A stretch of DNA of 64,000 bases from Halobaculum halobium (GTDB lineage Archaea; Halobacteriota; Halobacteria; Halobacteriales; Haloferacaceae): positions 2,232,001-2,296,000 of the forward strand of contig NZ_CP126158.1 of the NCBI RefSeq assembly GCF_030127145.1. The letters run 5' to 3'. The notes beneath the pieces were generated by a model. The model was not told where the DNA came from. It searched no databases and was given only the letters and a program-made list of their open reading frames with translations. Within the stretch, counting starts at the first letter, position 1. Each line of letters opens with the position of its first letter. A program made the position numbers and the translations under genes. This document shows, piece after piece, positions 1-64,000 of this stretch.

Positions 1-36
1 TCCTACGGCGTCATCCTCTCGGCAAACCTCCGATAG

Positions 37-1866
37 ATGGCCGACGACAGCATCGCGGTCGTCGACCTCGATCGGTGCTCGCCCGACCGGTGTAACTACG
101 AGTGCGCGAACTTCTGTCCGCCCAACCGCACCGGGAAGGACTGCATCGTCGAGCGCGGCGACCACTACGCGGAGGACGAACCGTACGATGGCGGTCCCGA
201 CCAGGTGTGGATATCCGAGGAGATCTGCCTGGGCGAGACGTGCGGCATCTGCGTCGAGAAGTGTCCCTTCGACGCCATCGAGATCATCAACCTCCCCTCC
301 GAACTTGAGAACGATCCGGTCCACCGCTATGGCGACAACGCGTTCGGGCTGTACGGGCTGCCGGTGCCCGAGGCCGGCAACGTGACGGGGATCCTCGGTC
401 CCAACGGGATCGGGAAGTCGACGGCGGTGAAGATGCTCTCGGGCGAGCTTGTCCCGAATCTCGGCGCCCATGCCGAGGAGGCGAACTGGGACGCGGTCCT
501 GGAGCGGTTCAAGGGGACGGAGCTGCAGAACTACATCGAGCGCGTCATCGACGGCGAGGTCACCGTGGCACGCAAGCCGCAGTACGTCGATCAGATCCCC
601 AAGCAGTTCGACGGCAACACCCGCGAGTTGCTGGAGCGCACCGACGAGCGCGGCGTGCTCGACTCGCTCGTGGAGCGGCTCTCGATCGGGCCGGTGATGG
701 ACCAGGACATCGACTCCATCTCCGGCGGGGAGCTCCAGCGCGTCGCGCTGGCGGCGACGCTCGCGCGCGACGCGGACTTCTACTTCCTCGACGAGATCAC
801 GCCGTATCTGGACATCGGCCAGCGGATGACCGCCGCGCGGCTCATCCGCGAACTCGCCGACGACGGCGACCGCTCGATGATGGTCGTCGAGCACGACCTC
901 GCGATCTTAGACCTGCTGGCGGACACGCTCCACGTCACCTACGGCGAGCCGGGTGCGTACGGTGTCGTCACCGACCCCAAGTCCACCCGCAACGGCATCA
1001 ACGAGTACCTGAAGGGGTATCTCGACAACGAGAACATGCGGATCCGACCGGACTCGATCACCTTCGATCAACACGCGCCCCGCGAGATCACGCGCTCGCA
1101 GGTGCTGTTCGAGTACCCCGACCTCGCAAAGTCGTACGGCGACGGGGAGTTCTCGCTGGAGATCGACGGGGGCGCCGTCCACGAGTCGGAGGTGCTGGGC
1201 ATCGTCGGCCCGAACGGGATCGGGAAGTCGACGATGGCGAAGCTGTTCGCCGGGCAGTTGGAGCCCGACGAGGGCGCCCTCGACGTCGACCTCGACATCG
1301 CCTACAAGCCGCAGTACATCGAGATCGACCAGCCGATTCGCGTCGACGCGTTCCTCTCGTCGATCGCCGACGACTTCGGCTCCTCCTACTGGGACACCGA
1401 GATCGCGCGCCCGCTCCAGCTCAATCCGATCATGGAGCAGAACCTCACCGACCTCTCTGGCGGGGAGCGCCAGCGCGTCGCCATCGCGGCGTGCCTCTCG
1501 GAGGACGCCGACCTCTACCTCCTTGACGAGCCGTCGGCCCACCTCGACGTGGAACAGCGCGTGCAGGCGACGACCGCTATCCGCCGGTACGCCGAGAACC
1601 ACGACGCGACGGTAATGGTCATCGACCACGACATCTACATGATCGACCTACTCGCCGACCGGCTCATGGTGTTCGACGGCGAGCCGGCGGTGAAGGGACA
1701 CGCGACCCAGCCACAGGAGATGCGCTCGGGGATGAACGAGTTCCTCGGCGACCTCGACATCACGTTCCGCCGCGACGAGCGGACGGGTCGCCCCCGGATC
1801 AACAAGCCCGGATCGCAACTCGACCGCCAGCAGAAGCGCGACGGCGAGTACTACTACTCCGGGTAG
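37..1866 (+). CDS. rli: Ribosome recycling ATPase ABCE1/Rli
   Basis: ABCE1-type twin-ATPase that splits ribosomes into subunits after termination. The N-terminus carries the two [4Fe-4S] cluster motifs (cysteines near residues 14, 19, 23, 27, 36 and 64, 69, 72, 76). NBD1 has Walker A GPNGIGKST near residue 121, signature SGGELQRV and Walker B FLDEITPYLD. NBD2 has Walker A GPNGIGKST near residue 391, signature SGGERQRV and Walker B LLDEPSAHLD. Length 609 aa is normal for the family. NBD1 reads DEITPYLD where many ABCE1 proteins have DEPSSYLD; this may be a haloarchaeal variant. Only 36 bases precede the ATG in this window, so the promoter is only partly visible. It stands alone on the plus strand, convergent with the ferritin-like gene. 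Confidence 0.97.
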   Translation: MADDSIAVVDLDRCSPDRCNYECANFCPPNRTGKDCIVERGDHYAEDEPYDGGPDQVWISEEICLGETCGICVEKCPFDAIEIINLPSELENDPVHRYGDNAFGLYGLPVPEAGNVTGILGPNGIGKSTAVKMLSGELVPNLGAHAEEANWDAVLERFKGTELQNYIERVIDGEVTVARKPQYVDQIPKQFDGNTRELLERTDERGVLDSLVERLSIGPVMDQDIDSISGGELQRVALAATLARDADFYFLDEITPYLDIGQRMTAARLIRELADDGDRSMMVVEHDLAILDLLADTLHVTYGEPGAYGVVTDPKSTRNGINEYLKGYLDNENMRIRPDSITFDQHAPREITRSQVLFEYPDLAKSYGDGEFSLEIDGGAVHESEVLGIVGPNGIGKSTMAKLFAGQLEPDEGALDVDLDIAYKPQYIEIDQPIRVDAFLSSIADDFGSSYWDTEIARPLQLNPIMEQNLTDLSGGERQRVAIAACLSEDADLYLLDEPSAHLDVEQRVQATTAIRRYAENHDATVMVIDHDIYMIDLLADRLMVFDGEPAVKGHATQPQEMRSGMNEFLGDLDITFRRDERTGRPRINKPGSQLDRQQKRDGEYYYSG

Positions 1867-1956
1867 ATCTCGACTGGACTGCTCGACGTCCGGTTCCCGT
1901 TCTCCGTCGGATGATCGGCCGTGCCGATGGCGGTGCCGCTCAGTCCGCCCTCCTAT

Positions 1957-2409
1957 CTACTCGCGCTTGTACTCCTTGCGGTACCCTTTGAACTCCGTGC
2001 GGTGGGCCTCCTCGTCCGAGAGGATCGTCACCGCAAGGTCCTCGGTGACGGGGTCGTTTGCCGCCTCCGCCGCGTCGATGAGATCGCGGTACAGCGCGAT
2101 GGCGTCCTCCTCGGCGTCGATGACGCCGTCGATCACCGACAGCACGTCTGTGGAGTCCTCGGGCGGCTGGAGCGAGTGCTGGTTCGCGGTGAACTCCGCC
2201 GAGCCCGGCGGGCGCGCGTCGAGTTGCTTCAGTCGGTTGCCGAGCTGTTCGGCGTGGGTCAGTTCCTCCTGGATATCCGTCTGGAGGCTCTCTTTGATCT
2301 CCTCGGCGCGGACGCCGTCGAGGACGATGGCGTTCGTCTGGTAGTTCATCACCGTCTCCATCTCGTCGCCGTACGCCTTGCGCAGCAGGTCGATGACTTC
2401 CTGAGACAT
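1957..2409 (-). CDS. Ferritin-like helical-bundle protein
   Basis: A 150-aa, all-helical acidic protein starting MSQEVIDLLRKAYGDE. Candidate di-metal ligands are seen as EELTHAEQ in the second helix and DEEAHRTEF in the last one, with further glutamates in EMETVMNYQ and DAEEDAIALY, the spacing expected of ferritin-like/rubrerythrin-like four-helix bundles. Function (iron handling or oxidative protection) is inferred from fold only. The ATG at 2409 is preferred over upstream codons because a good TATA element (minus strand GCTATATGT, 2436-2444) lies about 30 bases before it, giving a leaderless message. Convergent with rli. Confidence 0.8.
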   Translation of the reverse strand: MSQEVIDLLRKAYGDEMETVMNYQTNAIVLDGVRAEEIKESLQTDIQEELTHAEQLGNRLKQLDARPPGSAEFTANQHSLQPPEDSTDVLSVIDGVIDAEEDAIALYRDLIDAAEAANDPVTEDLAVTILSDEEAHRTEFKGYRKEYKRE

Positions 2410-2435
2410 GACGACTCGATATCGTCGCCGCACGG

Positions 2436-2444
2436 ACATATAGC
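2436..2444 (-). promoter_or_regulatory. TATA box of ferritin-like gene
   Basis: Minus-strand GCTATATGT centred about 31 bases upstream of the ATG at 2409, the archaeal TATA position for a leaderless transcript. It supports the chosen start. Confidence 0.6.
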
Positions 2445-2512
2445 TGTTCGCCGGGTCGCACGTCCGTCGCGGAGAACCGCAAACGCGGGCCGACCGAAGC
2501 CGGTTCGCCGGG

Positions 2513-3034
2513 CTACAGGTACTCGCGGGCGCAGGTGCCACAGAGGTGCTCTTCTTTCACGTCGACCTCGCGCACCGTCGGGGAGAAGGACATGACGCAC
2601 TTGCTGTTGTCGCAGTGCTCCAGCCCGAGCGTGTGACCGATCTCGTGGACGATCTCTTTTCGGACGCGGTCCGAGAACACCTCCGAGGAGGGCTTGGAGC
2701 TGACGCCGCCGTCTGAGGACGTCTGGAGGCGGTAGGTGGAGACGACCGAGCCGTTGCCGTTGAGGTAGGCGAGCCCGAACACGTAGTTACGCCGGCGGTA
2801 GTACAGGTCCTGCGGGGTGATACCGATGTTCTTCTCGCCGCTGCCTGTCCGCGAGACGAGCTCGATGAACTGCTCGGCGCGGTACTGGTTGCGGCTGCGA
2901 TCGTACGCGCCCTCGGGGATCGACTGCTCGTCGTGAACCGTCACGTCGCAGTCGTACACCGAGCGGAGACCCGCCGACGCCTCGCGCTTCACCTGCGCGG
3001 AGACGTCCCCGATGGGCACGATGTCGACAAGCAT
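2513..3034 (-). CDS. amzA: Archaemetzincin metalloprotease
   Basis: A 173-aa zinc metallopeptidase of family M54. The signature HEIGHTLGLEHC near residue 130 gives the three zinc-binding histidines and catalytic glutamate, followed by the conserved cysteines (DNSKCVM, then HLCGTCAREYL near the C-terminus) that form the second zinc site of archaemetzincins. The start MLVDIVPIGDV is the family's usual N-terminus; longer forms would overlap the opposing promoter. A TATA element (minus strand TAACTTATGT, 3058-3067) sits 28 bases upstream. Substrates in archaea are unknown. Divergent from the UPF0146 gene, with interlocked promoters. Confidence 0.95.
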   Translation of the reverse strand: MLVDIVPIGDVSAQVKREASAGLRSVYDCDVTVHDEQSIPEGAYDRSRNQYRAEQFIELVSRTGSGEKNIGITPQDLYYRRRNYVFGLAYLNGNGSVVSTYRLQTSSDGGVSSKPSSEVFSDRVRKEIVHEIGHTLGLEHCDNSKCVMSFSPTVREVDVKEEHLCGTCAREYL

Positions 3035-3075
3035 GAGCGTGCTTATGACGGGTGCGAACATAAGTTACCCGCCCG
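3034..3075. promoter_or_regulatory. Interlocked divergent promoters, amzA / UPF0146
   Basis: Only 40 bases separate the two divergent start codons. The minus-strand TATA (TAACTTATGT, 3058-3067) serves amzA and the plus-strand TATA (CTTATGA, 3042-3048) serves the UPF0146 gene. Each TATA lies between the other promoter's TATA and start site, so two initiation complexes could hardly assemble at once. This is read directly from spacing; the mutual exclusion is inference. Confidence 0.5.
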
Positions 3076-3512
3076 TGTTCGACGATCGTCGCGCCGCAGT
3101 CGCCCGGAAACTCGCGAAGTTCGGACGGCTCTGTGAGGTCGGAATCGGCGAGCGCCACGGGGTGGCGGCCGCCCTCGCGAGCGACGGGTGCGCCGTAACT
3201 GGAACGGACGTCGTGGACCGCGATCCGCCGGACTGCATCGAATTCGTCCGCGACGACGTCGTCGCCGCCGCCGAGCGCGCCGCCGGAGACGGCGGTCCCG
3301 GCCCCCACTACCGCGTCGACTGCGTGTACGCGCTCAACTGCCCGCCCGAGTTGCATCGGCCGCTCGTCCGCGTCGCCGCCGGGGTCGACGCCGCCTGCGC
3401 GTTCACCACGCTCGGCGGCGACCCGCCCGCCGTCGACGTGACGCCGCTGGCGCTGTCCGACGGCGACACGCTGTACGTCGCTCGCGATCCCGAGGGCGTG
3501 CTGATCGACTGA
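3075..3512 (+). CDS. UPF0146 family protein
   Basis: A 145-aa protein of the archaeal UPF0146 family, which looks like a shortened Rossmann/methyltransferase-like fold: [16 protein letters not shown] matches a nucleotide or SAM-loop-like motif near residue 22, followed by [10 protein letters not shown]. No catalytic activity is established. I chose GTG 3075 ([13 protein letters not shown]) because a TATA element CTTATGA lies 30 bases upstream; ATG 3045 is an in-frame alternative that would add ten residues and cover the amzA promoter. The C-terminus [12 protein letters not shown] is typical of the family. Confidence 0.75.
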
Positions 3513-3619
3513 CCGACGCCGGCGTCCCCACCAGTCGTTCCCCACGAACCGCGTCGCACTGCGCCGCCCAACCGCACGGAGTCGCAACGCCCATACGCCG
3601 GCCACCCCCTCCCGTTCGT

Positions 3620-4486
3620 ATGCGAGTCGACACGGTCGTGCTGGACGTGGACGGGGTGCTCGTCGACGTGGCCGATTCCTACCGCCGGGCGGTCGTCGAG
3701 AGCGTCGAGCGCTTGTACGGCGACACCCTCGCGCGCGAGGACCTGCAGGCATTCAAAAACGCCGGCGGCTTCAACAACGACTGGGAGCTGAGCGACGCCG
3801 TCGCGCTGTACGTCCTCGCGCGCGAGCGCGGGCTCGAGGCGAGCGTCGACGCGTTCACCGACGAGATCGCCGCCAACGGAACCGGACTCGCGGGCGCCCG
3901 AGCGACGGTCCGCGACGCCCTCGGCGACGACGCGGCCGACGGGATCGAAGCCCGGTGGGACCCCGACGAGATCCGCGAGACGTTCCAAGCGCTGTACCTC
4001 GGAACCGAGCTGTACCGCGACATCGAGGGGACCGAGCCGCCGTTCGACGCGCCGGGGTTCATCCACGACGAGCCGGTCATTCTGACCGGGGCGACCGCCG
4101 ACGCGCTCGTCGAGCGCTACCCGGTGTGCGTCCTCACCGGTCGTCCCGCCGCGGAGGCCGACATCGCCCTCGACCGCGCCGGACTCGACGTCGCGGCCGA
4201 CCGGCGCTTCACGATGGACGACTGGGAGGAGGGCAAGCCGCATCCCCGCGCGCTCGTGACGCTGGCCGAGCGCACCGGCGCCGACCGAGTCGCGTTCGTC
4301 GGCGACACCCTCGACGACGTGCGAACCGCGGTCAACGCCGACGCCGCGGACGACTCGACGGCGTATTACGGGATCGGCGTCCTCACGGGCGGACTCACCG
4401 GCGACGACGGTCGCGCGAAGTACGCCGACGCCGGCGCCAGCGCGGTGGTCGACAGCGTGAACGACCTGCCCGACCTGCTGGAGTGA
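3620..4486 (+). CDS. HAD-family hydrolase (TIGR01548-like)
   Basis: A 288-aa haloacid dehalogenase superfamily phosphatase. Motif I is [11 protein letters not shown] at residues 6-16 (nucleophile and acid/base aspartates), motif II is in VCVLTGRP, motif III lysine in EEGKPHPRA and motif IV in [11 protein letters not shown]. The large cap domain between residues 20 and 160 and the overall length fit the archaeal subfamily TIGR01548. Substrate unknown. The ATG at 3620 starts exactly at the conserved motif I strand. Gene ends 8 bases before the next small membrane protein gene, so cotranscription is likely. Confidence 0.88.
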
Positions 4487-4493
4487 GCCGCGA

Positions 4494-4736
4494 ATGAGCG
4501 ACGCGGGAGCCGCGGACGGGGGAGGCGAACGCCCGGACCGTCGAACCAAGACCACGCGAGTCGTCCAGTTCCTCACGTTCGTCGCGATGCTCGACCTGCT
4601 CGCGCTCGCGCTGGCGACGCAGTTCGTCCCCCCGGACCGGGTGACGCTGGCGATCACGGTCGGGCCGATGCTCGTCGTGTCGCCGGTGCTGGCGTACTGG
4701 TTCGTGTACCAGCGCGGCGCCGGAGCCGAGCGATAG
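4494..4736 (+). CDS. Small two-helix membrane protein
   Basis: An 80-aa protein of unknown function with a charged N-terminal 20 residues and two hydrophobic segments (about 25-43 and 50-70) separated by a short loop, ending in a basic/acidic tail. It begins 8 bases after the HAD phosphatase stop codon, so the two genes are probably one transcript. It resembles short haloarchaeal membrane proteins of uncharacterised families (possibly DUF5822), but I cannot assign one securely. Confidence 0.7.
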   Translation: MSDAGAADGGGERPDRRTKTTRVVQFLTFVAMLDLLALALATQFVPPDRVTLAITVGPMLVVSPVLAYWFVYQRGAGAER

Positions 4737-4777
4737 CCGGCTACCGCGCTCGGACCGCGTTCTCGGGCCGTCCGCGG

Positions 4778-5257
4778 TCACTCATCGAGCGACAGCACCC
4801 GGGTCCGGCCGCCCGGATCGAACACCGCCAGGTCGCGTCCGGCGGCGCGCGCCCGGTCGCGCAGTTCCCGCGCCAGCGCGACCGTCTCGGCCCGCTCGTC
4901 GTCCGACCGGAACGCCAGCCGAACGTCCTCGCTCCGGCCGTCGACGCGGAGGTGCAGCGAGAAGCCGGTCGGTCGCACGAACGGGGCGAGCCCCGCGAGG
5001 TCGCCGTACCGGACCCGCACCGCCTCCGGGTCGTGAGTCGCCTCGGTCCGCGAGACCGCGTGCGGATCGTACAGCCCGAGCGACTCCGGCAGATCGGCGA
5101 GGAGCCCGTTCGCCGCGCCGGCAAGCAGCCGCGTGAGGCGGCCGTGGCGGGTCGGCGCCAGCAGGAGGGCGTCGTCGCCGAGGAACGCCCGCCCCGGACG
5201 GGCGCGGTCGTCGGGCGTCGGGCGGAGGAGGACGTCGACGGCGTCGGGGACGGCCAT
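4778..5257 (-). CDS. Conserved haloarchaeal hypothetical protein
   Basis: A 159-aa soluble acidic protein, start MAVPDAVDVLLRPTPDD. No catalytic motif is recognised. Predicted strands and helices alternate in the C-terminal half (FSLHLRVDGRSEDVRLAF, then a long helix with DERAETVALARELRDRA), suggesting a small alpha/beta domain. It is convergent with the small membrane protein gene and divergent from the F420 reductase gene. High codon-position G+C bias, like its neighbours, supports a real gene; function unknown. Confidence 0.65.
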   Translation of the reverse strand: MAVPDAVDVLLRPTPDDRARPGRAFLGDDALLLAPTRHGRLTRLLAGAANGLLADLPESLGLYDPHAVSRTEATHDPEAVRVRYGDLAGLAPFVRPTGFSLHLRVDGRSEDVRLAFRSDDERAETVALARELRDRARAAGRDLAVFDPGGRTRVLSLDE

Positions 5258-5391
5258 ACCTCGGCGTGTTTGCCCACCCGTATCAACGCGGCGCCGCGGC
5301 CGGGGCAGTCACCGGCGCGTCGATCCTCCCGGTACCGTCAGCCCTGTCCGGTCACGCAACGCTTACTCCCGACCCGCCCGCAGGTCCGCCC

Positions 5392-6060
5392 ATGCGAATC
5401 GCGCTACTCGGCGGCACCGGCGACATCGGCGAGGGGCTCGCCGTGCGCTGGGGCCGCGACACGGACCACGAACTGCTCGTCGGCTCCCGGGACCCCGAGA
5501 AGGCCCGCGCCGCCGCGGACGACTACGCCGGGACGGTCGCCGACGCCGGCGGCGACGCGACGGTCAAGGGCTTCGACAACGCGATGGCGGCCGACCGCGC
5601 CGACGTGGTCGTGCTCGCGGTCCCGCCGTACCACGTCGCCGACACGGTCGAGGCGGTCGCGGATACCTTGGACGACGACGACGTGGTCGTCACCCCCGCC
5701 GCGGGGATGAAGCGCGAGGACGACGGCTTCCACTACCACCCGCCGAGCGCCGGAAGCGTGACCGCGCTCGTCCGGGATGCGGTCCCCGACGCAGTTCCGG
5801 TCGTCGGCGCGTTCCATAATCTCGCGGCCGGGCGCCTCTCGGACCTCTCGCAGGAGTTGGGAATCGACACGCTCGTCGTCGCGGACGACGACGACGCGGC
5901 GGCGACGGTGTCGCGGCTGGCCGAGGAGATCGAGGGGCTGCGCGCGCTGTCGGCGGGCGGGCTCTCGAACGCCGCCGAGGTGGAGTCGCTCACGCCGCTG
6001 CTCATCAACGTCGCGACGAACAACGACGACCTGCACGATCTGGGCGTCCGGTTCGACTGA
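5392..6060 (+). CDS. npdG: NADPH-dependent F420 reductase
   Basis: A 222-aa enzyme transferring hydride between NADPH and coenzyme F420. The N-terminus MRIALLGGTGDIGEGLA is the family's dinucleotide-binding motif, followed by the NADP-phosphate-recognising GSRDPEKA near residue 35. The middle strand VVVLAVPPYHVADTV and VVVTPAAGMKRE are typical. The C-terminal half with HNLAAGRLSDL and LINVATNNDDLHDLGVRF matches the F420-binding region. The ATG at 5392 fits the family N-terminus; a longer upstream reading has no similarity. Haloarchaea use F420 in a limited set of redox and repair reactions. Confidence 0.9.
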   Translation: MRIALLGGTGDIGEGLAVRWGRDTDHELLVGSRDPEKARAAADDYAGTVADAGGDATVKGFDNAMAADRADVVVLAVPPYHVADTVEAVADTLDDDDVVVTPAAGMKREDDGFHYHPPSAGSVTALVRDAVPDAVPVVGAFHNLAAGRLSDLSQELGIDTLVVADDDDAAATVSRLAEEIEGLRALSAGGLSNAAEVESLTPLLINVATNNDDLHDLGVRFD

Positions 6061-6090
6061 CGATCCGCGGGAACCGGGTCGGCGGTCGGG

Positions 6091-7107
6091 CTACTTGCCC
6101 GCCTCCGCCTCGGCGACCTTCACTACCTGCTTGCCGACGTTCTCGCCCTCGAACAGCCCGAGGAACGCCTCCGGCGCGTGCTCCAGTCCCTCGGTGACCG
6201 TCTCGCGGTACTGCAGGTCGCCGGCGGCGACCAGCGAGGCGAGGTGTTCGGTCGCCTCGCGGAACCGCGGGGCGAAGTCGCGCACGAGCAGTCCCTCGAC
6301 GCGGGCGCGCGCCTCGATGAGCTTGCCGAGCTTTCGCGGGCCCGTCGGCAGCTCCTCGTCGTTGTACAGCGCGATCTGCCCGCAGACCGCGACGCGGGCG
6401 TCGACGTTCAGTCGGCTCCACACCGCGTCGGTGACCGGGCCGCCGACGTTGTCGTAGTACACGTCGACGCCGTCGGCGACTTCGTCGAGGCGTGCACCCA
6501 CGTCCTCCCGCTTGTAGTTGATCGCCGCGGTGAATCCAAGGTCATCGGTGAGCCAGTCGCACTTCTCGTCGGAGCCGGCGATACCGACGACGTTCGCGCC
6601 CTGCAACTCGCCGAGCTGACCGACGACCGAGCCGACTGCGCCGGCGGCCCCGGAGACGACCATCCAGTCGTCGGCCTTCGGCTCGGCGACCTCGCGGGTA
6701 CCGAAGTAGGCCGTGCGGCCGGGCATGCCGAGCACGCCGAGCGCGGTAGAGACGGGGAGGCCGCCGGTGTCGACGGGCGTAAGGTCGGACCCTTCGGCGG
6801 TCGCGTACTCGGCCCACGGGAGTTCGCCGACGACGGTGTCGCCCGGCTCGAAGCCGGCGCCGTTGGACTCGACGACCTCACAGACGGCGCCGCCGCGGAG
6901 CGGGTCGTCGACGCCCCACGGCTGAGCGTACGACTCGCCGGCGCGCATCCGGTCGCGCATGTACGGGTCGACCGAGAGGTACAGCACGCGCACGAGCGCC
7001 TCGCCGGGCGCGGGATCGGGCCGCTCGACCTCGCGGAGGTCGAAGGTGGCTGCGCTCGGGACGCCCTCGGGTCGCTGTGCGAGGTGGAACCGCCTGTTGT
7101 CGGACAT
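6091..7107 (-). CDS. Zinc-independent MDR-family NADP oxidoreductase
   Basis: A 338-aa medium-chain dehydrogenase/reductase of the leukotriene B4 dehydrogenase/prostaglandin reductase branch. The start MSDNRRFHLAQRPEGVPS and the segment YLSVDPYMRDRM are typical of the branch. The NADP-binding motif is SGAAGAVGSVVGQL near residue 150, with AGSDEKCDWL following. No structural zinc cysteine cluster is present, as expected for this branch. It probably reduces alpha,beta-unsaturated carbonyls; the true substrate is unknown. Monocistronic on the minus strand, convergent with npdG. Confidence 0.88.
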   Translation of the reverse strand: MSDNRRFHLAQRPEGVPSAATFDLREVERPDPAPGEALVRVLYLSVDPYMRDRMRAGESYAQPWGVDDPLRGGAVCEVVESNGAGFEPGDTVVGELPWAEYATAEGSDLTPVDTGGLPVSTALGVLGMPGRTAYFGTREVAEPKADDWMVVSGAAGAVGSVVGQLGELQGANVVGIAGSDEKCDWLTDDLGFTAAINYKREDVGARLDEVADGVDVYYDNVGGPVTDAVWSRLNVDARVAVCGQIALYNDEELPTGPRKLGKLIEARARVEGLLVRDFAPRFREATEHLASLVAAGDLQYRETVTEGLEHAPEAFLGLFEGENVGKQVVKVAEAEAGK

Positions 7108-7209
7108 GCACCGGTCGACGGCCGCCCGGCGCGTAACCCTTCGGGAACGGGAGACGACGCGCCGGCGGTTTCCGCCCGTCAGTGGGCCGTCGCGGTCGGC
7201 CGATCCGTG

Positions 7210-8880
7210 TCAGCGGTCGACCTCGCCCATGATCGTGTCCAAGCTTCCGAGGCTCGCGATGAGGTCGGGGACGTGTTCGCCCTCGGCCATCTCCGGCAGC
7301 GCCTGGAGGTTCGAGAACGACGGCCCGCGGATCTTGAAGCGGGCCGGCTCGTCTGTCCCGTCGGCGCGGACGTAGATGCCGAGCTCGCCCTTCGCCGCTT
7401 CGACGGCGGTGTACACTTCGGTGTCGTCGTCGGGCTTGATCGTTCTGGGGACGTTCGCCTGCACCGAGCGATCGGGTTCAGGCCACCCTTCGAGGAGGTC
7501 GATACACTGCTCGATGATCTTTGCCGACTCCTCCATCTCCCGAAGCCTGACCTGCAGTCGAGCGAAGTTGTCGCCGGCGTCCTCGGTGACGACGCTCCAA
7601 TCCAACTCCTCGTAGTAGCCGTACGGGTCGTCGCGGCGGAGGTCGTAGTCGACGCCGGACCCGCGGAGGACCGGCCCCGTGCAGCCGTAGTTCTTGGCGA
7701 CCTTCGGCGGCAGCACGCCCGTGTCGATCGTCCGGATCTGGATGATCTCGTTGCCAGTGAGCAGGTCGTGAAACTCCGCGAGGCGTCGGGGCAGATCGTC
7801 GAGGAAGTCGCGGGTCTTCTCGAAGAACTCCTCGCGGGGTTCGGGCAGATCCCACGCGACCCCGCCGAGTCGGAAGTAGTTGAACATGAGTCGCTGGCCC
7901 GTCAGATCCTCTAAGATGTTCTGCACCGTCTCGCGCTCGGTGATGGCGTACATGAACGTCGCTGTGAAGTCGCCGGCCACGTCGAGCGCGTACGCACCCA
8001 CCGCGAGCAGGTGCGAGAGGATCCGCGACAGCTCGGCGGCCATCGTCCGGACGACCTGCGCGTACTCGGGCACCTCGATGTCCGCGAGCGTTTCGGCGAC
8101 CCGCGCGTAGGCCCACTCGTTGAGCAGGCCGCCGCCGCCCCAGTCCCAGCGGTCGGGGTACGGCATGATCTGGTGGCGGTAGGTGCCGTTCTGGCACATC
8201 TGTTCCTCACAGCGGTGGATGTAGCCGATGTCCGGCTCCACGTCGACGACTTGTTCCCCGTCCAGCGTCGCCTCCAGGTGCATTACCCCGTGGGTCGCGG
8301 GGTGGTGCGGCCCGATGTTGAGCATCATGGTATCCGTGTCCTGCTCGGAGCGGGTGTCCGCGTCTAGGGGGTTGGCGTTCTCGTCGAATCTGACGATCTG
8401 GGGGCGAGTCCGATCGTAGTCCTTCGCGAGCGGGTGTCCCTGCCAGGTTTCGGGGAGGAGGATGCGGCGGAGGTCGGGGTGGTCGTCGTAGTCGATGCCG
8501 ATCAGGTCGTACGCCTCGCGCTCGTGCCAGTCGGCCGTTCGGAAGACGGGCTCGGCCGACTCGCTGACCGGATTCTCACGGTCGGCAGGGACGACGACGC
8601 TGACCTCCTGGGTCGGGTCGTCGAACTTTTTCAGGTGGTAGATGGACTCGTAGCGGTCCTCGTACTCCTGGGCGGTGACACACGAGAGGTGGTCGTAGCC
8701 CGCCTCGGTTTTCAGCGTCGAGAGTACGTCCTGGACCGCATCCGGTCGGATCACGTACCCCGGCGCGTTTAGGTGCTCCTCGCGACCGATGACGTGATCG
8801 CCCAGCAGCTCCGCCAGCTCGTCGGGGGCCGTCGTCGCGTCGTCGCCGTCGAGTCGGTCCGCGGTCGTCTGTGTGCTCAT
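7210..8880 (-). CDS. nuoCD: NADH-quinone oxidoreductase subunit C/D fusion (orphan copy)
   Basis: A 556-aa fusion of complex I subunits NuoC (about residues 20-155, ending in EAYDLIGIDYDDHPDLRRIL) and NuoD (about 170-556, starting NIGPHHPATHGVMHLE). NuoD landmarks include IGYIHRCEEQM, GNEIIQIRTIDTGVL, YGCTGPVLRGSG and the C-terminal SLDTIMGEVDR. Fusion of C and D is usual in haloarchaea. What is odd is context: no other nuo gene is present in the window, whereas haloarchaeal nuo genes normally form one cluster. Several NuoD segments (for example DRWDWGGGGLLNEW) look unlike the main haloarchaeal copy as I remember it. The ATG at 8880 (MSTQTTADRL) is the best start. Confidence 0.92.
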   Translation of the reverse strand: MSTQTTADRLDGDDATTAPDELAELLGDHVIGREEHLNAPGYVIRPDAVQDVLSTLKTEAGYDHLSCVTAQEYEDRYESIYHLKKFDDPTQEVSVVVPADRENPVSESAEPVFRTADWHEREAYDLIGIDYDDHPDLRRILLPETWQGHPLAKDYDRTRPQIVRFDENANPLDADTRSEQDTDTMMLNIGPHHPATHGVMHLEATLDGEQVVDVEPDIGYIHRCEEQMCQNGTYRHQIMPYPDRWDWGGGGLLNEWAYARVAETLADIEVPEYAQVVRTMAAELSRILSHLLAVGAYALDVAGDFTATFMYAITERETVQNILEDLTGQRLMFNYFRLGGVAWDLPEPREEFFEKTRDFLDDLPRRLAEFHDLLTGNEIIQIRTIDTGVLPPKVAKNYGCTGPVLRGSGVDYDLRRDDPYGYYEELDWSVVTEDAGDNFARLQVRLREMEESAKIIEQCIDLLEGWPEPDRSVQANVPRTIKPDDDTEVYTAVEAAKGELGIYVRADGTDEPARFKIRGPSFSNLQALPEMAEGEHVPDLIASLGSLDTIMGEVDR

Positions 8881-8985
8881 GGATGGGGAATACCGACGGC
8901 GCCGCGGGGGAACGGCGGCGGATCGTCGGTCGTGGAAGACGATCGATCGCCCGGACTGCTGGTCGTTTTCCCGCACATCTGGGGT

Positions 8986-9021
8986 CATTTATTACCCGGG
9001 CGTGTGGATCGCCCGGGCGTG
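8986..9021 (+). promoter_or_regulatory. Promoter with direct repeat before HTH regulator
   Basis: A TATA element TTTATTA (8988-8994) is followed by two exact copies of the 10-mer CCCGGGCGTG at 8995-9004 and 9012-9021, 17 bases apart; the second copy ends on the GTG start codon. The repeat spans the predicted transcription start and could be a binding site for the encoded regulator. Repeat seen directly; function inferred. Confidence 0.45.
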
Positions 9022-9681
9022 AAAACGCTCGCCCTCCGACTCACTCCCGACGAGGCGTCGACGCACCCGATGCACGCGTTCGTCGCCGAGCACCCCGAGT
9101 TCGGCCCGACTCGACTCCTCCAGTGGAACCCGCGGATCGGCGAGACGAACATCCTGTTGTTCCATATCGACGGTCCGCCCGAACCGTTCCTCCCCGCCCT
9201 AGACGGCGTCGGCACGGCGGAAGTCGTCGAGCCCTCGGCTGAGTCCACCGTCGACGGCTTCTACCTGTACGTCCGCGAGCGCCTCACCGACCGCGACCGC
9301 GGACTCGTCGAGGCGTTCGCCGACGAGAACGTCGTGGTCGTCCCGCCGGTCGTCTACGACACCGACGGCTCGATGCGATTCTCCGTCGTCGGGACCGGCG
9401 ACGCGGTCGGCGGGGCGATCGACCGGACGCCCGAGGGCGTAGACGTGTCGGTCCGCCGGGTTCGCAGCGGCGCCGGCGCGGCAGTCGATCCCGGCGCGGG
9501 ACTCACCGACCGCCAACGGGAGGTGGTCGCCGCCGCCGTCGAGGCCGGCTACTACGAGGAGCCCCGAGAGGCGACGGTGGTGGACGTCGCAGAGCGCCTC
9601 GACTGTGCACCGAGCACGGCGGCCGAGCACATCCGCCGGGCGGAATCGACGCTCGTGCGGGGCGCCGTCGACGATCGGTAA
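9019..9681 (+). CDS. Bacterio-opsin activator-type HTH regulator
   Basis: A 220-aa DNA-binding protein. The C-terminal domain (from LTDRQREVVAAAVEAGYY, about residue 163, to RRAESTLV) is the HTH_10 type found in Bat, DmsR and many haloarchaeal regulators, with recognition helix region CAPSTAAEHIRR. The N-terminal 150 residues form the poorly conserved alpha/beta sensor-like region common in this family. GTG 9019 (VKTLALRLTP) is chosen because a TATA element lies about 28 bases upstream; GTG 9004 is an alternative. Divergent from the orphan nuoCD, so regulation of that gene is a possibility without direct evidence. Confidence 0.85.
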   Translation: MKTLALRLTPDEASTHPMHAFVAEHPEFGPTRLLQWNPRIGETNILLFHIDGPPEPFLPALDGVGTAEVVEPSAESTVDGFYLYVRERLTDRDRGLVEAFADENVVVVPPVVYDTDGSMRFSVVGTGDAVGGAIDRTPEGVDVSVRRVRSGAGAAVDPGAGLTDRQREVVAAAVEAGYYEEPREATVVDVAERLDCAPSTAAEHIRRAESTLVRGAVDDR

Positions 9682-9800
9682 CGCCCGGCGGAACGCGGCG
9701 CCCTCACTCGCGCCGCTCGACGGCCGGAACCGCGTGCGGGCCACCGTCCGACACTGCCGTCGGCAGGGCGCTTATGCCCTCCGGCGAGCAACTTCACGAC

Positions 9801-10616
9801 ATGACCGGACTCGCGCTCGACTCGACCCAACTCGACCGCTACTCGCGCCACATCATCCTCGACGAGGTCGGCCCCGAGGGCCAGCAGGCGCTGCTGGAGG
9901 GCTCCGCCCTGGTCGTCGGTGCCGGCGGGCTCGGCTCACCGGTCATCCAGTACCTCGCGGCCGCCGGGGTCGGCCGAATCGGAGTCGTCGACGACGACGA
10001 GGTGGAGCGGTCGAACCTCCAGCGGCAGATCATCCACGCCGACGCGGACGTGGGCAGGCCGAAAGCCGACTCCGCCGCCGAGTACGTCCGCCGACTCAAC
10101 CCCGACGTGGACGTGGAGCCCCGCGAGACGCGCCTCGACCCCGACAACGCGGCGGACCTGATCGCCGAGTACGACGTCGTCGTCGACGCGTCAGACAACT
10201 TCAGTACGCGCTATCTCGTCAACGACGTGGCGCGCCTGACCGACACCCCGGTCGCCCACGGCTCAATCTACAAGTTCGAGGGGCAGGTGACGACCCTGGT
10301 GCCGGGGGGTCCGTGCTACCGCTGTCTGTTCCCCGAGGCGCCCGAGCCCGGGGAGATCCCCGACTGCGCGAGCACGGGCGTGCTGGGCGTCCTCCCCGGA
10401 ACCGTGGGCTGCATCCAGGCGACGGAGGCCGTGAAGCTCCTGCTCGATGCGGGCGAGGTGCTGGACGGCCGGCTCCTGTTTTACGACGCCATGGACACGA
10501 CGTTCGAGACGGTGCCGTACCGACGCAACCCGGACTGCCCGGTGTGCGGCGACGACGCGATCGACTCCATCGAGGGAATCGACTACGACCACGGCTGCAG
10601 CGTTACCGCCGACTGA
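9801..10616 (+). CDS. ubaA: E1-like ubiquitin/SAMP-activating adenylyltransferase
   Basis: A 271-aa MoeB/ThiF/E1-like enzyme, nearly the length of Haloferax UbaA, which adenylates SAMP ubiquitin-like proteins for conjugation, tRNA thiolation and molybdopterin sulfur transfer. Visible are the ATP loop VGAGGLGSPV (about 37-46), the acidic loop VDDDEVERSNLQRQI, DASDNFSTR, the zinc ligands CYRC and CPVC, and the catalytic-cysteine segment PDCASTGVLG with Cys near residue 189, matching the known active-site position of UbaA. The ATG at 9801 has a TATA-like CTTATG about 28 bases upstream. Stands alone on the plus strand. Confidence 0.95.
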   Translation: MTGLALDSTQLDRYSRHIILDEVGPEGQQALLEGSALVVGAGGLGSPVIQYLAAAGVGRIGVVDDDEVERSNLQRQIIHADADVGRPKADSAAEYVRRLNPDVDVEPRETRLDPDNAADLIAEYDVVVDASDNFSTRYLVNDVARLTDTPVAHGSIYKFEGQVTTLVPGGPCYRCLFPEAPEPGEIPDCASTGVLGVLPGTVGCIQATEAVKLLLDAGEVLDGRLLFYDAMDTTFETVPYRRNPDCPVCGDDAIDSIEGIDYDHGCSVTAD

Positions 10617-10726
10617 ACGCGGCTCGGGCGGGACACGCCGGCGGTGAGCCGGCATCGGCGACCCGCCTTCCCTCTCGCGGTGCCGGCTTCGGTCCGTTTT
10701 TCCTCCCCGCTGTCGACGGCGGGCGT

Positions 10727-10768
10727 ATGGACGACGCAGCAGCGCGAGCCGAGCGGGGTGAGCGATGA
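10727..10768 (+). CDS. Possible 13-aa leader peptide before thioesterase
   Basis: A 13-codon ORF (MDDAAARAERGER) whose TGA overlaps the next gene's ATG as ATGA at 10765-10768. A T-rich TATA candidate (GTTTTTC, 10696-10702) lies 28 bases before this ATG, so a leaderless transcript would start on the leader ORF, and a GGTGA Shine-Dalgarno-like stretch (10757-10761) inside it precedes the thioesterase ATG. Suggests translational coupling; could also be chance. Confidence 0.35.
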   Translation: MDDAAARAERGER

Positions 10769-11205
10769 CCGTCGCGGACCTACTCAACGGGATGCCGTTC
10801 GCCGACCACCTCGGGATGGAGGTGGTGGAGGCCGCAGAGGGGCGCGCGGTCGTCGAACTCCCGATGCACGAGGACCTCTCCTCGGTCCCGGGCCGTCAGA
10901 TCGCTCACGGCGGCGTCACGTACGCGTTGGCGGACACGGCTGCGGGCGCGGCGGTCATCTCCTTGCACCACAAGCCGACACCGACTGTCGACATGCGGAT
11001 GGACTACCTCGCGCCGGCGACGACCGACCTGCGCGCGGAGGCGACCGTCGTCCGCGACGGCGGCAGCGTCGCCACCGCGGAGGTACGGATCGAGGACGTG
11101 GACGGGACGCACGTCGCCGACGCGCGCGGGACGTTCAAGACGGGCGGCGGCGGCGACGGCGGCGCGTGGGGCGTCACCCCCGGCGACGACTCGCTGGCGG
11201 AGTAG
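10765..11205 (+). CDS. PaaI-type hotdog-fold thioesterase
   Basis: A 146-aa single hotdog-domain protein. The segment RQIAHGGVTYALADTAAGAA (about residues 47-66) is the HGG active-site loop and following hydrophobic helix of PaaI/acyl-CoA thioesterases; TPTVDMRMDYLAPA is the central strand. The last 20 residues are a glycine/acid tail outside the domain. It likely hydrolyses aromatic or acyl-CoA esters; substrate unknown. Start ATG 10765 overlaps the stop of a possible 13-codon leader ORF and has GGTGA upstream. Located just upstream of citrate synthase but with a separate promoter region between. Confidence 0.88.
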   Translation: MTVADLLNGMPFADHLGMEVVEAAEGRAVVELPMHEDLSSVPGRQIAHGGVTYALADTAAGAAVISLHHKPTPTVDMRMDYLAPATTDLRAEATVVRDGGSVATAEVRIEDVDGTHVADARGTFKTGGGGDGGAWGVTPGDDSLAE

Positions 11206-11303
11206 TCCGTCGCGGTCGGGGCGCAGCGGCGTCGCGCCCGGTGGAGTGTGTGGGTTCTTCCCGAAAGATAACGCTTTTCGGCCGCCCCTCGGAAGTCCGA
11301 GGT

Positions 11304-12440
11304 ATGTCCGACGAACTCAAGCGGGGACTGGAGGGCGTCCTCGTCGCCGAGTCCGACCTCAGCTTCATCGACGGTGACGAGGGCAAACTCGTCTACCGCG
11401 GCTACGCCATCGAGGACCTCGCTCAGCACGCCTCCTACGAGGAGACGCTGTTCCTCCTGTGGAACGGGGACCTGCCGACGGCGTCGGAGCTGTCGGCGTT
11501 CGAAGACGCGATGAGCGCCGAGCGCGGGCTCGACGACGACACGCTTGAGACGGTCACGCGCCTCGCGGAGGCCGACGAGGAACCGATGGCGGCGATGCGC
11601 ACCGCGGCCTCGGCGCTGTCGGCCGCCGACCCCGACACCGACGCCGACCCGACGGACCCCGAGGCGAACGTCCGGAAGGCCCGCCGCATCACGGCGAAGC
11701 TGCCGACGGCGCTGGCGGCGTTCGCGCGCGTCCGCGACGGGGATGAGCCGGTCGAGCCGCGCGAGGATCTCGACCACGCCGAGAACTTCCTGTACATGCT
11801 CAACGGCGAGGTGCCCGACGAGGTCACCGCCGACGTGTTCGACCAGGCGCTCGTGCTTCACGCCGACCACGGCCTCAACGCGTCCACCTTCTCGGCGACG
11901 GTGACGGCCTCCACGCTCGCGGACATGCACTCGGCGATCACCGCCGCCGTCGGCACGCTCTCCGGGAGCCTCCACGGCGGGGCCAACGCGAACGTGATGC
12001 GGATGCTCCAGGAGATCGACGAGGCGGACCAGGAGCCCGTCGAGTGGGTGACGCAGGCACTGGAAGAGGGCCGTCGCGTCGCCGGCTTCGGCCACCGCGT
12101 GTACAACGTGAAGGACCCGCGCGCGAAGATCCTCGGCGACCGCTCGGAGGCGCTGGGCGAGGCCGCCGGCGACCGCAAGTGGTACGAGATGAGCGTCGCC
12201 ATCGAGGAGTACATGGCCGAGGAGAAGGGTCTCGCGCCCAACGTCGACTTCTACTCGGCGACGACGTACTACCAGATGGGCATCCCGATCGACATCTACA
12301 CGCCCATCTTCGCGGTCTCGCGGGTCGGCGGGTGGGCCGCCCACGTGATGGAGCAGTACGAGGATAACCGCCTGATCCGGCCGCGCGCCCGCTACGTCGG
12401 CGAGAAAGACGCCGAGTGGACGCCCCTCGACGAGCGATAG
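11304..12440 (+). CDS. citZ: Citrate synthase
   Basis: A 378-aa type II-like small citrate synthase that condenses acetyl-CoA with oxaloacetate at the entry of the TCA cycle. Catalytic residues are visible as His in GSLHGGANANV (about residue 223), His in GFGHRVYNV (about 262) and Asp in APNVDFYSA. The N-terminus MSDELKRGLEGVLVAESDL matches haloarchaeal homologues. An acidic insert (ADPDTDADPTDPEANV, about 110-127) is a halophilic trait. The ATG follows a T-rich element (CGCTTTT, about 11271) by some 30 bases. Confidence 0.96.
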   Translation: MSDELKRGLEGVLVAESDLSFIDGDEGKLVYRGYAIEDLAQHASYEETLFLLWNGDLPTASELSAFEDAMSAERGLDDDTLETVTRLAEADEEPMAAMRTAASALSAADPDTDADPTDPEANVRKARRITAKLPTALAAFARVRDGDEPVEPREDLDHAENFLYMLNGEVPDEVTADVFDQALVLHADHGLNASTFSATVTASTLADMHSAITAAVGTLSGSLHGGANANVMRMLQEIDEADQEPVEWVTQALEEGRRVAGFGHRVYNVKDPRAKILGDRSEALGEAAGDRKWYEMSVAIEEYMAEEKGLAPNVDFYSATTYYQMGIPIDIYTPIFAVSRVGGWAAHVMEQYEDNRLIRPRARYVGEKDAEWTPLDER

Positions 12441-12545
12441 GCGGTAGCGAGCTCCGGTCGATCGGGTTTCGGCGCTATGGCTCCCGAGACGCGTGTTCGC
12501 ACGCGTCCGAGCAACGGTTATGTCCTCTGCGGCTGTACGTGTAGT

Positions 12546-12806
12546 ATGGCTCTCAAGATCAAAACCCCACGAAGCGACGAGTACAGCGAGTACGCCGAGA
12601 AGGTCCGAAGCGAGGCTCGGAGCCGAGCCGGCGAGCGCGGCGCGCTCGTGCGCCACGAGGTCGGCGACCGCATGTTCGACCTCATGACCGACTACTTCCC
12701 CGAGGAGTACGCCGCGCGGCGTCGCGAGGAGCTGATCCGCACGTTCGGCGTCGGCGTCGCCGTCGGCTTCCTCGGACGGGAGGCGGTGCGCTACGCGCGT
12801 CGCTGA
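12546..12806 (+). CDS. Small hypothetical protein with hydrophobic C-terminus
   Basis: An 86-aa protein starting MALKIKTPRSDEYSEYAEK. The first two thirds are charged and helical; residues about 66-80 (FGVGVAVGFLGREAV) are moderately hydrophobic. No family recognised. ATG 12546 is preferred because TTATG about 30 bases upstream can serve as a TATA element for a leaderless message. It lies alone between citrate synthase and the convergent MATE gene. Confidence 0.65.
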   Translation: MALKIKTPRSDEYSEYAEKVRSEARSRAGERGALVRHEVGDRMFDLMTDYFPEEYAARRREELIRTFGVGVAVGFLGREAVRYARR

Positions 12807-12892
12807 GGCGACAACTCACACTGCTCCCGGACTGCGGCGTCTGACTGACCGCCTCGATTTTGTCGCTACCGTTTCCGTGAGCGCCGCGGCTC

Positions 12893-14287
12893 TCACGAGC
12901 TCTCGGTCTCCGCTCCGGTTTCGCCCCCCTCGGTACCGCGTTCGGCCATCATCTCGGCGGCCCGCGACGCCCAGTCCGTGTACCGGAATCCCCAGAGGAC
13001 GATCACGGCCATACAGACGTACTGGAGCCCGACTGCGAGGTATGCGCCCCGCGCCCCGAAGCCGAGCAGGTCGCCGACGACGTACGTCGTGCCGAGCAGG
13101 AAGCCGAAGGTGCCGACGAGGCGTCCGACGAGCGGCACTCGCGTCTCGCTGGCGCCCTGCAGCGCGCCGGAGAGCACGGTGAAACCCACCAGGAACGCGG
13201 CGGTCGCGCCGTACACCCGGGCGAACGCGACCGCGTGCGGAACGGTTCCGGGGTCGTCTGTGAACACCGCGACGAACGCGGGCGCGAGCGCGACCAAGAG
13301 GACGCCGATGACCCCGACGGTCGCGAGTCCGAGTCCCGTCACCGCGTAGCCGTTGTACCGCGCGCCGGCGGCGTCGCCGTCGCCCAGCGACTGGCCGACG
13401 ACGACGCTGGCGGCGACGTTGTAGCCGCGCGAGAGCGGCCCGGTCACCTGCTGGTACATTCGGCGACCGATCTGGAAGCCGGCGTTGACCTCGGTGCCGA
13501 ATCCGAGCAGGAGGGCGTTGAAGGGGAACTCGGCGATCGTCGCCGAGAAGCCCTCCAGCACCCGGGGCGCGGAGACGCGCACGAGCTGGCGGGCGATCAC
13601 CGTATCGCGGGGACGGACGAGGCTCGCGTCGGCCCACGAGGTCGCCATGGCCGCGAGCAGGAGGGCGGCGGTGAGCACGTTCGCGGCGGCGGTGGCGATG
13701 CCGACGCCGACGATGTCGAGTCGCGGCGCGCCGAACAGGCCGAGGCCGAGCACGACCGACCCGGCGATGTTGAGCGCGTTCGCGGCCACGTTCACGTACA
13801 TCGGCGTTCGGGTGTCGCCGGTACCCTGCAGCGAGCGCGCGCCGATGAGCGCGACGTGGCGCGCGGGCGCGGTCGCGAACACGATAGCGAGGTACGTCCC
13901 GCCCAGCGCGGCGGTGTTCGCATCGGCGCCAAGGAGCGCGATGATCGGCTCGCCGAGGAACAGTCCGATGAACACGAACGGGACCCCCGCGAGCAGGCCC
14001 ATGAGCACCGCCTGGGTGACGGCCTCGTCGCGGTTGGCGTCGGCGGCCGCACCGGTGTCCTGGCTGGAGAGCGCGATCGCGCCCCCGCCGAGGCCCAGCC
14101 CGATCCGAAGGGGGAACCGCGCGTACAGGTCCGCGAGCCCGATCGCGACGACCGCGGCGGGAGAGAACTGCGCGGTAACGATGATGTCGGTCGTCCGCAT
14201 CGCGGTGCGGAACGTCTGCTCGGCCATCACGGGCCACGCGAGCGAAAGCACGCGGCGCCAGACGCCGAGCAGTCGCTCGCGATCCAT
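12893..14287 (-). CDS. MATE family efflux transporter
   Basis: A 464-aa polytopic membrane protein with twelve predicted hydrophobic helices in two repeated halves, as in multidrug and toxic compound extrusion (MATE/DinF) antiporters. Landmarks are AWPVMAEQTFRTAMRTTDII in helix 1 and GFQIGRRMYQQVTGPLSRG at the start of the second half. It presumably exports organic cations or metabolites in exchange for sodium or protons; substrate unknown. ATG 14287 (MDRERLLGVWRRVL) places a short charged N-terminus before helix 1. The C-terminus is acidic. Divergent from the gamma-glutamylcyclotransferase-like gene. Confidence 0.92.
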   Translation of the reverse strand: MDRERLLGVWRRVLSLAWPVMAEQTFRTAMRTTDIIVTAQFSPAAVVAIGLADLYARFPLRIGLGLGGGAIALSSQDTGAAADANRDEAVTQAVLMGLLAGVPFVFIGLFLGEPIIALLGADANTAALGGTYLAIVFATAPARHVALIGARSLQGTGDTRTPMYVNVAANALNIAGSVVLGLGLFGAPRLDIVGVGIATAAANVLTAALLLAAMATSWADASLVRPRDTVIARQLVRVSAPRVLEGFSATIAEFPFNALLLGFGTEVNAGFQIGRRMYQQVTGPLSRGYNVAASVVVGQSLGDGDAAGARYNGYAVTGLGLATVGVIGVLLVALAPAFVAVFTDDPGTVPHAVAFARVYGATAAFLVGFTVLSGALQGASETRVPLVGRLVGTFGFLLGTTYVVGDLLGFGARGAYLAVGLQYVCMAVIVLWGFRYTDWASRAAEMMAERGTEGGETGAETESS

Positions 14288-14399
14288 ATCGACCCCCTCG
14301 TCCGGACTCGGTTTGGCGGTTCCGGAAGCGGCACGGCCTGGAATGGTGTCTCGGCTTTCACCCCCAAACAGCCAAGCCCGCGGGCGGGCTGTGGCCGAC

Positions 14400-14900
14400 A
14401 TGGACGTCTTCGTGTACGGGACGCTGACCGAACCAGCCCACGTTCGCGAACTGCTCGACTCGTTCGCGTACGTCGGCGCCGCGACCCTCTCGGGACTGCG
14501 CGTCGTCGAGGGCCGCTACCCGACGCTCGCGCCGCCGTCGGAGACCGTCGATGCCGGCGGTGACGCCGACGGCGACGCCATCGACGGGACCGGCCCCGTG
14601 GGAGCCGACAGCGACACCGGAATCAGCGTCGACGCGGCGGTCGGCGGTCGGCTGCTGCGCACCGACGAGATAGCGGCGCTCGACGCGTACGAACGTGTCA
14701 ACGACGGCCTGTACACGCGTGTCTCGGTCCCGCTGGTCGCGCCCGACGGCACGCGGCGGGGCGAGGCTGCGGTGTACGTCGGCGATCCCGAGCGACTCGA
14801 CGCGCCGGCGTCCTGGCCGGGATCGGGCCCCTTCGAGGCGCGCGTCGCGCGCACGGTCCGCGACCGCGGTGTCACGGTTCGGATACAGCCGCAAGGTTGA
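14400..14900 (+). CDS. Gamma-glutamylcyclotransferase-like protein
   Basis: A 166-aa protein of the GGCT/AIG2-like (BtrG) fold. The N-terminus MDVFVYGTLTEPAHV carries the family's YGTL loop, and DAYERVNDGLYTRVSV supplies the expected catalytic glutamate region. An acidic low-complexity insert (about residues 49-78, rich in Asp and Gly) interrupts the core between the second strand and VGGRLLRTDE. Proteins of this fold cyclise gamma-glutamyl amines; the substrate here is unknown, and haloarchaea use gamma-glutamylcysteine rather than glutathione. Confidence 0.82.
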   Translation: MDVFVYGTLTEPAHVRELLDSFAYVGAATLSGLRVVEGRYPTLAPPSETVDAGGDADGDAIDGTGPVGADSDTGISVDAAVGGRLLRTDEIAALDAYERVNDGLYTRVSVPLVAPDGTRRGEAAVYVGDPERLDAPASWPGSGPFEARVARTVRDRGVTVRIQPQG

Positions 14901-14986
14901 AGCGCGCGACGCGAAGCGGACAAGCGTCTGACGGCGGTACTACGGGACCGCTGTCTTGCGGTTTTACTTACACTCCGCGTGACTTA

Positions 14987-15040
14987 CCTTTTTATACTCG
15001 GGGTGCCTGTCTCCTGTTGCACGTCACACGCGTGCATTCC
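14987..15040 (+). promoter_or_regulatory. Strong TATA box and hairpin with no adjacent ORF
   Basis: In the 269-base gap before ilvA, TTTTATAC (14990-14997) is one of the best TATA boxes of the window. About 25 bases on, a hairpin GCACG-(7 nt)-CGTGC occupies 15019-15035 followed by a pyrimidine run. No convincing ORF follows. It may start a small RNA or a 150-nt leader of ilvA, which also has a weaker TATA (CGATAC, about 15138) of its own. Confidence 0.4.
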
Positions 15041-15169
15041 CCCTCTTTCCCCACTTGACACCGCCAGCCGTCGGCTCGCGAGCGCGTCGTCGGGCCGCCG
15101 GCGACGGCAGGCGGCCGGCTCGGCTGCGGTGACCACAACCGATACACCGGCGACCGGCGAAGCCCGGGT

Positions 15170-16381
15170 ATGCTTGGCTACGAGGACGTGCTCGCCGCCC
15201 GCGAGCACGTCGAACAGGTCGCGGTACGGACCCCTCTGAACTACTCGTTCAGCTTCTCGGAGCTGACAGGGGCGGACGTCCACCTGAAGCTGGAGAACAC
15301 CCAGCGGACCGGCGCGTTCAAGATCCGCGGCGCGATGAACCGGATCGCCGCCCTCAGCGACGAGGAGCGCGAGCGCGGCGTCGTCACCGCCAGCGCCGGC
15401 AACCACGCCCAGGGGGTCGCGCTCGCGGCCACGCGGGCTGGCGTCGATTCGACGATCGTGATGCCGAAGTACGCGCCCGTCTCGAAGGTCGAGGCGACCA
15501 AACGCTACGGCGGCGACGTCGTCCTCCACGGAATCGACTACGACGAAGCGCAGGAACGCGCCCACGAGATCGAGCGGACGGAGGACAAAGTGTACGTCCA
15601 CGCCTTCGAGGACGAACGCGTGATGGCCGGTCAGGGGACGATCGGTGTAGAGATCGCCGAGCAGTGCCCCGAGGTGGACACGGTCGTCGTCCCCATCGGC
15701 GGCGGCGGGCTCATCTCCGGGGTTGCGACGGCGCTGAAGGGCGCGCTCGACGACGTGCGCGTCGTCGGCGTGCAGGCGGCGGGGGCCGACTCGGCCGCGC
15801 GCTCGGTGCGGGAGGGACGCCGCGTCGAACTGCCGGGCGTCGACACCGTCGCCGACGGCATCGCGGTGCGGGAGGTCGGCGAGCACACGTTCCCGTACAT
15901 CCGCGAGCGCGTCGACGAGGTGGTGACCGTCGACGACGAGGCGATCGCCGAGGCGCTCACGCTCCTGCTGGAGCGGTCGAAGACGGTCGTCGAGGGCGCC
16001 GGCGCGGTCGCGCTCGCGGCGGTGCTTGAGGAGACGTTCGACTACGAGGAAGACGAGGTGATCGTCCCCGCGCTGTGCGGCGGGAACATCGACATGAACA
16101 CGCTGATCACGGTGATCCTCCGCGGGCTGGTGCGGATGGGTCGCTACCTCAAGGTCTCGCTGGAGCTGAAGGACCGCCCCGGAGAACTGGAGCGCGTTGC
16201 GGGGATCATCGCCCGCGAGGACGCCAACGTGTACGCGCTGAGCCACGATCGAACCTCCCGCGATATCGCCGTCGACGCAGCTGACTTGGAGATCGAACTG
16301 GAGACCCACGGCGACGAACACGCCGCCCGCGTCGTCGCCGCGCTGGAGGAGGCCGGGTACGACGTGGAGATCGAAGCGTAG
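15170..16381 (+). CDS. ilvA: Threonine ammonia-lyase (threonine/serine dehydratase)
   Basis: A 403-aa PLP enzyme deaminating threonine to 2-oxobutanoate. The PLP lysine is in GAFKIRGA (K51), the phosphate loop is GGGGLISG near residue 179, and the core motifs TASAGNHAQGVALA and VPALCGGNIDMN are present. The C-terminal ACT domain (about 323-403, starting LKVSLELKDRPGELERVA) suggests allosteric control. Size with one ACT domain matches the short, catabolic-type enzyme that also deaminates serine; a role in isoleucine synthesis is equally possible. RidA is encoded next, consistent with removal of the reactive enamine products. Confidence 0.95.
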   Translation: MLGYEDVLAAREHVEQVAVRTPLNYSFSFSELTGADVHLKLENTQRTGAFKIRGAMNRIAALSDEERERGVVTASAGNHAQGVALAATRAGVDSTIVMPKYAPVSKVEATKRYGGDVVLHGIDYDEAQERAHEIERTEDKVYVHAFEDERVMAGQGTIGVEIAEQCPEVDTVVVPIGGGGLISGVATALKGALDDVRVVGVQAAGADSAARSVREGRRVELPGVDTVADGIAVREVGEHTFPYIRERVDEVVTVDDEAIAEALTLLLERSKTVVEGAGAVALAAVLEETFDYEEDEVIVPALCGGNIDMNTLITVILRGLVRMGRYLKVSLELKDRPGELERVAGIIAREDANVYALSHDRTSRDIAVDAADLEIELETHGDEHAARVVAALEEAGYDVEIEA

Positions 16382-16469
16382 CGTCGGCCCCGCCGGAGCG
16401 GCTCGTCCGCGACGGCGGATCGACCGCACTCCCCCGCGATTTATGCGCCGGCCGGACGGAGTCTCGCTC

Positions 16470-16850
16470 ATGAAGGAGATCGTCTCCACCGACGAGGCGC
16501 CGGCGGCGGTCGGCGCGTACAGCCAGGCGACGACGAACGGCGACCTCATGTTCACGGCGGGGCAGATCCCGCTGACGACAGGCGGCGAACTGAAGAACGA
16601 CGCACCGATCGCCGAGCAGACGGAGCTCGCGCTCGATAACCTCCTCGCGGTCGTCGCGGAGGCGGGTGCGGACGCCTCGGACGTCCTGAAGACGACGGTG
16701 TTCCTCGCGGACATCGACGACTTCGAGGCGATGAACGAGACGTACGCCACCTACTTCGACGAGGAGCCGCCGGCGCGCTCGGCGGTGCAGGCGGGCGCGC
16801 TCCCGAAGGGCGTCGGCGTCGAGATCGAGGCGGTCGTCGACGTGTCGTAG
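16470..16850 (+). CDS. ridA: RidA family 2-iminobutanoate/2-iminopropanoate deaminase
   Basis: A 126-aa YjgF/YER057c/UK114 protein. The N-terminus MKEIVSTDEAPAAVGAYSQA, the loop FTAGQIPL and the conserved arginine in PPARSAVQAGALPKG (about residue 104) place it among active imine deaminases. It hydrolyses the enamine/imine intermediates released by threonine and serine dehydratases, protecting PLP enzymes. It lies 88 bases after ilvA on the same strand, a functional pairing. The stop codon is directly followed by the GTG start of a small membrane protein. Confidence 0.94.
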   Translation: MKEIVSTDEAPAAVGAYSQATTNGDLMFTAGQIPLTTGGELKNDAPIAEQTELALDNLLAVVAEAGADASDVLKTTVFLADIDDFEAMNETYATYFDEEPPARSAVQAGALPKGVGVEIEAVVDVS

Positions 16851-17054
16851 GTGTCCCGCGAGAAGTCGGCGCTGCTGTGGGGCGCAGTCGGGCTGTTGGT
16901 CGTGCTCGCGGGCGGGCAGGCGCTGGTGTTGCTGGGGCCGGGGCTTCCGTTCGGGTTCGCGGAACTGTTCGCGCTCGCGGTGGCCGTAGGCGGGGTCGTC
17001 ACCGGCGCGTCGTACGGTCTCGAGCATCGACTGACGCGGAAGGGACAGGCTTAA
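16851..17054 (+). CDS. Small two-helix membrane protein abutting ridA
   Basis: A 67-aa protein starting with GTG (MSREKSALLWGAVGLL) immediately after the ridA stop codon, no bases between, so translation is likely coupled. Two hydrophobic segments (about residues 8-28 and 34-52) joined by a short LGPGLPFGF turn, with a basic C-terminus (HRLTRKGQA). No family recognised. Its position in an ilvA-ridA unit hints at a link with amino-acid metabolism or transport, but this is speculation. Confidence 0.7.
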   Translation: MSREKSALLWGAVGLLVVLAGGQALVLLGPGLPFGFAELFALAVAVGGVVTGASYGLEHRLTRKGQA

Positions 17055-17059
17055 AACTC
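17049..17059 (+). promoter_or_regulatory. TATA box of tRNA-Ser
   Basis: GCTTAAAACTC, overlapping the stop of the preceding small ORF, lies 29 bases upstream of the first tRNA base, the expected archaeal promoter position. Confidence 0.6.
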
Positions 17060-17082
17060 ACAGCGGGGTAGGATCGATGCGA

Positions 17083-17164
17083 GCCAGGATGGCCGAGTGG
17101 TAAGGCGCACGCCTGGAAAGCGTGTTCCCCTATGGGATCCAGGGTTCAAATCCCTGTCCTGGCG
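17083..17164 (+). tRNA. tRNA-Ser (anticodon GGA)
   Basis: Cloverleaf read by eye: acceptor GCCAGGA (17083-17089) pairs with TCCTGGC (17157-17163), discriminator G at 17164. Anticodon stem CACGC/GCGTG encloses CTGGAAA, anticodon GGA, reading serine UCU/UCC. A long variable arm and T-stem CAGGG/CCCTG with loop TTCAAAT are present. No intron and no encoded CCA. A short T run (GTTTT) follows the 3' end and may terminate transcription. Confidence 0.97.
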
Positions 17165-17405
17165 TTTTGACGGAACCGAACTCGGGAGCCACCGGTCAGT
17201 TAATTCCTCTCGCAGCGACACGTGCGACGAGCACGGACGGCCCCGACCGGCCCGGCCCCTATCAGTCCCACCCACAGCTCCCGTCCCGCAGCCACAGCCT
17301 CCCCAGCCGATTCGCTTCCTCGCTACCGCTCGGTCGCTCATCCCTCGCGCGCTCCCGGCGGACACGGAGGTCCGCCGCCGCGAGCCACCGCAGAAGTGTC
17401 GTTCT

Positions 17406-18053
17406 TCAGTCGTCCGCCGACGGAGCAGGCGCGTCGAGCAGCGACTCCGCGTACCCCGCCAGCATCTCCTCGACGTACTTCGCGACCACGTCCACCTCGA
17501 CGTGGACCGGGTCGCCCGCGTCCTTCCCGGCGAGGTTCGTCAACTCGTAGGTCGTGGGGATGATCGCCACGTCGAACTCGTCCTCGCGCTTCTCGGCGAC
17601 GGTCAGCGAGATGCCGTCGAGCGCGACCGACCCCTTGTCGACGACGTACTTCCCGAAGCCCTCGGGGATCGAGAAGGTGAACCGCCAGTCCTCGCCCACC
17701 TGCTCGATGGCGGTGATCTCCGCAGTCGTGTCGACGTGCCCCTGCACGACGTGGCCGTCGAAGCGGCCGTCGGCGGCGAGCGCGCGTTCGATGTTGACGG
17801 CGTCGCCTTCGCGGAGGTCGTCGAGGTAAGTCTTCGCGACCGTCTCGGCCGCGAGGAACACGGAGAACCACGAGCGGTCGTCCGCGTCGCGCTCGCCGAA
17901 CGCCTCGGCCGTGAGACAGACGCCGCTGACGGCGATCGACTGGCCGTGATGGAGGTCGTCGAGGCCGTCGGCGGCGACGCGCAGACGCAGGCCCTCGGGC
18001 GTCTCCTCGCGCCCGACTACCTCGCCGGCGCGCTCCACGATTCCGGTGAACAT
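17406..18053 (-). CDS. ribE: Riboflavin synthase alpha subunit
   Basis: A 215-aa riboflavin synthase with two lumazine-binding barrel repeats: MFTGIVERAGEV with VSGVCLTAEAF in the first and GHVVQGHVDTTAEI with DGISLTVAEK in the second. It dismutates two 6,7-dimethyl-8-ribityllumazine molecules into riboflavin. This is the bacterial/eukaryotic-type enzyme, as haloarchaea have, rather than the unrelated RibC-type enzyme of methanogens. An acidic tail (DAPAPSADD) ends the protein. Monocistronic; the 240 bases between its stop and the tRNA hold nothing I can support. Confidence 0.95.
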   Translation of the reverse strand: MFTGIVERAGEVVGREETPEGLRLRVAADGLDDLHHGQSIAVSGVCLTAEAFGERDADDRSWFSVFLAAETVAKTYLDDLREGDAVNIERALAADGRFDGHVVQGHVDTTAEITAIEQVGEDWRFTFSIPEGFGKYVVDKGSVALDGISLTVAEKREDEFDVAIIPTTYELTNLAGKDAGDPVHVEVDVVAKYVEEMLAGYAESLLDAPAPSADD

Positions 18054-18148
18054 ACGCGAATCGAGGATCTCACGAGCGGAAAGCGTTCTGGTACCGTGAC
18101 GGTCGCGACGACGCAGGGACTTATGACCGATGGGGGCGCTCGGTCGGT

Positions 18149-18793
18149 ATGGACGCGATCGCGCGGCTGCGTTCGAGCTTCGTCGCGGGGCTGTTCGTGG
18201 TGCTCCCGCTGGCGGTGACGCTGTTCGTTCTCGACTGGGCGGTCGACCGACTCACCGGGACGCTCGCTCCCGTCGTGAGCGGGAGTGGGCTCTCGGCGCT
18301 CGTGGGCAACGAGGCGCTGGCGACGGTCCTGGCGGTCGTCCTCATCGCGTTGGGAATCACGTTCATCGGGTTCGTCGTCTCCCACGAGGCCGGCCGACGA
18401 CTGTTCGGGGGATTCGAGCGCGGGGTCCGGCTCTTCCCGATTGTCCGGGCGGTCTACTTCGGCGTCAGGCAGGTGAGCGAGTCGCTCGCGACGCCCGGCG
18501 ACGGCTTCGACCGCGTCGTCGTCGCGGAGTTCCCACGCGACGGCACGTGGGCGGTCGGGTTCGTCACCAACCCCGCCCCGCGGAGCGTTCGCCGGGCGAC
18601 CGACGAGGAGCTGATGACCGTTTTCTTCCCGCACAGCCCCAACCCCACCGCGGGAAAGCTGGCGATGATGCATCCCGAGGACTACGCGGAGATCGACATG
18701 AGCGTCACCCGCGGCCTCCGACTGCTCGTCACGACGGGGCTGTCGGTCGACGACCCAGATCGACTTCCCCCGGCGGTCTCCCCCGGCGAGTGA
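18149..18793 (+). CDS. DUF502 family membrane protein
   Basis: A 214-aa protein with two N-terminal transmembrane segments (about residues 13-33 and 58-80) followed by the conserved soluble DUF502 core: LFPIVRAVYFGVRQVSESL, then VVVAEFPRDGTWAVGFVT and TVFFPHSPNPTAGKLAMM. The family is widespread in bacteria and archaea but its role is not defined. The start MDAIARLRSSFVAGLFVVLP is typical. It is divergent from riboflavin synthase with 95 bases between, and a TTATGA at 18122 may be its TATA element. Confidence 0.9.
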   Translation: MDAIARLRSSFVAGLFVVLPLAVTLFVLDWAVDRLTGTLAPVVSGSGLSALVGNEALATVLAVVLIALGITFIGFVVSHEAGRRLFGGFERGVRLFPIVRAVYFGVRQVSESLATPGDGFDRVVVAEFPRDGTWAVGFVTNPAPRSVRRATDEELMTVFFPHSPNPTAGKLAMMHPEDYAEIDMSVTRGLRLLVTTGLSVDDPDRLPPAVSPGE

Positions 18794-18877
18794 GCTCCGG
18801 AGGCCGGTTCGAGGCGAGGGATCCGACGCCGGAGCGCGGGCGACAGCGTTTCAATCCCCGCCGCAGTATCGACCTGC

Positions 18878-19135
18878 GTGGCGCTCGGCATCCTCGAACA
18901 GGTCGGACTCGCGGCGACGCTGATATTCGCGCTCCCGGTCGCCGTCTACGGCGTCCAGTCGATACTCGGCGGACGGACGATGGTCGGTGCGTTCGCGCTG
19001 ACCGTCGCCGTGTTGATGGTCGTGCTTCCCCGTCGGCTCACCAGCCCGGACGACATCCCGTCGAAGGCGGCCGAGACGGCCGTCGGGGCCGTCGTCGAGT
19101 CGCCCGACGAGTCCGACGAGGGCGAGGAACGGTAA
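18878..19135 (+). CDS. Small membrane protein, two hydrophobic segments
   Basis: An 85-aa protein starting at GTG (MALGILEQVGLAATLIF). Hydrophobic helices span about residues 6-28 and 36-52; the C-terminal 30 residues are acidic and presumably cytoplasmic. No family assigned. Follows the DUF502 gene by 84 bases on the same strand and is convergent with the M24 peptidase gene. Confidence 0.65.
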   Translation: MALGILEQVGLAATLIFALPVAVYGVQSILGGRTMVGAFALTVAVLMVVLPRRLTSPDDIPSKAAETAVGAVVESPDESDEGEER

Positions 19136-19140
19136 CCCGG

Positions 19141-20409
19141 CTACTCGCCGTTCCTGTCCCGTGGCGGTTCGCCGTCCCGATTTCCTGGCACCAGCGAGAA
19201 CGGGTATTCCCCGAGGAGTTCGTAACCGTCGTCAGTGACGGCGACTAGGTCCTCCAGTCGCACGCCGCCCTCCGCCGGGTCGTACACGCCCGGCTCGATC
19301 GTGACCACGTTGCCGGCCTCCAGTTCCCCGTCGCCCCCCAGCGACGGCCCCTCGTGAAGCGAGACGCCGACGCCGTGACCCGTCGAGTGGGTGAAGCCGA
19401 CCTCGTCGGAGTCGATCCGGAAGCCGTGGGCCGAGAGTTCGGCGGCGGCCTCCCCGTGGACCGTCGAGGCCGGGACGCCGGCGGCGACCTCGTCGAGGGC
19501 GGCCTCCCGCGCCCGCTCGACCGCGAGGTACGCCCGGCGCTCCCAGCCACCGTCGGGGTCGACCGCGAACGTCCGCGTCACGTCGCCGTAGTAGCCGGCG
19601 GGGCCCCGCGGCGACACGTCGATCAGGACGGTCTCGCCCGGCCTGATCACGTCGGTGCCGGTGTAGTGGAGGTCCGCCGCGGTCGCGCCGGCGCCGATCA
19701 CCGTGTTCCCGGCGTCGCGGACGCCGTGGGCCGCGAGCACCTCGTTCACCTGTCGGCGGAGCCGCTCCGTCGAGAGCACGCCGCCGTTCCAGCGGACCGC
19801 GCCGTCACCGCCCTCGGCGTCGGGATCGGGAGTCGCCTCCGCCAGCACCTCCTCGGCGCGGGCGATCCCGCGGACCGCCGCGCGCTGGACGCGCCGAAGT
19901 CGGTCGATCTCGGCGTCGGTCTTCGTCGCCCGGGCGCGGGTGAGGACGTCCGTCGAGGCGATCTCGTAGCCCGCCTCCTCGAGGTAGACGGCGGCGTCGT
20001 GGGGGATCCCCTGCGGAACGAGCACCGTCCCCGCGTCGGCGCCGGCGGCCGCGAGCGCCGCGGCGGCGCGGACGCCGGCGGGATCGCCCTGCCGTTCGGT
20101 CTGAACCGCGTCCCCGGGGAACTCACGGCGGGCCTGCTCGCCGAACAGTGCGGGGGCACAGAGGCTCGTGTGGACGCCGCTCTCGCCGTCGTTGGGATCG
20201 AGGGCACCGCCACCGCTGTCGGCATCGTCGCCGTCGACGGTCGCCACGAACGCGTACTCGCGATCCGGGCCCGAAAACCGAGTGAGCCAGCGGAGGTCGT
20301 CGTCGAAGCGGTCGCCGACGGCGACGAAGCCGACCGCGTCTCGGTCGGCCATCTCGGCCGCGATCGGGGCGTAGTCGGTGCCGAGCGTGTCGGGGACCCC
20401 GCCGAGCAT
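19141..20409 (-). CDS. M24 family Xaa-Pro-type metallopeptidase
   Basis: A 422-aa pita-bread-fold peptidase. Metal ligands are visible in order: two Asp in [20 protein letters not shown], His in [15 protein letters not shown], Glu in VTIEPGVY and Glu in GVRLEDLV. The N-terminal 180 residues form the creatinase/prolidase-like domain. It probably removes N-terminal residues next to proline, though some family members are not peptidases. Its ATG directly follows the TAG of the helicase gene, so the two are cotranscribed and probably coupled in translation. Confidence 0.88.
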
Positions 20410-22263
20410 CTACGCTTCGGGTTCGGGCGCCTCGGTCGTCTCGACGATCTCGTCGACGATCGCCTGCGGGTCCTCGTCGCGGATCTCGTTGTGGAGCACC
20501 ACCGATATCGGAAGCGTCGGGGCGCCATTCACGAGGTTCTGCATGAGGACGAGTCGCTCGCGGGCGCGAGACATCCCGACGTAGAAGACGCGGCGCTCGT
20601 TGTTCGTCAGCACCGGCACCGGGCTCGTGGACTTCGTGAACTCCTCGCCGTCGACGCCGGTCACGTCGAGCCCCTCCTGCTCGGCCTGCGCGGCCATCTG
20701 CTCGACCACCTTCTCGGTGAGATCGGTGTTGACGAACACGTGGTCGGCCTCGCGACCCTTCGCGGAGTGGATCGTGCCGAGGCGGACGCGGTTCGGGTCC
20801 TCCCCCTCGTAGTCGCCGGCGAAGTACGCCTTCACCGACTTCCGCTGGAAGCTTGTGATCTTCCGGGCCATATCGGCGGCCGCCGGCCCGTCCGGCATGA
20901 ACGGGACGTAGTCGTTCACGTCTTCCGGCGACAGCGGGATCTCCGCGAGGTCGTCCGCTTCTGCGGTCTCTTCCACGTCGTCGAGGAAGTCGTACAGCTC
21001 GTCGCGGTCGTTGCTGCCGAACGCCGAGTCCTGGAGGATGTCGGCGAGCCGGCGCGCCTGCAGCGCCGTCATCGCTTTCCCCTCCTCGACGGCCTCGACC
21101 GCGCGGACGTAGTCGGTGAGCCGATCGGTCCACATCCGCTGGTCGGTGAGACAGGAGAACGGGATCCCCTCGCTCATGAACTCGTCGATGAAGTCGAACA
21201 TCTGATAGCGCGCGCGAAACAGCAGCATCACCGTCTCGTCGTCCGTGCTGCGGACGGTGTGGCGAACGTTCCGCACGAGGTCGAGCATCGACGGGGAGTC
21301 GACGGCCTCGACGGCGCCGCCCTCCTTGCGGGGCTTGAGGTCCTTCTCCTGGCGCTTGTCGATGTGGCGGATCTCCGTGTTGACGACGTTGAGAATGTTC
21401 GAGGGGAGGCGGTAGGAGTTCGGCAGCACCTCGTCGTTGTCGACTTCCGTGTCGAGCAATAGCGCGGGGTCGGCGCCCTGCCAGGCGTACACGACCTGGT
21501 CGTCGTCGCCGGCGATGAGGGCCGTCTCCATGTGGGGCTTCCACTCCTGGTACACGTCGTACTGCAGCGTCGTGATGTCCTGGAACTCGTCGATGACGAG
21601 GTGGTCGACGCTGGGAAGCAGCGAGCGCTGCGCGACGCGTTCGAGCATGTCGGCGAAGCCCACGAGCCCCTCGTCGCCCTTGTACGCCCGCCACGCGCGG
21701 ATCGCCTCCGGCACGTCGAGGCGGTCGTCGTCGCCGGGCCACGTCGGCGTGTACTTGTTCCCCTCCTGTGCGTTCGGGTCGATCTCGGGGGGCAGCCGGA
21801 CCTCCTCGACGTCCCACTGGAACGGCACGTCGTACCAGTCGGCCACGTCGCGCTTGGTGCGCTGGAGCCACTGCGAGGTGGCGATCACCTTGTTCCCGAG
21901 CGTCGTCGACCGCGCGGTGCGGCGACCGCCGCCGGAGTACTCGTCCTCGAACTCGACGCCGTAATCGTCGCAGAACTCCTCCTTGTCGTCCTCGCCGACC
22001 ACGTCGCCTCGCGAGAGGTTCAACAGCTCGTACGCCTTCGCGTGCATCGTGGCGACGTTCCCCTGCAGGTGGCGGGGGGTGGTGTCGAGCCGCTCGGCGA
22101 GGCGTTCCCGCACCTCGGAAGCCGCGGCGCGCGTGTACGAGACGACGAGGATGTCGCGGATGTCCGCTCCCTCGTCGATAAGCCCCTCGACGCGGTCGAG
22201 GAGCGCGGTCGTCTTCCCGCTGCCCGGACCACCGAACAGACGGGTCACCGTCGGGTCGCTCAT
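20410..22263 (-). CDS. UvrD/Rep-like superfamily 1 DNA helicase
   Basis: A 617-aa SF1A helicase. Motifs in order: I GGPGSGKTTAL near residue 11, Ia SYTRAAASEVRERL, II LVIDEFQDIT, III AGDDDQVVYAWQG, IV NSYRLPSNIL, V GTIHSAKGREADHV and VI VFYVGMSRARERLVL. It is shorter than bacterial UvrD (about 720 aa). It likely unwinds DNA 3' to 5' in repair or replication restart; uvrA lies 27 kb away in the same window. ATG 22263 has a good TATA (minus strand GCTTATGAG, 22286-22294) 27 bases upstream. Followed without spacing by the M24 peptidase. Confidence 0.93.
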   Translation of the reverse strand: MSDPTVTRLFGGPGSGKTTALLDRVEGLIDEGADIRDILVVSYTRAAASEVRERLAERLDTTPRHLQGNVATMHAKAYELLNLSRGDVVGEDDKEEFCDDYGVEFEDEYSGGGRRTARSTTLGNKVIATSQWLQRTKRDVADWYDVPFQWDVEEVRLPPEIDPNAQEGNKYTPTWPGDDDRLDVPEAIRAWRAYKGDEGLVGFADMLERVAQRSLLPSVDHLVIDEFQDITTLQYDVYQEWKPHMETALIAGDDDQVVYAWQGADPALLLDTEVDNDEVLPNSYRLPSNILNVVNTEIRHIDKRQEKDLKPRKEGGAVEAVDSPSMLDLVRNVRHTVRSTDDETVMLLFRARYQMFDFIDEFMSEGIPFSCLTDQRMWTDRLTDYVRAVEAVEEGKAMTALQARRLADILQDSAFGSNDRDELYDFLDDVEETAEADDLAEIPLSPEDVNDYVPFMPDGPAAADMARKITSFQRKSVKAYFAGDYEGEDPNRVRLGTIHSAKGREADHVFVNTDLTEKVVEQMAAQAEQEGLDVTGVDGEEFTKSTSPVPVLTNNERRVFYVGMSRARERLVLMQNLVNGAPTLPISVVLHNEIRDEDPQAIVDEIVETTEAPEPEA

Positions 22264-22285
22264 TACTGTGTCCACTCGGCCGCGA

Positions 22286-22294
22286 CTCATAAGC
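22286..22294 (-). promoter_or_regulatory. TATA box of UvrD-like helicase
   Basis: Minus-strand GCTTATGAG centred 27 bases before ATG 22263. It fixes the start at MSDPTVTRLF rather than at an upstream in-frame codon. Confidence 0.55.
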
Positions 22295-22453
22295 GCCGTG
22301 GCTTGCGCCAGCGAACGGACGTGTCTGGAACGCAGAAGGTGTGTCTCGACGCGCTCGCACTGTGACGGGATCGCGACGACGAGCGCGCGAAGCGATCAGC
22401 GGTCGGTCAGCGGTCGATCGACGTCGCTCAGCAGTCGGTCAGCAGGCCGGCAC

Positions 22454-22636
22454 TCACGGCTCGGGTCGCCACCCGCACACCGAGCACTCGACAGCGTCGC
22501 CCTCGTGAAGTCCGCCGCAGTCAGGACACTGTTTCTTGTTATAGGACTCCTCCCATCGGGCGGTCTCCACGTCGTGGCCGCGACTGGTCAGGAACTCGTC
22601 GAACAGGTCGCCATCTGGGCTCGGTGCCGACGCCAT
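22454..22636 (-). CDS. Zinc-finger miniprotein (HVO_0416-like)
   Basis: A 60-aa protein ending in a two-CxxC zinc ribbon: KKQCPDCGGLHEGDAVECSV then CGW near the C-terminus. The N-terminal part FDEFLTSRGHDVETARWEESY is conserved in haloarchaeal zinc-finger miniproteins of the HVO_0416 type as I recall them. Likely a nucleic-acid or protein-binding small regulator; function unproven. The ATG at 22636 is supported by the TATA (minus GTATATG, 22663-22669) 30 bases upstream. A palindrome lies between TATA and start. Confidence 0.82.
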   Translation of the reverse strand: MASAPSPDGDLFDEFLTSRGHDVETARWEESYNKKQCPDCGGLHEGDAVECSVCGWRPEP

Positions 22637-22637
22637 A

Positions 22638-22669
22638 CATGGTACGCTATACCATGGCTGCACATATAC
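22638..22669 (-). promoter_or_regulatory. Promoter with 7-5-7 inverted repeat at zinc-finger gene
   Basis: Inverted repeat CATGGTA-CGCTA-TACCATG (22638-22656) fills the space between the TATA element (minus GTATATG, 22663-22669) and the ATG at 22636, covering the predicted transcription start. This is the position of a repressor operator. Arms match perfectly. Confidence 0.5.
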
Positions 22670-22828
22670 CTTCTGGCGAGTCTCTCAACCGTGAAATCGA
22701 CCGACGGAGTCAACAACGACCCCCGATTCGATGCGGAACGGTCGGATCGCGGTTCGGGTGTCCTCGTGGCCCGCCACGCGCTCGTCGCGCGGCCATCGAC
22801 GCGTCCGTCGTGCGGTCTCGCCAGCCGC

Positions 22829-24358
22829 TCAGAGCCCGTACAGCTCGTCGAACTTCGCCTCGACGTAGTCGAGGAAGTACTCGGCGGTCAGCGGCTCGCC
22901 GGTCGCCGCTTCGACCAGGTCGTCGGTCGGGTACCGCCGGCCGTGGCTGTGAACGTGTTCGGTCATCCACTCCCACAGCGGTTCGAGGTCGCCCTCGCGG
23001 ATCAGCGCATCTACGTCGCCCAGGTCCTCGCGCATCGCGTGATCCAGTTGCGCCGCCAACACCGACCCGATGGTGTACCCCTGGAAGGCGGCGAAGCGAC
23101 TGCTCCAGTGGATGTCCTGCAGGCATCCCTCGGCGTCGGTGTCGGGGACGACACCGAGGTAGTCGTCCATCTTCGCGTTCCACACCTCGGGGATCTCCGA
23201 GACGCCGATGTCGCCCTCGACGAACGCGCGGTCGATCTCACACCGGAGGATGATGTGGAGGTGGTAGGTGAGTTCATCCGCCTCGACGCGGATTCGGTTG
23301 TCCGGGTAGATCTGGTTCACCGCCTCGTACGCCTCGCGCGCGGTCGCGTCGGTGCCGAGGTGGTCGTTCGCCTCCTCGACGAACCCCTCCCAGAACGGCT
23401 CGGTGCGCGCGACGTGGTTCTCCCAGAACCGCGATTGCGACTCGTGGACGCCCGAGGAGAGCGACGCCCCCAGCGGCTCGCCGAAGCGGCCGTCCGGCAG
23501 CCCCAGTTCGTAGCTCGCGTGTCCGAACTCGTGGACGGTCGCGGTGAACGCGTCCATCGGGTCCTCCGGCTTGAACCGCGTCGTGATGCGGGCGTCGAAC
23601 TGGTTGCCCGAGGTGAACGGGTGGGCGGAGACGTCGAGCCGGCCGCGGTCGTCGGGGTAGCTCAGGAGATCGAGGACAGCGTCCGAGAGGCCGCGCTGGG
23701 TGTCGTCGTCGTACGGCCCCGCCTCGACGAACGGCGACGCGAGGTCGACACCGGCGGCCTCGATATCCTCGATGAGCGGGACGAGCCCCGCCTTCAGTTC
23801 CTCGAAGATCTCCTCCAGTCGCTCCAGCGGGAGATACGGCTCCCCGTCCTCGTACATGACCTCGTAGGCGGGGCGATCGGGGTCGATGGCCTCGGCGCGC
23901 TCGACGTGCAGGTCCCGCAGCGTCTCCAGCGCGGGCGCGAAGTGAGCGAAGTCGTCGTCGGCCTTCGCCTCCTTCCACACCTGCTGGCCGGCGGACTGCT
24001 GCTCGGTCAGTTCCTCGACGAGCGACTCCGGGACCGAGCGATTGCGCTCGTGACGCCGCCGGATCTCGCGGACGTTTGCCGCGCGCTCGCCGTCGAGCTC
24101 GGCGTCCTCGGCGGCGTCGAGGGCGTCGCTCATCGCTTCGCTCGTGAGCTTCTCGTGGGTCGTCGCCGACAGCGCCGCCAGTTGCTTGCCGCGGGCGGGC
24201 GTGCCGCCCTCGGGCATCGTCACCTGCTGGTCCCAGTAGAGGACGCCGCTGCCGCTTTCGAGATGCGAGACGCGCGCGTACTGCTCCATGAGGTCGCGAT
24301 ACGCCTCGGGCGCGTCGTCGGTGACGGTCGAGTCGAGGTCGGCGGACGGAGGTGCCAT
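22829..24358 (-). CDS. Carboxypeptidase Taq, family M32
   Basis: A 509-aa thermostable-carboxypeptidase-type zinc enzyme. The metal site HEFGHASYE lies near residue 279, with the family's DARITTRF, LGASLSSGVHESQSRFWEN and the C-terminal IHWSSRFAAFQGYTIGS. Length matches M32 enzymes, which trim C-terminal residues with broad specificity. ATG 24358 gives MAPPSADLDSTV; ATG codons further in, at MEQYARV, are less likely. Monocistronic and divergent from nothing nearby; the 190 bases downstream to the zinc-finger gene look empty. Confidence 0.94.
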   Translation of the reverse strand: MAPPSADLDSTVTDDAPEAYRDLMEQYARVSHLESGSGVLYWDQQVTMPEGGTPARGKQLAALSATTHEKLTSEAMSDALDAAEDAELDGERAANVREIRRRHERNRSVPESLVEELTEQQSAGQQVWKEAKADDDFAHFAPALETLRDLHVERAEAIDPDRPAYEVMYEDGEPYLPLERLEEIFEELKAGLVPLIEDIEAAGVDLASPFVEAGPYDDDTQRGLSDAVLDLLSYPDDRGRLDVSAHPFTSGNQFDARITTRFKPEDPMDAFTATVHEFGHASYELGLPDGRFGEPLGASLSSGVHESQSRFWENHVARTEPFWEGFVEEANDHLGTDATAREAYEAVNQIYPDNRIRVEADELTYHLHIILRCEIDRAFVEGDIGVSEIPEVWNAKMDDYLGVVPDTDAEGCLQDIHWSSRFAAFQGYTIGSVLAAQLDHAMREDLGDVDALIREGDLEPLWEWMTEHVHSHGRRYPTDDLVEAATGEPLTAEYFLDYVEAKFDELYGL

Positions 24359-24433
24359 GCGCGTGGGTGGGTGGCTCGGGGTATCAAGGTCCGGGTGGCC
24401 CGCGCGGATGACCGATTTCGTCGTCGCGGGCGA

Positions 24434-24853
24434 CTACCGCGGCCCCGCGAACGTCGCCGCGCCGTCCTCGACGACGACGCCGCGGCGGAGCACGCCGTCG
24501 ACGGCCCACCCCACGGTGTACGCGAGCGCGACGAACACGCCGTACCCGCCGGCGAGCGAGAGGAGACCGTTCACCGTCGCCACGTCGGCGCCGAACGCCG
24601 CCGTCGACAGCGCGGTGAGGAGGGCGGTGGCGACGAGGACGCCGACGATGTCGCGTCCGTAGACGGACAGCACCGATGCCGCGACGCCGCCGGCGGCGAC
24701 GCAGGCGCCGACGAGCGCGGCGTCCGCGAGCGCTGCGGGGTCGAACACGCTCTCCGGCGATCCCCACGAGACGCCGAGGATCAGTTGGACTCCGACGGCG
24801 CCGGCCGTCCAGAGGGCGAACTGGCCGATCACGGAGGGGAGCGTACGGGTCAT
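24434..24853 (-). CDS. Four-helix membrane protein
   Basis: A 139-aa hydrophobic protein with about four transmembrane segments (residues 8-27, 40-62, 68-90 and 96-118), small residues throughout, and a short soluble tail. No family recognised. Lies between the M32 peptidase and endonuclease IV genes, all on the minus strand, 63 bases after endonuclease IV, so could share its transcript. Confidence 0.65.
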   Translation of the reverse strand: MTRTLPSVIGQFALWTAGAVGVQLILGVSWGSPESVFDPAALADAALVGACVAAGGVAASVLSVYGRDIVGVLVATALLTALSTAAFGADVATVNGLLSLAGGYGVFVALAYTVGWAVDGVLRRGVVVEDGAATFAGPR

Positions 24854-24916
24854 CGAATCGAATCGAATCCGGTGGGTGCGGCAGGGGCGTCGGAACTCGC
24901 AGCCGCGGGGGCTTCG

Positions 24917-25768
24917 TTACTCGCGAAGCTCGCGAACGCGCTCGATGTTCCACGCGAACGACTTGCCGTCCTCGGTGGGCGTCTCCAGCACGAGCGGCAC
25001 ATCGCGGAGCTCCTCGTGGTTGATGAACGCGCGCATGCCCTCCTCGCCGATGAGGCCTTCGCCGACGTGGGCGTGCTCGTCCTTGTTGGTCCCGCACTCG
25101 TGTTTGGAGTCGTTGAGGTGGACGCACTCCAGGTGCTCCAGCCCGACGACCTCGTCGAGCTCCGCGACCGTCTCCTCGACGCCCTCGGCCGTCGAGAGGT
25201 CGTAGCCCGCGGCGAACGCGTGGGCGGTGTCGAGGCAGATGTCCAGGTCCTGCTCGGAGCGCTCCAGCACCGCCGCGAGGTGCTCGAAGTCGCCCCCGAG
25301 CTTGGTGCCCGAGCCGGCGTCCGACTCGACGAGGACGGTCACGCTCTCGGGAATATCGAGTTCGTCGAGCGCGCTCGCGGCGTTGTCGAGTCCCTGCTCG
25401 ACGCCCGCACCGGTGTGGGCGCCCAGGTGGACGTTCACGTACGGAACGCCCAGCCTATCGGCGGCGTCGACCTCCTCTTGCATCGAGCCGACCGACTTCT
25501 CGCGGAGGTCCGCTTTCGGCGTGCAGAGGTTCACGAGGTACGACGAGTGGATGACCCACGGGCCGACGCCGTGATCGTCGCTGGCGGCGCGGAACTGCTC
25601 GGCCTCGTCGTCGTCGATGTTCGGGCTCTGCCACACCTGCGGGGAGTGCGTGAAGATCTGGCCGCAGTTGCCGCCGTCGTCGACCAGCGCGTCGACCGCG
25701 TTGTACGTGCCGCCGGCGATGGACTCGTGTGCCCCGACGCGGAGCGTCGGGTCGCTGTCTGCGCTCAT
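24917..25768 (-). CDS. nfo: Endonuclease IV (AP endonuclease)
   Basis: A 283-aa TIM-barrel nuclease that cuts 5' to abasic sites in base excision repair. Conserved metal-site segments: [77 protein letters not shown] and VLETPTED. The usual HPGSH and ENTAGQG motifs are replaced by HLGAH and ESDAGSG, though the ligand glutamate and histidines are kept. ATG 25768 ([12 protein letters not shown]) is preferred over the ATG six bases upstream. Works downstream of glycosylases such as the uracil-DNA glycosylase encoded at 31.2 kb. Confidence 0.93.
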
Positions 25769-25936
25769 ACCCACCGCTCACGAGTCGGAGGGCAAAGCGG
25801 CTTCGGAAGCGGCCGTCGCGTCCCCCAGGCGGTTGACCGGCTTGGCGGCGCCCGTGGCACCGGGTCGGCCGTCGCAACCGGGGATCGACCACCACCCATT
25901 TGCGGCTCGACCGGCAACGCAACGGGCGCACACGCC

Positions 25937-26638
25937 ATGCAGGTGGACTCAGTCGTCAGTCGCCTCGAACGCGCGTTCGAGCCCGCCCGTGAGCTGCTCG
26001 TCCCCCTGTTATCTGAGCCCCGCATCATGGGCACATGGGCCATCGTCGTCGCGGTCTCGACGGCGGTGCTGCTGTGGGATCTCCGCGAGCGAAACGAGGC
26101 GATCCCGTCGCTGATGAGGGGCGTCTGGACGCTGACGGTGGTGTACTCCGGGCCGTTCGGGCTGGCGGTGTACTGGTACGCCGGCCGCACACAGATTCCC
26201 CGCGACTCGCTCGCGCGGCGCGGCTTCCGGTCGACGGCCCACTGCTACTCCGGCTGCGGCGCCGGCGAGGTGACCGGCATCCTGCTGGCGCAGGGAGTGC
26301 TGGGGCTGGCTGTCGGCTGGGTCGCGGCGGCGACGTTCGGGTTCGCGTACCTGTTCGGCTTCGGCCTCACGGTCGGCCCGCTGGTGCAGGAGGGCGTCGG
26401 CTTCCGCGAGGCCGTCGCCGATGCGTTCTACAGCGAGACGCCGTCGATCACGGTGATGGAGGTCGTCGCGATCGGGACCGACCTCCTCCTCGCGGCCGAC
26501 GCGCACGTCGGCGACCTGCTGTTCTGGGGCGCGCTGGCGTTCTCGCTGTCGGTCGGCTACCTCGCCGCCTACCCGGTGAACGTCGCCCTCGTCCGCGCCG
26601 GAGTCAAGGGGGGTATGGCGAACCCGGCGGAGCTGTGA
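25937..26638 (+). CDS. DUF4396 family membrane protein
   Basis: A 233-aa protein with about six hydrophobic segments. The conserved signature of DUF4396 is seen as TAHCYSGCGAGEVTGI near residue 99, a Cys-x3-Cys with adjacent His that could bind metal, followed by the family's glycine-rich helices and a final GYLAAYPVN segment. Function of the family is unknown. The N-terminal 30 residues are amphipathic. Plus strand, divergent from nfo with 168 bases between. Confidence 0.82.
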   Translation: MQVDSVVSRLERAFEPARELLVPLLSEPRIMGTWAIVVAVSTAVLLWDLRERNEAIPSLMRGVWTLTVVYSGPFGLAVYWYAGRTQIPRDSLARRGFRSTAHCYSGCGAGEVTGILLAQGVLGLAVGWVAAATFGFAYLFGFGLTVGPLVQEGVGFREAVADAFYSETPSITVMEVVAIGTDLLLAADAHVGDLLFWGALAFSLSVGYLAAYPVNVALVRAGVKGGMANPAEL

Positions 26639-26739
26639 CGGAACCGGGAACCGCATGGACTCCGGTCGGCCCCACCGGTTATCACCCTCGACACCGGGGA
26701 CCGTACGCTTATTGGACCGACCGCCGTCTGTCCCGCCAA

Positions 26740-27288
26740 ATGTCACGGTCGGACCCGCCGCACGAACCGAGCGACCCGCTCGACGTGGGCGACCCCGCAC
26801 CCGAGTTCGCCGGGACGCTCGTCACGCCCGAGGGCGAGACGCGCGAGGCGTCGCTCTCGGAGCTACTCGACAAGCCCGTTCTCCTCAGCTTCTACACCGT
26901 CGACTTCAGCCCCGACTGCATCGAGGAGTGGTGCGCCTTCCGCGACTTCGACTGGTTCGCCTCCGGCGAGGAGGTGAACGTCGTCGGCGTCTCCAAGTCT
27001 GGGCCGCGCCTGCACCGCCAGTTCATCGACCGGCTCGGTCTGGGCTTCCCGCTGTACGCCGACACGGACCTGGCGATCTCGAAGTCGTTCGGCGTCGCCT
27101 ACCGGACCTTCGGCGTGTTCCGGCGCTCGCGACGCTCCTGTTTCCTCATCGACGAGGACGGCGTGATCCGCTACCGCTGGCTCGGCGAGCACTGGCTCGA
27201 CCCGACGCGCGACACGCCGCCGATCGACGAACTCCACGAGACGGTGCAGGCGGAGATCGGCGACGAGCCGGAGACGTTTGGGTTCTGA
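26740..27288 (+). CDS. Peroxiredoxin, BCP/AhpC-TSA type
   Basis: A 182-aa thiol peroxidase. The active site YTVDFSPDCIEEWCAF carries the peroxidatic cysteine and a second cysteine five residues on, the arrangement of atypical two-Cys BCP proteins. The N-terminus GDPAPEFAGTLV and the later GLGFPLYADTDLAISKSFGV and CFLIDEDGVIRYRW are standard. It would reduce peroxides using thioredoxin-like donors. ATG 26740 lies 29 bases after a TATA (GCTTATTGG, 26707-26715). Confidence 0.93.
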   Translation: MSRSDPPHEPSDPLDVGDPAPEFAGTLVTPEGETREASLSELLDKPVLLSFYTVDFSPDCIEEWCAFRDFDWFASGEEVNVVGVSKSGPRLHRQFIDRLGLGFPLYADTDLAISKSFGVAYRTFGVFRRSRRSCFLIDEDGVIRYRWLGEHWLDPTRDTPPIDELHETVQAEIGDEPETFGF

Positions 27289-27327
27289 CTCGACCGCGGG
27301 GTCGCCGCCGCGCCGGCGACGCCGCCG

Positions 27328-28188
27328 TCAGCGACTCCCCGGCCGCTCGCGCACCCAGTCGTCCGATCGGTACTTCTCGTCGGCAATCTCCTCGGCGCGC
27401 GCGAGTTCCGCGGCGGTCCACTCGCCCTCCTCGGCGTCAGCCCACGTCGCTAGGGCGCCCTCGAACGCGGCGACAGCGTCCGCGCGCGTCGCGTCCGCGT
27501 AATCGGTGATCCCCCCGACGCGCTCGGTGAACCGTCCCTCGCTCACGCCGTGGTCGCGGAAGACCGCGAGGTGTTCGCGTGGTGTCGCCTCGAACGTCAC
27601 CGAGCCGTGCTGGATGATGCTCTGGTCTCGCCTGTACTGCGCGTTGCCCGAGAGCTTCCGCCCCGCGCCGCCGTCGGCGCACACGTCGTGGGCCGGATGG
27701 AGCCCTCGGAGGTAGCAGGCGGGCCGATAAATCGGCGGCCGCTCCTCGTCTGCGTAGCCGGCGTCGACGCCGAGCGCACGGAAGGCGGACAGCACCGGCT
27801 CACACAGCAGATGGTAGGCGTCGAGCAGGTCGCCCGGGAGTTCCTCGGCGGGCGCGGTGATCGAGTACGAGATGTCGCCGTCGTGGTCGTGGTAGATGCC
27901 GCCGCCGCCGGTCTGGCGCCGCGTCACGTCGACTCCGATGTCGGCGCAGTGGGCCCAGTCGACCGTGTCGGGGTCCTGCGCGTAGCCCATCGAGAGACAG
28001 GAGGGCTCCCAGCGGTACACGCGGACCGTGCGCGGGCCGCCGCGGGCGGCCGTCTCGGCGGCGACCTCGTCGAGAGCCATGTTCAGCGGCCCGGGGCGCG
28101 ATTCCTCGCGGATCAGCCGCCACTCGCGGTCGGCGAAGGGGCCTGCCGCGCTCGTGTCACCGCCCCTCGGGGCGTCCGAATCGCTCAT
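27328..28188 (-). CDS. Lipoate-protein ligase A family protein
   Basis: A 286-aa member of the biotin/lipoate ligase fold. Landmarks are PGPLNMALDEV, VYRWEPSCLSMGYAQD, the glycine motif RRQTGGGGIYHDHDGDI (about 90-106) and the catalytic-lysine segment GRKLSGNAQYR. It lacks the C-terminal accessory domain of E. coli LplA. It probably attaches lipoate, or octanoate, to 2-oxoacid dehydrogenase or glycine cleavage H proteins. Convergent with the peroxiredoxin gene, 39 bases apart, and divergent from RIO2. Confidence 0.88.
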   Translation of the reverse strand: MSDSDAPRGGDTSAAGPFADREWRLIREESRPGPLNMALDEVAAETAARGGPRTVRVYRWEPSCLSMGYAQDPDTVDWAHCADIGVDVTRRQTGGGGIYHDHDGDISYSITAPAEELPGDLLDAYHLLCEPVLSAFRALGVDAGYADEERPPIYRPACYLRGLHPAHDVCADGGAGRKLSGNAQYRRDQSIIQHGSVTFEATPREHLAVFRDHGVSEGRFTERVGGITDYADATRADAVAAFEGALATWADAEEGEWTAAELARAEEIADEKYRSDDWVRERPGSR

Positions 28189-28317
28189 ACCGACCGTGCG
28201 GTGTCGCCGGGCAAAGAGGCCCCGGTCGCGGAGCGACGGGGCGCGGCCGGCGACGACGGAGACGCCGCGACCGGCGCCGCGAACGCCTTTTCACCTCGCG
28301 GCGACGACACACGGGTA

Positions 28318-29235
28318 ATGGTCGGGAACGTCGCCGAGACGATGGCCGAGCTCGAGCCCGAGGACTTCTATCTCCTCTCGGGCGTCGAGCAGGGCATGCG
28401 GTTCTCCGAGTGGGTGAACGTCGAGAAGATCCCGGAGTACGCCGGGCTCTCCGAGGAGAACGCCGAGTACCGGATCGACCGCTGTGCCGACCGCGACCTG
28501 ATCCGGCGCAAGACGATCCAGTACGAGGGCTATCAGCTCACCTTCGAGGGGTACGACGCGCTGGCGCTACACACGTTCGCGGAACGGGAGACTGTCACCG
28601 GGATGGGCTCGTCGCTGGGCGTCGGCAAGGAGAGCGACGTGTACGAGGTCGAGACGTACCGGCCGATGGCGCTGAAGTTCCACCGCGAGGGGTACACCAA
28701 CTTCCGCGAGGTGAACAAAGAGCGCGAGTACACCAGCGACAACAACCACGTTTCATGGCAGTACACGGCGCGGAAGGCCGCAGAGCGCGAGTACGGCGCG
28801 CTGGAGGACCTCTACCCGCAGGTGTCGGTGCCGCGGCCGATCGACCACAACCGCCACGCGATCGTGATGGAGAAGCTCCCCGGCCCGGAACTGGCGGACG
28901 CGAAGCTCCGCTCCGAGCAGGTGGTGGGAGTGCTCGACCTGGTGCTTCGCGAGATGGATCTGGCCTACCGCGCGGGCTACGTCCACGCCGACATCTCCGA
29001 GTACAACGTCGCCGTCAGCGACGACGGCGTCGTGATCTTCGACTGGCCCCAGTCGGTCGAAACCGACCACGAGAACGCCGACGAACTCCTCTTTCGTGAC
29101 GTGGACAACATCCTGAGCTACTTCGGGCGAAAGTACCCCGGCGAGATGCCCGAGGTGGACCCGCAGGTTGTGACCGACGCCGTCCTCGACGGCGAGTTCG
29201 AGTCGGTGCGGGCGCTGGCGGAGCCGGAGGCGTAG
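28318..29235 (+). CDS. rio2: RIO2 family serine/threonine kinase
   Basis: A 305-aa atypical kinase/ATPase needed for late small-subunit ribosome maturation. The N-terminal winged helix (about residues 1-90, FYLLSGVEQGMRFSEWV) identifies RIO2. Kinase motifs: nucleotide loop GVGKESDVYEV, lysine in ALKFHREG, hinge VMEKLPGPEL, catalytic loop YVHADISEYNV and metal-binding IFDWPQSVE. Length and order match archaeal RIO2. Divergent from the lipoate ligase gene. Confidence 0.95.
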   Translation: MVGNVAETMAELEPEDFYLLSGVEQGMRFSEWVNVEKIPEYAGLSEENAEYRIDRCADRDLIRRKTIQYEGYQLTFEGYDALALHTFAERETVTGMGSSLGVGKESDVYEVETYRPMALKFHREGYTNFREVNKEREYTSDNNHVSWQYTARKAAEREYGALEDLYPQVSVPRPIDHNRHAIVMEKLPGPELADAKLRSEQVVGVLDLVLREMDLAYRAGYVHADISEYNVAVSDDGVVIFDWPQSVETDHENADELLFRDVDNILSYFGRKYPGEMPEVDPQVVTDAVLDGEFESVRALAEPEA

Positions 29236-29302
29236 CCGCCGACCCGGCCGTGACTGCCGACGGATCGCCCCGTTTTTTGCGAGCCGGCCGGATCCGACGG
29301 GC

Positions 29303-29611
29303 GTGAACGAACTCCTCGCGGCGGTACTGTTGGTCGGTGCCGTCACCTCCCCGCGCCTCCTCGCCCGCTACCCCGAACCGCTCTCCCGGCCGTTCGTCGC
29401 GGCCGTCGGCACGCTCGCGGTCGCGTACGGCGGACGGGAGTTCCTCCGCGGGTTCGGCGGCGGCTACTACTGCTGTTCGCACCTGTACTACGCGTCCGCG
29501 GGCTTCGTCCTCGTGATCGCCGGCTGGTTCGCCATCGTCCCCGCGCTCGGTGTGGCCGCACGCGCACGTCCCGACTCGCTCGACGGCGACGACGCGAAAC
29601 GCAGCCCTTAA
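29303..29611 (+). CDS. Small membrane protein with Cys-Cys-x-His motif
   Basis: A 102-aa protein starting at GTG 29303, with hydrophobic segments at about residues 2-18, 30-46 and 60-82. The loop GGGYYCCSHLYYASAG (about 52-67) has adjacent cysteines and a histidine at a membrane edge, a possible metal or redox site. Family not recognised. It ends in a charged tail 134 bases upstream of rpl15e. Confidence 0.6.
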   Translation: MNELLAAVLLVGAVTSPRLLARYPEPLSRPFVAAVGTLAVAYGGREFLRGFGGGYYCCSHLYYASAGFVLVIAGWFAIVPALGVAARARPDSLDGDDAKRSP

Positions 29612-29744
29612 CAGCGCCAGCCCGGAAGTACCACCAACTCGCTGGCAGGTGGGCCGCCAGTGGGCACCCGGTACGCCGGGACGAAATGTGGTCGCGCGGG
29701 GTGTCCCGCCGCGACTGAATCGCAAGCGCCCGCGGAGACCACCA
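29607..29744 (+). promoter_or_regulatory. Structured 5' leader of rpl15e
   Basis: Between a TATA-like CTTAACA (29607-29613) and the rpl15e ATG lie three consecutive hairpins: CTGGC/GCCAG (29642-29646 with 29656-29660), CCCGG-TACG-CCGGG (29667-29680) with a UACG tetraloop, and GTCGCG-CGGG/CCCG-C-CGCGAC (29691-29715) with loop GTGT and one bulged C. A GGAG Shine-Dalgarno site (29734-29737) stands 7 bases before the ATG. This looks like a leadered, possibly autoregulated ribosomal-protein mRNA, unlike the leaderless neighbours. Confidence 0.5.
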
Positions 29745-30335
29745 ATGGCACGAAGCTTCTACTCCCACATCAAGGAAGCCTGGCGGAACCAGGACGAGGG
29801 CAAGCTCGCGGAACTGCAGTGGCAGCGCAAGCAGGAGTGGCGCACGCAGGGCGCCATCGAGCGCATCGAGCGCCCGACGCGGCTGGACAAGGCGCGCGAA
29901 CTCGGCTACAAGGCCAAGCAGGGCGTCGTGATGACGCGCGTCTCCGTCCGCAAGGGCGGCGCGCGCAAGCAGCGCCACAAGGCGGGTCGCCGCTCGAAGC
30001 GCCAGGGCGTCAACCGCATCGGCCGCCGGAAGTCCATCCAGCGCATCGGCGAGGAGCGCGTCTCGCGGAAGTACCCGAACCTCCGCGTGCTCGCCTCCTA
30101 CCCGGTGGGCCAGGACGGCTCCCAGAAGTGGACCGAAGTGATCCTCATCGATCCCGAACACCCCGCGATCCAGAACGACGACGAACTCAGCTGGATCTGT
30201 GACGACTCCCAGAAGGGCCGCGCGTTCCGCGGGCTCACGAACGCCGGGAAACGCAACCGCGGCCTGAGCCAGCGCGGCAAGGGCACCGAAAAGACCCGTC
30301 CGTCGGTGTCGAGCGGCGACCGCGGCGGAAAGTAA
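29745..30335 (+). CDS. rpl15e: 50S ribosomal protein L15e
   Basis: A 196-aa archaeal/eukaryotic-type large-subunit protein. The N-terminus MARSFYSHIKEAWRNQDEGK, basic centre VSVRKGGARKQRHKAGRRSK and GVNRIGRRKSIQRIGEER are diagnostic. Later KYPNLRVLASYPVGQDG and the basic tail bind 23S rRNA. It has a normal length and basic pI among acidic neighbours. A GGAG site precedes the ATG and a structured leader lies upstream. Followed by a rhomboid protease gene. Confidence 0.97.
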   Translation: MARSFYSHIKEAWRNQDEGKLAELQWQRKQEWRTQGAIERIERPTRLDKARELGYKAKQGVVMTRVSVRKGGARKQRHKAGRRSKRQGVNRIGRRKSIQRIGEERVSRKYPNLRVLASYPVGQDGSQKWTEVILIDPEHPAIQNDDELSWICDDSQKGRAFRGLTNAGKRNRGLSQRGKGTEKTRPSVSSGDRGGK

Positions 30336-30455
30336 CGGCCGCGACCCCGAGACCGGATTCACAGTTTTCTCCGGCCCCACGCGCTCACAGCGGCGTCGCT
30401 CTCGAAGTCGGCTTCCGAGGAAGTGCTAAGGGCGTCTGTCCCCGAGCACCGTTCG

Positions 30456-31142
30456 ATGAGGCCAGCGGACCGACCGGCGTCGACCGCCGACTGGCGCGCG
30501 TTCGTCTCGACGTTGGGCCGCCAGTACCGCGGGGCGCGCACGCGGACGACGCTCACGGTCGTCGCGCTCACGTCTGCGGTGTTCCTGCTCCAGGTTATCG
30601 CGACGTGGACGACGGGCGCGCCGTCGGTCCGTGCGCTGACCGCGGTCCTCTATCTCCAAGGCGGCGACGCCGTGTTCCTGCTGTCGCCGTTTCTCCACCG
30701 GGGGGCCCTCCACTTCGTCTCGAACGTGCTCGTGTTGCTCGTGCTCGCTCCCCAGGAGCGGCACTTCTCGCCGGGCGGCTACTGGCTCTTCCTCCTCGCG
30801 GGCGTGGCGCTCGCGCTCGGCGTCGGCTACGCGGTGCTGGTAGCGTACAGCCCGGCGGCGAACGTCGCCGTCTACGGGATCAGCGGGCTCGGCTACGCGC
30901 TCGGCGGGTTCGCGCTCGCGAGGGCGATCTCGAATCCGACCGATCGCTCCGAGTTGGACCTGTTCGCTGCCGTGATCGGCGTTTCGTCTGTTCTCACGGT
31001 CGCGCTCAACCTGGTCACGACGCTCCCGCAGACGCCTGCCGCGGTGAACGGCGGGCACGTTTCGGGGCTCGTCTACGGGTTGGTGATCGGCGCGCTGTGG
31101 CGCGGTCGACGCACCGCCCCCGAGGCCGCCGACACGCCGTAA
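30456..31142 (+). CDS. Rhomboid family intramembrane serine protease
   Basis: A 228-aa polytopic membrane protein. Catalytic serine is in VYGISGLGYAL (GxSG, about residue 147) and catalytic histidine in NGGHVSGLVYG (about 204). The preceding HRGALHFVSNVLVLLVLAP matches the HxxxxHxxxN helix of rhomboids. Six transmembrane segments are expected. It would cleave transmembrane substrates within the bilayer; targets unknown. ATG 30456 (MRPADRPAST) is followed by a basic cytoplasmic segment. Confidence 0.85.
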   Translation: MRPADRPASTADWRAFVSTLGRQYRGARTRTTLTVVALTSAVFLLQVIATWTTGAPSVRALTAVLYLQGGDAVFLLSPFLHRGALHFVSNVLVLLVLAPQERHFSPGGYWLFLLAGVALALGVGYAVLVAYSPAANVAVYGISGLGYALGGFALARAISNPTDRSELDLFAAVIGVSSVLTVALNLVTTLPQTPAAVNGGHVSGLVYGLVIGALWRGRRTAPEAADTP

Positions 31143-31174
31143 CAACCGCCGGAGCGACCGACGGCGCGCATCGC

Positions 31175-31783
31175 TCAGTAGTCGCCGAGCGACGACTGCC
31201 CGCTCGCGTCGCCGTCGGTGAGCCCGGACAGCTCTGCGGCTCGCCGGACCGTCTCCTCGAAGGCGTCCGCCTGACTCCGGTCGTACAGCGTCGCCGCCGG
31301 GTGCAGACACACAAGCAGCCGGATGGCCGCGTCGCCGACGCGGGCGTCGAACACCTCTCCGGTTTCGTTCGTTACGGCGACCGACCGGCCGAGCAGGTGC
31401 TGGGAGGGAACTTTCCCGAGCGTGACGACCAGTTCGGGGTCGACGCGCGCAAGCTCCTCCGCGAGGTAGCCGCGACAGTCCTCCAACTCGTCGGCGTGCG
31501 GGTCGCGGTTGTCAGGCGGTCGGCAGCGCACGCAGTTGGTGATCCGAACGTCGGCGCGTGCGAGGCCGGCGTCACGCAGCGCGTCGTCGAGCACCGTCCC
31601 CGAGCGGCCGACGAACGGCTCGCCCTGCTCGTCTTCGTTCGCGCCTGGCGCCTCCCCGACGAACACGAGATCCGCGTCGGTCGGCCCGGTCCCGTTGACG
31701 ATCTGCGATCGCGACTCCGCGAGCGCCGGACAGCGCTCGCAGTCGGACACGCACAGGTCCGCGTCCAGCGACTGCTCGCTCAT
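31175..31783 (-). CDS. Family 4 uracil-DNA glycosylase, Fe-S type
   Basis: A 202-aa uracil-DNA glycosylase. Motif A GEAPGANEDEQGEPFVGRSG is the family 4 signature, and LHPAATL is the second active-site motif. The iron-sulfur cluster cysteines are seen in CVSDCERCPAL near the N-terminus and NCVRCRPPDNR near residue 85. It removes uracil arising from cytosine deamination. Its ATG lies 69 bases after the stop of the DUF99 gene on the same strand, which suggests a deaminated-base repair pair. Confidence 0.93.
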   Translation of the reverse strand: MSEQSLDADLCVSDCERCPALAESRSQIVNGTGPTDADLVFVGEAPGANEDEQGEPFVGRSGTVLDDALRDAGLARADVRITNCVRCRPPDNRDPHADELEDCRGYLAEELARVDPELVVTLGKVPSQHLLGRSVAVTNETGEVFDARVGDAAIRLLVCLHPAATLYDRSQADAFEETVRRAAELSGLTDGDASGQSSLGDY

Positions 31784-31852
31784 ACGGGAACGCGGTCGGC
31801 CGCGGGGGTAAGTCTACTCGTCTCGGGCGTCGCCAAGCGACGACACCGGTCC

Positions 31853-32512
31853 CTAGAGGCTGTCGTCCGGCGACTCCGTCGCTGGGCTCGGTCCGGCTCC
31901 GCCCCGCCGCGCAACGTAGGACCGGCCGGCGCGCGCCGCGAGCCGCGCCACCCGAAGCGGTTCCGGACGACCCTGCCCGTCCGGGGTGTGCGCGGCGACG
32001 ACCCGCTCGGCCGTCACGGCGTCGACGCCGACGGCTCGGAGCCACAGGTCGGACTCGTCGGGGTCACCTCCGCCGCCCCCGTCGCCGCCGAGGGACAGCG
32101 GTCGCCGCTCGGGGAGCGAGTCGTAGACGGCCAGTCGACGCCTGCGCGCCTCGCCGTCGAAGTGCTCGCGGAGGTGGGGCGCGAGGCCGTCGCTCGCCTC
32201 GAACGAGACGGCGGTGACGGGCCGATCGGTGGCCTCGTACACGCGCCGGCAGTCGATCACGTTGAACCACGCCGGGGCGACGCCCGCCAGCAGGACGTGT
32301 CGCGCGTCGGGTCGGTCGAGTCGCCGGAGGCAGTCGACGACGGCGGCCGTCGCGTCGACGCCGCCCACGGTACACGTCGAAAACGACAGCCCGTCGACCA
32401 CGCGGTCGGTGCGGACGACCGCGGCCGCGACCGTCGCGCGGGCCGGCGGGTCGTCGTCCGACCGACCGTCCGCCGAGACGGCGACGCCGACCGCGCGCGT
32501 TCCGGAGGTCAC
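31853..32512 (-). CDS. DUF99 (UPF0215) family protein, endonuclease V-like
   Basis: A 219-aa archaeal DUF99 protein. Conserved segments are RVVDGLSFSTCTVGGVDATAA (read in pieces) and VLLAGVAPAWFNVIDCRRVYE followed by RPVTAVSFE. DUF99 proteins share the RNase H-like fold of endonuclease V, and a nuclease acting on deoxyuridine-containing DNA has been described for one member. An acidic/glycine insert (GGDGGGGGDPDES) is halophile-specific. Start codon is GTG 32512. Located just upstream of uracil-DNA glycosylase. Confidence 0.82.
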   Translation of the reverse strand: MTSGTRAVGVAVSADGRSDDDPPARATVAAAVVRTDRVVDGLSFSTCTVGGVDATAAVVDCLRRLDRPDARHVLLAGVAPAWFNVIDCRRVYEATDRPVTAVSFEASDGLAPHLREHFDGEARRRRLAVYDSLPERRPLSLGGDGGGGGDPDESDLWLRAVGVDAVTAERVVAAHTPDGQGRPEPLRVARLAARAGRSYVARRGGAGPSPATESPDDSL

Positions 32513-32542
32513 GGCGTGTGCGATGTCGTCCGGCGGCGGTCG

Positions 32543-32719
32543 TCAGTCCTTGATCTCCTCGAGCTTGTCGAGGAGTTCGTCGTTCGAGGCTTCGAACTCG
32601 AACTCGACGTCGCCGTCGTGGTCGGTGTCGCCGTCGCCGGCGCCGACGGTGTCCTGATCGAGATCCGAATCGAGCGTCTGGTTCTCCTGTTCGGATTCAT
32701 CGTAACTTCCGAAGCCCAT
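32543..32719 (-). CDS. DUF5786-like small acidic protein
   Basis: A 58-aa very acidic protein beginning MGFGSYDESEQENQT, which I recognise as a conserved haloarchaeal start (DUF5786 in my recollection), and ending SNDELLDKLEEIKD, probably a short helix. The middle is Asp/Gly/Glu-rich and likely disordered. Function unknown. A strong TATA (minus strand AACTATTTTTG, about 32744-32754) lies 30 bases before the ATG, implying high expression as a leaderless mRNA. Confidence 0.8.
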   Translation of the reverse strand: MGFGSYDESEQENQTLDSDLDQDTVGAGDGDTDHDGDVEFEFEASNDELLDKLEEIKD

Positions 32720-32743
32720 ACCGTGCGTACCTAGCCAGTACCG

Positions 32744-32754
32744 ACAAAAATAGT
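32744..32754 (-). promoter_or_regulatory. TATA box of DUF5786-like gene
   Basis: Minus-strand AACTATTTTTG, an A/T-rich island in very G+C-rich DNA, centred 30 bases before ATG 32719. It supports the short start of the 58-aa protein. Confidence 0.6.
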
Positions 32755-32932
32755 TAGGGGTGCCGCGGCGGCGGACACGGGCCGCCGCAGCCCGAGACCG
32801 CCTGAAGCGGCCCGAGACGACACGAAGCGGCCGGAGCTGGACTGACGTGGTCGGCGTCGACGCCGGCACCGCATGTGTCGCTTTGCTGCCGCGGCAGGTC
32901 GGCTTTTACGCGCGGCACCCAAGTCCTCGGAC

Positions 32933-33559
32933 ATGGACGCGGTCAACCTCACGGCCGAGGCCGAGGAGTTCACCTGCAACGCCTACTTCGTCGACGGCGC
33001 GGTGCCGACGCTCATCGACGCGGGGACGATGCCGGGTGTCGTCGACGTGCTGGCCGAGTACACCGACGAACTGGACCGGGTGGTACTCACTCACCAACAC
33101 CACGATCACGTGGGCGAGTTGGACGCGGTGCTCGACGCGTTCGACGCCGACCTGTACGCGCACGGAGACCACCCACGGCGGGATCACGCGCTCGGGGACG
33201 GCGACCAGGTCGCGATCGGCGACGAGACGGCCGAGGTGGTGTACACGCCCGGCCACGCCGCAGACCACGTCTCGCTGGTCGCAGAGACCGCGCTGTTCGG
33301 CGGCGACGTGGTCGTGTACAACGACGGCGCGTTCGACGACGGCTCCTTCGGCCGGACGGACATGGCGGGACAGTCGCGAGAACGACTCATCGGGAGCCTC
33401 CGGGACCTGCTCGACCGACTTCCGGACACCGTCGAGTCGCTGTACGCGGGCCACGGCGACGCGTTCCACGCCGACCCCGCCGGCGACTCCGTGCGCGACG
33501 TGATCGAGCGGGCGCTCGCCCGCGCCGAGCGTCGGGAGCCGAAGTACCCCGAGGAGTGA
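32933..33559 (+). CDS. MBL-fold metallohydrolase
   Basis: A 208-aa metallo-beta-lactamase fold protein. The zinc motif LTHQHHDHVGEL (HxHxDH) is near residue 45-55, TPGHAADHVSL gives the third histidine, GGDVVVYNDGA the bridging aspartate and YAGHGDAF the last histidine. Short single-domain size suggests a glyoxalase II-like or generic hydrolase. ATG 32933 (MDAVNLTAEAEEFTCNAY) has a TATA CTTTTAC (32903-32909) 27 bases upstream. Divergent from the DUF5786-like gene. Confidence 0.88.
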   Translation: MDAVNLTAEAEEFTCNAYFVDGAVPTLIDAGTMPGVVDVLAEYTDELDRVVLTHQHHDHVGELDAVLDAFDADLYAHGDHPRRDHALGDGDQVAIGDETAEVVYTPGHAADHVSLVAETALFGGDVVVYNDGAFDDGSFGRTDMAGQSRERLIGSLRDLLDRLPDTVESLYAGHGDAFHADPAGDSVRDVIERALARAERREPKYPEE

Positions 33560-33647
33560 GACGGCGGCTGCCGCGGTCGCTGGGGGCACTGAAGAACGAG
33601 TAGATCGGGTCGAAACCGGCGGCGGGTGTGGTACCCGTCGGTCGCGA

Positions 33648-33797
33648 TCAGGCGGTGCGCGGTTCCTTCGCCTTGGGGCGGAGGTTCCCGTAGCCGCACT
33701 TGCGACAGTTATCCGCGCGCTTGGGGTTGCGAGCGTTGCACCGCATGCAGACGAGCTTGTCGAGCGTACGGCGCTCGGCCGCCTCGAAGTTTGCCAT
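33648..33797 (-). CDS. rpl40e: 50S ribosomal protein L40e
   Basis: A 49-aa zinc-ribbon ribosomal protein. Sequence [20 protein letters not shown] followed by [20 protein letters not shown] gives the two CxxC halves of the zinc site. Length and basic C-terminus ([10 protein letters not shown]) match archaeal L40e. TATA (minus CGTTAACAC, 33821-33829) lies 28 bases before the ATG, so the message is leaderless and the longer upstream reading is rejected. Confidence 0.95.
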
Positions 33798-33959
33798 ACG
33801 TGTGGGAAGCGGCCGCTCCCGTGTTAACGGTTGCGAGTCGGATCGCCGTCGAGTGACGACTGGGCGTCGTCCAGGCGGCAAACGTGAACCGCGGGTCAGT
33901 AGGTCGATCAGTCAGTCGCCTCGATCGCCAATCGGTCGCCTCGAATTCGGGGCTCGCGC

Positions 33960-34226
33960 TTACGCGCCGGCCTGCGCGAGCGCCTCCTCGAGGTCCTCGC
34001 GCTGGGTGACGCCGACGAAGCGGTCGACGACGCCGTCGTCGTTCTCGACGATGAGGGTCGGAAGCGAGCGCACCTGATACTGGTTCGCGATCTCCTGCTC
34101 CTCCTCGACGTCGACCTTCTCGAAGCTCACGTCGGGGTAATCCTCCTCGAGATCGTCGAGGATCGGGTCCTGAGTCTTACAGGGGCCACACCAGTCCGCG
34201 TAGAAGTCTTTGAGTCGGACGCTCAT
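33960..34226 (-). CDS. Short thioredoxin
   Basis: An 88-aa thioredoxin with the active site [15 protein letters not shown] beginning at residue 7. Later [20 protein letters not shown] and SLPTLIV contain the cis-proline. It begins directly at the strand before the active site, so the first beta-alpha unit of classical thioredoxins is missing. A TATA (minus CTTATGCGC region, 34249-34256) about 27 bases upstream supports ATG 34226. Probably reduces disulfides and may serve peroxiredoxin. Confidence 0.9.
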
Positions 34227-34389
34227 ACCGACCGACCGTTGCGACGGGCCGCGCATAAGGATTACTCACCGGCGGTTGGGTTCTCTCGATCGCACCCGCC
34301 CGATCGGTGCCCGACCGGCTCACCCGTCGCACTCGCCCCGCTCGTCGGCGGTCGAAAGGCTTAGGCCGACCACTCGCCATCAGTGGCGT

Positions 34390-34551
34390 ATGAGCAGCGG
34401 ACAAAACAGCGGCGGCCTGATGTCCAGTGCGGGGCTCGTCCGCTATTTCGACGCGGAGGACCGCAACGCGATCCGGATCGACCCGAAGACCGTCGTCGCC
34501 TTCGGGCTCCTCTTCGGCATTCTCGTGTTGATCCTCGGGTTCGCGTTCTGA
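34390..34551 (+). CDS. secG: Preprotein translocase Sec61-beta subunit
   Basis: A 53-aa single-pass membrane protein. The N-terminus [20 protein letters not shown] and [14 protein letters not shown] are the archaeal Sec61-beta signature; the C-terminal helix (about residues 34-52) spans the membrane. It is the non-essential small subunit of the SecYE translocon. A TATA-like GCTTAGG lies about 30 bases upstream. The 110 bases downstream contain a 31-bp tandem duplication and the pdxT promoter. Confidence 0.95.
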
Positions 34552-34563
34552 CAGCGGCCGGCC

Positions 34564-34626
34564 GTCGCCCCGGGGCACGGGGCATCGCCCGAACGTCGCC
34601 CCTGGACACGGGGCATCGCCCGAACG
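34564..34626 (+). repeat. Tandem duplication, two 31-bp units
   Basis: Two adjacent 31-bp units (starts 34564 and 34595) with two mismatches; the 20-mer CACGGGGCATCGCCCGAACG is identical in both (34576-34595 and 34607-34626). It lies between secG and the pdxT TATA (GCTTTTCAC, about 34630-34638). Each unit contains G/C-rich inverted segments. Could be a duplicated regulator site or simple slippage. Confidence 0.85.
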
Positions 34627-34661
34627 ACAGCTTTTCACTCGCAGCCCGTCGATTCTCTCCC

Positions 34662-35285
34662 ATGAATGCGGGCGTTATCGCCGTTCAAGGCGACGTCTCC
34701 GAGCACGCCGACGCGGTCCGCCGTGCGGCCGCAAGCCACGGCGTCGAGGTGGACGTCATCGAGATCCGTGAGGCCGGGGTCGTGCCCGACTGCGACGTGT
34801 TGCTCATGCCAGGCGGGGAGTCGACCACCATCTCGCGACTGCTGTCCGAGGAGGGAATCGACGAGGAGATCCGAGCGCACGTCGCCGCCGACAAACCGTT
34901 GCTCGCGACGTGCGCGGGGCTCATCGTCGCCTCCAGCGACGCGAACGACGAGCGCGTGGCGACGCTTGATGTGCTCGACGTGAGCGTCGACCGGAACGCG
35001 TTCGGTCGGCAGGCGGACTCCTTCGAGGCTCCGCTTTCGGTCACGGGGCTCGACGATCCGTTCCCGGCGGTGTTCATTCGCGCCCCCGTCATCGACGAGG
35101 TGGGTGAAGGCGTCGAGGTGCTCGCCGAGTGGGACGGCGACCCCGTCGCAGTCAAGCAGGGTTCGGTGGTCGCCACGTCGTTCCATCCCGAGTTGACGGC
35201 CGACTCACGGGTCCACGATCTGGCGTTCTTCCGACAAGCGCACGCGGCGACCCCGGTGGACGCCGACGCGGAGGTCGACGCGTGA
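34662..35285 (+). CDS. pdxT: Pyridoxal 5'-phosphate synthase glutaminase subunit
   Basis: A 207-aa class I glutaminase that feeds ammonia to PdxS. Motifs: oxyanion segment MPGGESTTISRLL near residue 48, nucleophile cysteine in LLATCAGLIVAS near 86, and His/Glu in TSFHPELTADSRVHD near 171. N-terminus MNAGVIAVQGDVSEHADAV is typical. The partner pdxS is not in the window. The stop codon overlaps the GTG start of hisE (GTGA), indicating cotranscription with histidine biosynthesis. Confidence 0.96.
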   Translation: MNAGVIAVQGDVSEHADAVRRAAASHGVEVDVIEIREAGVVPDCDVLLMPGGESTTISRLLSEEGIDEEIRAHVAADKPLLATCAGLIVASSDANDERVATLDVLDVSVDRNAFGRQADSFEAPLSVTGLDDPFPAVFIRAPVIDEVGEGVEVLAEWDGDPVAVKQGSVVATSFHPELTADSRVHDLAFFRQAHAATPVDADAEVDA

Positions 35286-35623
35286 GCGACGACGCCGCGG
35301 CCGGTGACGGCGGCGAGCCGGAATCGGAGACGGTCACCGACGAGGAGGTGCTCGACGCGCTGTTCGCGACGATCGAGGACCGCAAGCAGCGGCTCCCTGA
35401 AGGGTCCTACACCGCCTCGCTGTTTACCCACGAAAAGGGCGAGAACGCGGTGTTGGAGAAGATCGGCGAGGAGGCGACTGAGGCGATTCTCGCGGCGAAA
35501 GACGACGACACCGAGGAACTGACAGCAGAGGCGGCCGATCTCGTCTACCACCTACTCGTGTTGTTCGCACAGAAGGATCTCGACGTGGCGGACCTGCAGG
35601 CGGAGCTGCGCGACCGCTTCTGA
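35282..35623 (+). CDS. hisE: Phosphoribosyl-ATP pyrophosphatase
   Basis: A 113-aa all-helical pyrophosphohydrolase for the second step of histidine synthesis. Core motifs EEVLDALFATIEDRK, SLFTHEKGENAVLEKIGEEA and TEELTAEAADLVYHLL supply the metal-binding glutamates and aspartate. The first 20 residues are an acidic extension. GTG 35282 overlaps the pdxT stop; the alternative of a later start would lose only the extension. It is a stand-alone HisE, not fused to HisI. Confidence 0.94.
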   Translation: MSDDAAAGDGGEPESETVTDEEVLDALFATIEDRKQRLPEGSYTASLFTHEKGENAVLEKIGEEATEAILAAKDDDTEELTAEAADLVYHLLVLFAQKDLDVADLQAELRDRF

Positions 35624-35713
35624 CGGCCGGGCTCCGACCGGCCGGGATCGTCGACGTGTGGAAGTTCTGACGCACCCGGAGTCCTTATCGGGGTCGACGG
35701 CGCACGGCGAGGT

Positions 35714-36535
35714 ATGCAGGCAGTCACGCTCGGCCCCGCCGGCACGTACTCTCACCGCGCCGCCCGGGCCGTCGCCGACGACGTCGCCTTCCGAGAGTCG
35801 GTCACGGCCATCGTCGAGGCCGTCGCCGACGGCGAGTACGACCGCGGGGTCGTCCCCGTCGAAAACAGCATCGAGGGAAGCGTCACCGAGAGCCTCGACG
35901 CGCTCACCGAGGCCGACGTGGCGGTCGTGCGCGAGATCGTCACCCCGATCCGCCACGCGCTGCTGGCGCAAGCGGAGACGTTCGACGTGGTCGCCTCCCA
36001 CTCCCAGGCGCTGGCACAGTGTCGCGACTACTTGGAGCGCGAATATCCCGACGCTCGGCGGGAGGCCGTCGCCTCGACGGCCCGCGGCGTCGAGCGCGCC
36101 CGCGAGGACCCGACGGTCGCCGGCATCGGACACCCCGCGAACGCCGCGGCCGACGACGGCGGCGTCGACCTGCGGGTGCTCGCCGAGGACATTCAAGACC
36201 AGTCGTCGAACGCGACGCGGTTCCTTGTCGTCGCCGGCGACGACGAACGGACCGAGGCCGGCGGCAAGACCTCGGTCGTCGTCTACCCCAGCGCGAACTA
36301 CCCCGGGCTGCTGCTGGAGCTCCTCGAAGCGTTCGCCGACCGAGACGTGAACCTCTCGCGTATCGAATCGCGCCCGAGCGGCGAGCGCCTCGGGGATTAC
36401 CTGTTCCACATCGACTTCGAGGCCGGCCTCTACGAGGAGCGCGCGCAGGCGGCGCTCGCCGACGTCGAGGGCCTCGTCGGCGACGGCTGGATCCGCGTCC
36501 TCGGCTCGTACGACACCGAGCACGTGGTGTACTGA
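35714..36535 (+). CDS. pheA: Prephenate dehydratase
   Basis: A 273-aa enzyme making phenylpyruvate from prephenate. Catalytic domain landmarks: LGPAGTYSHRAARAVA, VVPVENSIEGSV, HSQALAQCRDYL and the threonine motif SSNATRFLVVAGDD. The C-terminal ACT domain (about residues 185-273) has KTSVVVYPSANYPGLLLELL and the phenylalanine-binding ESRPSGERLGDYLF, so feedback inhibition by phenylalanine is expected. Monofunctional, no chorismate mutase fused. Plus strand, 90 bases after hisE. Confidence 0.96.
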   Translation: MQAVTLGPAGTYSHRAARAVADDVAFRESVTAIVEAVADGEYDRGVVPVENSIEGSVTESLDALTEADVAVVREIVTPIRHALLAQAETFDVVASHSQALAQCRDYLEREYPDARREAVASTARGVERAREDPTVAGIGHPANAAADDGGVDLRVLAEDIQDQSSNATRFLVVAGDDERTEAGGKTSVVVYPSANYPGLLLELLEAFADRDVNLSRIESRPSGERLGDYLFHIDFEAGLYEERAQAALADVEGLVGDGWIRVLGSYDTEHVVY

Positions 36536-36763
36536 CCGCCGGCGAACCGTTCCGGCAGGATCGCTCCGGCTGGCGAACAGGCGACGCCCCACGTCCGCGC
36601 CCCGACGCCGGCGTCGCGCACCCGCTGCCCGCCGGGGACCGTGCTCACCGCACGGCGGCTCTGGCCGCGGCCTCGGATTTCAACGTTCGCGAGAAAGGGG
36701 TCCGTCGCGGTCGTCAGCGTGTCAGCGGACCGCCGGGTCGCCGGCGCTGGCCCGAACGCCCCG

Positions 36764-37408
36764 TCACTCGGCGGCTGCGACCTCGCCGGCGTGGTACGCC
36801 TCCGCGTACTCGACGAAGTTGCTCAGGATCTGCAGGCCGGTCTCGCCGCTCTTCTCGGGGTGGAACTGCGTGCCGATCACGTTGCCCGCCTCGTTGGCAG
36901 CCACGGCCGCGAAGCGCCGGCCGTACTCGCAGGAGGCGATGGTGCGCTCGGTCACGTCCGCGCAGTACGAGTGGACGAAGTAGGCGTAGTCCCCCGCCTC
37001 GATCCCGTCCATGATCGGGTGGTCGCGCTCGGGCGTGAGCTCGTTCCAGCCCATGTGCGGCACCTTCACCGACCCAGAGAGGCGCTCGACGCGCCCCGGA
37101 ATGAGGCCGAGCCCCTCGACGGTCTCGCCCTCGGGTGCGCCCTCGGTGCTCTCCTCGTACATGAGCTGGAGCCCGACGCAGACGCCCAGGATCGGCGTGT
37201 CCTCGGCTTTCGCTATCAGCACGTCGTGAAACGGCTCGGAGTTGTTCACGCATTCTTGAAACGCGCCGACGCCCGGAAGCACGAGCGCCTCCGCGTCGCG
37301 GATCGCGTCGGGGTCGTCGGAGACCACCACGTCCGCGCCGGCCCGTTCGAGCCCGCGGCGGAGGCTCCGGAGGTTACCCACGCCGTAATCGATGACGGTG
37401 ACGTTCAT
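36764..37408 (-). CDS. hisH: Imidazole glycerol phosphate synthase subunit HisH
   Basis: A 214-aa class I glutaminase that supplies ammonia to HisF. The start VTVIDYGVGNLRSLRRGLE, oxyanion segment LPGVGAFQEC, nucleophile cysteine in GVCVGLQLMYE (about residue 78), PHMGWNEL and FHPEKSGETGLQIL (His/Glu) are diagnostic. The partner hisF is not in the window. TATA-like ACGGTTTTCACC (minus strand, about 37424-37435) precedes the ATG. The 228 bases between it and pheA (convergent) show nothing I can support. Confidence 0.96.
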   Translation of the reverse strand: MNVTVIDYGVGNLRSLRRGLERAGADVVVSDDPDAIRDAEALVLPGVGAFQECVNNSEPFHDVLIAKAEDTPILGVCVGLQLMYEESTEGAPEGETVEGLGLIPGRVERLSGSVKVPHMGWNELTPERDHPIMDGIEAGDYAYFVHSYCADVTERTIASCEYGRRFAAVAANEAGNVIGTQFHPEKSGETGLQILSNFVEYAEAYHAGEVAAAE

Positions 37409-37522
37409 ATCCGATCTGCGGGACGGGCGGTGAAAACCGTTACCCGTCGCCGCCCGCGTCCGTAGCGTACCGCCGAGACCGAGTATCGAGGCGTGAAGCG
37501 GGCTACCACGCGTCCAGCGGTG

Positions 37523-37529
37523 TTTAATA
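37523..37529 (+). promoter_or_regulatory. TATA box of Hsp20 gene
   Basis: TTTAATA in an A/T-richer stretch, 35-41 bases before ATG 37564, implying a 5' leader of roughly ten bases. Heat-shock genes in haloarchaea are controlled around the TATA element; no specific operator is recognised. Confidence 0.5.
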
Positions 37530-37563
37530 CCTGACGAGGTGTTCTCTGTATCGGTGATATTCC

Positions 37564-38022
37564 ATGAGTAACATGACTCCCTTCGACGACATGAACCGGA
37601 TGTTCGACCGTATGTCCCGCAACGTCGGGCGGATGGACTGGGGCGACCTCCACGGGATGCGACGCTCGGGCATCGACATCGACGTGGCCGAGTACGACGA
37701 CGAGATCGCGGTGATGGCCGATCTTCCGGGGTTCGATCGCGAACACATCGACCTGACCGTCCGCGACGGCGTGCTCTCGATCCGCGCCGAGCGCGAGGTG
37801 CGTCGCGACGAGGGCGACGTCGCCGGCGACACCGGCGCGTACCTGCGCCGCGAGCGACGCGCCGAGTCGCTGCACCGCTCGATAACTCTCCCCGCTGAGG
37901 TCCGCGAGGAACACGCGAGCGCGACCTACTCGAACGGCGTGCTCACCGTTACCCTCCCCAAGATGTCCGTCGGCGAGGACGTCGACGAGGGCCACCACAT
38001 CGACGTGAACGAATCGGACTGA
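37564..38022 (+). CDS. Small heat shock protein, Hsp20/alpha-crystallin family
   Basis: A 152-aa chaperone. The N-terminal 40 residues (Met/Arg/Asp-rich, MTPFDDMNRMFDRMSRN) form the variable arm; the alpha-crystallin domain runs from about 42 (GIDIDVAEYDDEIAVMADLP) to 138, with LPGFDREHIDLTVRDGVLSI and the consensus SNGVLTVTLPKM. It holds unfolding proteins for refolding. The C-terminal extension is acidic and lacks a clear I-x-I motif. Monocistronic. Confidence 0.95.
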   Translation: MSNMTPFDDMNRMFDRMSRNVGRMDWGDLHGMRRSGIDIDVAEYDDEIAVMADLPGFDREHIDLTVRDGVLSIRAEREVRRDEGDVAGDTGAYLRRERRAESLHRSITLPAEVREEHASATYSNGVLTVTLPKMSVGEDVDEGHHIDVNESD

Positions 38023-38079
38023 GTTCACACCGATAGCGCCGCACGGGGCACCACGGCCAGTGCTCGGTCGCCCGCTTCT

Positions 38080-38200
38080 CGGTTCTTCTCGCCTGTCCTC
38101 GTCTTCTGTTTCTCCCGGGTCGTCTTCCCCGTTCATCTCCCGGGTCGTCTTCCCCGTTCCCCGGTTGCCCGTCCCCGTTCCTGGTTGTCCATTCCGCCTG
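38080..38200 (+). repeat. Pyrimidine-rich tract with 24-bp tandem repeat
   Basis: In the 234-base gap between Hsp20 and the next gene, the plus strand is strongly pyrimidine-rich. It contains two exact copies of a 24-mer (38109-38132 and 38134-38157) with core TCTCCCGGGTCGTCTTCC, period 25, followed by related CCCCGTTCC words. The T-rich pyrimidine run just after the Hsp20 stop may act in transcription termination; no gene is seen. Confidence 0.75.
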
Positions 38201-38256
38201 CCAACTCCCGGTTTCGGTAAACTGCGGTCAGGCCGCTCCGACCGGCCGGTACCGAC

Positions 38257-38760
38257 TTGAGCGTGCCAACCGTCGCCTCGACCGTGTCCACTGAACGCCG
38301 ACCCGGAACCGTCCGCGACCGCGCCGTCGCGGGCGCCGCGTACGCGCTCGCGGCCGTCCACCTCGGGGTCTCGTTCGGTGGACTCGCCGCGTTCCTCGAC
38401 GCGCCCGGCTGGACCGGCGGGTTCGCGGGACTCGTCGACGGTGCCCTGCTCGTCGCCGCGGTCGGCCTCGCGGGGCTTGCCGGCGCCTGGCGAGGCGGGC
38501 TGCCGGCGACGCCGACCGAGCGCGCCCGCCGCGTCGAACTTGCTGGCGGGCTGGTCGTGTTTCCGGGTGCGTGGGTCGCGCTGCTCGTCGCGTTCGTTCC
38601 CCGGAGTGTCCTCGCGGGCGTCCCGTTTGATCTCCTCCCGCTGGCGGCCAACGCCCTGCCGGCGCTGGCGGTGCTCGTCGTCGTGTACGGGTTCGGTCCG
38701 TTCGCGGCCGGCGAGGACGCCCGCCGCGACGTGGATCTGAACTGGAACGACCGGAACTGA
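38257..38760 (+). CDS. Four-helix membrane protein
   Basis: A 167-aa protein with hydrophobic helices at about residues 25-46, 57-78, 92-112 and 122-142 and a soluble tail ending DLNWNDRN. No family recognised. The start is uncertain: TTG 38257, GTG 38263 and a later codon are all possible, since no clear TATA element is visible. Convergent with leuS, 39 bases apart. Confidence 0.6.
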   Translation: MSVPTVASTVSTERRPGTVRDRAVAGAAYALAAVHLGVSFGGLAAFLDAPGWTGGFAGLVDGALLVAAVGLAGLAGAWRGGLPATPTERARRVELAGGLVVFPGAWVALLVAFVPRSVLAGVPFDLLPLAANALPALAVLVVVYGFGPFAAGEDARRDVDLNWNDRN

Positions 38761-38799
38761 CGGCGGGACCTGGCGCCGACGCGGACCGCGCGCCGCCGA

Positions 38800-41475
38800 C
38801 TACTCCGCGATGTCGATGGCGGGACGGCCCGGCTCGGCCTTGTTCGCGACGGCGTCGTCGGCGTCGTCGGCCGAACGGACGTAAACCGGAGCCTCGAACT
38901 CGCGCTCGATGAGCCAGGCGGCGGCCTCTAACGCCTCGTGCTCGCGGTCGGGCGCCAGCGCGGGCCGAAGCGCCTCGCGCTCGGCTTGCAGATCCTTCGC
39001 GTAGTCGGAGGCGGCCGACCCGTGTCGCTGGATGTCCGGGTTCTGCATCAGCTCTCCGACGAGGTTCGGCGCGTCGCTGTCGATGGCGATCGCCAGCGCC
39101 TCGTGTTTCCACTCGGGCGCGACGACCACGTCGACGCGCTCGGGGTCCTCGATCCCCGCCACGTCGACGATGTTGCGTACGTCCTCGCGGGTGTTCTCGA
39201 CGAGTTGTCGGCGTCTGCTCGCCTCGTCGGTGTCCACGTCGGCGGTCGGCCAGTCGGCGTCGACCAGCAGCCCCCCGTCATCGGCCAGTTCGGCGTACAG
39301 TTCCTCGGTCAGGTGCGGCGCGACCGGCGCCAGCAGCTTCAGCGCGGCCGTCACCCCGCGCTCGAAGGTTGGCGCGTGTACCTCGTCGACGTACGCGCGG
39401 TAGCTGCGCAGCGTGCCGACCAACTGCTGCGCCTCCCGCGTTGCCAGGTCGAAGCCCAACTCGTCGAAGTTCTCGGTGGCGAGGGCGACGGCGGCGTCGA
39501 CCTCCGAGCGGACGTACCGCGCGGCGTCCGCGTCGTCGCCGTCGGGATCGGCGTCGGCGAACGAGCGCACCGTCTCGGCCAACCGAGCCAGGAACCGGTG
39601 GGTCGACTTGACGCCCTCCTCGGACCAGTCGAACGCGGTGTCGGGCCGGGCGGCCTGCATCATGAACAGCCGCGCCGTGTCGGCGCCGTACTCGTCGACG
39701 ATGCGCTGCGGGGAGACGGTGTTGCCCTTCGACTTGGACATCTTCTCGCCTTCCAACTGGACCATGCCCTGTCCCAACAGGTTCGTGAACGGTTCGCGGT
39801 GCTCCAGCATGTCCATGTCCGCGATGGCTTTCGTGGCGAACCGCGCGTACAGCAGGTGCATCACCGCGTGCTCCAGCCCGCCGACGTACTGGTCGACGGG
39901 CATCCAGTCGTTCGTGCGGCCCACGTCGAAGGGAGCGTCGTTCAGATCCGGCGAGACGTACCGCAGGAAGTACCACGAGGAGTCGACGAACGTGTCCATC
40001 GTGTCCGTCTCGCGGACGGCGTCGGCGCCGCAGTCCGGGCAGGTCGTGTGTTTCCACTCGGTGGCGGCGTCCAGCGGGTTCCCGGTCGTGTTGATGAACT
40101 CCGGCAGCTCGACCGGCAGGTCCCCCTCGGGAACCATGACGGGGCCGCAGTCGTCGCAGTGGATCACCGGGATCGGCGTCCCCCAGTAGCGCTGGCGGGA
40201 GATCAGCCAGTCGCGCAGGCGGTACTGCGTGTGGAACGCCGCGGAGTCGATGTCGGCGGTCAGTTCCTCCCGCGCCTCCGCGCTGGGCAGGCCGTCGTAT
40301 TCACCGCTGTTGACCAACACGCCGTCTTCGGTGGAGGCGCCCTCGCTCACGTCGGGCGCTTCGGGATCGGCATCGTCGGTGTCGCCGTCCTCGCCCTCCT
40401 CCGGCTCGGGGGCGATGACGGGCGTGATCTCGACGCCCATGCGCTCGGCGAACGCGTGGTCGCGCTCGTCGTGGCCGGGGACGCCCATCAGCGCGCCCGT
40501 GCCAACGTCCGAGAGGACGAAGTCGGCGACGAAGACGGGCACCTCCTGGCCGGTTGCGGGGTTGGTGGCGGTCAGGCCCGTCTCGACGCCGTTCGGCTCG
40601 TCGCCGTCGGGGTCGGCGACCTCCTCGACGAAGTGGGCGACCTCGTCGTCCTCGGCGGCCAGTTCCTCCGAAATCGGGTGGTCCGGGGCCAGCGCGAAGA
40701 ACGTCGCGCCGTGGATAGTGTCCAGTCGGGTCGTGAACGCTTCTACGGGTCCGTGGCCCTCGACGTCGAACTCGACGCGAGAGCCCTCCTGCTTCCCGAT
40801 CCAGTTGCGCTGCATCTCGCGGACGCTGTCGGGCCACCCCTCCAGGTCGTCGATGGCCGAGAGCAGTTCGTCGGCGTACTCGGTGATCCCCAGCGTCCAC
40901 TGGTCCAGTTCCCGCTGTTCGACCAGCGTGTCACACCGCCAGCAGTGCTCGTCCTCGCCCTCGACCTGTTCGTCGGCCAACACGGTCTCACAGGAGGGGC
41001 ACCAGTTCACCTCGGCGGCGCGGCGCTCGACCAGTCCTTCCTCGTGGAACTGCTGGAACAGCCACTGGTTCCACTTGTAGTACTCCGGTTCGCAGGTGGT
41101 GATCTCGCGCTCCCAGTCGTAGCCGAACCCCATCGACTCCATCTGCCCGCGCATGGTGTCGATGCAGTCCATCGTCCAGTCGCGCGGGTTCGAGTCGCGC
41201 TCCTTGGCGGCGTTCTCGGCGGGCAGACCGAACGAGTCCCAGCCCATGGGGTGGAGCACGTCGTCGCCCTGCATCCGGCGGAAGCGAGCGTACGCGTCCG
41301 TGATCGTGTAGTTGCGGACGTGACCCATGTGGAGCTTCCCCGACGGGTACGGGAACATCCCAAGCACGTACGTCGGGTCATCGGCGTCGTCCGGTGTCCG
41401 GTAGGCGTCGGCCTCCGCCCACGCCTCCTGCCAGCGTCGCTCGACCGCCGTGTGGTCGTAACCCTCCTCGGACAT
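38800..41475 (-). CDS. leuS: Leucyl-tRNA synthetase
   Basis: An 891-aa class I synthetase. The HIGH motif is PYPSGKLHMGHVRNYT (about 42-57), zinc-type CPSC/CWRC cysteines follow near 160 and 185, the CP1 editing domain includes TTRLDTIHGATFF, and the KMSKS loop is GEKMSKSKGN near 575. The catalytic core resembles bacterial LeuRS, which is known for haloarchaeal enzymes that combine it with an archaeal-type tRNA-binding C-terminus. A highly acidic insert (about 350-385) lies within the editing region. Monocistronic. Confidence 0.97.
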   Translation of the reverse strand: MSEEGYDHTAVERRWQEAWAEADAYRTPDDADDPTYVLGMFPYPSGKLHMGHVRNYTITDAYARFRRMQGDDVLHPMGWDSFGLPAENAAKERDSNPRDWTMDCIDTMRGQMESMGFGYDWEREITTCEPEYYKWNQWLFQQFHEEGLVERRAAEVNWCPSCETVLADEQVEGEDEHCWRCDTLVEQRELDQWTLGITEYADELLSAIDDLEGWPDSVREMQRNWIGKQEGSRVEFDVEGHGPVEAFTTRLDTIHGATFFALAPDHPISEELAAEDDEVAHFVEEVADPDGDEPNGVETGLTATNPATGQEVPVFVADFVLSDVGTGALMGVPGHDERDHAFAERMGVEITPVIAPEPEEGEDGDTDDADPEAPDVSEGASTEDGVLVNSGEYDGLPSAEAREELTADIDSAAFHTQYRLRDWLISRQRYWGTPIPVIHCDDCGPVMVPEGDLPVELPEFINTTGNPLDAATEWKHTTCPDCGADAVRETDTMDTFVDSSWYFLRYVSPDLNDAPFDVGRTNDWMPVDQYVGGLEHAVMHLLYARFATKAIADMDMLEHREPFTNLLGQGMVQLEGEKMSKSKGNTVSPQRIVDEYGADTARLFMMQAARPDTAFDWSEEGVKSTHRFLARLAETVRSFADADPDGDDADAARYVRSEVDAAVALATENFDELGFDLATREAQQLVGTLRSYRAYVDEVHAPTFERGVTAALKLLAPVAPHLTEELYAELADDGGLLVDADWPTADVDTDEASRRRQLVENTREDVRNIVDVAGIEDPERVDVVVAPEWKHEALAIAIDSDAPNLVGELMQNPDIQRHGSAASDYAKDLQAEREALRPALAPDREHEALEAAAWLIEREFEAPVYVRSADDADDAVANKAEPGRPAIDIAE

Positions 41476-41606
41476 TTCTTATCTGTCCGTTCGGCCGCTT
41501 CGACCCCTATACCTTTCCATCGAACACGGCGGGTGTTGCCAACACGGCACACGGTCGAGGAGTCGGCGGCACAACGCGTATCCTGTCAGCCGACGTAGGT
41601 GGGGAC

Positions 41607-41846
41607 ATGAGCACGGAGATCGACACTCAAGACGACGACGCCGGGCTGGTGAAGACCGTGTACCGGACGGTCACACCCGGCTACGACTCGCACTCGGACG
41701 ACGGGATGAACGCCATCGGCTGGGCGATGTTCCTCGGGCTGCTCGTGATCCTGTTCCCGCTGCTCCCGTTCGTCGCCCTCGTCTGGGGCGTGACCAAGCT
41801 GATCGAGGTGATCGCCGGCGAGGACGAGGCCGGCGGGGACGAATGA
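41607..41846 (+). CDS. Small membrane protein, single long hydrophobic segment
   Basis: A 79-aa protein with an acidic N-terminus, a conserved-looking segment VYRTVTPGYDSHSDDGMNAI, a hydrophobic stretch (about residues 36-66, probably one or two helices) and an acidic tail. Function unknown. Divergent from leuS; CGTATCC about 30 bases before the ATG may be its TATA element. Confidence 0.7.
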   Translation: MSTEIDTQDDDAGLVKTVYRTVTPGYDSHSDDGMNAIGWAMFLGLLVILFPLLPFVALVWGVTKLIEVIAGEDEAGGDE

Positions 41847-41856
41847 GCGGCGTGCG

Positions 41857-42849
41857 TTACTCCGCCAGCCCGAGCAGGTCGAACGCGTAGCCGTTGTCGC
41901 GCTCGTTCGCGTGCTCGTACACGACGTGCGCGGCGGCGACGTCCTGGATCGCGAGGCCGGTCGAGTCGAAGACGGTGATCCCGTCGTCGGCCGTCCGACC
42001 CTCCCGCTCGCCGACGACGATCTCGCCGATCTGGCCGTAGATGTCGTCGTCGCCGAGGACGCCCGCAGCGTAGGGGACGTTGATCTCGCCGGAGTGAGTC
42101 GTCTGCTCGTAATCGTCGATGACGAGTTTCGCGTCGAGCAACACCTCGTCGGCGAGTTCGTGTTTCCCCTCGGCGTCGGCGCCCATCGCGTTCACGTGGG
42201 TGTGCTCGCCGACCGCGTCGCGGGAGACGATCGGCTCCTCGACGGGGGTGACCGTCGAGAGCACGTCGCACGTCGCCGCCTCCTCGATGGAGCCGGCGCG
42301 CACGTCGAACTGGTCCTGGAACGCGTCGATGAATCGGGCGACCCGCTCCTCGGAGAGGTCGGAGACGACGACCTCCTCGATGTCGCGGACGGTCGAGATG
42401 GCCTCCAGTTGGGTGTACGACTGGACGCCGGCGCCGACGATCCCCAGCGACGAGGCGTCAGCGACCGCGAGGTGGTCGGTGGCGACGGCGGCGGCCGCGC
42501 CGGTGCGCTTCATCGTGAGTTCGGTGCCGTCGAGGATCGCCAGCGGGAAGGCGTTCTTCGGGTCCGAGTAGATCATCGTCCCCATGACCGTCGGGAGGTC
42601 GTACTGCTCCTCGTTGTCGGTGTGGACGTTGACCCACTTGACGCCCGCCGCGTCCCACTCGCCGGCGTCGAGATACGCGGGCATCGACCGGAAGTCGCCG
42701 TTGTACTCGGGGAGGTCGATGTAGCTCTTGGGCGGCATCTGCGCGTCGCCGCGCTGATAGGCGGCGAACGCGTCCTCGATGGCGGGCACGAGCTCGTCCA
42801 TCGCGGCGTTCTCGTGCACGTCGTCGCTGTTGAGCAGCAGCGTCTTCAT
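41857..42849 (-). CDS. Ornithine cyclodeaminase/alanine dehydrogenase family enzyme
   Basis: A 330-aa OCD/mu-crystallin family NAD(P) enzyme. Substrate-binding residues are in RSMPAYL, AGVKWVNVHTDN and the lysine region MKRTGAAAAVATDHLA; the Rossmann motif is GIVGAGVQSYTQLEAI near residue 135, with VVSDLSEERVARF after it and VNAMGADAEGKHEL near 218. The archaeal members studied include alanine dehydrogenase; ornithine cyclodeaminase is the alternative. Convergent with the small membrane protein gene, 10 bases apart. Confidence 0.88.
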   Translation of the reverse strand: MKTLLLNSDDVHENAAMDELVPAIEDAFAAYQRGDAQMPPKSYIDLPEYNGDFRSMPAYLDAGEWDAAGVKWVNVHTDNEEQYDLPTVMGTMIYSDPKNAFPLAILDGTELTMKRTGAAAAVATDHLAVADASSLGIVGAGVQSYTQLEAISTVRDIEEVVVSDLSEERVARFIDAFQDQFDVRAGSIEEAATCDVLSTVTPVEEPIVSRDAVGEHTHVNAMGADAEGKHELADEVLLDAKLVIDDYEQTTHSGEINVPYAAGVLGDDDIYGQIGEIVVGEREGRTADDGITVFDSTGLAIQDVAAAHVVYEHANERDNGYAFDLLGLAE

Positions 42850-43005
42850 AGTCGCAAGAATTGCGTGGGCCGATTAGAAGCCACCGGTACGGCGTCGCGG
42901 TCGGCGGGAGACCGCGCGTGAGTCGGGTCGCGACGGCGCGGTCGGTCTGCGACCGGCGTCCCGGCCGACTCGACTCCGAACCGGGTCGGTGTCGGCGGCG
43001 GATCG

Positions 43006-43034
43006 GATTAAGTCGGTTTAATCGGGCTTATCAA
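43006..43034 (+). promoter_or_regulatory. Inverted repeat GATTAA-6-TTAATC upstream of secreted protein
   Basis: GATTAA (43006-43011) and TTAATC (43018-43023) form a perfect 6-6-6 inverted repeat, followed by TATA-like GCTTATCA (43026-43033). A second TATA-like CTCTTTA (43074-43080) stands 30 bases before ATG 43109. The A/T-rich repeat stands out in the 259-base gap. Possible operator with two promoters. Confidence 0.4.
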
Positions 43035-43108
43035 GCGTCGAAACGCCCGAATTCGGCTTTCGGGTCTTCACCCCTCTTTACCCCGGAGGCCACACGGACG
43101 AGTGCAAC

Positions 43109-43420
43109 ATGAGCCGAATCAAACTCGCCGCGATCGCACTCGCGGCCCTGCTCGCAGTGACTGGTGTCGCCGCCGCGGCCCCGGGGAACGCCCCCGCGGA
43201 CGCGGGCTCGAACGATGGTGCGGTCGGCCAGGCCGGGCCGCCCTCGGAGCTCCCCGACCCCGTCCCGGACTTCGTGAGTGACATCCACGACCAGATCCGC
43301 TCGTTCATCGACGGTAACGTCGAGAACCTTGGCGAGGCGGTCTCGGGAATCGCCGGCGGAGACTCGGCTGACGCCGACGGCGACACGGCCGACGTCGACG
43401 GGAGCGACGCCGACGCGTAA
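43109..43420 (+). CDS. Small secreted acidic protein
   Basis: A 103-aa protein with a Sec-type signal peptide (MSRIKLAAIALAALLAVTGV, likely cut after AAA near residue 24) and a short acidic mature part ending in Asp/Ala repeats. A central segment LPDPVPDFVSDIHDQIRSFI could be a helix. No lipobox and no C-terminal anchor. Function unknown. A TATA element CTCTTTA lies 30 bases before the ATG. Confidence 0.7.
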   Translation: MSRIKLAAIALAALLAVTGVAAAAPGNAPADAGSNDGAVGQAGPPSELPDPVPDFVSDIHDQIRSFIDGNVENLGEAVSGIAGGDSADADGDTADVDGSDADA

Positions 43421-43571
43421 CGCGCGGTGTCGTCCGCCGACGTGCCGCCCGCCCGCTGACACGTTTGGCCCTCACGCGGATCGCCCCGGTTTTCTCCGAC
43501 GTCCGGTCGCACAGACGACCGTGTGTGTCTCCAGAAGGCACTTTCCGAGGCGCGTCGTACGACGGAGCGTC

Positions 43572-44087
43572 ATGCCCTCCAGATCGACGCCGCTGATGGC
43601 CCTTCTCGTCGTCGTGATCGTCACGGCCGGCTGCCTCGGGGGTCCGGCACCGGGGACGGAGCCGACCACAGACGAGACGCCGACGGCCACCGCGACGCCC
43701 ACGCCGACAGCGTCGCCGACGCCGCCCGACAAGACGCCGACGTACACGCCGCCCGGGACGGAGTACGCCTCCGAACAGCCGGACGCCAGCCACTCCATCA
43801 CTGTGGAGAACGAGTGGAATCAGAGCGTGCGGATCAACGTGACGGTCGTTCGCGAGGCGACCAACGAGACCGTGCACGAGGGAAGTTATGACGTCGCCGC
43901 GGGCGGGGAGCAGGCCATCTACGACACCGCCGAGGCGGACCCCGACGGGATCGAACGGTTCACCGTCGAGGCGACCGCGCTGAACGCGACTGAGTCGGTC
44001 ACGATCGAGACGTCGAAGTGCCACGGCAACGTGTACGTCGAGATCACGGCCGACGGGGAGCTGTACCCGTACTACGCGATCTGCTGA
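43572..44087 (+). CDS. Secreted lipoprotein
   Basis: A 171-aa predicted lipoprotein. The signal peptide LMALLVVVIVTAGCLGG has a lipobox with cysteine near residue 21, followed by a Thr/Pro-rich linker (about 25-62) typical of haloarchaeal surface proteins, likely glycosylated. The folded part (about 70-171) is beta-rich, starting HSITVENEWNQSVRINVTVV, with several Asn-x-Ser/Thr sites and a cysteine pair (SKCHG and the last residue). Function unknown. 151 bases after the small secreted protein gene. Confidence 0.8.
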   Translation: MPSRSTPLMALLVVVIVTAGCLGGPAPGTEPTTDETPTATATPTPTASPTPPDKTPTYTPPGTEYASEQPDASHSITVENEWNQSVRINVTVVREATNETVHEGSYDVAAGGEQAIYDTAEADPDGIERFTVEATALNATESVTIETSKCHGNVYVEITADGELYPYYAIC

Positions 44088-44212
44088 CGCGCTCCGGCGT
44101 CGCTACCGATGGAACCGTCGCTCCTCGGTCGCGACGTCGAAAGAAGTCGATAGTTTGGTCGAAGGCGAGACGACGGTCGGCTGGCGGCGAGTGAGGTTGG
44201 CTGTGGCCTGTC

Positions 44213-45886
44213 TCACATCGCGCCGCCCATGCCGCCCATACCGCCCATGCCGCCCATACCGCCGCCGGGCGCGCCGCCCTCCTCGTCGTCGTTACCGCCG
44301 GTGGACAGGTCGCCCGCGGCGATGATGTCGTCGATTTTGAGGACGAGGTTCGCGGCCTCGGTGGCGCTGGAGAGCGCCTGCTCCTTGGCGTGGGCCGTCT
44401 CGACGACGCCCGCGTCGAAGGTGTCCTCGATGTCGCTGGAGAACACGTTCAGGCCGGCCGTCTCGTCGCCCGCCTCGTGAGCGGCGCGAAGGTCGACCAG
44501 CGTGTCGATGGAGTCGAGCCCGGCGTTCTCGGCGAGCACGCGCGGGACCAGCTCCAGCGAGTCGGCGAACGCCTCGACGGCGAGCTGCTCGCGGCCCTCG
44601 ACGGAGTCGGCGAAGTCGCGGAGGCGGGAGGCCAGTTCGACCTCGATGGCGCCGCCGCCGGCGACGATGCGGCCGTCCGAGACGGCCGTGGAGACGACGT
44701 CGAGCGCGTCCTGGACGCCGCGCTCCAGCTCGTCGACGACGTGGTCGGTCGAGCCGCGCAGCAGCAGCGTGACGCCGTGGGCGTCGGCGCCGCCCTCGAC
44801 GTAGAACAGCTCGTCGGCGTCGTCACGCGACACCGAGCCGTGACCGAGGTCGGCCGCGGTCGCGGAGTCGAGGTCGGAGACGATGTTGCCGCCGAGGATG
44901 TTCTTGAGGAAGCCGAGGTCGGACTTCTTCACGCGGCGAGCCGCGAGGATGCCCTCCTTCGCGAGGTAGTGCTGGGCGAGGTCGTCGACGCCCTTCTGAC
45001 AGAAGACGACGTTCGCGCCCGTCTCCTTGATCTGCTGGACCTTCTCCTTGAGCTGGTCCTCCTCTTGGTCGAGGAACTGCTGGAGCTGGTCGGGCGAGTC
45101 GATGGACACCTGCGTGTCCACGTCGGCCTCCTCGACTTCGATGGGGTCGTTGAGCAGGAGGACGTTCGCGTCCTCGACCGCCGAGGGCATGTCGTCGTGG
45201 AGCGGATCCTTGTCGACGACTGCGCCCTGCAGAAGCTCGGATTCGCCGGCCGAGCGGCCGGTCTGAGTCTCCATCGAGATGTTCTCCAGATCGACGACGT
45301 GAGAGCCGTCGTCGGCCTCGACGGTGACCTGCTTGACGGCGCGGTAGATGAGGTCGGCGAGGACCTCCTTCTCGAGCTCTGCGCCCTTGCCGGTCATGGA
45401 GGTCTCGGCGACCTTCGTGATCAGCTCCTCGTCGTCGGGGTCGACGGCGGTCGCGATGTCGTCGACCTCGGCGCGGGCCTGCTCGCTCGCGAGGTGGAAG
45501 CCCTTGATGATCGCGGTCGGGTGGATCTCCTGTTCGAGGAGGTCCTCGGCGTTCTTGAGGAGTTCGCCCGCGATCGCGACGGCCGTCGTCGTCCCGTCGC
45601 CGGCCTCGTCCTCCTGAGTCTCGGCGACCTCGACGATCATCTCGGCCGTCGGGTTGTCGATGTCCATCGTCTGGAGGATGGTGACGCCGTCGTTCGTGAT
45701 GGTTACATCGCCCATCGAGTCGACGAGCATCTTGTCCATTCCTTTCGGGCCGAGCGTCGAACGAACGGCCTCGGCGACGGCACGCGCCGCGGAGATGTTG
45801 TATTCTTGCGCGTCTTTGTCCTTCACTCGCTGAGAGTCCTCACCCATAATGATCATGGGCTGACCCTGCATTCGTCGCTGGCTCAT
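44213..45886 (-). CDS. Thermosome subunit (group II chaperonin)
   Basis: A 557-aa chaperonin subunit. Conserved segments: [20 protein letters not shown] (residues about 30-49), [12 protein letters not shown], the ATPase motif [32 protein letters not shown] and [12 protein letters not shown]. The C-terminus is a GGM repeat tail, typical of haloarchaeal CCT subunits, lining the chamber. ATP-driven folding in an eight-membered ring, probably with other subunits encoded elsewhere. TATA (minus CTTTATGTA, about 45914-45922) lies some 33 bases upstream. Confidence 0.97.
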
Positions 45887-45913
45887 GTACAGGAGTGAAT
45901 GAGGTTGTGATTC

Positions 45914-45922
45914 TACATAAAG
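45914..45922 (-). promoter_or_regulatory. TATA box of thermosome gene
   Basis: Minus-strand CTTTATGTA about 33 bases before ATG 45886. Haloarchaeal cct promoters are heat-inducible through this core region. Confidence 0.55.
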
Positions 45923-46066
45923 CCTTGGGTCTCGTGTGGTTGCGGTTCACCGGGGTCGCGACCGGGCGGTTTGAAGAAAACGCAGTACAGCAACGCCATC
46001 ACGGGTGTTAACTGGTGACAATATCCACGAGAAATCCGACCGACCAAACCCGACACGAAGGCCTGT

Positions 46067-46079
46067 TTATATACACGCT
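46067..46079. promoter_or_regulatory. Orphan TATA-like element
   Basis: TGTTTATATACAC, among the most A/T-rich words of the window, lies just beyond the stop of the minus-strand gene at 46090. On the plus strand it would drive a transcript antisense to that gene; on the minus strand it would start an RNA of about 160 bases before the thermosome ORF. No ORF matches either. Confidence 0.35.
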
Positions 46080-46089
46080 GCGCCGCCCG

Positions 46090-46509
46090 CTACTCGTCGA
46101 CTGGCCCCTTCGACCGGAACCCGTCGACGGCCGCTTTCCAGTGTACGCGGACCGTCCCGACGGCGAAGGCGTCGTCGGTGTCCGTGTCGCGCGCGACCGC
46201 CAGCGTGTTCGTCCCCTCGCGGAGGTCGACACCGGTCACGGTGTCACTCCACAGTTGCCACCCCTCGTTCGGCGGGATGTCGAACCCGGTGAGGGGGTCT
46301 CCGTTCACGAGTACCTCGTGACCGTACTCGGCGACGTCGAACGCCTGAATCTCCAGGTACGCTTCGCGGGGGTCGTCGGTCGACACCTCGAACTCGTGGT
46401 CGTCGGTTCGGTCCCCGGCGTCGTCGGCCCAGTCGAGATCCAACGCTGACTCAGTCGCCGAAAGCTGCGCGCCGAGGTAGACGGTGGCGTACGTCGCGCG
46501 TTCGGTCAT
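46090..46509 (-). CDS. Hypothetical beta-rich protein
   Basis: A 139-aa acidic protein starting MTERATYATVYLGAQLSATE. The pattern of alternating strands (EFEVSTDDPREAYLEIQAFD, then HEVLVNGDPLTGFDIP and GWQLWSDTVTGVDLREGTNT) resembles a jelly-roll, carbohydrate-binding or galactose-binding-like module: paired asparagine/glycine turns and a final TVRVHWKAAV strand. No signal peptide. Family not assigned. Precedes the thermosome gene on the same strand but 203 bases away. Confidence 0.7.
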   Translation of the reverse strand: MTERATYATVYLGAQLSATESALDLDWADDAGDRTDDHEFEVSTDDPREAYLEIQAFDVAEYGHEVLVNGDPLTGFDIPPNEGWQLWSDTVTGVDLREGTNTLAVARDTDTDDAFAVGTVRVHWKAAVDGFRSKGPVDE

Positions 46510-46564
46510 CACGTCGAGTTGGTGACCGTGCGGCAAAAAGGCGGTTCTTCGCGCAGCCTCGCGG

Positions 46565-46741
46565 TCACTCCGCTTCCTGCGGCGGCGCGGACAGCAGATC
46601 GGAGCCGGTGTCCTCTGGAGGATACTCCGGAAGCGCGTCGTCGGCGTCGAGCGTCTCGATCTCTCGCTGTGTGAGCTCCTGTTCCAGCTGCTCGAGCTTC
46701 TTGCGCCCCTGCCGTTCGCGTCCGCGCTTCGTGTCTGGCAT
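46565..46741 (-). CDS. Small charged coiled-coil protein
   Basis: A 58-aa protein starting MPDTKRGRERQGRKKLEQLE, with a basic N-terminus and a heptad-like helix (KKLEQLEQELTQREIETL) followed by an acidic, proline-containing tail. Likely a small helical protein; function unknown. TATA (minus TTCATAA, 46769-46775) lies 31 bases before the ATG, so an upstream TTG is rejected. Divergent from the acylase gene with overlapping promoter space of 85 bases. Confidence 0.7.
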   Translation of the reverse strand: MPDTKRGRERQGRKKLEQLEQELTQREIETLDADDALPEYPPEDTGSDLLSAPPQEAE

Positions 46742-46797
46742 TGACAACCGTGACAACTACACCCATGGTTATGAATCTTTCCGCCGTTGCGCAAGAA

Positions 46798-46804
46798 CTT
46801 ATAC
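46798..46804 (+). promoter_or_regulatory. TATA box of penicillin-acylase family gene
   Basis: CTTATAC centred 26 bases before ATG 46827, implying a leaderless mRNA. The opposite promoter (minus TTCATAA, 46769-46775) drives the small coiled-coil gene. Confidence 0.6.
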
Positions 46805-46826
46805 TGGCACACGCTCGTGGTCGGTC

Positions 46827-49271
46827 ATGACCGAACGTTCAGGCGAGCCGACGAGGCGCGCCCTGCTTGCGGCCGTCGCCGGCGGCGCCGTCGGCGGCGG
46901 GTTCCTCGGGCCGGTTCGCGGGTACCTCTCCGCGTTCGCGCCGCTCTCGGGCGGAGCGTGGGAGGCGGCCGACGACGATCCGCCCGCACGAGTCGAAAGC
47001 CCGCACGGCGAGGCGACGCTCCGGTACGACGACGACGCGGTCCCGCGGGTCGCGGCCGACGACGAGGACGCCCTCGCGTTCGCGGCCGGGTACGCACACG
47101 GCGCGGATCGACTGTTCCAGATGGACCTCCAGCGGCGCCAGATGCGGGGGCAGCTCTCTGCGGTCGTCGGGGAGGCGACGCTCGACTCCGACCGGTTCCA
47201 CGTCAGAATGGACTTCGCGGCCGCGGCCGACGCGACGTGGGACCTCGTCGCCGACACGGAGGTGGCCTCGCAGGTCGAGGCGTACTGCGAGGGCGTGAAC
47301 CGCGCTCGCGACGACCTTCCACTCCCAGTCGAGTTCGAACTGCTCGACTACGAACCCGCTCCGTGGACGCCGTCCGACGTGATGCTCGCCGAGAAGCAGA
47401 TCGCGTGGGCGCTCACGGGGAGCTTCCGAACCCTCCGCAGGGAGACGCTCCGCGCGGAGTTGGGTCCGGAGGCGGCGGAGACGCTCATGCCGAACCGCCT
47501 CGACCACGACGCGGCGATCCTCGGACACACGGGGGCGACTGACGACTGGGACGTCCCGTCGGGCGCCGCCGCCCGATCGCCGCCGCCCGACGGAGGCGAC
47601 GACGCCTCGCGGGCGGCCCTGGCGACCGACCCGTCGCTGGACGGCTTTCTCGCCGAGAACGAGCCGGCCCCGTGGATCGGCTCGAACTCCTGGGCCGTCG
47701 CCGGCGAACACACCGCAAGCGGCGACCCCGTGATGGCCAACGACCCGCATCTGACGCTGATGGCCCCGCCGGTGTGGTACGAGCAGGTGCTTCGGCACCC
47801 GGAGTACCAGGTCCGCGGGGTCACCTTCCCGGGGGTTCCCTTCGTGGTCATCGGCGAGAACGACCGCGGCGCGTGGGGGTTCACAAACGCCGGCTGCGAC
47901 GTGATCGATCTCTACGAGTACGAGACCCGCGCCGACGGCGCCGAGTATCGCCACGGCGAGCGCTGGCGCTCGTTCGACGTCGAACGGCGCACCATCGAGG
48001 TCGCCGACGCGTCCGACGAGGAGATCGCGGTGAAGAAATCTGTACACGGGGCGGTGCTGGGTGCGAACGCCGGCGGCGACGCGTTTCGGGACGAGGTCGG
48101 CGTCGCGTGGACCGGCCTCTCTGCGACGCGGACGACGAACGCGATCCTCGCGCTGAACCGATCCCGGGGCGGCGACGACGTCGACGAGGCCCTCCGCCAG
48201 TTCGACGAACCAGCGCAGTGCTTCGTCTATGCGGGGCGAGACGGGTCGGTCCGCTACCGCGTAACGGGGCAGGTGCCCATCCGTCGGACCGACGGCGAGG
48301 TGGTGCCTGGAACGCGCGTCTTCGACGGCTCCGCCCGCGAGGGCGAGTGGGCGGGCTACACGCCGTACGGGGAGTCGTCGTGGGAGGGGTTCATCCCCTA
48401 CGACGAGATGCCACACGACGACTCGCCGGCGTACGTCGGCACGGCGAACCAACGGATCGTCGACGACGCACAGTACCCGTACTACCTCGCGACGGACTAC
48501 AGCGAGCCGTTCCGCGGGATCCGGCTGTGGAACCGCCTCGACGCGCTCGTCGACGGCGGCACCGTGACTCCCGGGGACATGCGCGACCTCCAGCGCGACG
48601 TCCGCGACGGCCGGGTAGACCACTACCGCGAGGTCCTAGAGGAGGCGCGGAGCGAACTCTCTGGGGGGGCTCGCGACGAGCTCGACACGGTTCTCGACTG
48701 GGATGGCGAGGCCGCTCGGGACGCTCGCGCACCGCTGCTGTTCGTCCACTTCCTCGACGCGTACGAGGGTCGGTTCGTCGCCGACGCCCTCGACGATCTC
48801 GACGGCCGGCGCGACGCGTCGGCGTACGCTCCGAACCAGTGGGTACTCGCGACGCTCGGCGACGAGTGGTTCGACGGCGGGCGTGCGGCCGCCGCGGCGG
48901 ACGCCTTCGAGAAGGCGCTCGGGCGGATCGAGTCCGAGGGGTGGGAGCTGTACCGCGACTACAACCGCACCCGGATCGATCACCCGTTCGACCAGTCGTT
49001 CCTCAACTACCCGCGCTACCCGACCGACGGCTCGGCGGCGACGCTGTTCAACTTCCGCGTTGAGGCCGGCGCGGGCAGCAGCTGGCGACAGGTCTGTCCG
49101 CAAGACGGCGAGACCTCGCGGTGTATCCTGCCCGGCGGCAACGACGGGAACGTCTACAGTGACAGCTACGACGACCAGCTGTCCCTCTGGGCGAACGGCG
49201 AGCTCAAGCCCATGGACCGGGCCATGCGCGGTGACCTCACAGTGCGGTTCGCCGGAGGTGACGACGAGTGA
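46827..49271 (+). CDS. Tat-exported penicillin acylase family amidohydrolase
   Basis: An 814-aa Ntn-hydrolase precursor. The N-terminus TERSGEPTRRALLAAVAGGA has a twin arginine followed by a hydrophobic stretch, a Tat signal. The alpha-chain includes VPRVAADDEDALAFAAGYAH and DRLFQMDLQRRQMRGQL. The autocatalytic nucleophile is Ser near residue 286 in PWIGSNSWAVAG, followed by DPVMANDPHLTL. Family members hydrolyse penicillins, cephalosporins or acyl-homoserine lactones; substrate here is unknown. Its stop overlaps the GTG of a membrane protein. Confidence 0.9.
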   Translation: MTERSGEPTRRALLAAVAGGAVGGGFLGPVRGYLSAFAPLSGGAWEAADDDPPARVESPHGEATLRYDDDAVPRVAADDEDALAFAAGYAHGADRLFQMDLQRRQMRGQLSAVVGEATLDSDRFHVRMDFAAAADATWDLVADTEVASQVEAYCEGVNRARDDLPLPVEFELLDYEPAPWTPSDVMLAEKQIAWALTGSFRTLRRETLRAELGPEAAETLMPNRLDHDAAILGHTGATDDWDVPSGAAARSPPPDGGDDASRAALATDPSLDGFLAENEPAPWIGSNSWAVAGEHTASGDPVMANDPHLTLMAPPVWYEQVLRHPEYQVRGVTFPGVPFVVIGENDRGAWGFTNAGCDVIDLYEYETRADGAEYRHGERWRSFDVERRTIEVADASDEEIAVKKSVHGAVLGANAGGDAFRDEVGVAWTGLSATRTTNAILALNRSRGGDDVDEALRQFDEPAQCFVYAGRDGSVRYRVTGQVPIRRTDGEVVPGTRVFDGSAREGEWAGYTPYGESSWEGFIPYDEMPHDDSPAYVGTANQRIVDDAQYPYYLATDYSEPFRGIRLWNRLDALVDGGTVTPGDMRDLQRDVRDGRVDHYREVLEEARSELSGGARDELDTVLDWDGEAARDARAPLLFVHFLDAYEGRFVADALDDLDGRRDASAYAPNQWVLATLGDEWFDGGRAAAAADAFEKALGRIESEGWELYRDYNRTRIDHPFDQSFLNYPRYPTDGSAATLFNFRVEAGAGSSWRQVCPQDGETSRCILPGGNDGNVYSDSYDDQLSLWANGELKPMDRAMRGDLTVRFAGGDDE

Positions 49272-49594
49272 CCGCCGCTGGCGACCGTCGGACCCGGTGG
49301 GTCGCGACGGCGCTGGCAGTGGGCGTCGGACTCGGTCTCGCCTCGGCCCACTGGCTCGGGCTGGTCGCGGGCGCGGCGCTAGTCGCGCTCCCACAGCGGA
49401 CGACTGTCCGGGGTGTCGCCGCCGGCGTCGCGTTCGGCCTGCTCTCGCTCGCCGTCGCGGTCGGACACCTGGCGCTCGTTGGGCCCGACGCCATCGCGGT
49501 CGCAACCGAGATGACGGCGCCCGTTACCGTCGCTGTCGGGACCGCCCTCGTCGGCGGCGCGGTCGGCGGCCTCGTGCGCGGCTTGGTTGGCTGA
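49268..49594 (+). CDS. Four-helix membrane protein coupled to acylase
   Basis: A 108-aa hydrophobic protein with GTG start overlapping the acylase stop codon (GTGA), so the two are translated together. Hydrophobic helices lie at about residues 10-26, 30-43, 48-68 and 80-104. Rich in Ala, Gly and Val; no family recognised. May anchor or assist the exported acylase, an inference from coupling only. Confidence 0.68.
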   Translation: MTAAGDRRTRWVATALAVGVGLGLASAHWLGLVAGAALVALPQRTTVRGVAAGVAFGLLSLAVAVGHLALVGPDAIAVATEMTAPVTVAVGTALVGGAVGGLVRGLVG

Positions 49595-49818
49595 CAGGCG
49601 GTCCCCGCACAACCGTCCATCGGGGACGGACCGCGCGCACTCGCGGCTCCCGCCGTTCGCATCGAGGCCTCTGTCCGTCGGCCTCGCACGCCTCGATCCC
49701 CGACGTCCCTGGTCAGGTCACACGACGACTGGTCCCGTTCCCGTATTTGAACCCTCGGGAGCACCGTGGGGGCCGGATGACGCGCCCGTTAAGTGGTTCC
49801 GACCCCAGGTCGGTCGTA

Positions 49819-49875
49819 ATGAGTGGCAGAGCCGTGCGTCACCGACTCACCTCCCGATCGCGGGGTGGCCTGTAG
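49819..49875 (+). CDS. Possible 18-aa leader peptide overlapping uvrA start
   Basis: ATG 49819 opens an 18-codon ORF ([18 protein letters not shown]) whose TAG ends at 49875, the first base of the uvrA GTG. A TATA element CGTTAAG (49787-49793) lies 29 bases before this ATG, so a leaderless mRNA would begin on the leader ORF and uvrA translation would depend on reinitiation. Encodes a basic peptide, unusual in this acidic proteome. Confidence 0.4.
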
Positions 49876-52800
49876 TGCCCAAGGAGTTCATCGAGGTCCG
49901 CGGCGCCGAGGAGAACAACCTCAAGGACCTGGACGTGGAGATCCCCCGCGAGCAGTTCACCGTCGTCACCGGCCTCTCGGGGTCGGGCAAGTCGTCGCTC
50001 GCGTTCGACACCGTCTACGCCGAGGGTCAGCGGCGGTACATCGAGTCGCTGTCGGCGTACGCCCGGAACTTCCTCGGGCAGATGGACAAGCCGCAGGTCG
50101 AGAGCGTCGAGGGACTCTCGCCGGCGATCTCCATCGATCAGAAGAACGCCGCGAACAACCCGCGCTCGACCGTGGGGACGGTGACGGAGCTCCACGACTA
50201 CCTGCGGCTGCTGTACGCTCGGGTCGGCCACCCCCACTGCCCCGAGTGCGGCCGCGAGGTAGGCGAGCAGTCGGCCCAGCAGATGGCCCGTCGGGTGTTC
50301 GAGTTGCCGGAGGGAACTCGCGCGAAGATCGCCGCGCCGGTCGTTCGCGACCAGAAAGGCGCCTTCGAGGACCTGTTCGACGAGCTCGTCGCCGACGGCT
50401 ACTCGCGCGTCGAGGTCGACGGCGAGCAGTTCGACCTCTCGCTGGATCGCCCCCAGTTGGACGAGAACTACGATCACACGATCGACGTGATCGTCGACCG
50501 CGTGAAGGTCCGCGAGGAGGACCGCTCGCGCATCACCGACTCGGTCGAGACCGCGCTCGAGGAGGCCGAGGGCACGCTGAAGCTGATCCTCCCGAACCCG
50601 CCCGAGGAAGGCGATCTCGGTCTCGGCGGCAACGAGTCGCGGTCGACGGGGGACCTCGCGGGCGACGGGGACGACCGCCTCGTCGTGGAGTTCTCCGAGG
50701 ACCTCGCGTGTACCCACTGCGGCATCGACTTCTCGGAGATCGAGACGCGCTCGTTCTCGTTCAACTCCCCCCACGGGGCCTGTCCCGAGTGCGAGGGGAT
50801 CGGCTCGACCAAGGAGGTCGACGAGGACCTCGTCGTCACGGACCCGAGCCAGCCGATCAAACACGTGTTCGAGCCGTGGAGCTACAACCGCTCGTACTAC
50901 CGAACCCGCCTCGACAACGTCGCCGACCACTTCGGCGTCGGCGTGGAGACGCCGTTCGAGGACCTGTCCGAGGCCGAGCGGCGCCAGTTCCTCTACGGCA
51001 CCGACGAGGAGGTCGAGTTCGAACAGCAGACGAAGAACGGGGTCCGCCGAAAGACCCAGCGCTTCGAGGGCGTCATACCGAACCTGGAGCGACGCCACGT
51101 CGAGACCGACTCAGACCGGACGCGCGAGCACATCGAGGAGTTCATGGCCGTCACCACCTGCCCCGAGTGCGAGGGGACGCGTCTGAAGCCCCAGTCGCGG
51201 TCCGTCTACGTCGACGGCACGTCGATCACCGACGTGAACGAGCTGTCGATCGGCGACGCGCTCGACCACTTCGAGGGGATGGAGGAGACGATGACAGAGC
51301 GCGAGCGCACCATCGCCACGGAGATCCTCAAGGAGATCCGCGCGCGCCTCGGCTTCATGGAGGAGGTCGGCCTTGAGTACCTCACGCTCGACCGCGAGGC
51401 GTCGACGCTCTCGGGCGGCGAGAGCCAGCGGATTCGGCTGGCGACGCAGGTCGGCTCCGGACTCGTGGGCGTCCTCTACGTCCTTGACGAGCCATCCATC
51501 GGCCTCCACCAGCGCGACAACGACCGGCTGCTCGACACGCTGGAGGGGCTGCGCGATCTCGGAAACACGCTGCTCGTCGTCGAGCACGACGAGGCGACGA
51601 TGCGCCGGGCCGACAACATCATCGACATCGGACCCGGCCCGGGCAAGCGCGGCGGCGAGATCGTCGCTCAGGGCGACTTCGACGACATCGTCGAGACCGA
51701 CGAGTCGGTGACGGGCGACTACCTCGCCGGTCGCGAGGTCGTCGACGTGCCGAGCGACCGCCGCGAGCGCGACGCCGCGCTCACGATCGAGGGCGCGCGC
51801 CAGCACAACCTCAAGGACGTGGACGTGGACATCCCGGTCGGGCTGTTCACCGCCATCACCGGCGTCTCCGGCTCCGGGAAGTCGACCCTGATGCACGACG
51901 TGCTGTACAAGGGGCTCGCCCGAGAGATGAACGACAACACCGAGGTCGACCCCGGCGAGCACGACCGGATCGCGGGGATGGACAACATCGAGGGCGTGCG
52001 CCTCATCGACCAGTCGCCCATCGGCCGCACGCCGCGGTCGAACCCCGCGACGTACACCGACGTGTTCGACTACATCCGCGAACTGTTCGCGGAGACGAAA
52101 CTCGCCAACCAACGCGGCTACGCCAAGGGGCGGTTCTCGTTCAACGTCAAGGGCGGTCGATGCGAGGAGTGCGGCGGGCAGGGGACCGTCAAGATCGAGA
52201 TGAACTTCCTGTCGGACGTGCACGTCCCCTGCGAGGAGTGCGGTGGCGCTCGCTACAACGACGAGACGCTCGACGTGACGTACAAGGGGAAGACGATCGC
52301 CGACGTGCTCGACATGAGCGTCGAGGAGGCGTACGACTTCTTCCAGTCCCACTCCGGCCTCGAACGCCGCCTCGGTCTCCTGAAGGACGTGGGGCTCGAC
52401 TACATGCGGCTCGGTCAGCCCTCCACCACGCTCTCGGGCGGGGAGGCCCAGCGCGTGAAGCTCGCCGAGGAACTCGGGAAGAAGGACGCCGGCGACACCC
52501 TCTACCTGCTCGACGAGCCGACGACCGGCCTGCACAAGGCCGACGAGCGCAAGCTCATCGACGTGCTCCACCGGCTCACGACGAAGGGGAACACGGTCGT
52601 CGTCATCGAGCACGAACTCGATCTGGTGAAGAACGCCGACCACATCGTCGATCTGGGTCCCGAGGGAGGCGACGGCGGGGGCGAGGTCGTCGCCGAGGGA
52701 ACGCCCGAAGACGTCGCGCGGATCGAGGAATCCCACACCGGTCGGTACCTCCGCGACTACCTCCCGAAGGTGGACGCCGAGGGGCCACGCAGCGACCGTC

Positions 52801-52895
52801 GGATGCCCGCGCTCGCGGCCGACGCGACCGACGTGGACGGCGAGGAGGGAGCCGACCAGGGCGAAGCGGTCGAGGCGCCCGCGACCGACGACTGA
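49875..52895 (+). CDS. uvrA: UvrABC excinuclease subunit A
   Basis: A 1006-aa damage-recognition ATPase of nucleotide excision repair. Two ABC modules: Walker [15 protein letters not shown] (about 33) and [13 protein letters not shown] (about 668), signatures [12 protein letters not shown] and [12 protein letters not shown], Walker [11 protein letters not shown] and [10 protein letters not shown]. Zinc modules with CPEC, CTHC/CPEC and the C-terminal CEEC pair are present. No in-frame ATG precedes [15 protein letters not shown] suitably; GTG 49875 is chosen. An acidic tail of 40 residues ends the protein. Start overlaps an 18-codon leader ORF. Confidence 0.97.
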
Positions 52896-52960
52896 GTCGG
52901 GCGTTCGACCCATTTCCTTCGCCGCCGGAGCTTTTGTCGCCGCGCCGCGAACGGCGAGCC

Positions 52961-53962
52961 ATGACGACCGTGTACGCCGCCATGCGGGACCGGTTCCTCG
53001 CGATCCACCCGGAGACGGGGGCGGCGACGACCGCGGACGATCTCGACGGCCGCGCGCTCGAATGCGTCGCCGTCCACGACGACGCGCCCGGCCGCGTGTT
53101 CGTCGGTACCGTCGACTCGGGGCTGTGGCGCTCGCTAGACGCCGGCGAGACGTTCGACCGCGTCGGCGCCGACTCTATCGAGCAGGACGCGGTGACGGCG
53201 GCGACCGTGTCCCCACACGATCCCGGCGAGATATGGACCGGGACCGAGCCCTCCCGGGCGTACCGCTCGACCGACGGCGGCGACACGTGGGAGCACCGCG
53301 GCGGCCTCGCTGACCTCCCGTCCAGCGACGAGTGGGCGTTTCCGCCGCGACCGCACACCCACCACGTCCGGTGGATCGAGCCGGACCCGAACGCTCCAGA
53401 CCGCCTGTACGTCGCCGTCGAGGCGGGCGCGCTCGTGACCACCCGCGACGCCGGCGAGACGTGGGATGACCGTGTCTCGGGGTCCCGGCGGGACACCCAC
53501 TCGATGGCGACCCACCCCGACGCGCCGGGGCGCGTTTGGACCGCTGCCGGCGACGGCTACGCCGAGACGGTCGACGCCGGGGAAACGTGGACGCACCCGC
53601 AGAACGGCCTCGACCGCACCTACTGCTGGAGCGTCGCCGTCGACGCCGGCGATCCAGCGCGCGTCCTCGTCTCGGCGGCGCGCGGCGCGCGCGAGGCACA
53701 CGCGGCCGAAACCGCGGAGACGTACGTGTTCCGACGAACGGGACTCGACGACTGGGAGCGACTCGACGGCCGTGGACTCCCGCTCGGCGATGGAGTCACC
53801 CGACCGGTGCTCGCGGCTGGCGATCCGGGAGCGTTCTACGCGCTGTCGAATCGCGGGCTGTACCGCAGCGTCGACGGCGGGGACTCGTGGACCGAGATCG
53901 ACGTGGATTGGCCCGAGCGCACCCGAGATCAGACCGCCCGCGGACTCGCCGTGCTCCCGTAG
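52961..53962 (+). CDS. BNR/sortilin-type beta-propeller protein
   Basis: A 333-aa protein made of repeated four-stranded blades with BNR/Asp-box motifs: SLDAGETFDRV, STDGGDTWEHR, TRDAGETWDDR, TVDAGETWTHP and SVDGGDSWTEI, each S/T-x-D-x-G-x-T/S-W. This is the sialidase/sortilin-like or photosystem assembly YCF48-like repeat class. No signal peptide and no catalytic residues recognised, so an intracellular scaffold or binding role is likely. ATG 52961 begins the first blade (MTTVYAAMRDRF). Confidence 0.85.
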   Translation: MTTVYAAMRDRFLAIHPETGAATTADDLDGRALECVAVHDDAPGRVFVGTVDSGLWRSLDAGETFDRVGADSIEQDAVTAATVSPHDPGEIWTGTEPSRAYRSTDGGDTWEHRGGLADLPSSDEWAFPPRPHTHHVRWIEPDPNAPDRLYVAVEAGALVTTRDAGETWDDRVSGSRRDTHSMATHPDAPGRVWTAAGDGYAETVDAGETWTHPQNGLDRTYCWSVAVDAGDPARVLVSAARGAREAHAAETAETYVFRRTGLDDWERLDGRGLPLGDGVTRPVLAAGDPGAFYALSNRGLYRSVDGGDSWTEIDVDWPERTRDQTARGLAVLP

Positions 53963-54151
53963 ATTCAACTCGGATGGCGGGACCAGCGCCCCCGTGACGT
54001 AACGGATCGTCCGCGCGGGCCACAGCGGGAGCGTGACCCACCCACGCGGACTGCGGGACCACGGGTCGCCTGCCAGCCACCGATACGGAGCGTCGCGACC
54101 GCGATGATCGTGGGAGACTCCTCGGGATCCAGTTCTCGACGACACGACCCA

Positions 54152-54165
54152 CGAGATATATCTCG
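54152..54165 (+). promoter_or_regulatory. 14-bp perfect palindrome on TATA box
   Basis: CGAGATATATCTCG is a perfect palindrome whose centre GATATATC holds the TATA element, 28 bases before ATG 54186. A factor bound here would block TBP directly. The symmetry is seen in the sequence; an operator role is inferred. Confidence 0.5.
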
Positions 54166-54185
54166 GTCCGCGAGAACCAGAGGGT

Positions 54186-55265
54186 ATGTACGACTTCGTC
54201 GTCGTCGGCGTCGGCCCCGCGGGCGCCCGCTTCGCCCGCCGGGCCGCGGAGGCCCGCTACGACGTGCTCGCCTTGGAGAAGGGGACGGTCGGCGAGCCGC
54301 TGGCCTGCTCGGGGCACGTTTCGACGGACGTCTGGGAGTACGTCCCCGATGAGGCGAAGGAACGCCTGCACCAGAATCGCGTGTACGGCGCCGACTTCCA
54401 CGTCGGCGGTCCCGACTCCCCGTCGCGCCGCTTCTACAAACGCGAGGAGATCTCCAACGTCATCGACCGCGTCGAACTCGATCGCACGCTCGCCGAGTCC
54501 GCCCGGGAGGCAGGCGCCGACGTCCGGGAGGGCCACACCGTCACGAGCGTCGAGGAGCGGGCTGGATACGTCGAGGTGACCGCCAGCGTCGGCGGCGACG
54601 AGGTGACGTTCGAGGCCCGGATGGTCGCCGGGGCGGACGGTCCGGTGTCACGGGTGCGCAGGCAGCTCGACCTCCCCGAGCCCGACGAGACGCTTCACGG
54701 CGTGCTCGCGTTCTCCGACGAAACGGATCACGGCGACTACGTGGACGTGCACCTCACCGCACCGCGCTTCTTCGCGTGGCGCATTCCGCGCGGCGACGCC
54801 GGCGTCGAATACGGCCTCGCGGCGCCCCCTGGGCACGAGGTGAACGAACTGTTCGACCGCCTGACCACCGAATACAACGTGGAGACAGACCGCTTCTGCT
54901 CGGGTGCCATCCCCATCGGACCGCCCGAACGGACCGTCGCGACTCGGGGCTTCCTGCTGGGCGATGCGGCCGCACAGACGAAGCCGTTCACCGGCGGCGG
55001 TATTCTCTACGGCATGCGCGCGGCCGACGTGGCGGCGGACGTGATCGATCCCGAGGACCCGAACACGCTCGCGCGCTACGAGTCTGGGTGGCGGGCGGAA
55101 CTCGAACAGGAGATCCGCTTCGGCCACTGGATCCGCCGCGCGTACTCGCTTCCGGAGCCGGTGCAGCGGGCGGGCCTGTGGGCGCTCTCCGGGGAGATCG
55201 GAGTCCACATGGACGAGCCGAGCTCGTTCTTTTCGCGGGAACACCTCAAGAAGCTGTTCTCGTAG
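54186..55265 (+). CDS. Geranylgeranyl reductase family FAD oxidoreductase
   Basis: A 359-aa flavoprotein of the geranylgeranyl reductase family. The FAD motif is YDFVVVGVGPAGARFARRAA at the N-terminus, the family motif CSGHVSTDVWEYV follows near residue 41, GADGPVSRVRRQL near 145, and the second FAD motif GFLLGDAAAQTKPFTGGGI near 257. In archaea members saturate the isoprenoid chains of digeranylgeranylglycerophospholipids, or reduce geranylgeranyl groups of quinones. More than one paralogue per genome is usual, so exact substrate is open. Confidence 0.9.
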   Translation: MYDFVVVGVGPAGARFARRAAEARYDVLALEKGTVGEPLACSGHVSTDVWEYVPDEAKERLHQNRVYGADFHVGGPDSPSRRFYKREEISNVIDRVELDRTLAESAREAGADVREGHTVTSVEERAGYVEVTASVGGDEVTFEARMVAGADGPVSRVRRQLDLPEPDETLHGVLAFSDETDHGDYVDVHLTAPRFFAWRIPRGDAGVEYGLAAPPGHEVNELFDRLTTEYNVETDRFCSGAIPIGPPERTVATRGFLLGDAAAQTKPFTGGGILYGMRAADVAADVIDPEDPNTLARYESGWRAELEQEIRFGHWIRRAYSLPEPVQRAGLWALSGEIGVHMDEPSSFFSREHLKKLFS

Positions 55266-55425
55266 GCTCTGGTCGTCGCCAGTGAGCCCGCCGTCGTTGG
55301 TTTGACAGGTACGTCCGTGGCGATGACCCCGGAAGTCCTCGAACTCGGTCGGCCGAGCGTCGGGGCCGGAGTCCCGCTCGTACGGCCGCGGGGCGTCGGA
55401 ACCGCCGCAGCGTGCTGGCTCCGTG

Positions 55426-56529
55426 TTACGCCTGCTCGGCGGTCTCGGGGTACGTCGGCAGCCGTCCCGAGCGCCCGCTCCCCTCCACGAACGGGAGCGT
55501 GGCGCGCTCGGCGGCGACGTCGTCACCGTCGACGCGCACGGTCAGGTCGCCTCCGTCGGCGTCGAAGTCGAGGTACGCCAGCGCGATCGGCGCGTCGAGC
55601 GACGGCGACTCGACTGCGCGGGTCACCTCGCCGACGGCGGTGTCTCCTGCGAAGAGAGCCGCGCCTTCCTCCGGGAGCGCATCGGGTCGGAGCCCGACGA
55701 GCTGCTTGCTCGGGCGTCCCCGGTTCTCGACCTTCGAAACGACCTCCTGCCCGACGAAGCAGCCCTTCTCGAAGTCGACGGCCGAGCGGACGCCGGCGAC
55801 GTTCGGGAGCCGCCCGCGAAGCTCCGTCTCGAACAGCGGCGTTCCGGCCTCCACGGTAAGCGTGTTCCACGTCGCGTAGCCGAAGGGGGCCGCGTTGAGC
55901 CCGCGAGTCAGCAGGGTGTCGAACACGTGCTCGGCCTCGTCGGCGGCACAGACGACCTCGTACCCCTCTTCGCCGGTGGGGCTGTCGCTCGCGATCACCG
56001 TGACGCCCACGTCGTCCATCCGGCCACGGACGAACGTGAGCCCGGGCTCCGGGGAGCCGGCGCCGTTGAGCACGGAGGCGATCTTCTCGGTCGAGGTCGG
56101 ACCGTGAACGCCGAAGACACCGAAGTCGGTGCTGGCGTCCCGGAGCTCCACGTCGTCGATGAAAATCTTGTCCTCCCACTCCTCGAGGAGGGGATCCGCG
56201 CGGTCCGGGGGGACGAACAGCAGGAGGCGCTCGCCGGCGTTGTAGACGAACAGCTCCGTCTCAACGGCGCCTTGCGGGTCGAGCAGCAGCGCGTAACAGC
56301 CTTCGCCGTCGGTGGCGGGCACTCGGTTGGAGACGGCGTTGTCGACGAACTCGACGCGGTCGTCGCCCTCGACGACCACGACGCCGTAGCCCATCTCGAT
56401 CACGCCCACGCCGTTGCGGACGGCCCGGGCGGCGCTGTCCGGCCGGCCGTAGTCGGCGACGACCTCGCGGCCGCCGCGGTCGGTGAATGTAGCGCCGTGG
56501 TCGGCGTGCACGTCGGCAACGAGACTCAT
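55426..56529 (-). CDS. Folate-binding YgfZ/GcvT-like protein
   Basis: A 367-aa member of the aminomethyltransferase (GcvT) fold. The C-terminal region contains the YgfZ signature KGCFVGQEVVSK near residue 255, with the conserved cysteine, which marks folate-dependent iron-sulfur cluster assembly/repair proteins rather than glycine cleavage T protein. N-terminal YGRPDSAARAVRNGVGVIEM follows the GcvT pattern. ATG 56529 (MSLVADVHADHGATF) is preferred over ATG 56556. Functional role in haloarchaea is inferred. Confidence 0.85.
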   Translation of the reverse strand: MSLVADVHADHGATFTDRGGREVVADYGRPDSAARAVRNGVGVIEMGYGVVVVEGDDRVEFVDNAVSNRVPATDGEGCYALLLDPQGAVETELFVYNAGERLLLFVPPDRADPLLEEWEDKIFIDDVELRDASTDFGVFGVHGPTSTEKIASVLNGAGSPEPGLTFVRGRMDDVGVTVIASDSPTGEEGYEVVCAADEAEHVFDTLLTRGLNAAPFGYATWNTLTVEAGTPLFETELRGRLPNVAGVRSAVDFEKGCFVGQEVVSKVENRGRPSKQLVGLRPDALPEEGAALFAGDTAVGEVTRAVESPSLDAPIALAYLDFDADGGDLTVRVDGDDVAAERATLPFVEGSGRSGRLPTYPETAEQA

Positions 56530-56605
56530 ACCCGCACGCAGGCCCGCGTGCGGCAAAAGAGGAGCGGAAGCGGCGTCGGCGGTGGCGGTCCGGACGGCGC
56601 GGCGT

Positions 56606-56905
56606 TCACAGCCCGAGCCGTCGGCGGATCGTCTCGAGCAGCCCGGGGTCGTCGTCGACCTGCTCGCCCGGGTCCGGGACCGCGCGTTCGTCGGGATAGA
56701 TACGGACCCGCCCGTCCGCCTGCTCCACCTCGATCAACCCGGCCGTCTTCAGTTCCGAGAGCGCGTCTTCCACCTCGTCGATCGTCGCGTCGACGCCCGA
56801 CCGCAGCTCCAGCACGGTCATGCCGTCGTCGGCACGTCCGACGAGCGCGTCGAGAACCGCCACCTGCGTGTCGTCCCTGTCGCGGAACTCGGGCGGCACC
56901 CTCAT
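56606..56905 (-). CDS. Winged-helix DNA-binding protein (DUF6432-like)
   Basis: A 99-aa protein with a single winged-helix domain: helix FRDRDDTQVAVLDALVG, second helix MTVLELRSGVDATIDEVEDA, recognition helix ALSELKTAGLIEVEQ and wing DGRVRIYPDERAV, ending in an Arg-rich RRRLGL. I recall this as a conserved haloarchaeal family (DUF6432). TATA (minus CGTAAGC, 56929-56935) lies 27 bases before ATG 56905, with a 12-bp palindrome in between, suggesting autoregulation. Confidence 0.8.
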   Translation of the reverse strand: MRVPPEFRDRDDTQVAVLDALVGRADDGMTVLELRSGVDATIDEVEDALSELKTAGLIEVEQADGRVRIYPDERAVPDPGEQVDDDPGLLETIRRRLGL

Positions 56906-56909
56906 GCCT

Positions 56910-56935
56910 GAGCGATCGCTCGGGGACGGCTTACG
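56910..56935 (-). promoter_or_regulatory. Promoter with 12-bp palindrome at winged-helix gene
   Basis: Perfect palindrome GAGCGATCGCTC (56910-56921) lies between the TATA element (minus CGTAAGC, 56929-56935) and ATG 56905, just upstream of the predicted start site. Fits a self-binding repressor operator. Confidence 0.45.
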
Positions 56936-57014
56936 TGTACCGGCGGCGAGAGTCGTCCACGGGGCCCCAGTGGGCGCCCGGGCGCGCGTGCCACGCGTCC
57001 GACGCGAGCGAACT

Positions 57015-57023
57015 CTTTTATAC
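57015..57023 (+). promoter_or_regulatory. TATA box of acidic zinc-ribbon gene
   Basis: CTTTTATAC centred 27 bases before ATG 57046, close to the ideal haloarchaeal TATA, implying strong leaderless expression. Confidence 0.65.
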
Positions 57024-57045
57024 ACTAAGACGATTCGTAGGTACA

Positions 57046-58362
57046 ATGGGACTCAGGTGTCTCCTCGGTCACGACTTCTCGGAGCCGAGGACGGAACGGG
57101 ACCGCGAGGTGCGGGGGGACGAGGTCATCACCACGATCACGGAGGTGAAAGAGTGCAGCCGCTGCGGCGAGACGCGCGTGGTCTCCGAGAACAAGGAGGT
57201 GACGTCGGCCGACCGGAGCCGGGGCGACGCAACGTCCGAGACAGTCGCCGAGTCCGATCGCGCCGACGGATCGGCGGCGATCGGCGGGGAGAACGCCGTA
57301 GACGGGACGGCGGCCGACCCGACGGCAGCTGATCCGACAGCACCCGACCCGACAGCAGAGGAACCGGTGTCGGCCGACGAACCGGCATCGGCTGACGAAT
57401 CGGTACCGGCTGACGAATCGATACCGGCTGATGAACCAGTATCAGCTGACGAATCGGTACCGGCTGACGAACCGGTGACGGCGGCCGAATCCAACGCGAC
57501 GGACGACGACGGATTCGACCACCCGAACGCGGAGCCGATCGACGACGACGTCGATCCGGACGTCGAGGAGGACGCGGAGATCATCGACGCGGACGACGCG
57601 GGCGACGCCGACGGGACCACACAGGGTCGCGGACACGGCGAGTGGCCCGACGCAGACGCGAACCGCCGGGACGACGGCGCCGAGGGCGACAGGTCCGAGG
57701 GCGACCGCGAACCGACTGAGTGGCCCGAAGCCGAGCGGCCACACAGCCCGGCGGAGGGCGAAGACGAGGACGTGGAGTTCATCGGCGTCGACGACGACGC
57801 GGCGACCGAGGACGCCGCCGCCAACGAGGCGCGAACGGACGTGATCCCGGACGCGAAGCGAGCCGACGAATCCGGCGTGGCGGCCGAGCCGGCCGACGAA
57901 GACGTGGAGTTCATCGACGGCGACGGCCCCGGAGGGTGGCCCGAACAGGCCGCCGAGGACGAGGGGTACGACGCCGAGCTCGGCGACGACGACGCTGGCG
58001 TCTCCGTCGACGGCAACCTCACGCCGCAGGTCGATACCGAGGTGGCGAACGAGGAGGACGTGGAGTTCATCGAGGCGGATTCGGACGCCGACGCGGTCGC
58101 AGGCGGACAATCGCCCGGAGTCGGTTCCGGCGACGCCGGCGGCAGCGCCCCCGGCGCCGACGACGGGACCGGGTCGGGCGGTGACGACGCCGGTCGCTCT
58201 CCCTCGACCGTCGACCTGCAGACGACCGTCGACCGCGCGGACACCGTCTACGTCTGTCCGGACTGCGGGAACAACGAAGCCGTCGGCGCCTCCTCGATGC
58301 GGGCCGGCGACATCTGTCCAGAGTGCAAGCGGGGGTACATCGAGGAGCGCGAGAGACAGTAG
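57046..58362 (+). CDS. Repeat-rich acidic zinc-ribbon protein
   Basis: A 438-aa protein with zinc sites at both ends: an N-terminal block MGLRCLLGHDFSEP...CSRCGETRVV (CxxC near 36-39) and a C-terminal ribbon VCPDCGNN (about 403) with GDICPECKRGYI (about 425). The 350 residues between are acidic, disordered and repetitive: three AADPT-type units (about 89-103), seven hexapeptide units like VPADES (about 108-149) and the motif EDVEFI at about 241, 285 and 337. I recall the end domains as a haloarchaeal family (DUF7093). Function unknown; a nucleic-acid or protein-docking scaffold is plausible. Confidence 0.8.
   Translation: MGLRCLLGHDFSEPRTERDREVRGDEVITTITEVKECSRCGETRVVSENKEVTSADRSRGDATSETVAESDRADGSAAIGGENAVDGTAADPTAADPTAPDPTAEEPVSADEPASADESVPADESIPADEPVSADESVPADEPVTAAESNATDDDGFDHPNAEPIDDDVDPDVEEDAEIIDADDAGDADGTTQGRGHGEWPDADANRRDDGAEGDRSEGDREPTEWPEAERPHSPAEGEDEDVEFIGVDDDAATEDAAANEARTDVIPDAKRADESGVAAEPADEDVEFIDGDGPGGWPEQAAEDEGYDAELGDDDAGVSVDGNLTPQVDTEVANEEDVEFIEADSDADAVAGGQSPGVGSGDAGGSAPGADDGTGSGGDDAGRSPSTVDLQTTVDRADTVYVCPDCGNNEAVGASSMRAGDICPECKRGYIEERERQ
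57310..57492 (+). repeat. In-frame tandem repeats, 15-bp then 18-bp units
   Basis: Three 15-bp units (57310-57354, GCGGCCGACCCGACG type) encode AADPT; after a short gap seven 18-bp units (57367-57492, GTACCGGCTGACGAATCG type) encode VPADES-like hexapeptides, the last degenerate. The 18-bp array uses codons rare here (GTA, ATA, GAT, CCA, TCA), consistent with recent slippage expansion. Confidence 0.85.
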
Positions 58363-58432
58363 CAGGGCGGACAGCGGCGTCGCAGCGGCGGCTGACGAAA
58401 CGTGTTTACCGGACCCGGGCAAACGGACGGGC

Positions 58433-58816
58433 ATGAAGCAGTACAAGATGCGTCGCGGTGAGCACCTCGAAGATCGGATGCCCGATCTCAAAGCCGAGAT
58501 CGAAGAGCGGTTCGGCCGGGTTGCGGGCACCGAGGAGTTCAACGGTCACGAGCTGTACGTCGTCGAGGACCCCGATAACCCGGTGTTCGAACGCATCGTG
58601 GCCGGCGCGGCGTCGTACTCGGGGAAGAAGGACAAGCTGGCCGTCCACTTCGAGGAGCGCCCCGCCGAGGAGGTCATCGCCGAGGGGAACGCCGACGCCG
58701 CCGCCGACGCGGTCGACGCGAAGAACTCGTTCCTCCTCGACGCGACGGGTCGCGACGCCAAGTCGCGCCGCGACTCGATGAAGCGCGACGTCGAGGACGA
58801 CGCCCCCGACTACTGA
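58433..58816 (+). CDS. DUF5611 family protein
   Basis: A 127-aa protein starting MKQYKMRRGEHLEDRMPDLK, which I recognise as the conserved haloarchaeal DUF5611. The core EERFGRVAGTEEFNGHELYV and VVEDPDNPVFERIVAGA continues with SGKKDKLAVHFEERPAEEVI; the tail is basic/acidic (KSRRDSMKRDVEDD). It looks like a small alpha/beta domain. Function unknown. TATA-like TGTTTACC about 28 bases before the ATG; 70 bases after the zinc-ribbon gene. Confidence 0.82.
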   Translation: MKQYKMRRGEHLEDRMPDLKAEIEERFGRVAGTEEFNGHELYVVEDPDNPVFERIVAGAASYSGKKDKLAVHFEERPAEEVIAEGNADAAADAVDAKNSFLLDATGRDAKSRRDSMKRDVEDDAPDY

Positions 58817-59010
58817 CTCTCCGCGACGGCGCTCGCTTCTGCCGCGGTCCCGTGTGCTCTCCCCGCCAGCGACGCGACCATCCCGCTGGCAACGTCGCGC
58901 TCGAACTCGCCGAGCACGTCGGACGCGGGCGTTTCAGACCGTGATAAACATTTCTTCGAACCTGAGTAAATAAGCACTACCCTTTTCACGTCGGGGGGAG
59001 TATTGGAGCT

Positions 59011-59454
59011 ATGAGCATCGAAACGATCCTGCTGACGGTGAAGCGCGACGACGGTGACCGACTCGACTACATGACCCAGGAGGCGATCGACCTGGCTACC
59101 CAGACCGGTGCGGACATCGTCGTCGCTCACGTGTTCGAGAGCCAGTCGGACGTCGACGAGGCGCTCGCGCGGTTGGAGGGCGTCGACGGCACCCCGACGG
59201 ACGTCGCCCGCCGGCTGGGGAGCGTCCGCCGCGTGACGAAGGCGATCGAGGCCGCCGGGGTCGACTTCCAGGTCGAGGGCGTCGTCGGCGATCCCGGGGA
59301 AGCGATCGCCGGCCTGGCCGACCGGGTCGGCGCCGACCGCGTGTTCGTCGGCGGGCGCAAGCGGTCCCCGACGGGGAAGGCCGTCTTCGGGTCGACGGCC
59401 CAGCAGATCCTGCTGTCGGCACCGTGCCCGGTGACGTTCGTCCGCGAGGAGTGA
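59011..59454 (+). CDS. Universal stress protein UspA family
   Basis: A 147-aa single-domain Usp. The N-terminal strand IETILLTVKRDD and the C-terminal ATP-binding motif VGGRKRSPTGKAVFGSTAQQ (G-2x-G-9x-G-S type) are clear, ending PCPVTFVREE. It likely binds ATP and dimerises. The usual aspartate near the first strand's end is replaced (LLTVKRDD). A T-rich TATA CCTTTTCAC (58981-58989) lies about 27 bases before ATG 59011. The 194 bases upstream include an A/T-rich stretch at 58940-58975. Confidence 0.9.
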   Translation: MSIETILLTVKRDDGDRLDYMTQEAIDLATQTGADIVVAHVFESQSDVDEALARLEGVDGTPTDVARRLGSVRRVTKAIEAAGVDFQVEGVVGDPGEAIAGLADRVGADRVFVGGRKRSPTGKAVFGSTAQQILLSAPCPVTFVREE

Positions 59455-59592
59455 CGGCTCACGCTTCGACGATCGGATCACCCGTCCGCCCGCGACCGGC
59501 GACGCACTCGTCGCCGCGACGGAACGGTCGTTCACTCGGTCGCGTGTGAGAAAGCGGTATCCGTAAGTGCGGCCGCCCGAACCACCGTGGTG

Positions 59593-60552
59593 ATGGCCTA
59601 CTACGTGGGCGTGGACCTGGGGGCCACGAACCTCCGCGCCGTCGTCGGAAACGACCGCGCGGACATCCTCGCGCGTGCGGAGACCGCCACTCCGCGGACG
59701 GCGGGCATCGCGATCACCGAGGCCGTCCTGCGCGTCGTCCGCGAGGCGTGCGCGACGGTCGGCGTCGACCCAGCCGACGCGACGGCGGCCGGAGTCGCCT
59801 CCATCGGCCCGCTCGACCTGGCGGAGGGCGCCATCGACGGCCCGGCGAACCTCCCCGACATCGGCCGCGTCCCGCTGGTCGGACCGCTCTCTGAACTGCT
59901 CGACACCGAACAGGTACACCTCCACAACGACACCATCGCGGGCGTCATCGGCGAGCGCTTCCACAGCGACCGCAACCCCGACGACATGGCGTACGTCACC
60001 ATCTCGTCGGGGCTGGGCGCCGGCGTGTGCGTCGACGGCCACGTGCTGTCGGGGTGGGACGGCAACGCCGGCGAAGTCGGACACATGGTCGTCGACCCCG
60101 ACGGCGCGATGACGTGTGGCTGCGGTCGCGACGGCCACTGGGAGGCGTACTGTTCGGGGAACAACATCCCCGAGTACGCGAAGTACCTCGCGGACGCCGA
60201 GGGCGTCCCCACCGACATGCCGGTGGGCGCCCCTGACTTCTCCGCGGTCGACGTGTTCGAAGCCCACGGCGCCGACCCGCTCGCGGACCACGTCGTCGAC
60301 CGCGTCGCCGACTGGAACGTGATCGGCTTCACGAACCTCGCGAACGCGTACGCCCCGCTGGTGGTGCGCGTCGGCGGCGCCGTCGCGCTCAACAACCCCG
60401 GCTTGATCCTCGACCCAGTCCGCGAGCGACTGGAGGAGACCACCTTCGTCAACGTCCCCGACGTCAGGATCACCGACATGGGCGACGACGTGGTCGTCAA
60501 AGGCGCGCTCGCGTCCGCGATCACCGGCGGAACCGGCGAGCGCACCGCGTAG
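59593..60552 (+). CDS. ROK family sugar kinase (glucokinase-like)
   Basis: A 319-aa ROK kinase. Phosphate 1 motif YYVGVDLGATNLRAV is at the N-terminus, HLHNDTIAGVIGERF contains the catalytic aspartate, SSGLGAGVCVDGHV the phosphate 2 motif, and GHMVVDPDGAMTCGCGRDGH with EAYCSGNNI the ROK zinc site. Glucokinase or another hexose kinase is likely; haloarchaea phosphorylate glucose late or through the semi-phosphorylative pathway. ATG 59593 (MAYYVGVDL) is chosen over GTG codons just upstream. Confidence 0.92.
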   Translation: MAYYVGVDLGATNLRAVVGNDRADILARAETATPRTAGIAITEAVLRVVREACATVGVDPADATAAGVASIGPLDLAEGAIDGPANLPDIGRVPLVGPLSELLDTEQVHLHNDTIAGVIGERFHSDRNPDDMAYVTISSGLGAGVCVDGHVLSGWDGNAGEVGHMVVDPDGAMTCGCGRDGHWEAYCSGNNIPEYAKYLADAEGVPTDMPVGAPDFSAVDVFEAHGADPLADHVVDRVADWNVIGFTNLANAYAPLVVRVGGAVALNNPGLILDPVRERLEETTFVNVPDVRITDMGDDVVVKGALASAITGGTGERTA

Positions 60553-60648
60553 TCTTCGTTCAGTCCCCTCCGACTCCTGACTCGATCGAGGCGGTGACCC
60601 GCACTGCTCGCCGCTAGCCATATCCGCCTCGGTCCCGACCACAACGGT

Positions 60649-62256
60649 ATGCGACGCCGCCGCGTCCTCCGTGCCGCCGGAGCCGCCCTCGGCGCGGGCG
60701 CCATCGCCAGTCCATTGGCGGGCCGGTTTGCCGTCACCGGCGCGGAGGCACACCCGCAGAGCGACGGCAGCGACGACGGCTCGGGTGAGGGCTCCGGTAG
60801 CGGCACCGAGGCCGGGGACGGTGACGGAACCGCCGGCGCGTACGGTCCCCTCGGCTCCGTTGAGGTGGCGGGAACCCGCGAGGCCGTCGCCTCCGCGGAC
60901 GGGATGGTCGCGTACCTCGCCCTCGGCGACGGCTACGCGACGGTCGATGTCTCCGATCCGACCGCCCCGACGGTACTCGCCGAGCGTCGCGACCTCCTCG
61001 CCGACCGTGACGGCGGTCCGCTACGCGGGCTCAACGACGCGGCGGTCTCGGGCGACCGGCTCGTGATCGTGGGTCCCGCGAATCCCCGCGAGGACGCGCT
61101 CCACGGGGTGCTCGTCGTCGACGTCTCCGACCCGGCGGCCCCGCGAGAGACGGGGTTCTACGGGACCGACTTCCCGATCCACAACGCCGACCTCGCGGGC
61201 CGTCACTGCTATCTCACGGGCAACGGAGCGGCCGACAACGCGCTCGTCGTCGTCGACGTGGCGGCCGGCGCGGAGGTCGCTCGCTGGTCGCTGTTCAACG
61301 CTGACGAGTCGTGGCGCGACGTACCGCGCAGGCTCCGACCGATCCACGACGTGACCGTTCGCGACGGCGTCGCCGCAGCCGCCTACTGGGACGCCGGGAC
61401 GTACCTCCTCGACGTGTCAGACCCGGCGGACCCGAGGCTACTGGGGGTCGTCGACGCCGGCGACCCGGCGGACCTGCGCGACCCGCCGCCCCGGGAGGGA
61501 ACCGTACCGCCGGGCAACCACCACGTCGCCGTGCTCGCCCCCGGCGGCGACACCCTCGCGGTCGGTCGAGAGAGCTGGGCCGTCGAGCGCGACGGCGACC
61601 TCCTGGGGGGACCCAGCGGCGTCGACCTGTACGACGTGTCAGACCCGTCGACCCCGACGCGCCTGGCGAGCATCGACCCGCCGCCCTCGCCCGACCCGAG
61701 ATTCAGGGGGACGTGGACGACCGCTCACAACCTGGACCTGACCGACGACACGCTGTACACCTCGTGGTATCAGGGCGGCGTGAAGCGCCACGACGTGTCC
61801 GACCCGGCCGATCCGGTCGAGGAGACGTGGTGGGCGGACCCGGGGTCGACCCGATTCTGGGGCGCCGTGCTCGCGGTCTCCGGGGAGCACTTCCTCGCGC
61901 CGTCGATGGGCACACGCGACGGCGCACCCGCCGGGCTGTGGACGTTCCCCGACCGCGCGGGCGTCGGCGGCGACCGATCGCTGCTGGAGTGGGAAGCCGC
62001 CGGGACCACGTCGGCACCGACGACCGGGCCGACGCTGACGGACAGAGACACCGCGTCCGAACCTGGAGGGACGCCCCCGGACACGACGGACTCCAGCGCA
62101 GCCGCCCCGGGGTTCGGCGTCGCCAGCGCGGTCGGGGGTGTGGGCATCGCCGCGAGCGTCGCGGCCGCGCTCGCCTGGCGGCGATCGGGTCGTCGCGGCA
62201 ACAGCGGCGGCGATGTGACCGACGCCGGGGACGACGCGAACGGCGGCGGGGCGTGA
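60649..62256 (+). CDS. Tat-exported LVIVD-repeat surface protein, PGF-CTERM-like
   Basis: A 535-aa exported protein. The N-terminus [20 protein letters not shown] is a Tat signal. After a Ser/Gly/Asp linker come repeats of the LVIVD type, each with a D-V-S-D-P core: [60 protein letters not shown] and [15 protein letters not shown], forming a beta-propeller. A Thr/Pro-rich stretch precedes [12 protein letters not shown] (about 486) and a transmembrane helix then RRSGRR, the PGF-CTERM pattern for archaeosortase. A 22-residue tail after the basic cluster is unusual. Confidence 0.85.
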
Positions 62257-62368
62257 ATCGCCCCCGGATGCGCGATCCGTCCGCAACGACCGTGAGGGTG
62301 TTTCTTCCGGGCGGTCGGCGGGTCCCGCAACCGCAAGCTTTCAACCCTCCGGCGACCAAGACAACGTA

Positions 62369-62689
62369 ATGAGCGACCTCGCGGAGCGCGTCGAGACGTG
62401 GATGGTCGGACAGATGCCGATCATCCAGATGCACGGCGGGACGAGCGTCGTGCGCGAGGCGGACGCCGAGGAGGGCGTCGTCGTCGTCGAGCTCGGCGGC
62501 ACCTGCTCGGGCTGTGGCATCTCCGACATCACCGCACAGAACATCAAACGGGACCTGATCATGGACTTCGACGAAGTCGAGGAGGTCCACGTGAAGGTGC
62601 CCGACACCGGCGAGATGGGCTCCAGCACCGTTGAGGGCGGCCGCGGCGGCGACCTCCAGTACTCGACGGAGTCGTCGGACCACTTCTGA
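62369..62689 (+). CDS. NifU C-terminal domain protein
   Basis: A 106-aa NifU-like iron-sulfur scaffold domain. The CxxC cluster motif is [10 protein letters not shown] near residue 48, preceded by VVVELGG and followed by [20 protein letters not shown], the standard Nfu order. The C-terminal 20 residues are Ser/Gly-rich. It probably delivers [4Fe-4S] clusters. A CTTTCAA element about 30 bases upstream may serve as TATA. Confidence 0.92.
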
Positions 62690-62737
62690 GGCGGCCGCGG
62701 CGGTACCGCTTTCACCCAGGCAACCGCCGGTTCATGC

Positions 62738-63292
62738 GTGCCGAGCGAACGCGAGCGGATGGTGGCCGGCGAGCCCTACGACCCCGACGACCCCGAGTTA
62801 GTCGCCGCCCGACGACACGCGCGAACCCTCACGAGCGAGTACAACGACACCGAGCCCGAGGAGTCCGACCGCCGCCGCGACCTCCTCGCGGAGCTGTTCG
62901 GCGCGGTCGGCGACGGCGTCGCCGTCGAGCCGCCGTTCCGCTGCGACTACGGCGACAACATCGCCGTCGGCGACGAGTTCTTCGCCAACTTCGACTGCGT
63001 GATCCTCGACGTGGCGCCAGTCGCGTTCGGCGACCACTGTCAACTCGGACCGGGCGTCCACGTCTACACCGCCACCCACCCGATGGACGCCGAGGAGCGA
63101 CGCGGGAGGGAGTCCGGCGAGCCGGTGACCGTCGGCGACGACGTGTGGATCGGCGGTCAGGCCGTCCTGAATCCGGGCGTCACCGTCGGCGACCGCGCGG
63201 TGATCGGCTCCGGCGCGGTGGTGACCCGCGACGTGCCCGCGGACACGTTCGTCGGCGGCAACCCCGCGCGAGTGATCCGAGAAATCGAGTGA
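62738..63292 (+). CDS. Maltose/galactoside O-acetyltransferase-like protein
   Basis: A 184-aa left-handed beta-helix acyltransferase of the Maa/LacA group. The N-terminal helix RMVAGEPYDPDDPELVAAR is the Maa-type domain; the hexapeptide region includes GDNIAVGDEFFANFDCVILD, catalytic His in YTATHPMDAEER and GDDVWIGGQAVLNPGVTVGD, ending GNPARVIREIE. Acetyl-CoA dependent sugar acetylation is expected. GTG 62738 is chosen (MPSERERMVAG) because GCTTTCA lies 28 bases upstream; ATG 62759 is an alternative. Confidence 0.9.
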   Translation: MPSERERMVAGEPYDPDDPELVAARRHARTLTSEYNDTEPEESDRRRDLLAELFGAVGDGVAVEPPFRCDYGDNIAVGDEFFANFDCVILDVAPVAFGDHCQLGPGVHVYTATHPMDAEERRGRESGEPVTVGDDVWIGGQAVLNPGVTVGDRAVIGSGAVVTRDVPADTFVGGNPARVIREIE

Positions 63293-63325
63293 TGCGGGAG
63301 GGGACACCCCCACAGAACAGTAGCG

Positions 63326-64000
63326 CTACAGCGCCCGCTCCAGCGCCGTCGCCACGCTCCGCGCCTTCTCCGCCAACTCCTCGGTGAGTTCGCCGCGCTC
63401 GACCGCCTCGTCGAGTTCGTCGTCGTCGACGCGCTCGACGCGGCCGTCGCCGTGTTTCACCACGTCGACGTGGAGGTCGACGTACCGCACCGCGTCGGGG
63501 AACGCCTCGACGGGCGTGCAGACGTTCACGTAGGTCCCCTTCCGGTCGCCGTCCTCGTCTCGGTAGACGGTCGGGTACCACCAGCGCCCCTCGCGGAACG
63601 TCGTCGTCGCCACGTCGCCCGCCTCCCGGCGCGCCTCGAGCGCGTCGTAGCTGCCGCCGGCGGTCATCCGGCGCTCGAGCGTGAGCGAGCCGTCGGAGGG
63701 GTCGAGATCGGTCACCTCGCCGCGCCCGAGGACGATGAGCCGGCCGTCGGGTTTCCCGTGGCCGATGGCGACGCGGTCGCCCACGTGCGGGCCGAACTGG
63801 TCGGCGACGACGCCGAACGGGAAGTCGGTGTCGTCGTCGGGGTCGTGCGCGAATTTGCCCGACGCGACGAGCGCCTCCGCGAGGTCGACGCCGGCGGAGG
63901 CCGACCGAGAGGCGGCTTTCGTGCGGTGGTGGCCGGGCATCGTCGTCGTCACCTCGCGGCGCAGGTCGTCGAGCGCGAAGCGGCACTCGCGGCCGAACCA
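63326..64000 (-). CDS. FAU-1/AU-1 type RNA-binding protein (DUF402), 3' part
   Basis: The visible 224 C-terminal residues of a longer protein whose 5' end lies beyond the window: the frame stays open to the edge (WFGRECRFALDDLRRE). The segment TTTMPGHHRTKAAS and the C-terminal DUF402 domain (about the last 150 residues, with REGRWWYPTVYRDEDGDRKG, NVCTPVEAFPD and YVDLHVDVVKHGDG) match FAU-1/AU-1, an archaeal RNA-binding protein with RNase E/G-like relation and nuclease activity on AU-rich or rRNA precursors. Ends in an acidic helix with SVATALERAL. Convergent with the acetyltransferase gene, 33 bases apart. Confidence 0.85.
   Translation of the reverse strand, partial: WFGRECRFALDDLRREVTTTMPGHHRTKAASRSASAGVDLAEALVASGKFAHDPDDDTDFPFGVVADQFGPHVGDRVAIGHGKPDGRLIVLGRGEVTDLDPSDGSLTLERRMTAGGSYDALEARREAGDVATTTFREGRWWYPTVYRDEDGDRKGTYVNVCTPVEAFPDAVRYVDLHVDVVKHGDGRVERVDDDELDEAVERGELTEELAEKARSVATALERAL

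Follow-up and report, generated by a model that had tools for sequence, protein, structure and literature searches.

A conserved palindromic element between the TATA box and the start codon of a haloarchaeal zinc-finger gene as a putative operator shared with two other gene families

The zinc-finger locus

The window, i.e. the whole stretch of 64,000 nucleotides of Halobaculum halobium DNA that was analysed, contains on its minus strand a gene for a protein of 60 amino acids (MASAPSPDGDLFDEFLTSRGHDVETARWEESYNKKQCPDCGGLHEGDAVECSVCGWRPEP), the ATG of which occupies positions 22634-22636. The preliminary description had taken it for a zinc-finger miniprotein gene, which was borne out by the NCBIfam model NF041910 (HVO_0416 family zinc finger protein). 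The protein scores 115.8 bits against a curated cut-off of 80 and is matched across its full length (residues 1-58 of 60), which makes it a member of that family. It has two CxxC pairs of the C(P)XCG type, C37, C40, C51 and C54, invariant in 32/32 aligned proteins. Among the basic residues conserved in these 32 proteins, K34 is invariant and K35 and R19 are nearly so. The protein belongs to the small zinc ribbons, and by sequence it weakly matches ribosomal protein eL40 (E 0.0065). Its structure model is moderate (pLDDT 73, pTM 0.40), and the fold search gave no significant match; the best E value was 0.19, and eL40 and zinc ribbons of the RanBP2/NZF kind came nearest. The gene is carried by 167 of the 170 searched genomes of the family, which we take to be Haloferacaceae; this name and the family placement of the named loci below follow genus names and general taxonomic knowledge.

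The related gene HVO_0416 of Haloferax volcanii belongs to the same family NF041910 and has a regulated leaderless transcript; the accessible parts of the three reports differ from the present case in that they mention no promoter operator (PMC6490895, PMC6560208, PMC6562870). The transcript is described as having no 5'-UTR and as changing in abundance between growth conditions (PMC6490895). Under phosphate starvation sRNA132 brings about a transient decrease of this transcript, after which another, slower mechanism takes over (PMC6560208). Deletion of the gene led to a gain of biofilm and left the other tabulated tests unchanged (PMC6562870). Haloferax volcanii has 49 zinc-finger micro-protein genes, and the role of each is said to need experiment (PMC11241148).

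Upstream of the ATG lies CATGGTA-CGCTA-TACCATG (CATGGTACGCTATACCATG), the perfect inverted repeat that had first drawn attention to the locus and that is present as reported (Table 1). It had also been described as filling the gap between TATA box and ATG exactly, which needs correction, with 6 bp left toward the TATA box and 1 bp ahead of the ATG. The element is flanked by the TATA box and the transcription start, as an operator would be, if the Halobaculum transcript begins at the ATG as the HVO_0416 report suggests. With up to 3 mismatches allowed the repeat has one copy in the window, and the 3.46-Mb genome holds one exact copy and three further sites with 2 mismatches. Symmetry alone was rejected as a measure of significance because perfect inverted repeats with 7-bp arms and spacers of 0-12 are common in the window: there are 183, and 8 first-order shuffles of the window average 152 (sd 12.5).

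Table 1 Features of the zinc-finger locus. Positions are those of the window. Column Gene position denotes the position relative to the ATG of the zinc-finger gene. Half-sites are those of the phase analysis.
Feature	Window position	Strand	Gene position	Remark
Perfect 7-5-7 inverted repeat	22638..22656	.	-20 to -2	
Conserved 23-bp promoter element	22637..22659	minus	-23 to -1	Form of the host species: AGCCATGGTATAGCGTACCATGT
Half-site 1, CATG	22653..22656	minus	-20 to -17	
Half-site 2, TATA	22648..22651	minus	-15 to -12	Distinct from the TATA box
Half-site 3, CGTA	22643..22646	minus	-10 to -7	
Half-site 4, CATG	22638..22641	minus	-5 to -2	
TATA box, TATATG	22663..22668	minus	-32 to -27	Ortholog TATA columns conserved at -30 to -25
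60-aa HVO_0416-family zinc-finger gene	22454..22636	minus		NF041910 match; probably leaderless, by the HVO_0416 report
UvrD/PcrA-like helicase gene	20410..22290	minus		Downstream, conserved neighbour; named from its sequence

Conservation of the promoter element

The alignment of orthologous promoters that the preliminary description had called for was carried out without gaps, anchored at the ATG. We read 130 of the 167 ortholog promoters (30 loci and 100 fetched) and kept 128, two being left out for a misplaced start. In these 128 Haloferacaceae promoters a TATA box is evident, and constraint extends over -23 to -1, where 19 of the 23 columns carry at least 0.5 bits. Their consensus is TGGTATGNCATACCATRNCRTGT directly before the ATG. 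Each genus was then scored by a matrix trained on all other genera, and a threshold of 6.5 bits was used, the highest score that the all-genus matrix gave to any of 669 background starts. With these leave-one-genus-out matrices 112/128 promoters lie above the threshold, and at least one promoter matches in 26 of the 27 genera. The poorly matching genera are g11 (0/4), g2 (1/3), g13 (2/5) and g23 (2/4). A second matrix was made without Halobaculum; it also omits the weak-matching genera g2, g11, g13, g22 and g23 and is therefore sharper. With this matrix the zinc-finger promoters of all 11 Halobaculum genomes score 18.5-37.4 bits, and the best of 1278 background starts scores 1.6.

The element is also found beyond this family. 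By title, 41 of the 80 named loci belong neither to Haloferacaceae nor to Natrialbaceae, some being unplaced metagenome assemblies, and all 41 score above 6.5 bits, 40 of them at 20.7-31.5 and one (L200) at 14.5. None of the 18 Natrialbaceae zinc-finger promoters matches (maximum score 1.6), and a different conserved stretch occupies the position of the element. Inverted repeats occur at that position in 5/18 of them, one being of the 7-7-7 form, a count that does not exceed the shuffle maximum of 5. The Natrialbaceae site is diverged; we dropped the idea that this family had simply lost it, another dyad being there in 5/18. In Natronococcus sp. A-GB1 (L193) the usual element is replaced, immediately ahead of the zinc-finger ATG, by CCGTGGT-N7-ACCACGG, and related Natronococcus loci have shorter repeat forms.

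The repeat might act as an RNA hairpin, or be part of an upstream coding sequence, instead of being a DNA site, and an in-frame GTG at 22663 would put it inside a 69-aa reading frame. However, the orthologs share the start M(A/S) together with the promoter columns up to -1, and the HVO_0416 mRNA is reported without a 5'-UTR, which would leave the site untranscribed (PMC6490895). We consider this explanation very improbable.

Half-sites, phasing and symmetry

The consensus consists of four YRYR tetramers with a period of 5 bp. At -20, -15, -10 and -5 a YRYR tetramer is present in fractions of 0.71, 0.70, 0.67 and 0.77 of the 128 Haloferacaceae promoters, versus 0.00-0.13 off phase. The corresponding values for 40 Haloarculaceae-type promoters are 100, 82, 85 and 100%, with 0% off phase. 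As a class, YRYR tetramers are their own reverse complements, and an array of them therefore has several dyad centres at intervals of 2.5 bp. Peaks of symmetry were observed at -18.5, -16, -13.5, -11, -8.5 and -6, the 7-5-7 repeat being the form centred on -11.

Pyrimidine-purine steps are flexible, and a run of them between TATA box and start could serve the core promoter or initiation with no need for a regulator. The element does sit where the DNA melts at initiation, but other promoters were not found to carry it: the best of 436 TATA-bearing starts scores 3.8 bits versus the 18.5-37.4 of the Halobaculum zinc-finger promoters, so that this explanation appears quite unlikely.

The arms of the 7-5-7 repeat are perfect in 6/11 Halobaculum genomes (G000, G010, G013, G014, G015 and G019) and have at least one break in the others. 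Loss of symmetry in orthologous promoters had been named beforehand as a finding that would count against the operator, and the outcome is divided: exact symmetry is gone in 5/11 Halobaculum genomes, whereas the underlying array persists. Symmetry drifts while the array persists. Inverted repeats with arms of at least 5 bp are nonetheless in excess. Of 119 distinct Haloferacaceae promoters 53 have one, versus 11.9 on average and 20 at most in mononucleotide shuffles; of 37 Haloarculaceae-type promoters 12 have one, versus 3.4 on average and 8 at most in shuffles. The longest dyads are CATGGTATATCATACCATG in H. gomorrense and CACGGTATACCATACCGTG in another genus, and in two differing 8-3-8 forms, CATG..CATG and CACG..CGTG, both arms are altered together.

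A chance palindrome of one species would agree with the frequency of 7-bp inverted repeats (183 in the window) and with an exact form that is perfect in 6/11 Halobaculum genomes only. It is contradicted by this dyad excess and by the conservation in 26/27 genera and in other haloarchaeal families, and it is hardly credible. We regard the palindrome as more than chance because it is conserved across species, its symmetry being in itself weak evidence.

Other genes with the element

A scan of the host genome for TGGTA-N-TACCA gave a second site, TGGTATGACGTAGCATACCA, the end of which is 4 bp before the ATG of a gene for a TrkA-N/TrkA-C protein. With the matrix made without Halobaculum, TrkA-like promoters of 7/11 Halobaculum genomes score above 15 bits, whereas the 1278 background starts reach 1.6 and a scan of both strands of 400 kb reaches 14.0. 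When the search region is widened, the highest background score becomes 5.7 among 1281 own-genome starts and 14.2 among 1726 named-locus starts. In all 11 Halobaculum genomes the TrkA-like promoter exceeds all 100 dinucleotide shuffles of its own region; dyads are present in 5/11, within the shuffle maximum of 5. The TrkA-like gene was matched in 24 of 28 genomes of other genera, and in the 23 of these promoters that were read no clear copy was seen by eye; G021, G101 and G103 have partial similarity to the element before the gene. The promoters of a second TrkA-like paralog (L247-L250) have another conserved block, ending in GGTA(C/G)CAC directly before the ATG.

We also built a whole-genome search model from 73 zinc-finger promoters (R1). 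It recovers the zinc-finger promoter in 11/11 Halobaculum genomes and in 17/18 genomes of other genera, many of these promoters being among its training set. The TrkA sites are weak with R1 (E 0.43 and 0.56, in 2/11 genomes). Two extra R1 matches (L335, L337) each precede a gene for a DUF7331 micro-protein (PF24018), a family present in 157/167 genomes. Across Haloferacaceae the element is weaker ahead of this gene. We then scored 39 DUF7331 promoters, the two discovery genomes excluded. The counts are non-independent, several genomes being close relatives: of the 39 promoters, 33 exceed the 99th percentile and 18 the 99.9th percentile of the scores of 3007 background starts, and 2 exceed their maximum (14.2). 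Compared with their own shuffles, 25/39 lie above the 99th percentile, and shuffled regions reach 23.9. In the host genome the DUF7331 copy is degenerate (-6.4). In two loci of genus g8 (L350, L353) a perfect 8-5-8 repeat, GTGTGACA-TTCCT-TGTCACAC, directly follows the TATA box of the DUF7331 gene. Weak R1 matches in L341 (G082) and L343 (G168), with E values of 0.44 and 0.53, are each immediately followed by a further small zinc-finger (CxxC) gene.

The consensus forms are GTATGnCATAnCATAnCATGT for the zinc-finger, GTATGACGTAGCATACCACnG for the TrkA-like and CCGTGnCATnnCATACCACGG for the DUF7331 promoters, the last set being anchored on TACCA/TAGCA. An element-only model (R2) was trained on the three sets. 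In the 11 Halobaculum genomes it gives 28 matches at E values up to 10, namely 10 zinc-finger, 7 TrkA-like and 5 DUF7331 promoters and 6 remaining matches, 1 of them to a zinc-finger site read on its reverse strand and the other 5 elsewhere. In 24 genomes of other genera, at E values up to 1.5, it gives 16 matches in 13/24 genomes (10 zinc-finger, 1 DUF7331 and 5 others) and nothing in 11/24. Two strong element matches lie elsewhere: one of 25.5 bits (L262, G011:C1:2399367) before a GTG-start 96-aa reading frame, and one of 17.5 bits (L263, G014:C1:1537315) in an intergenic region with no obvious gene.

The four-unit pattern YATR-N-YATR-N-YATR-N-YATR shows no genome-wide enrichment in the host genome, with 7 sites versus 13 for the reversed control. 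The pattern TGGTA-N(0-15)-TACCA has 15 sites versus 8 in the control, an enrichment that we discounted, since one repeated element accounts for three of the sites and a second one for two. Near-identical repeat copies with TGGTACTTGATACCA in a 252-aa reading frame are found at L221, L230 and L232 (G000:C1:63291, 2779307 and 2823298).

The putative regulator

The element occupies the space from the TATA box to a start that is probably leaderless, is found in many genera and is common to unrelated genes. For these reasons we consider it likely that the palindrome, with its four YRYR half-sites, serves as operator for a regulator of its own, a sequence-specific DNA-binding protein other than the zinc-finger protein. 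The preliminary description had argued from position for a self-acting operator. The operator part is supported, since the TATA-start element is conserved and shared between genes; the self-acting part found no support. A similar element also precedes unrelated genes, the TrkA-like one in Halobaculum and the DUF7331 one in many genera.

Autoregulatory sites are often the most constant target of a regulator, a place that falls here to the zinc-finger gene (gene in 167/170 genomes, promoters matching in 112/128). The 60-aa protein, with its conserved basic K34, K35 and R19 in 32 proteins, might then repress itself through the palindrome in its own promoter, the other genes having been recruited later. 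However, no DNA-binding fold is recognised in it: the sequence match to eL40 (E 0.0065) is weak, and the nearest folds are not significant. Recognition of a 19-bp site of four parts would, in addition, fall to one short zinc ribbon. Moreover, the protein is well conserved in Natrialbaceae (58-67% identity in 5 aligned proteins); these 5 keep the basic residues, and the promoters of that family are without the element (0/18), some with another dyad. Autoregulation is thus unlikely. The zinc-finger protein, suspected earlier as the binder, is a poor candidate because it is a zinc ribbon with a weak eL40 match and is conserved where the element is absent. The site is probably bound by another regulator. 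Among the R1 and R2 matches that were read there was no regulator gene carrying its own copy of the element, and the binding protein was not found.

Such a separate regulator would occupy the four self-complementary half-sites, 5 bp apart, between the TATA box and the leaderless start. In operators of the DtxR/MntR type half-sites are staggered by 5 bp, and two dimers bind on opposite faces. The 5-bp phasing of the zinc-finger element may parallel this stagger; the sequence is a different one, and no such protein has been linked to the element. Because of the 5-bp spacing and this analogy, we infer that the regulator would most likely bind as a pair of dimers offset by half a helical turn. The bound protein, which from the placement of the site is probably a repressor, would keep the initiation complex from assembling; a site at the promoter or downstream of it is usually inhibitory, according to the accessible part of the CdrS report (PMC8406309). 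The zinc-finger and DUF7331 genes, and in Halobaculum the TrkA-like gene, would thereby be expressed under some conditions only.

Comparison with known regulators

As an operator, the element would be a new one of a known kind, with a small apparent regulon. Three haloarchaeal systems were compared with it, as far as the accessible text of the sources goes. The operator of RosR in Halobacterium salinarum is likewise an imperfect palindrome of about 20 bp near the start codon (mean 18 bp) and was required for repression of a tested promoter, but its consensus, TCGnCGACGAGnTCGnCGAC, is unrelated in sequence (PMC4287449). The CdrS sites of Haloferax volcanii also form a symmetric motif, that of a small haloarchaeal regulator; 15/18 of them, however, are located 41-110 nt ahead of the start site, versus -20 to -2 here (PMC8406309). 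The CsmR sites of the same species are semi-palindromes adjoining the TATA box, but read TATCA(N4)TGATA and lie upstream of BRE and TATA (PMC13286277). Membership in the RosR or the CsmR regulon was rejected on comparison by eye of TCGnCGACGAGnTCGnCGAC and TATCA(N4)TGATA with the ortholog consensus. Membership in the CdrS regulon was rejected on position and ChIP targets; HVO_0416 is absent from Table 1 and the main text of that source in its accessible form (PMC8406309).

We found no published description of the element in searches for HVO_0416, DUF7331 and the consensus strings, the coverage of which leaves out most subscription papers and preprints. It is possible, and we propose it tentatively, that the element marks a novel haloarchaeal regulon ancestral to Haloferacaceae and Haloarculaceae, with four half-sites for two dimers, comprising the zinc-finger and DUF7331 genes and newly the Halobaculum TrkA-like gene, and with a shifted specificity in Natrialbaceae.

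An operator shared with DUF7331, and in one genus with the TrkA-like gene, would provide a handle, as the 23-bp site can be used to fish for the regulator. The signal of this regulator would in turn tell when the zinc-finger, DUF7331 and TrkA-like proteins are needed. The 5-bp phased layout would make a clean model of an archaeal regulator occupying the region from TATA to a leaderless start.

Gene neighbourhood

A PADLOC run gave no match. Of the 80 named loci, 61 have a UvrD-like helicase relative close by on the downstream side of the zinc-finger gene, whereas the upstream carboxypeptidase was found in 14/80. Because of this difference we regard the zinc-finger/helicase neighbourhood as old, and it may bear on function. 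The arrangement seen at 20410-22636 of the window, with the zinc-finger gene upstream of the UvrD/PcrA-like helicase gene, occurs in three haloarchaeal families, and the adjacency hints at a possible link to DNA repair.
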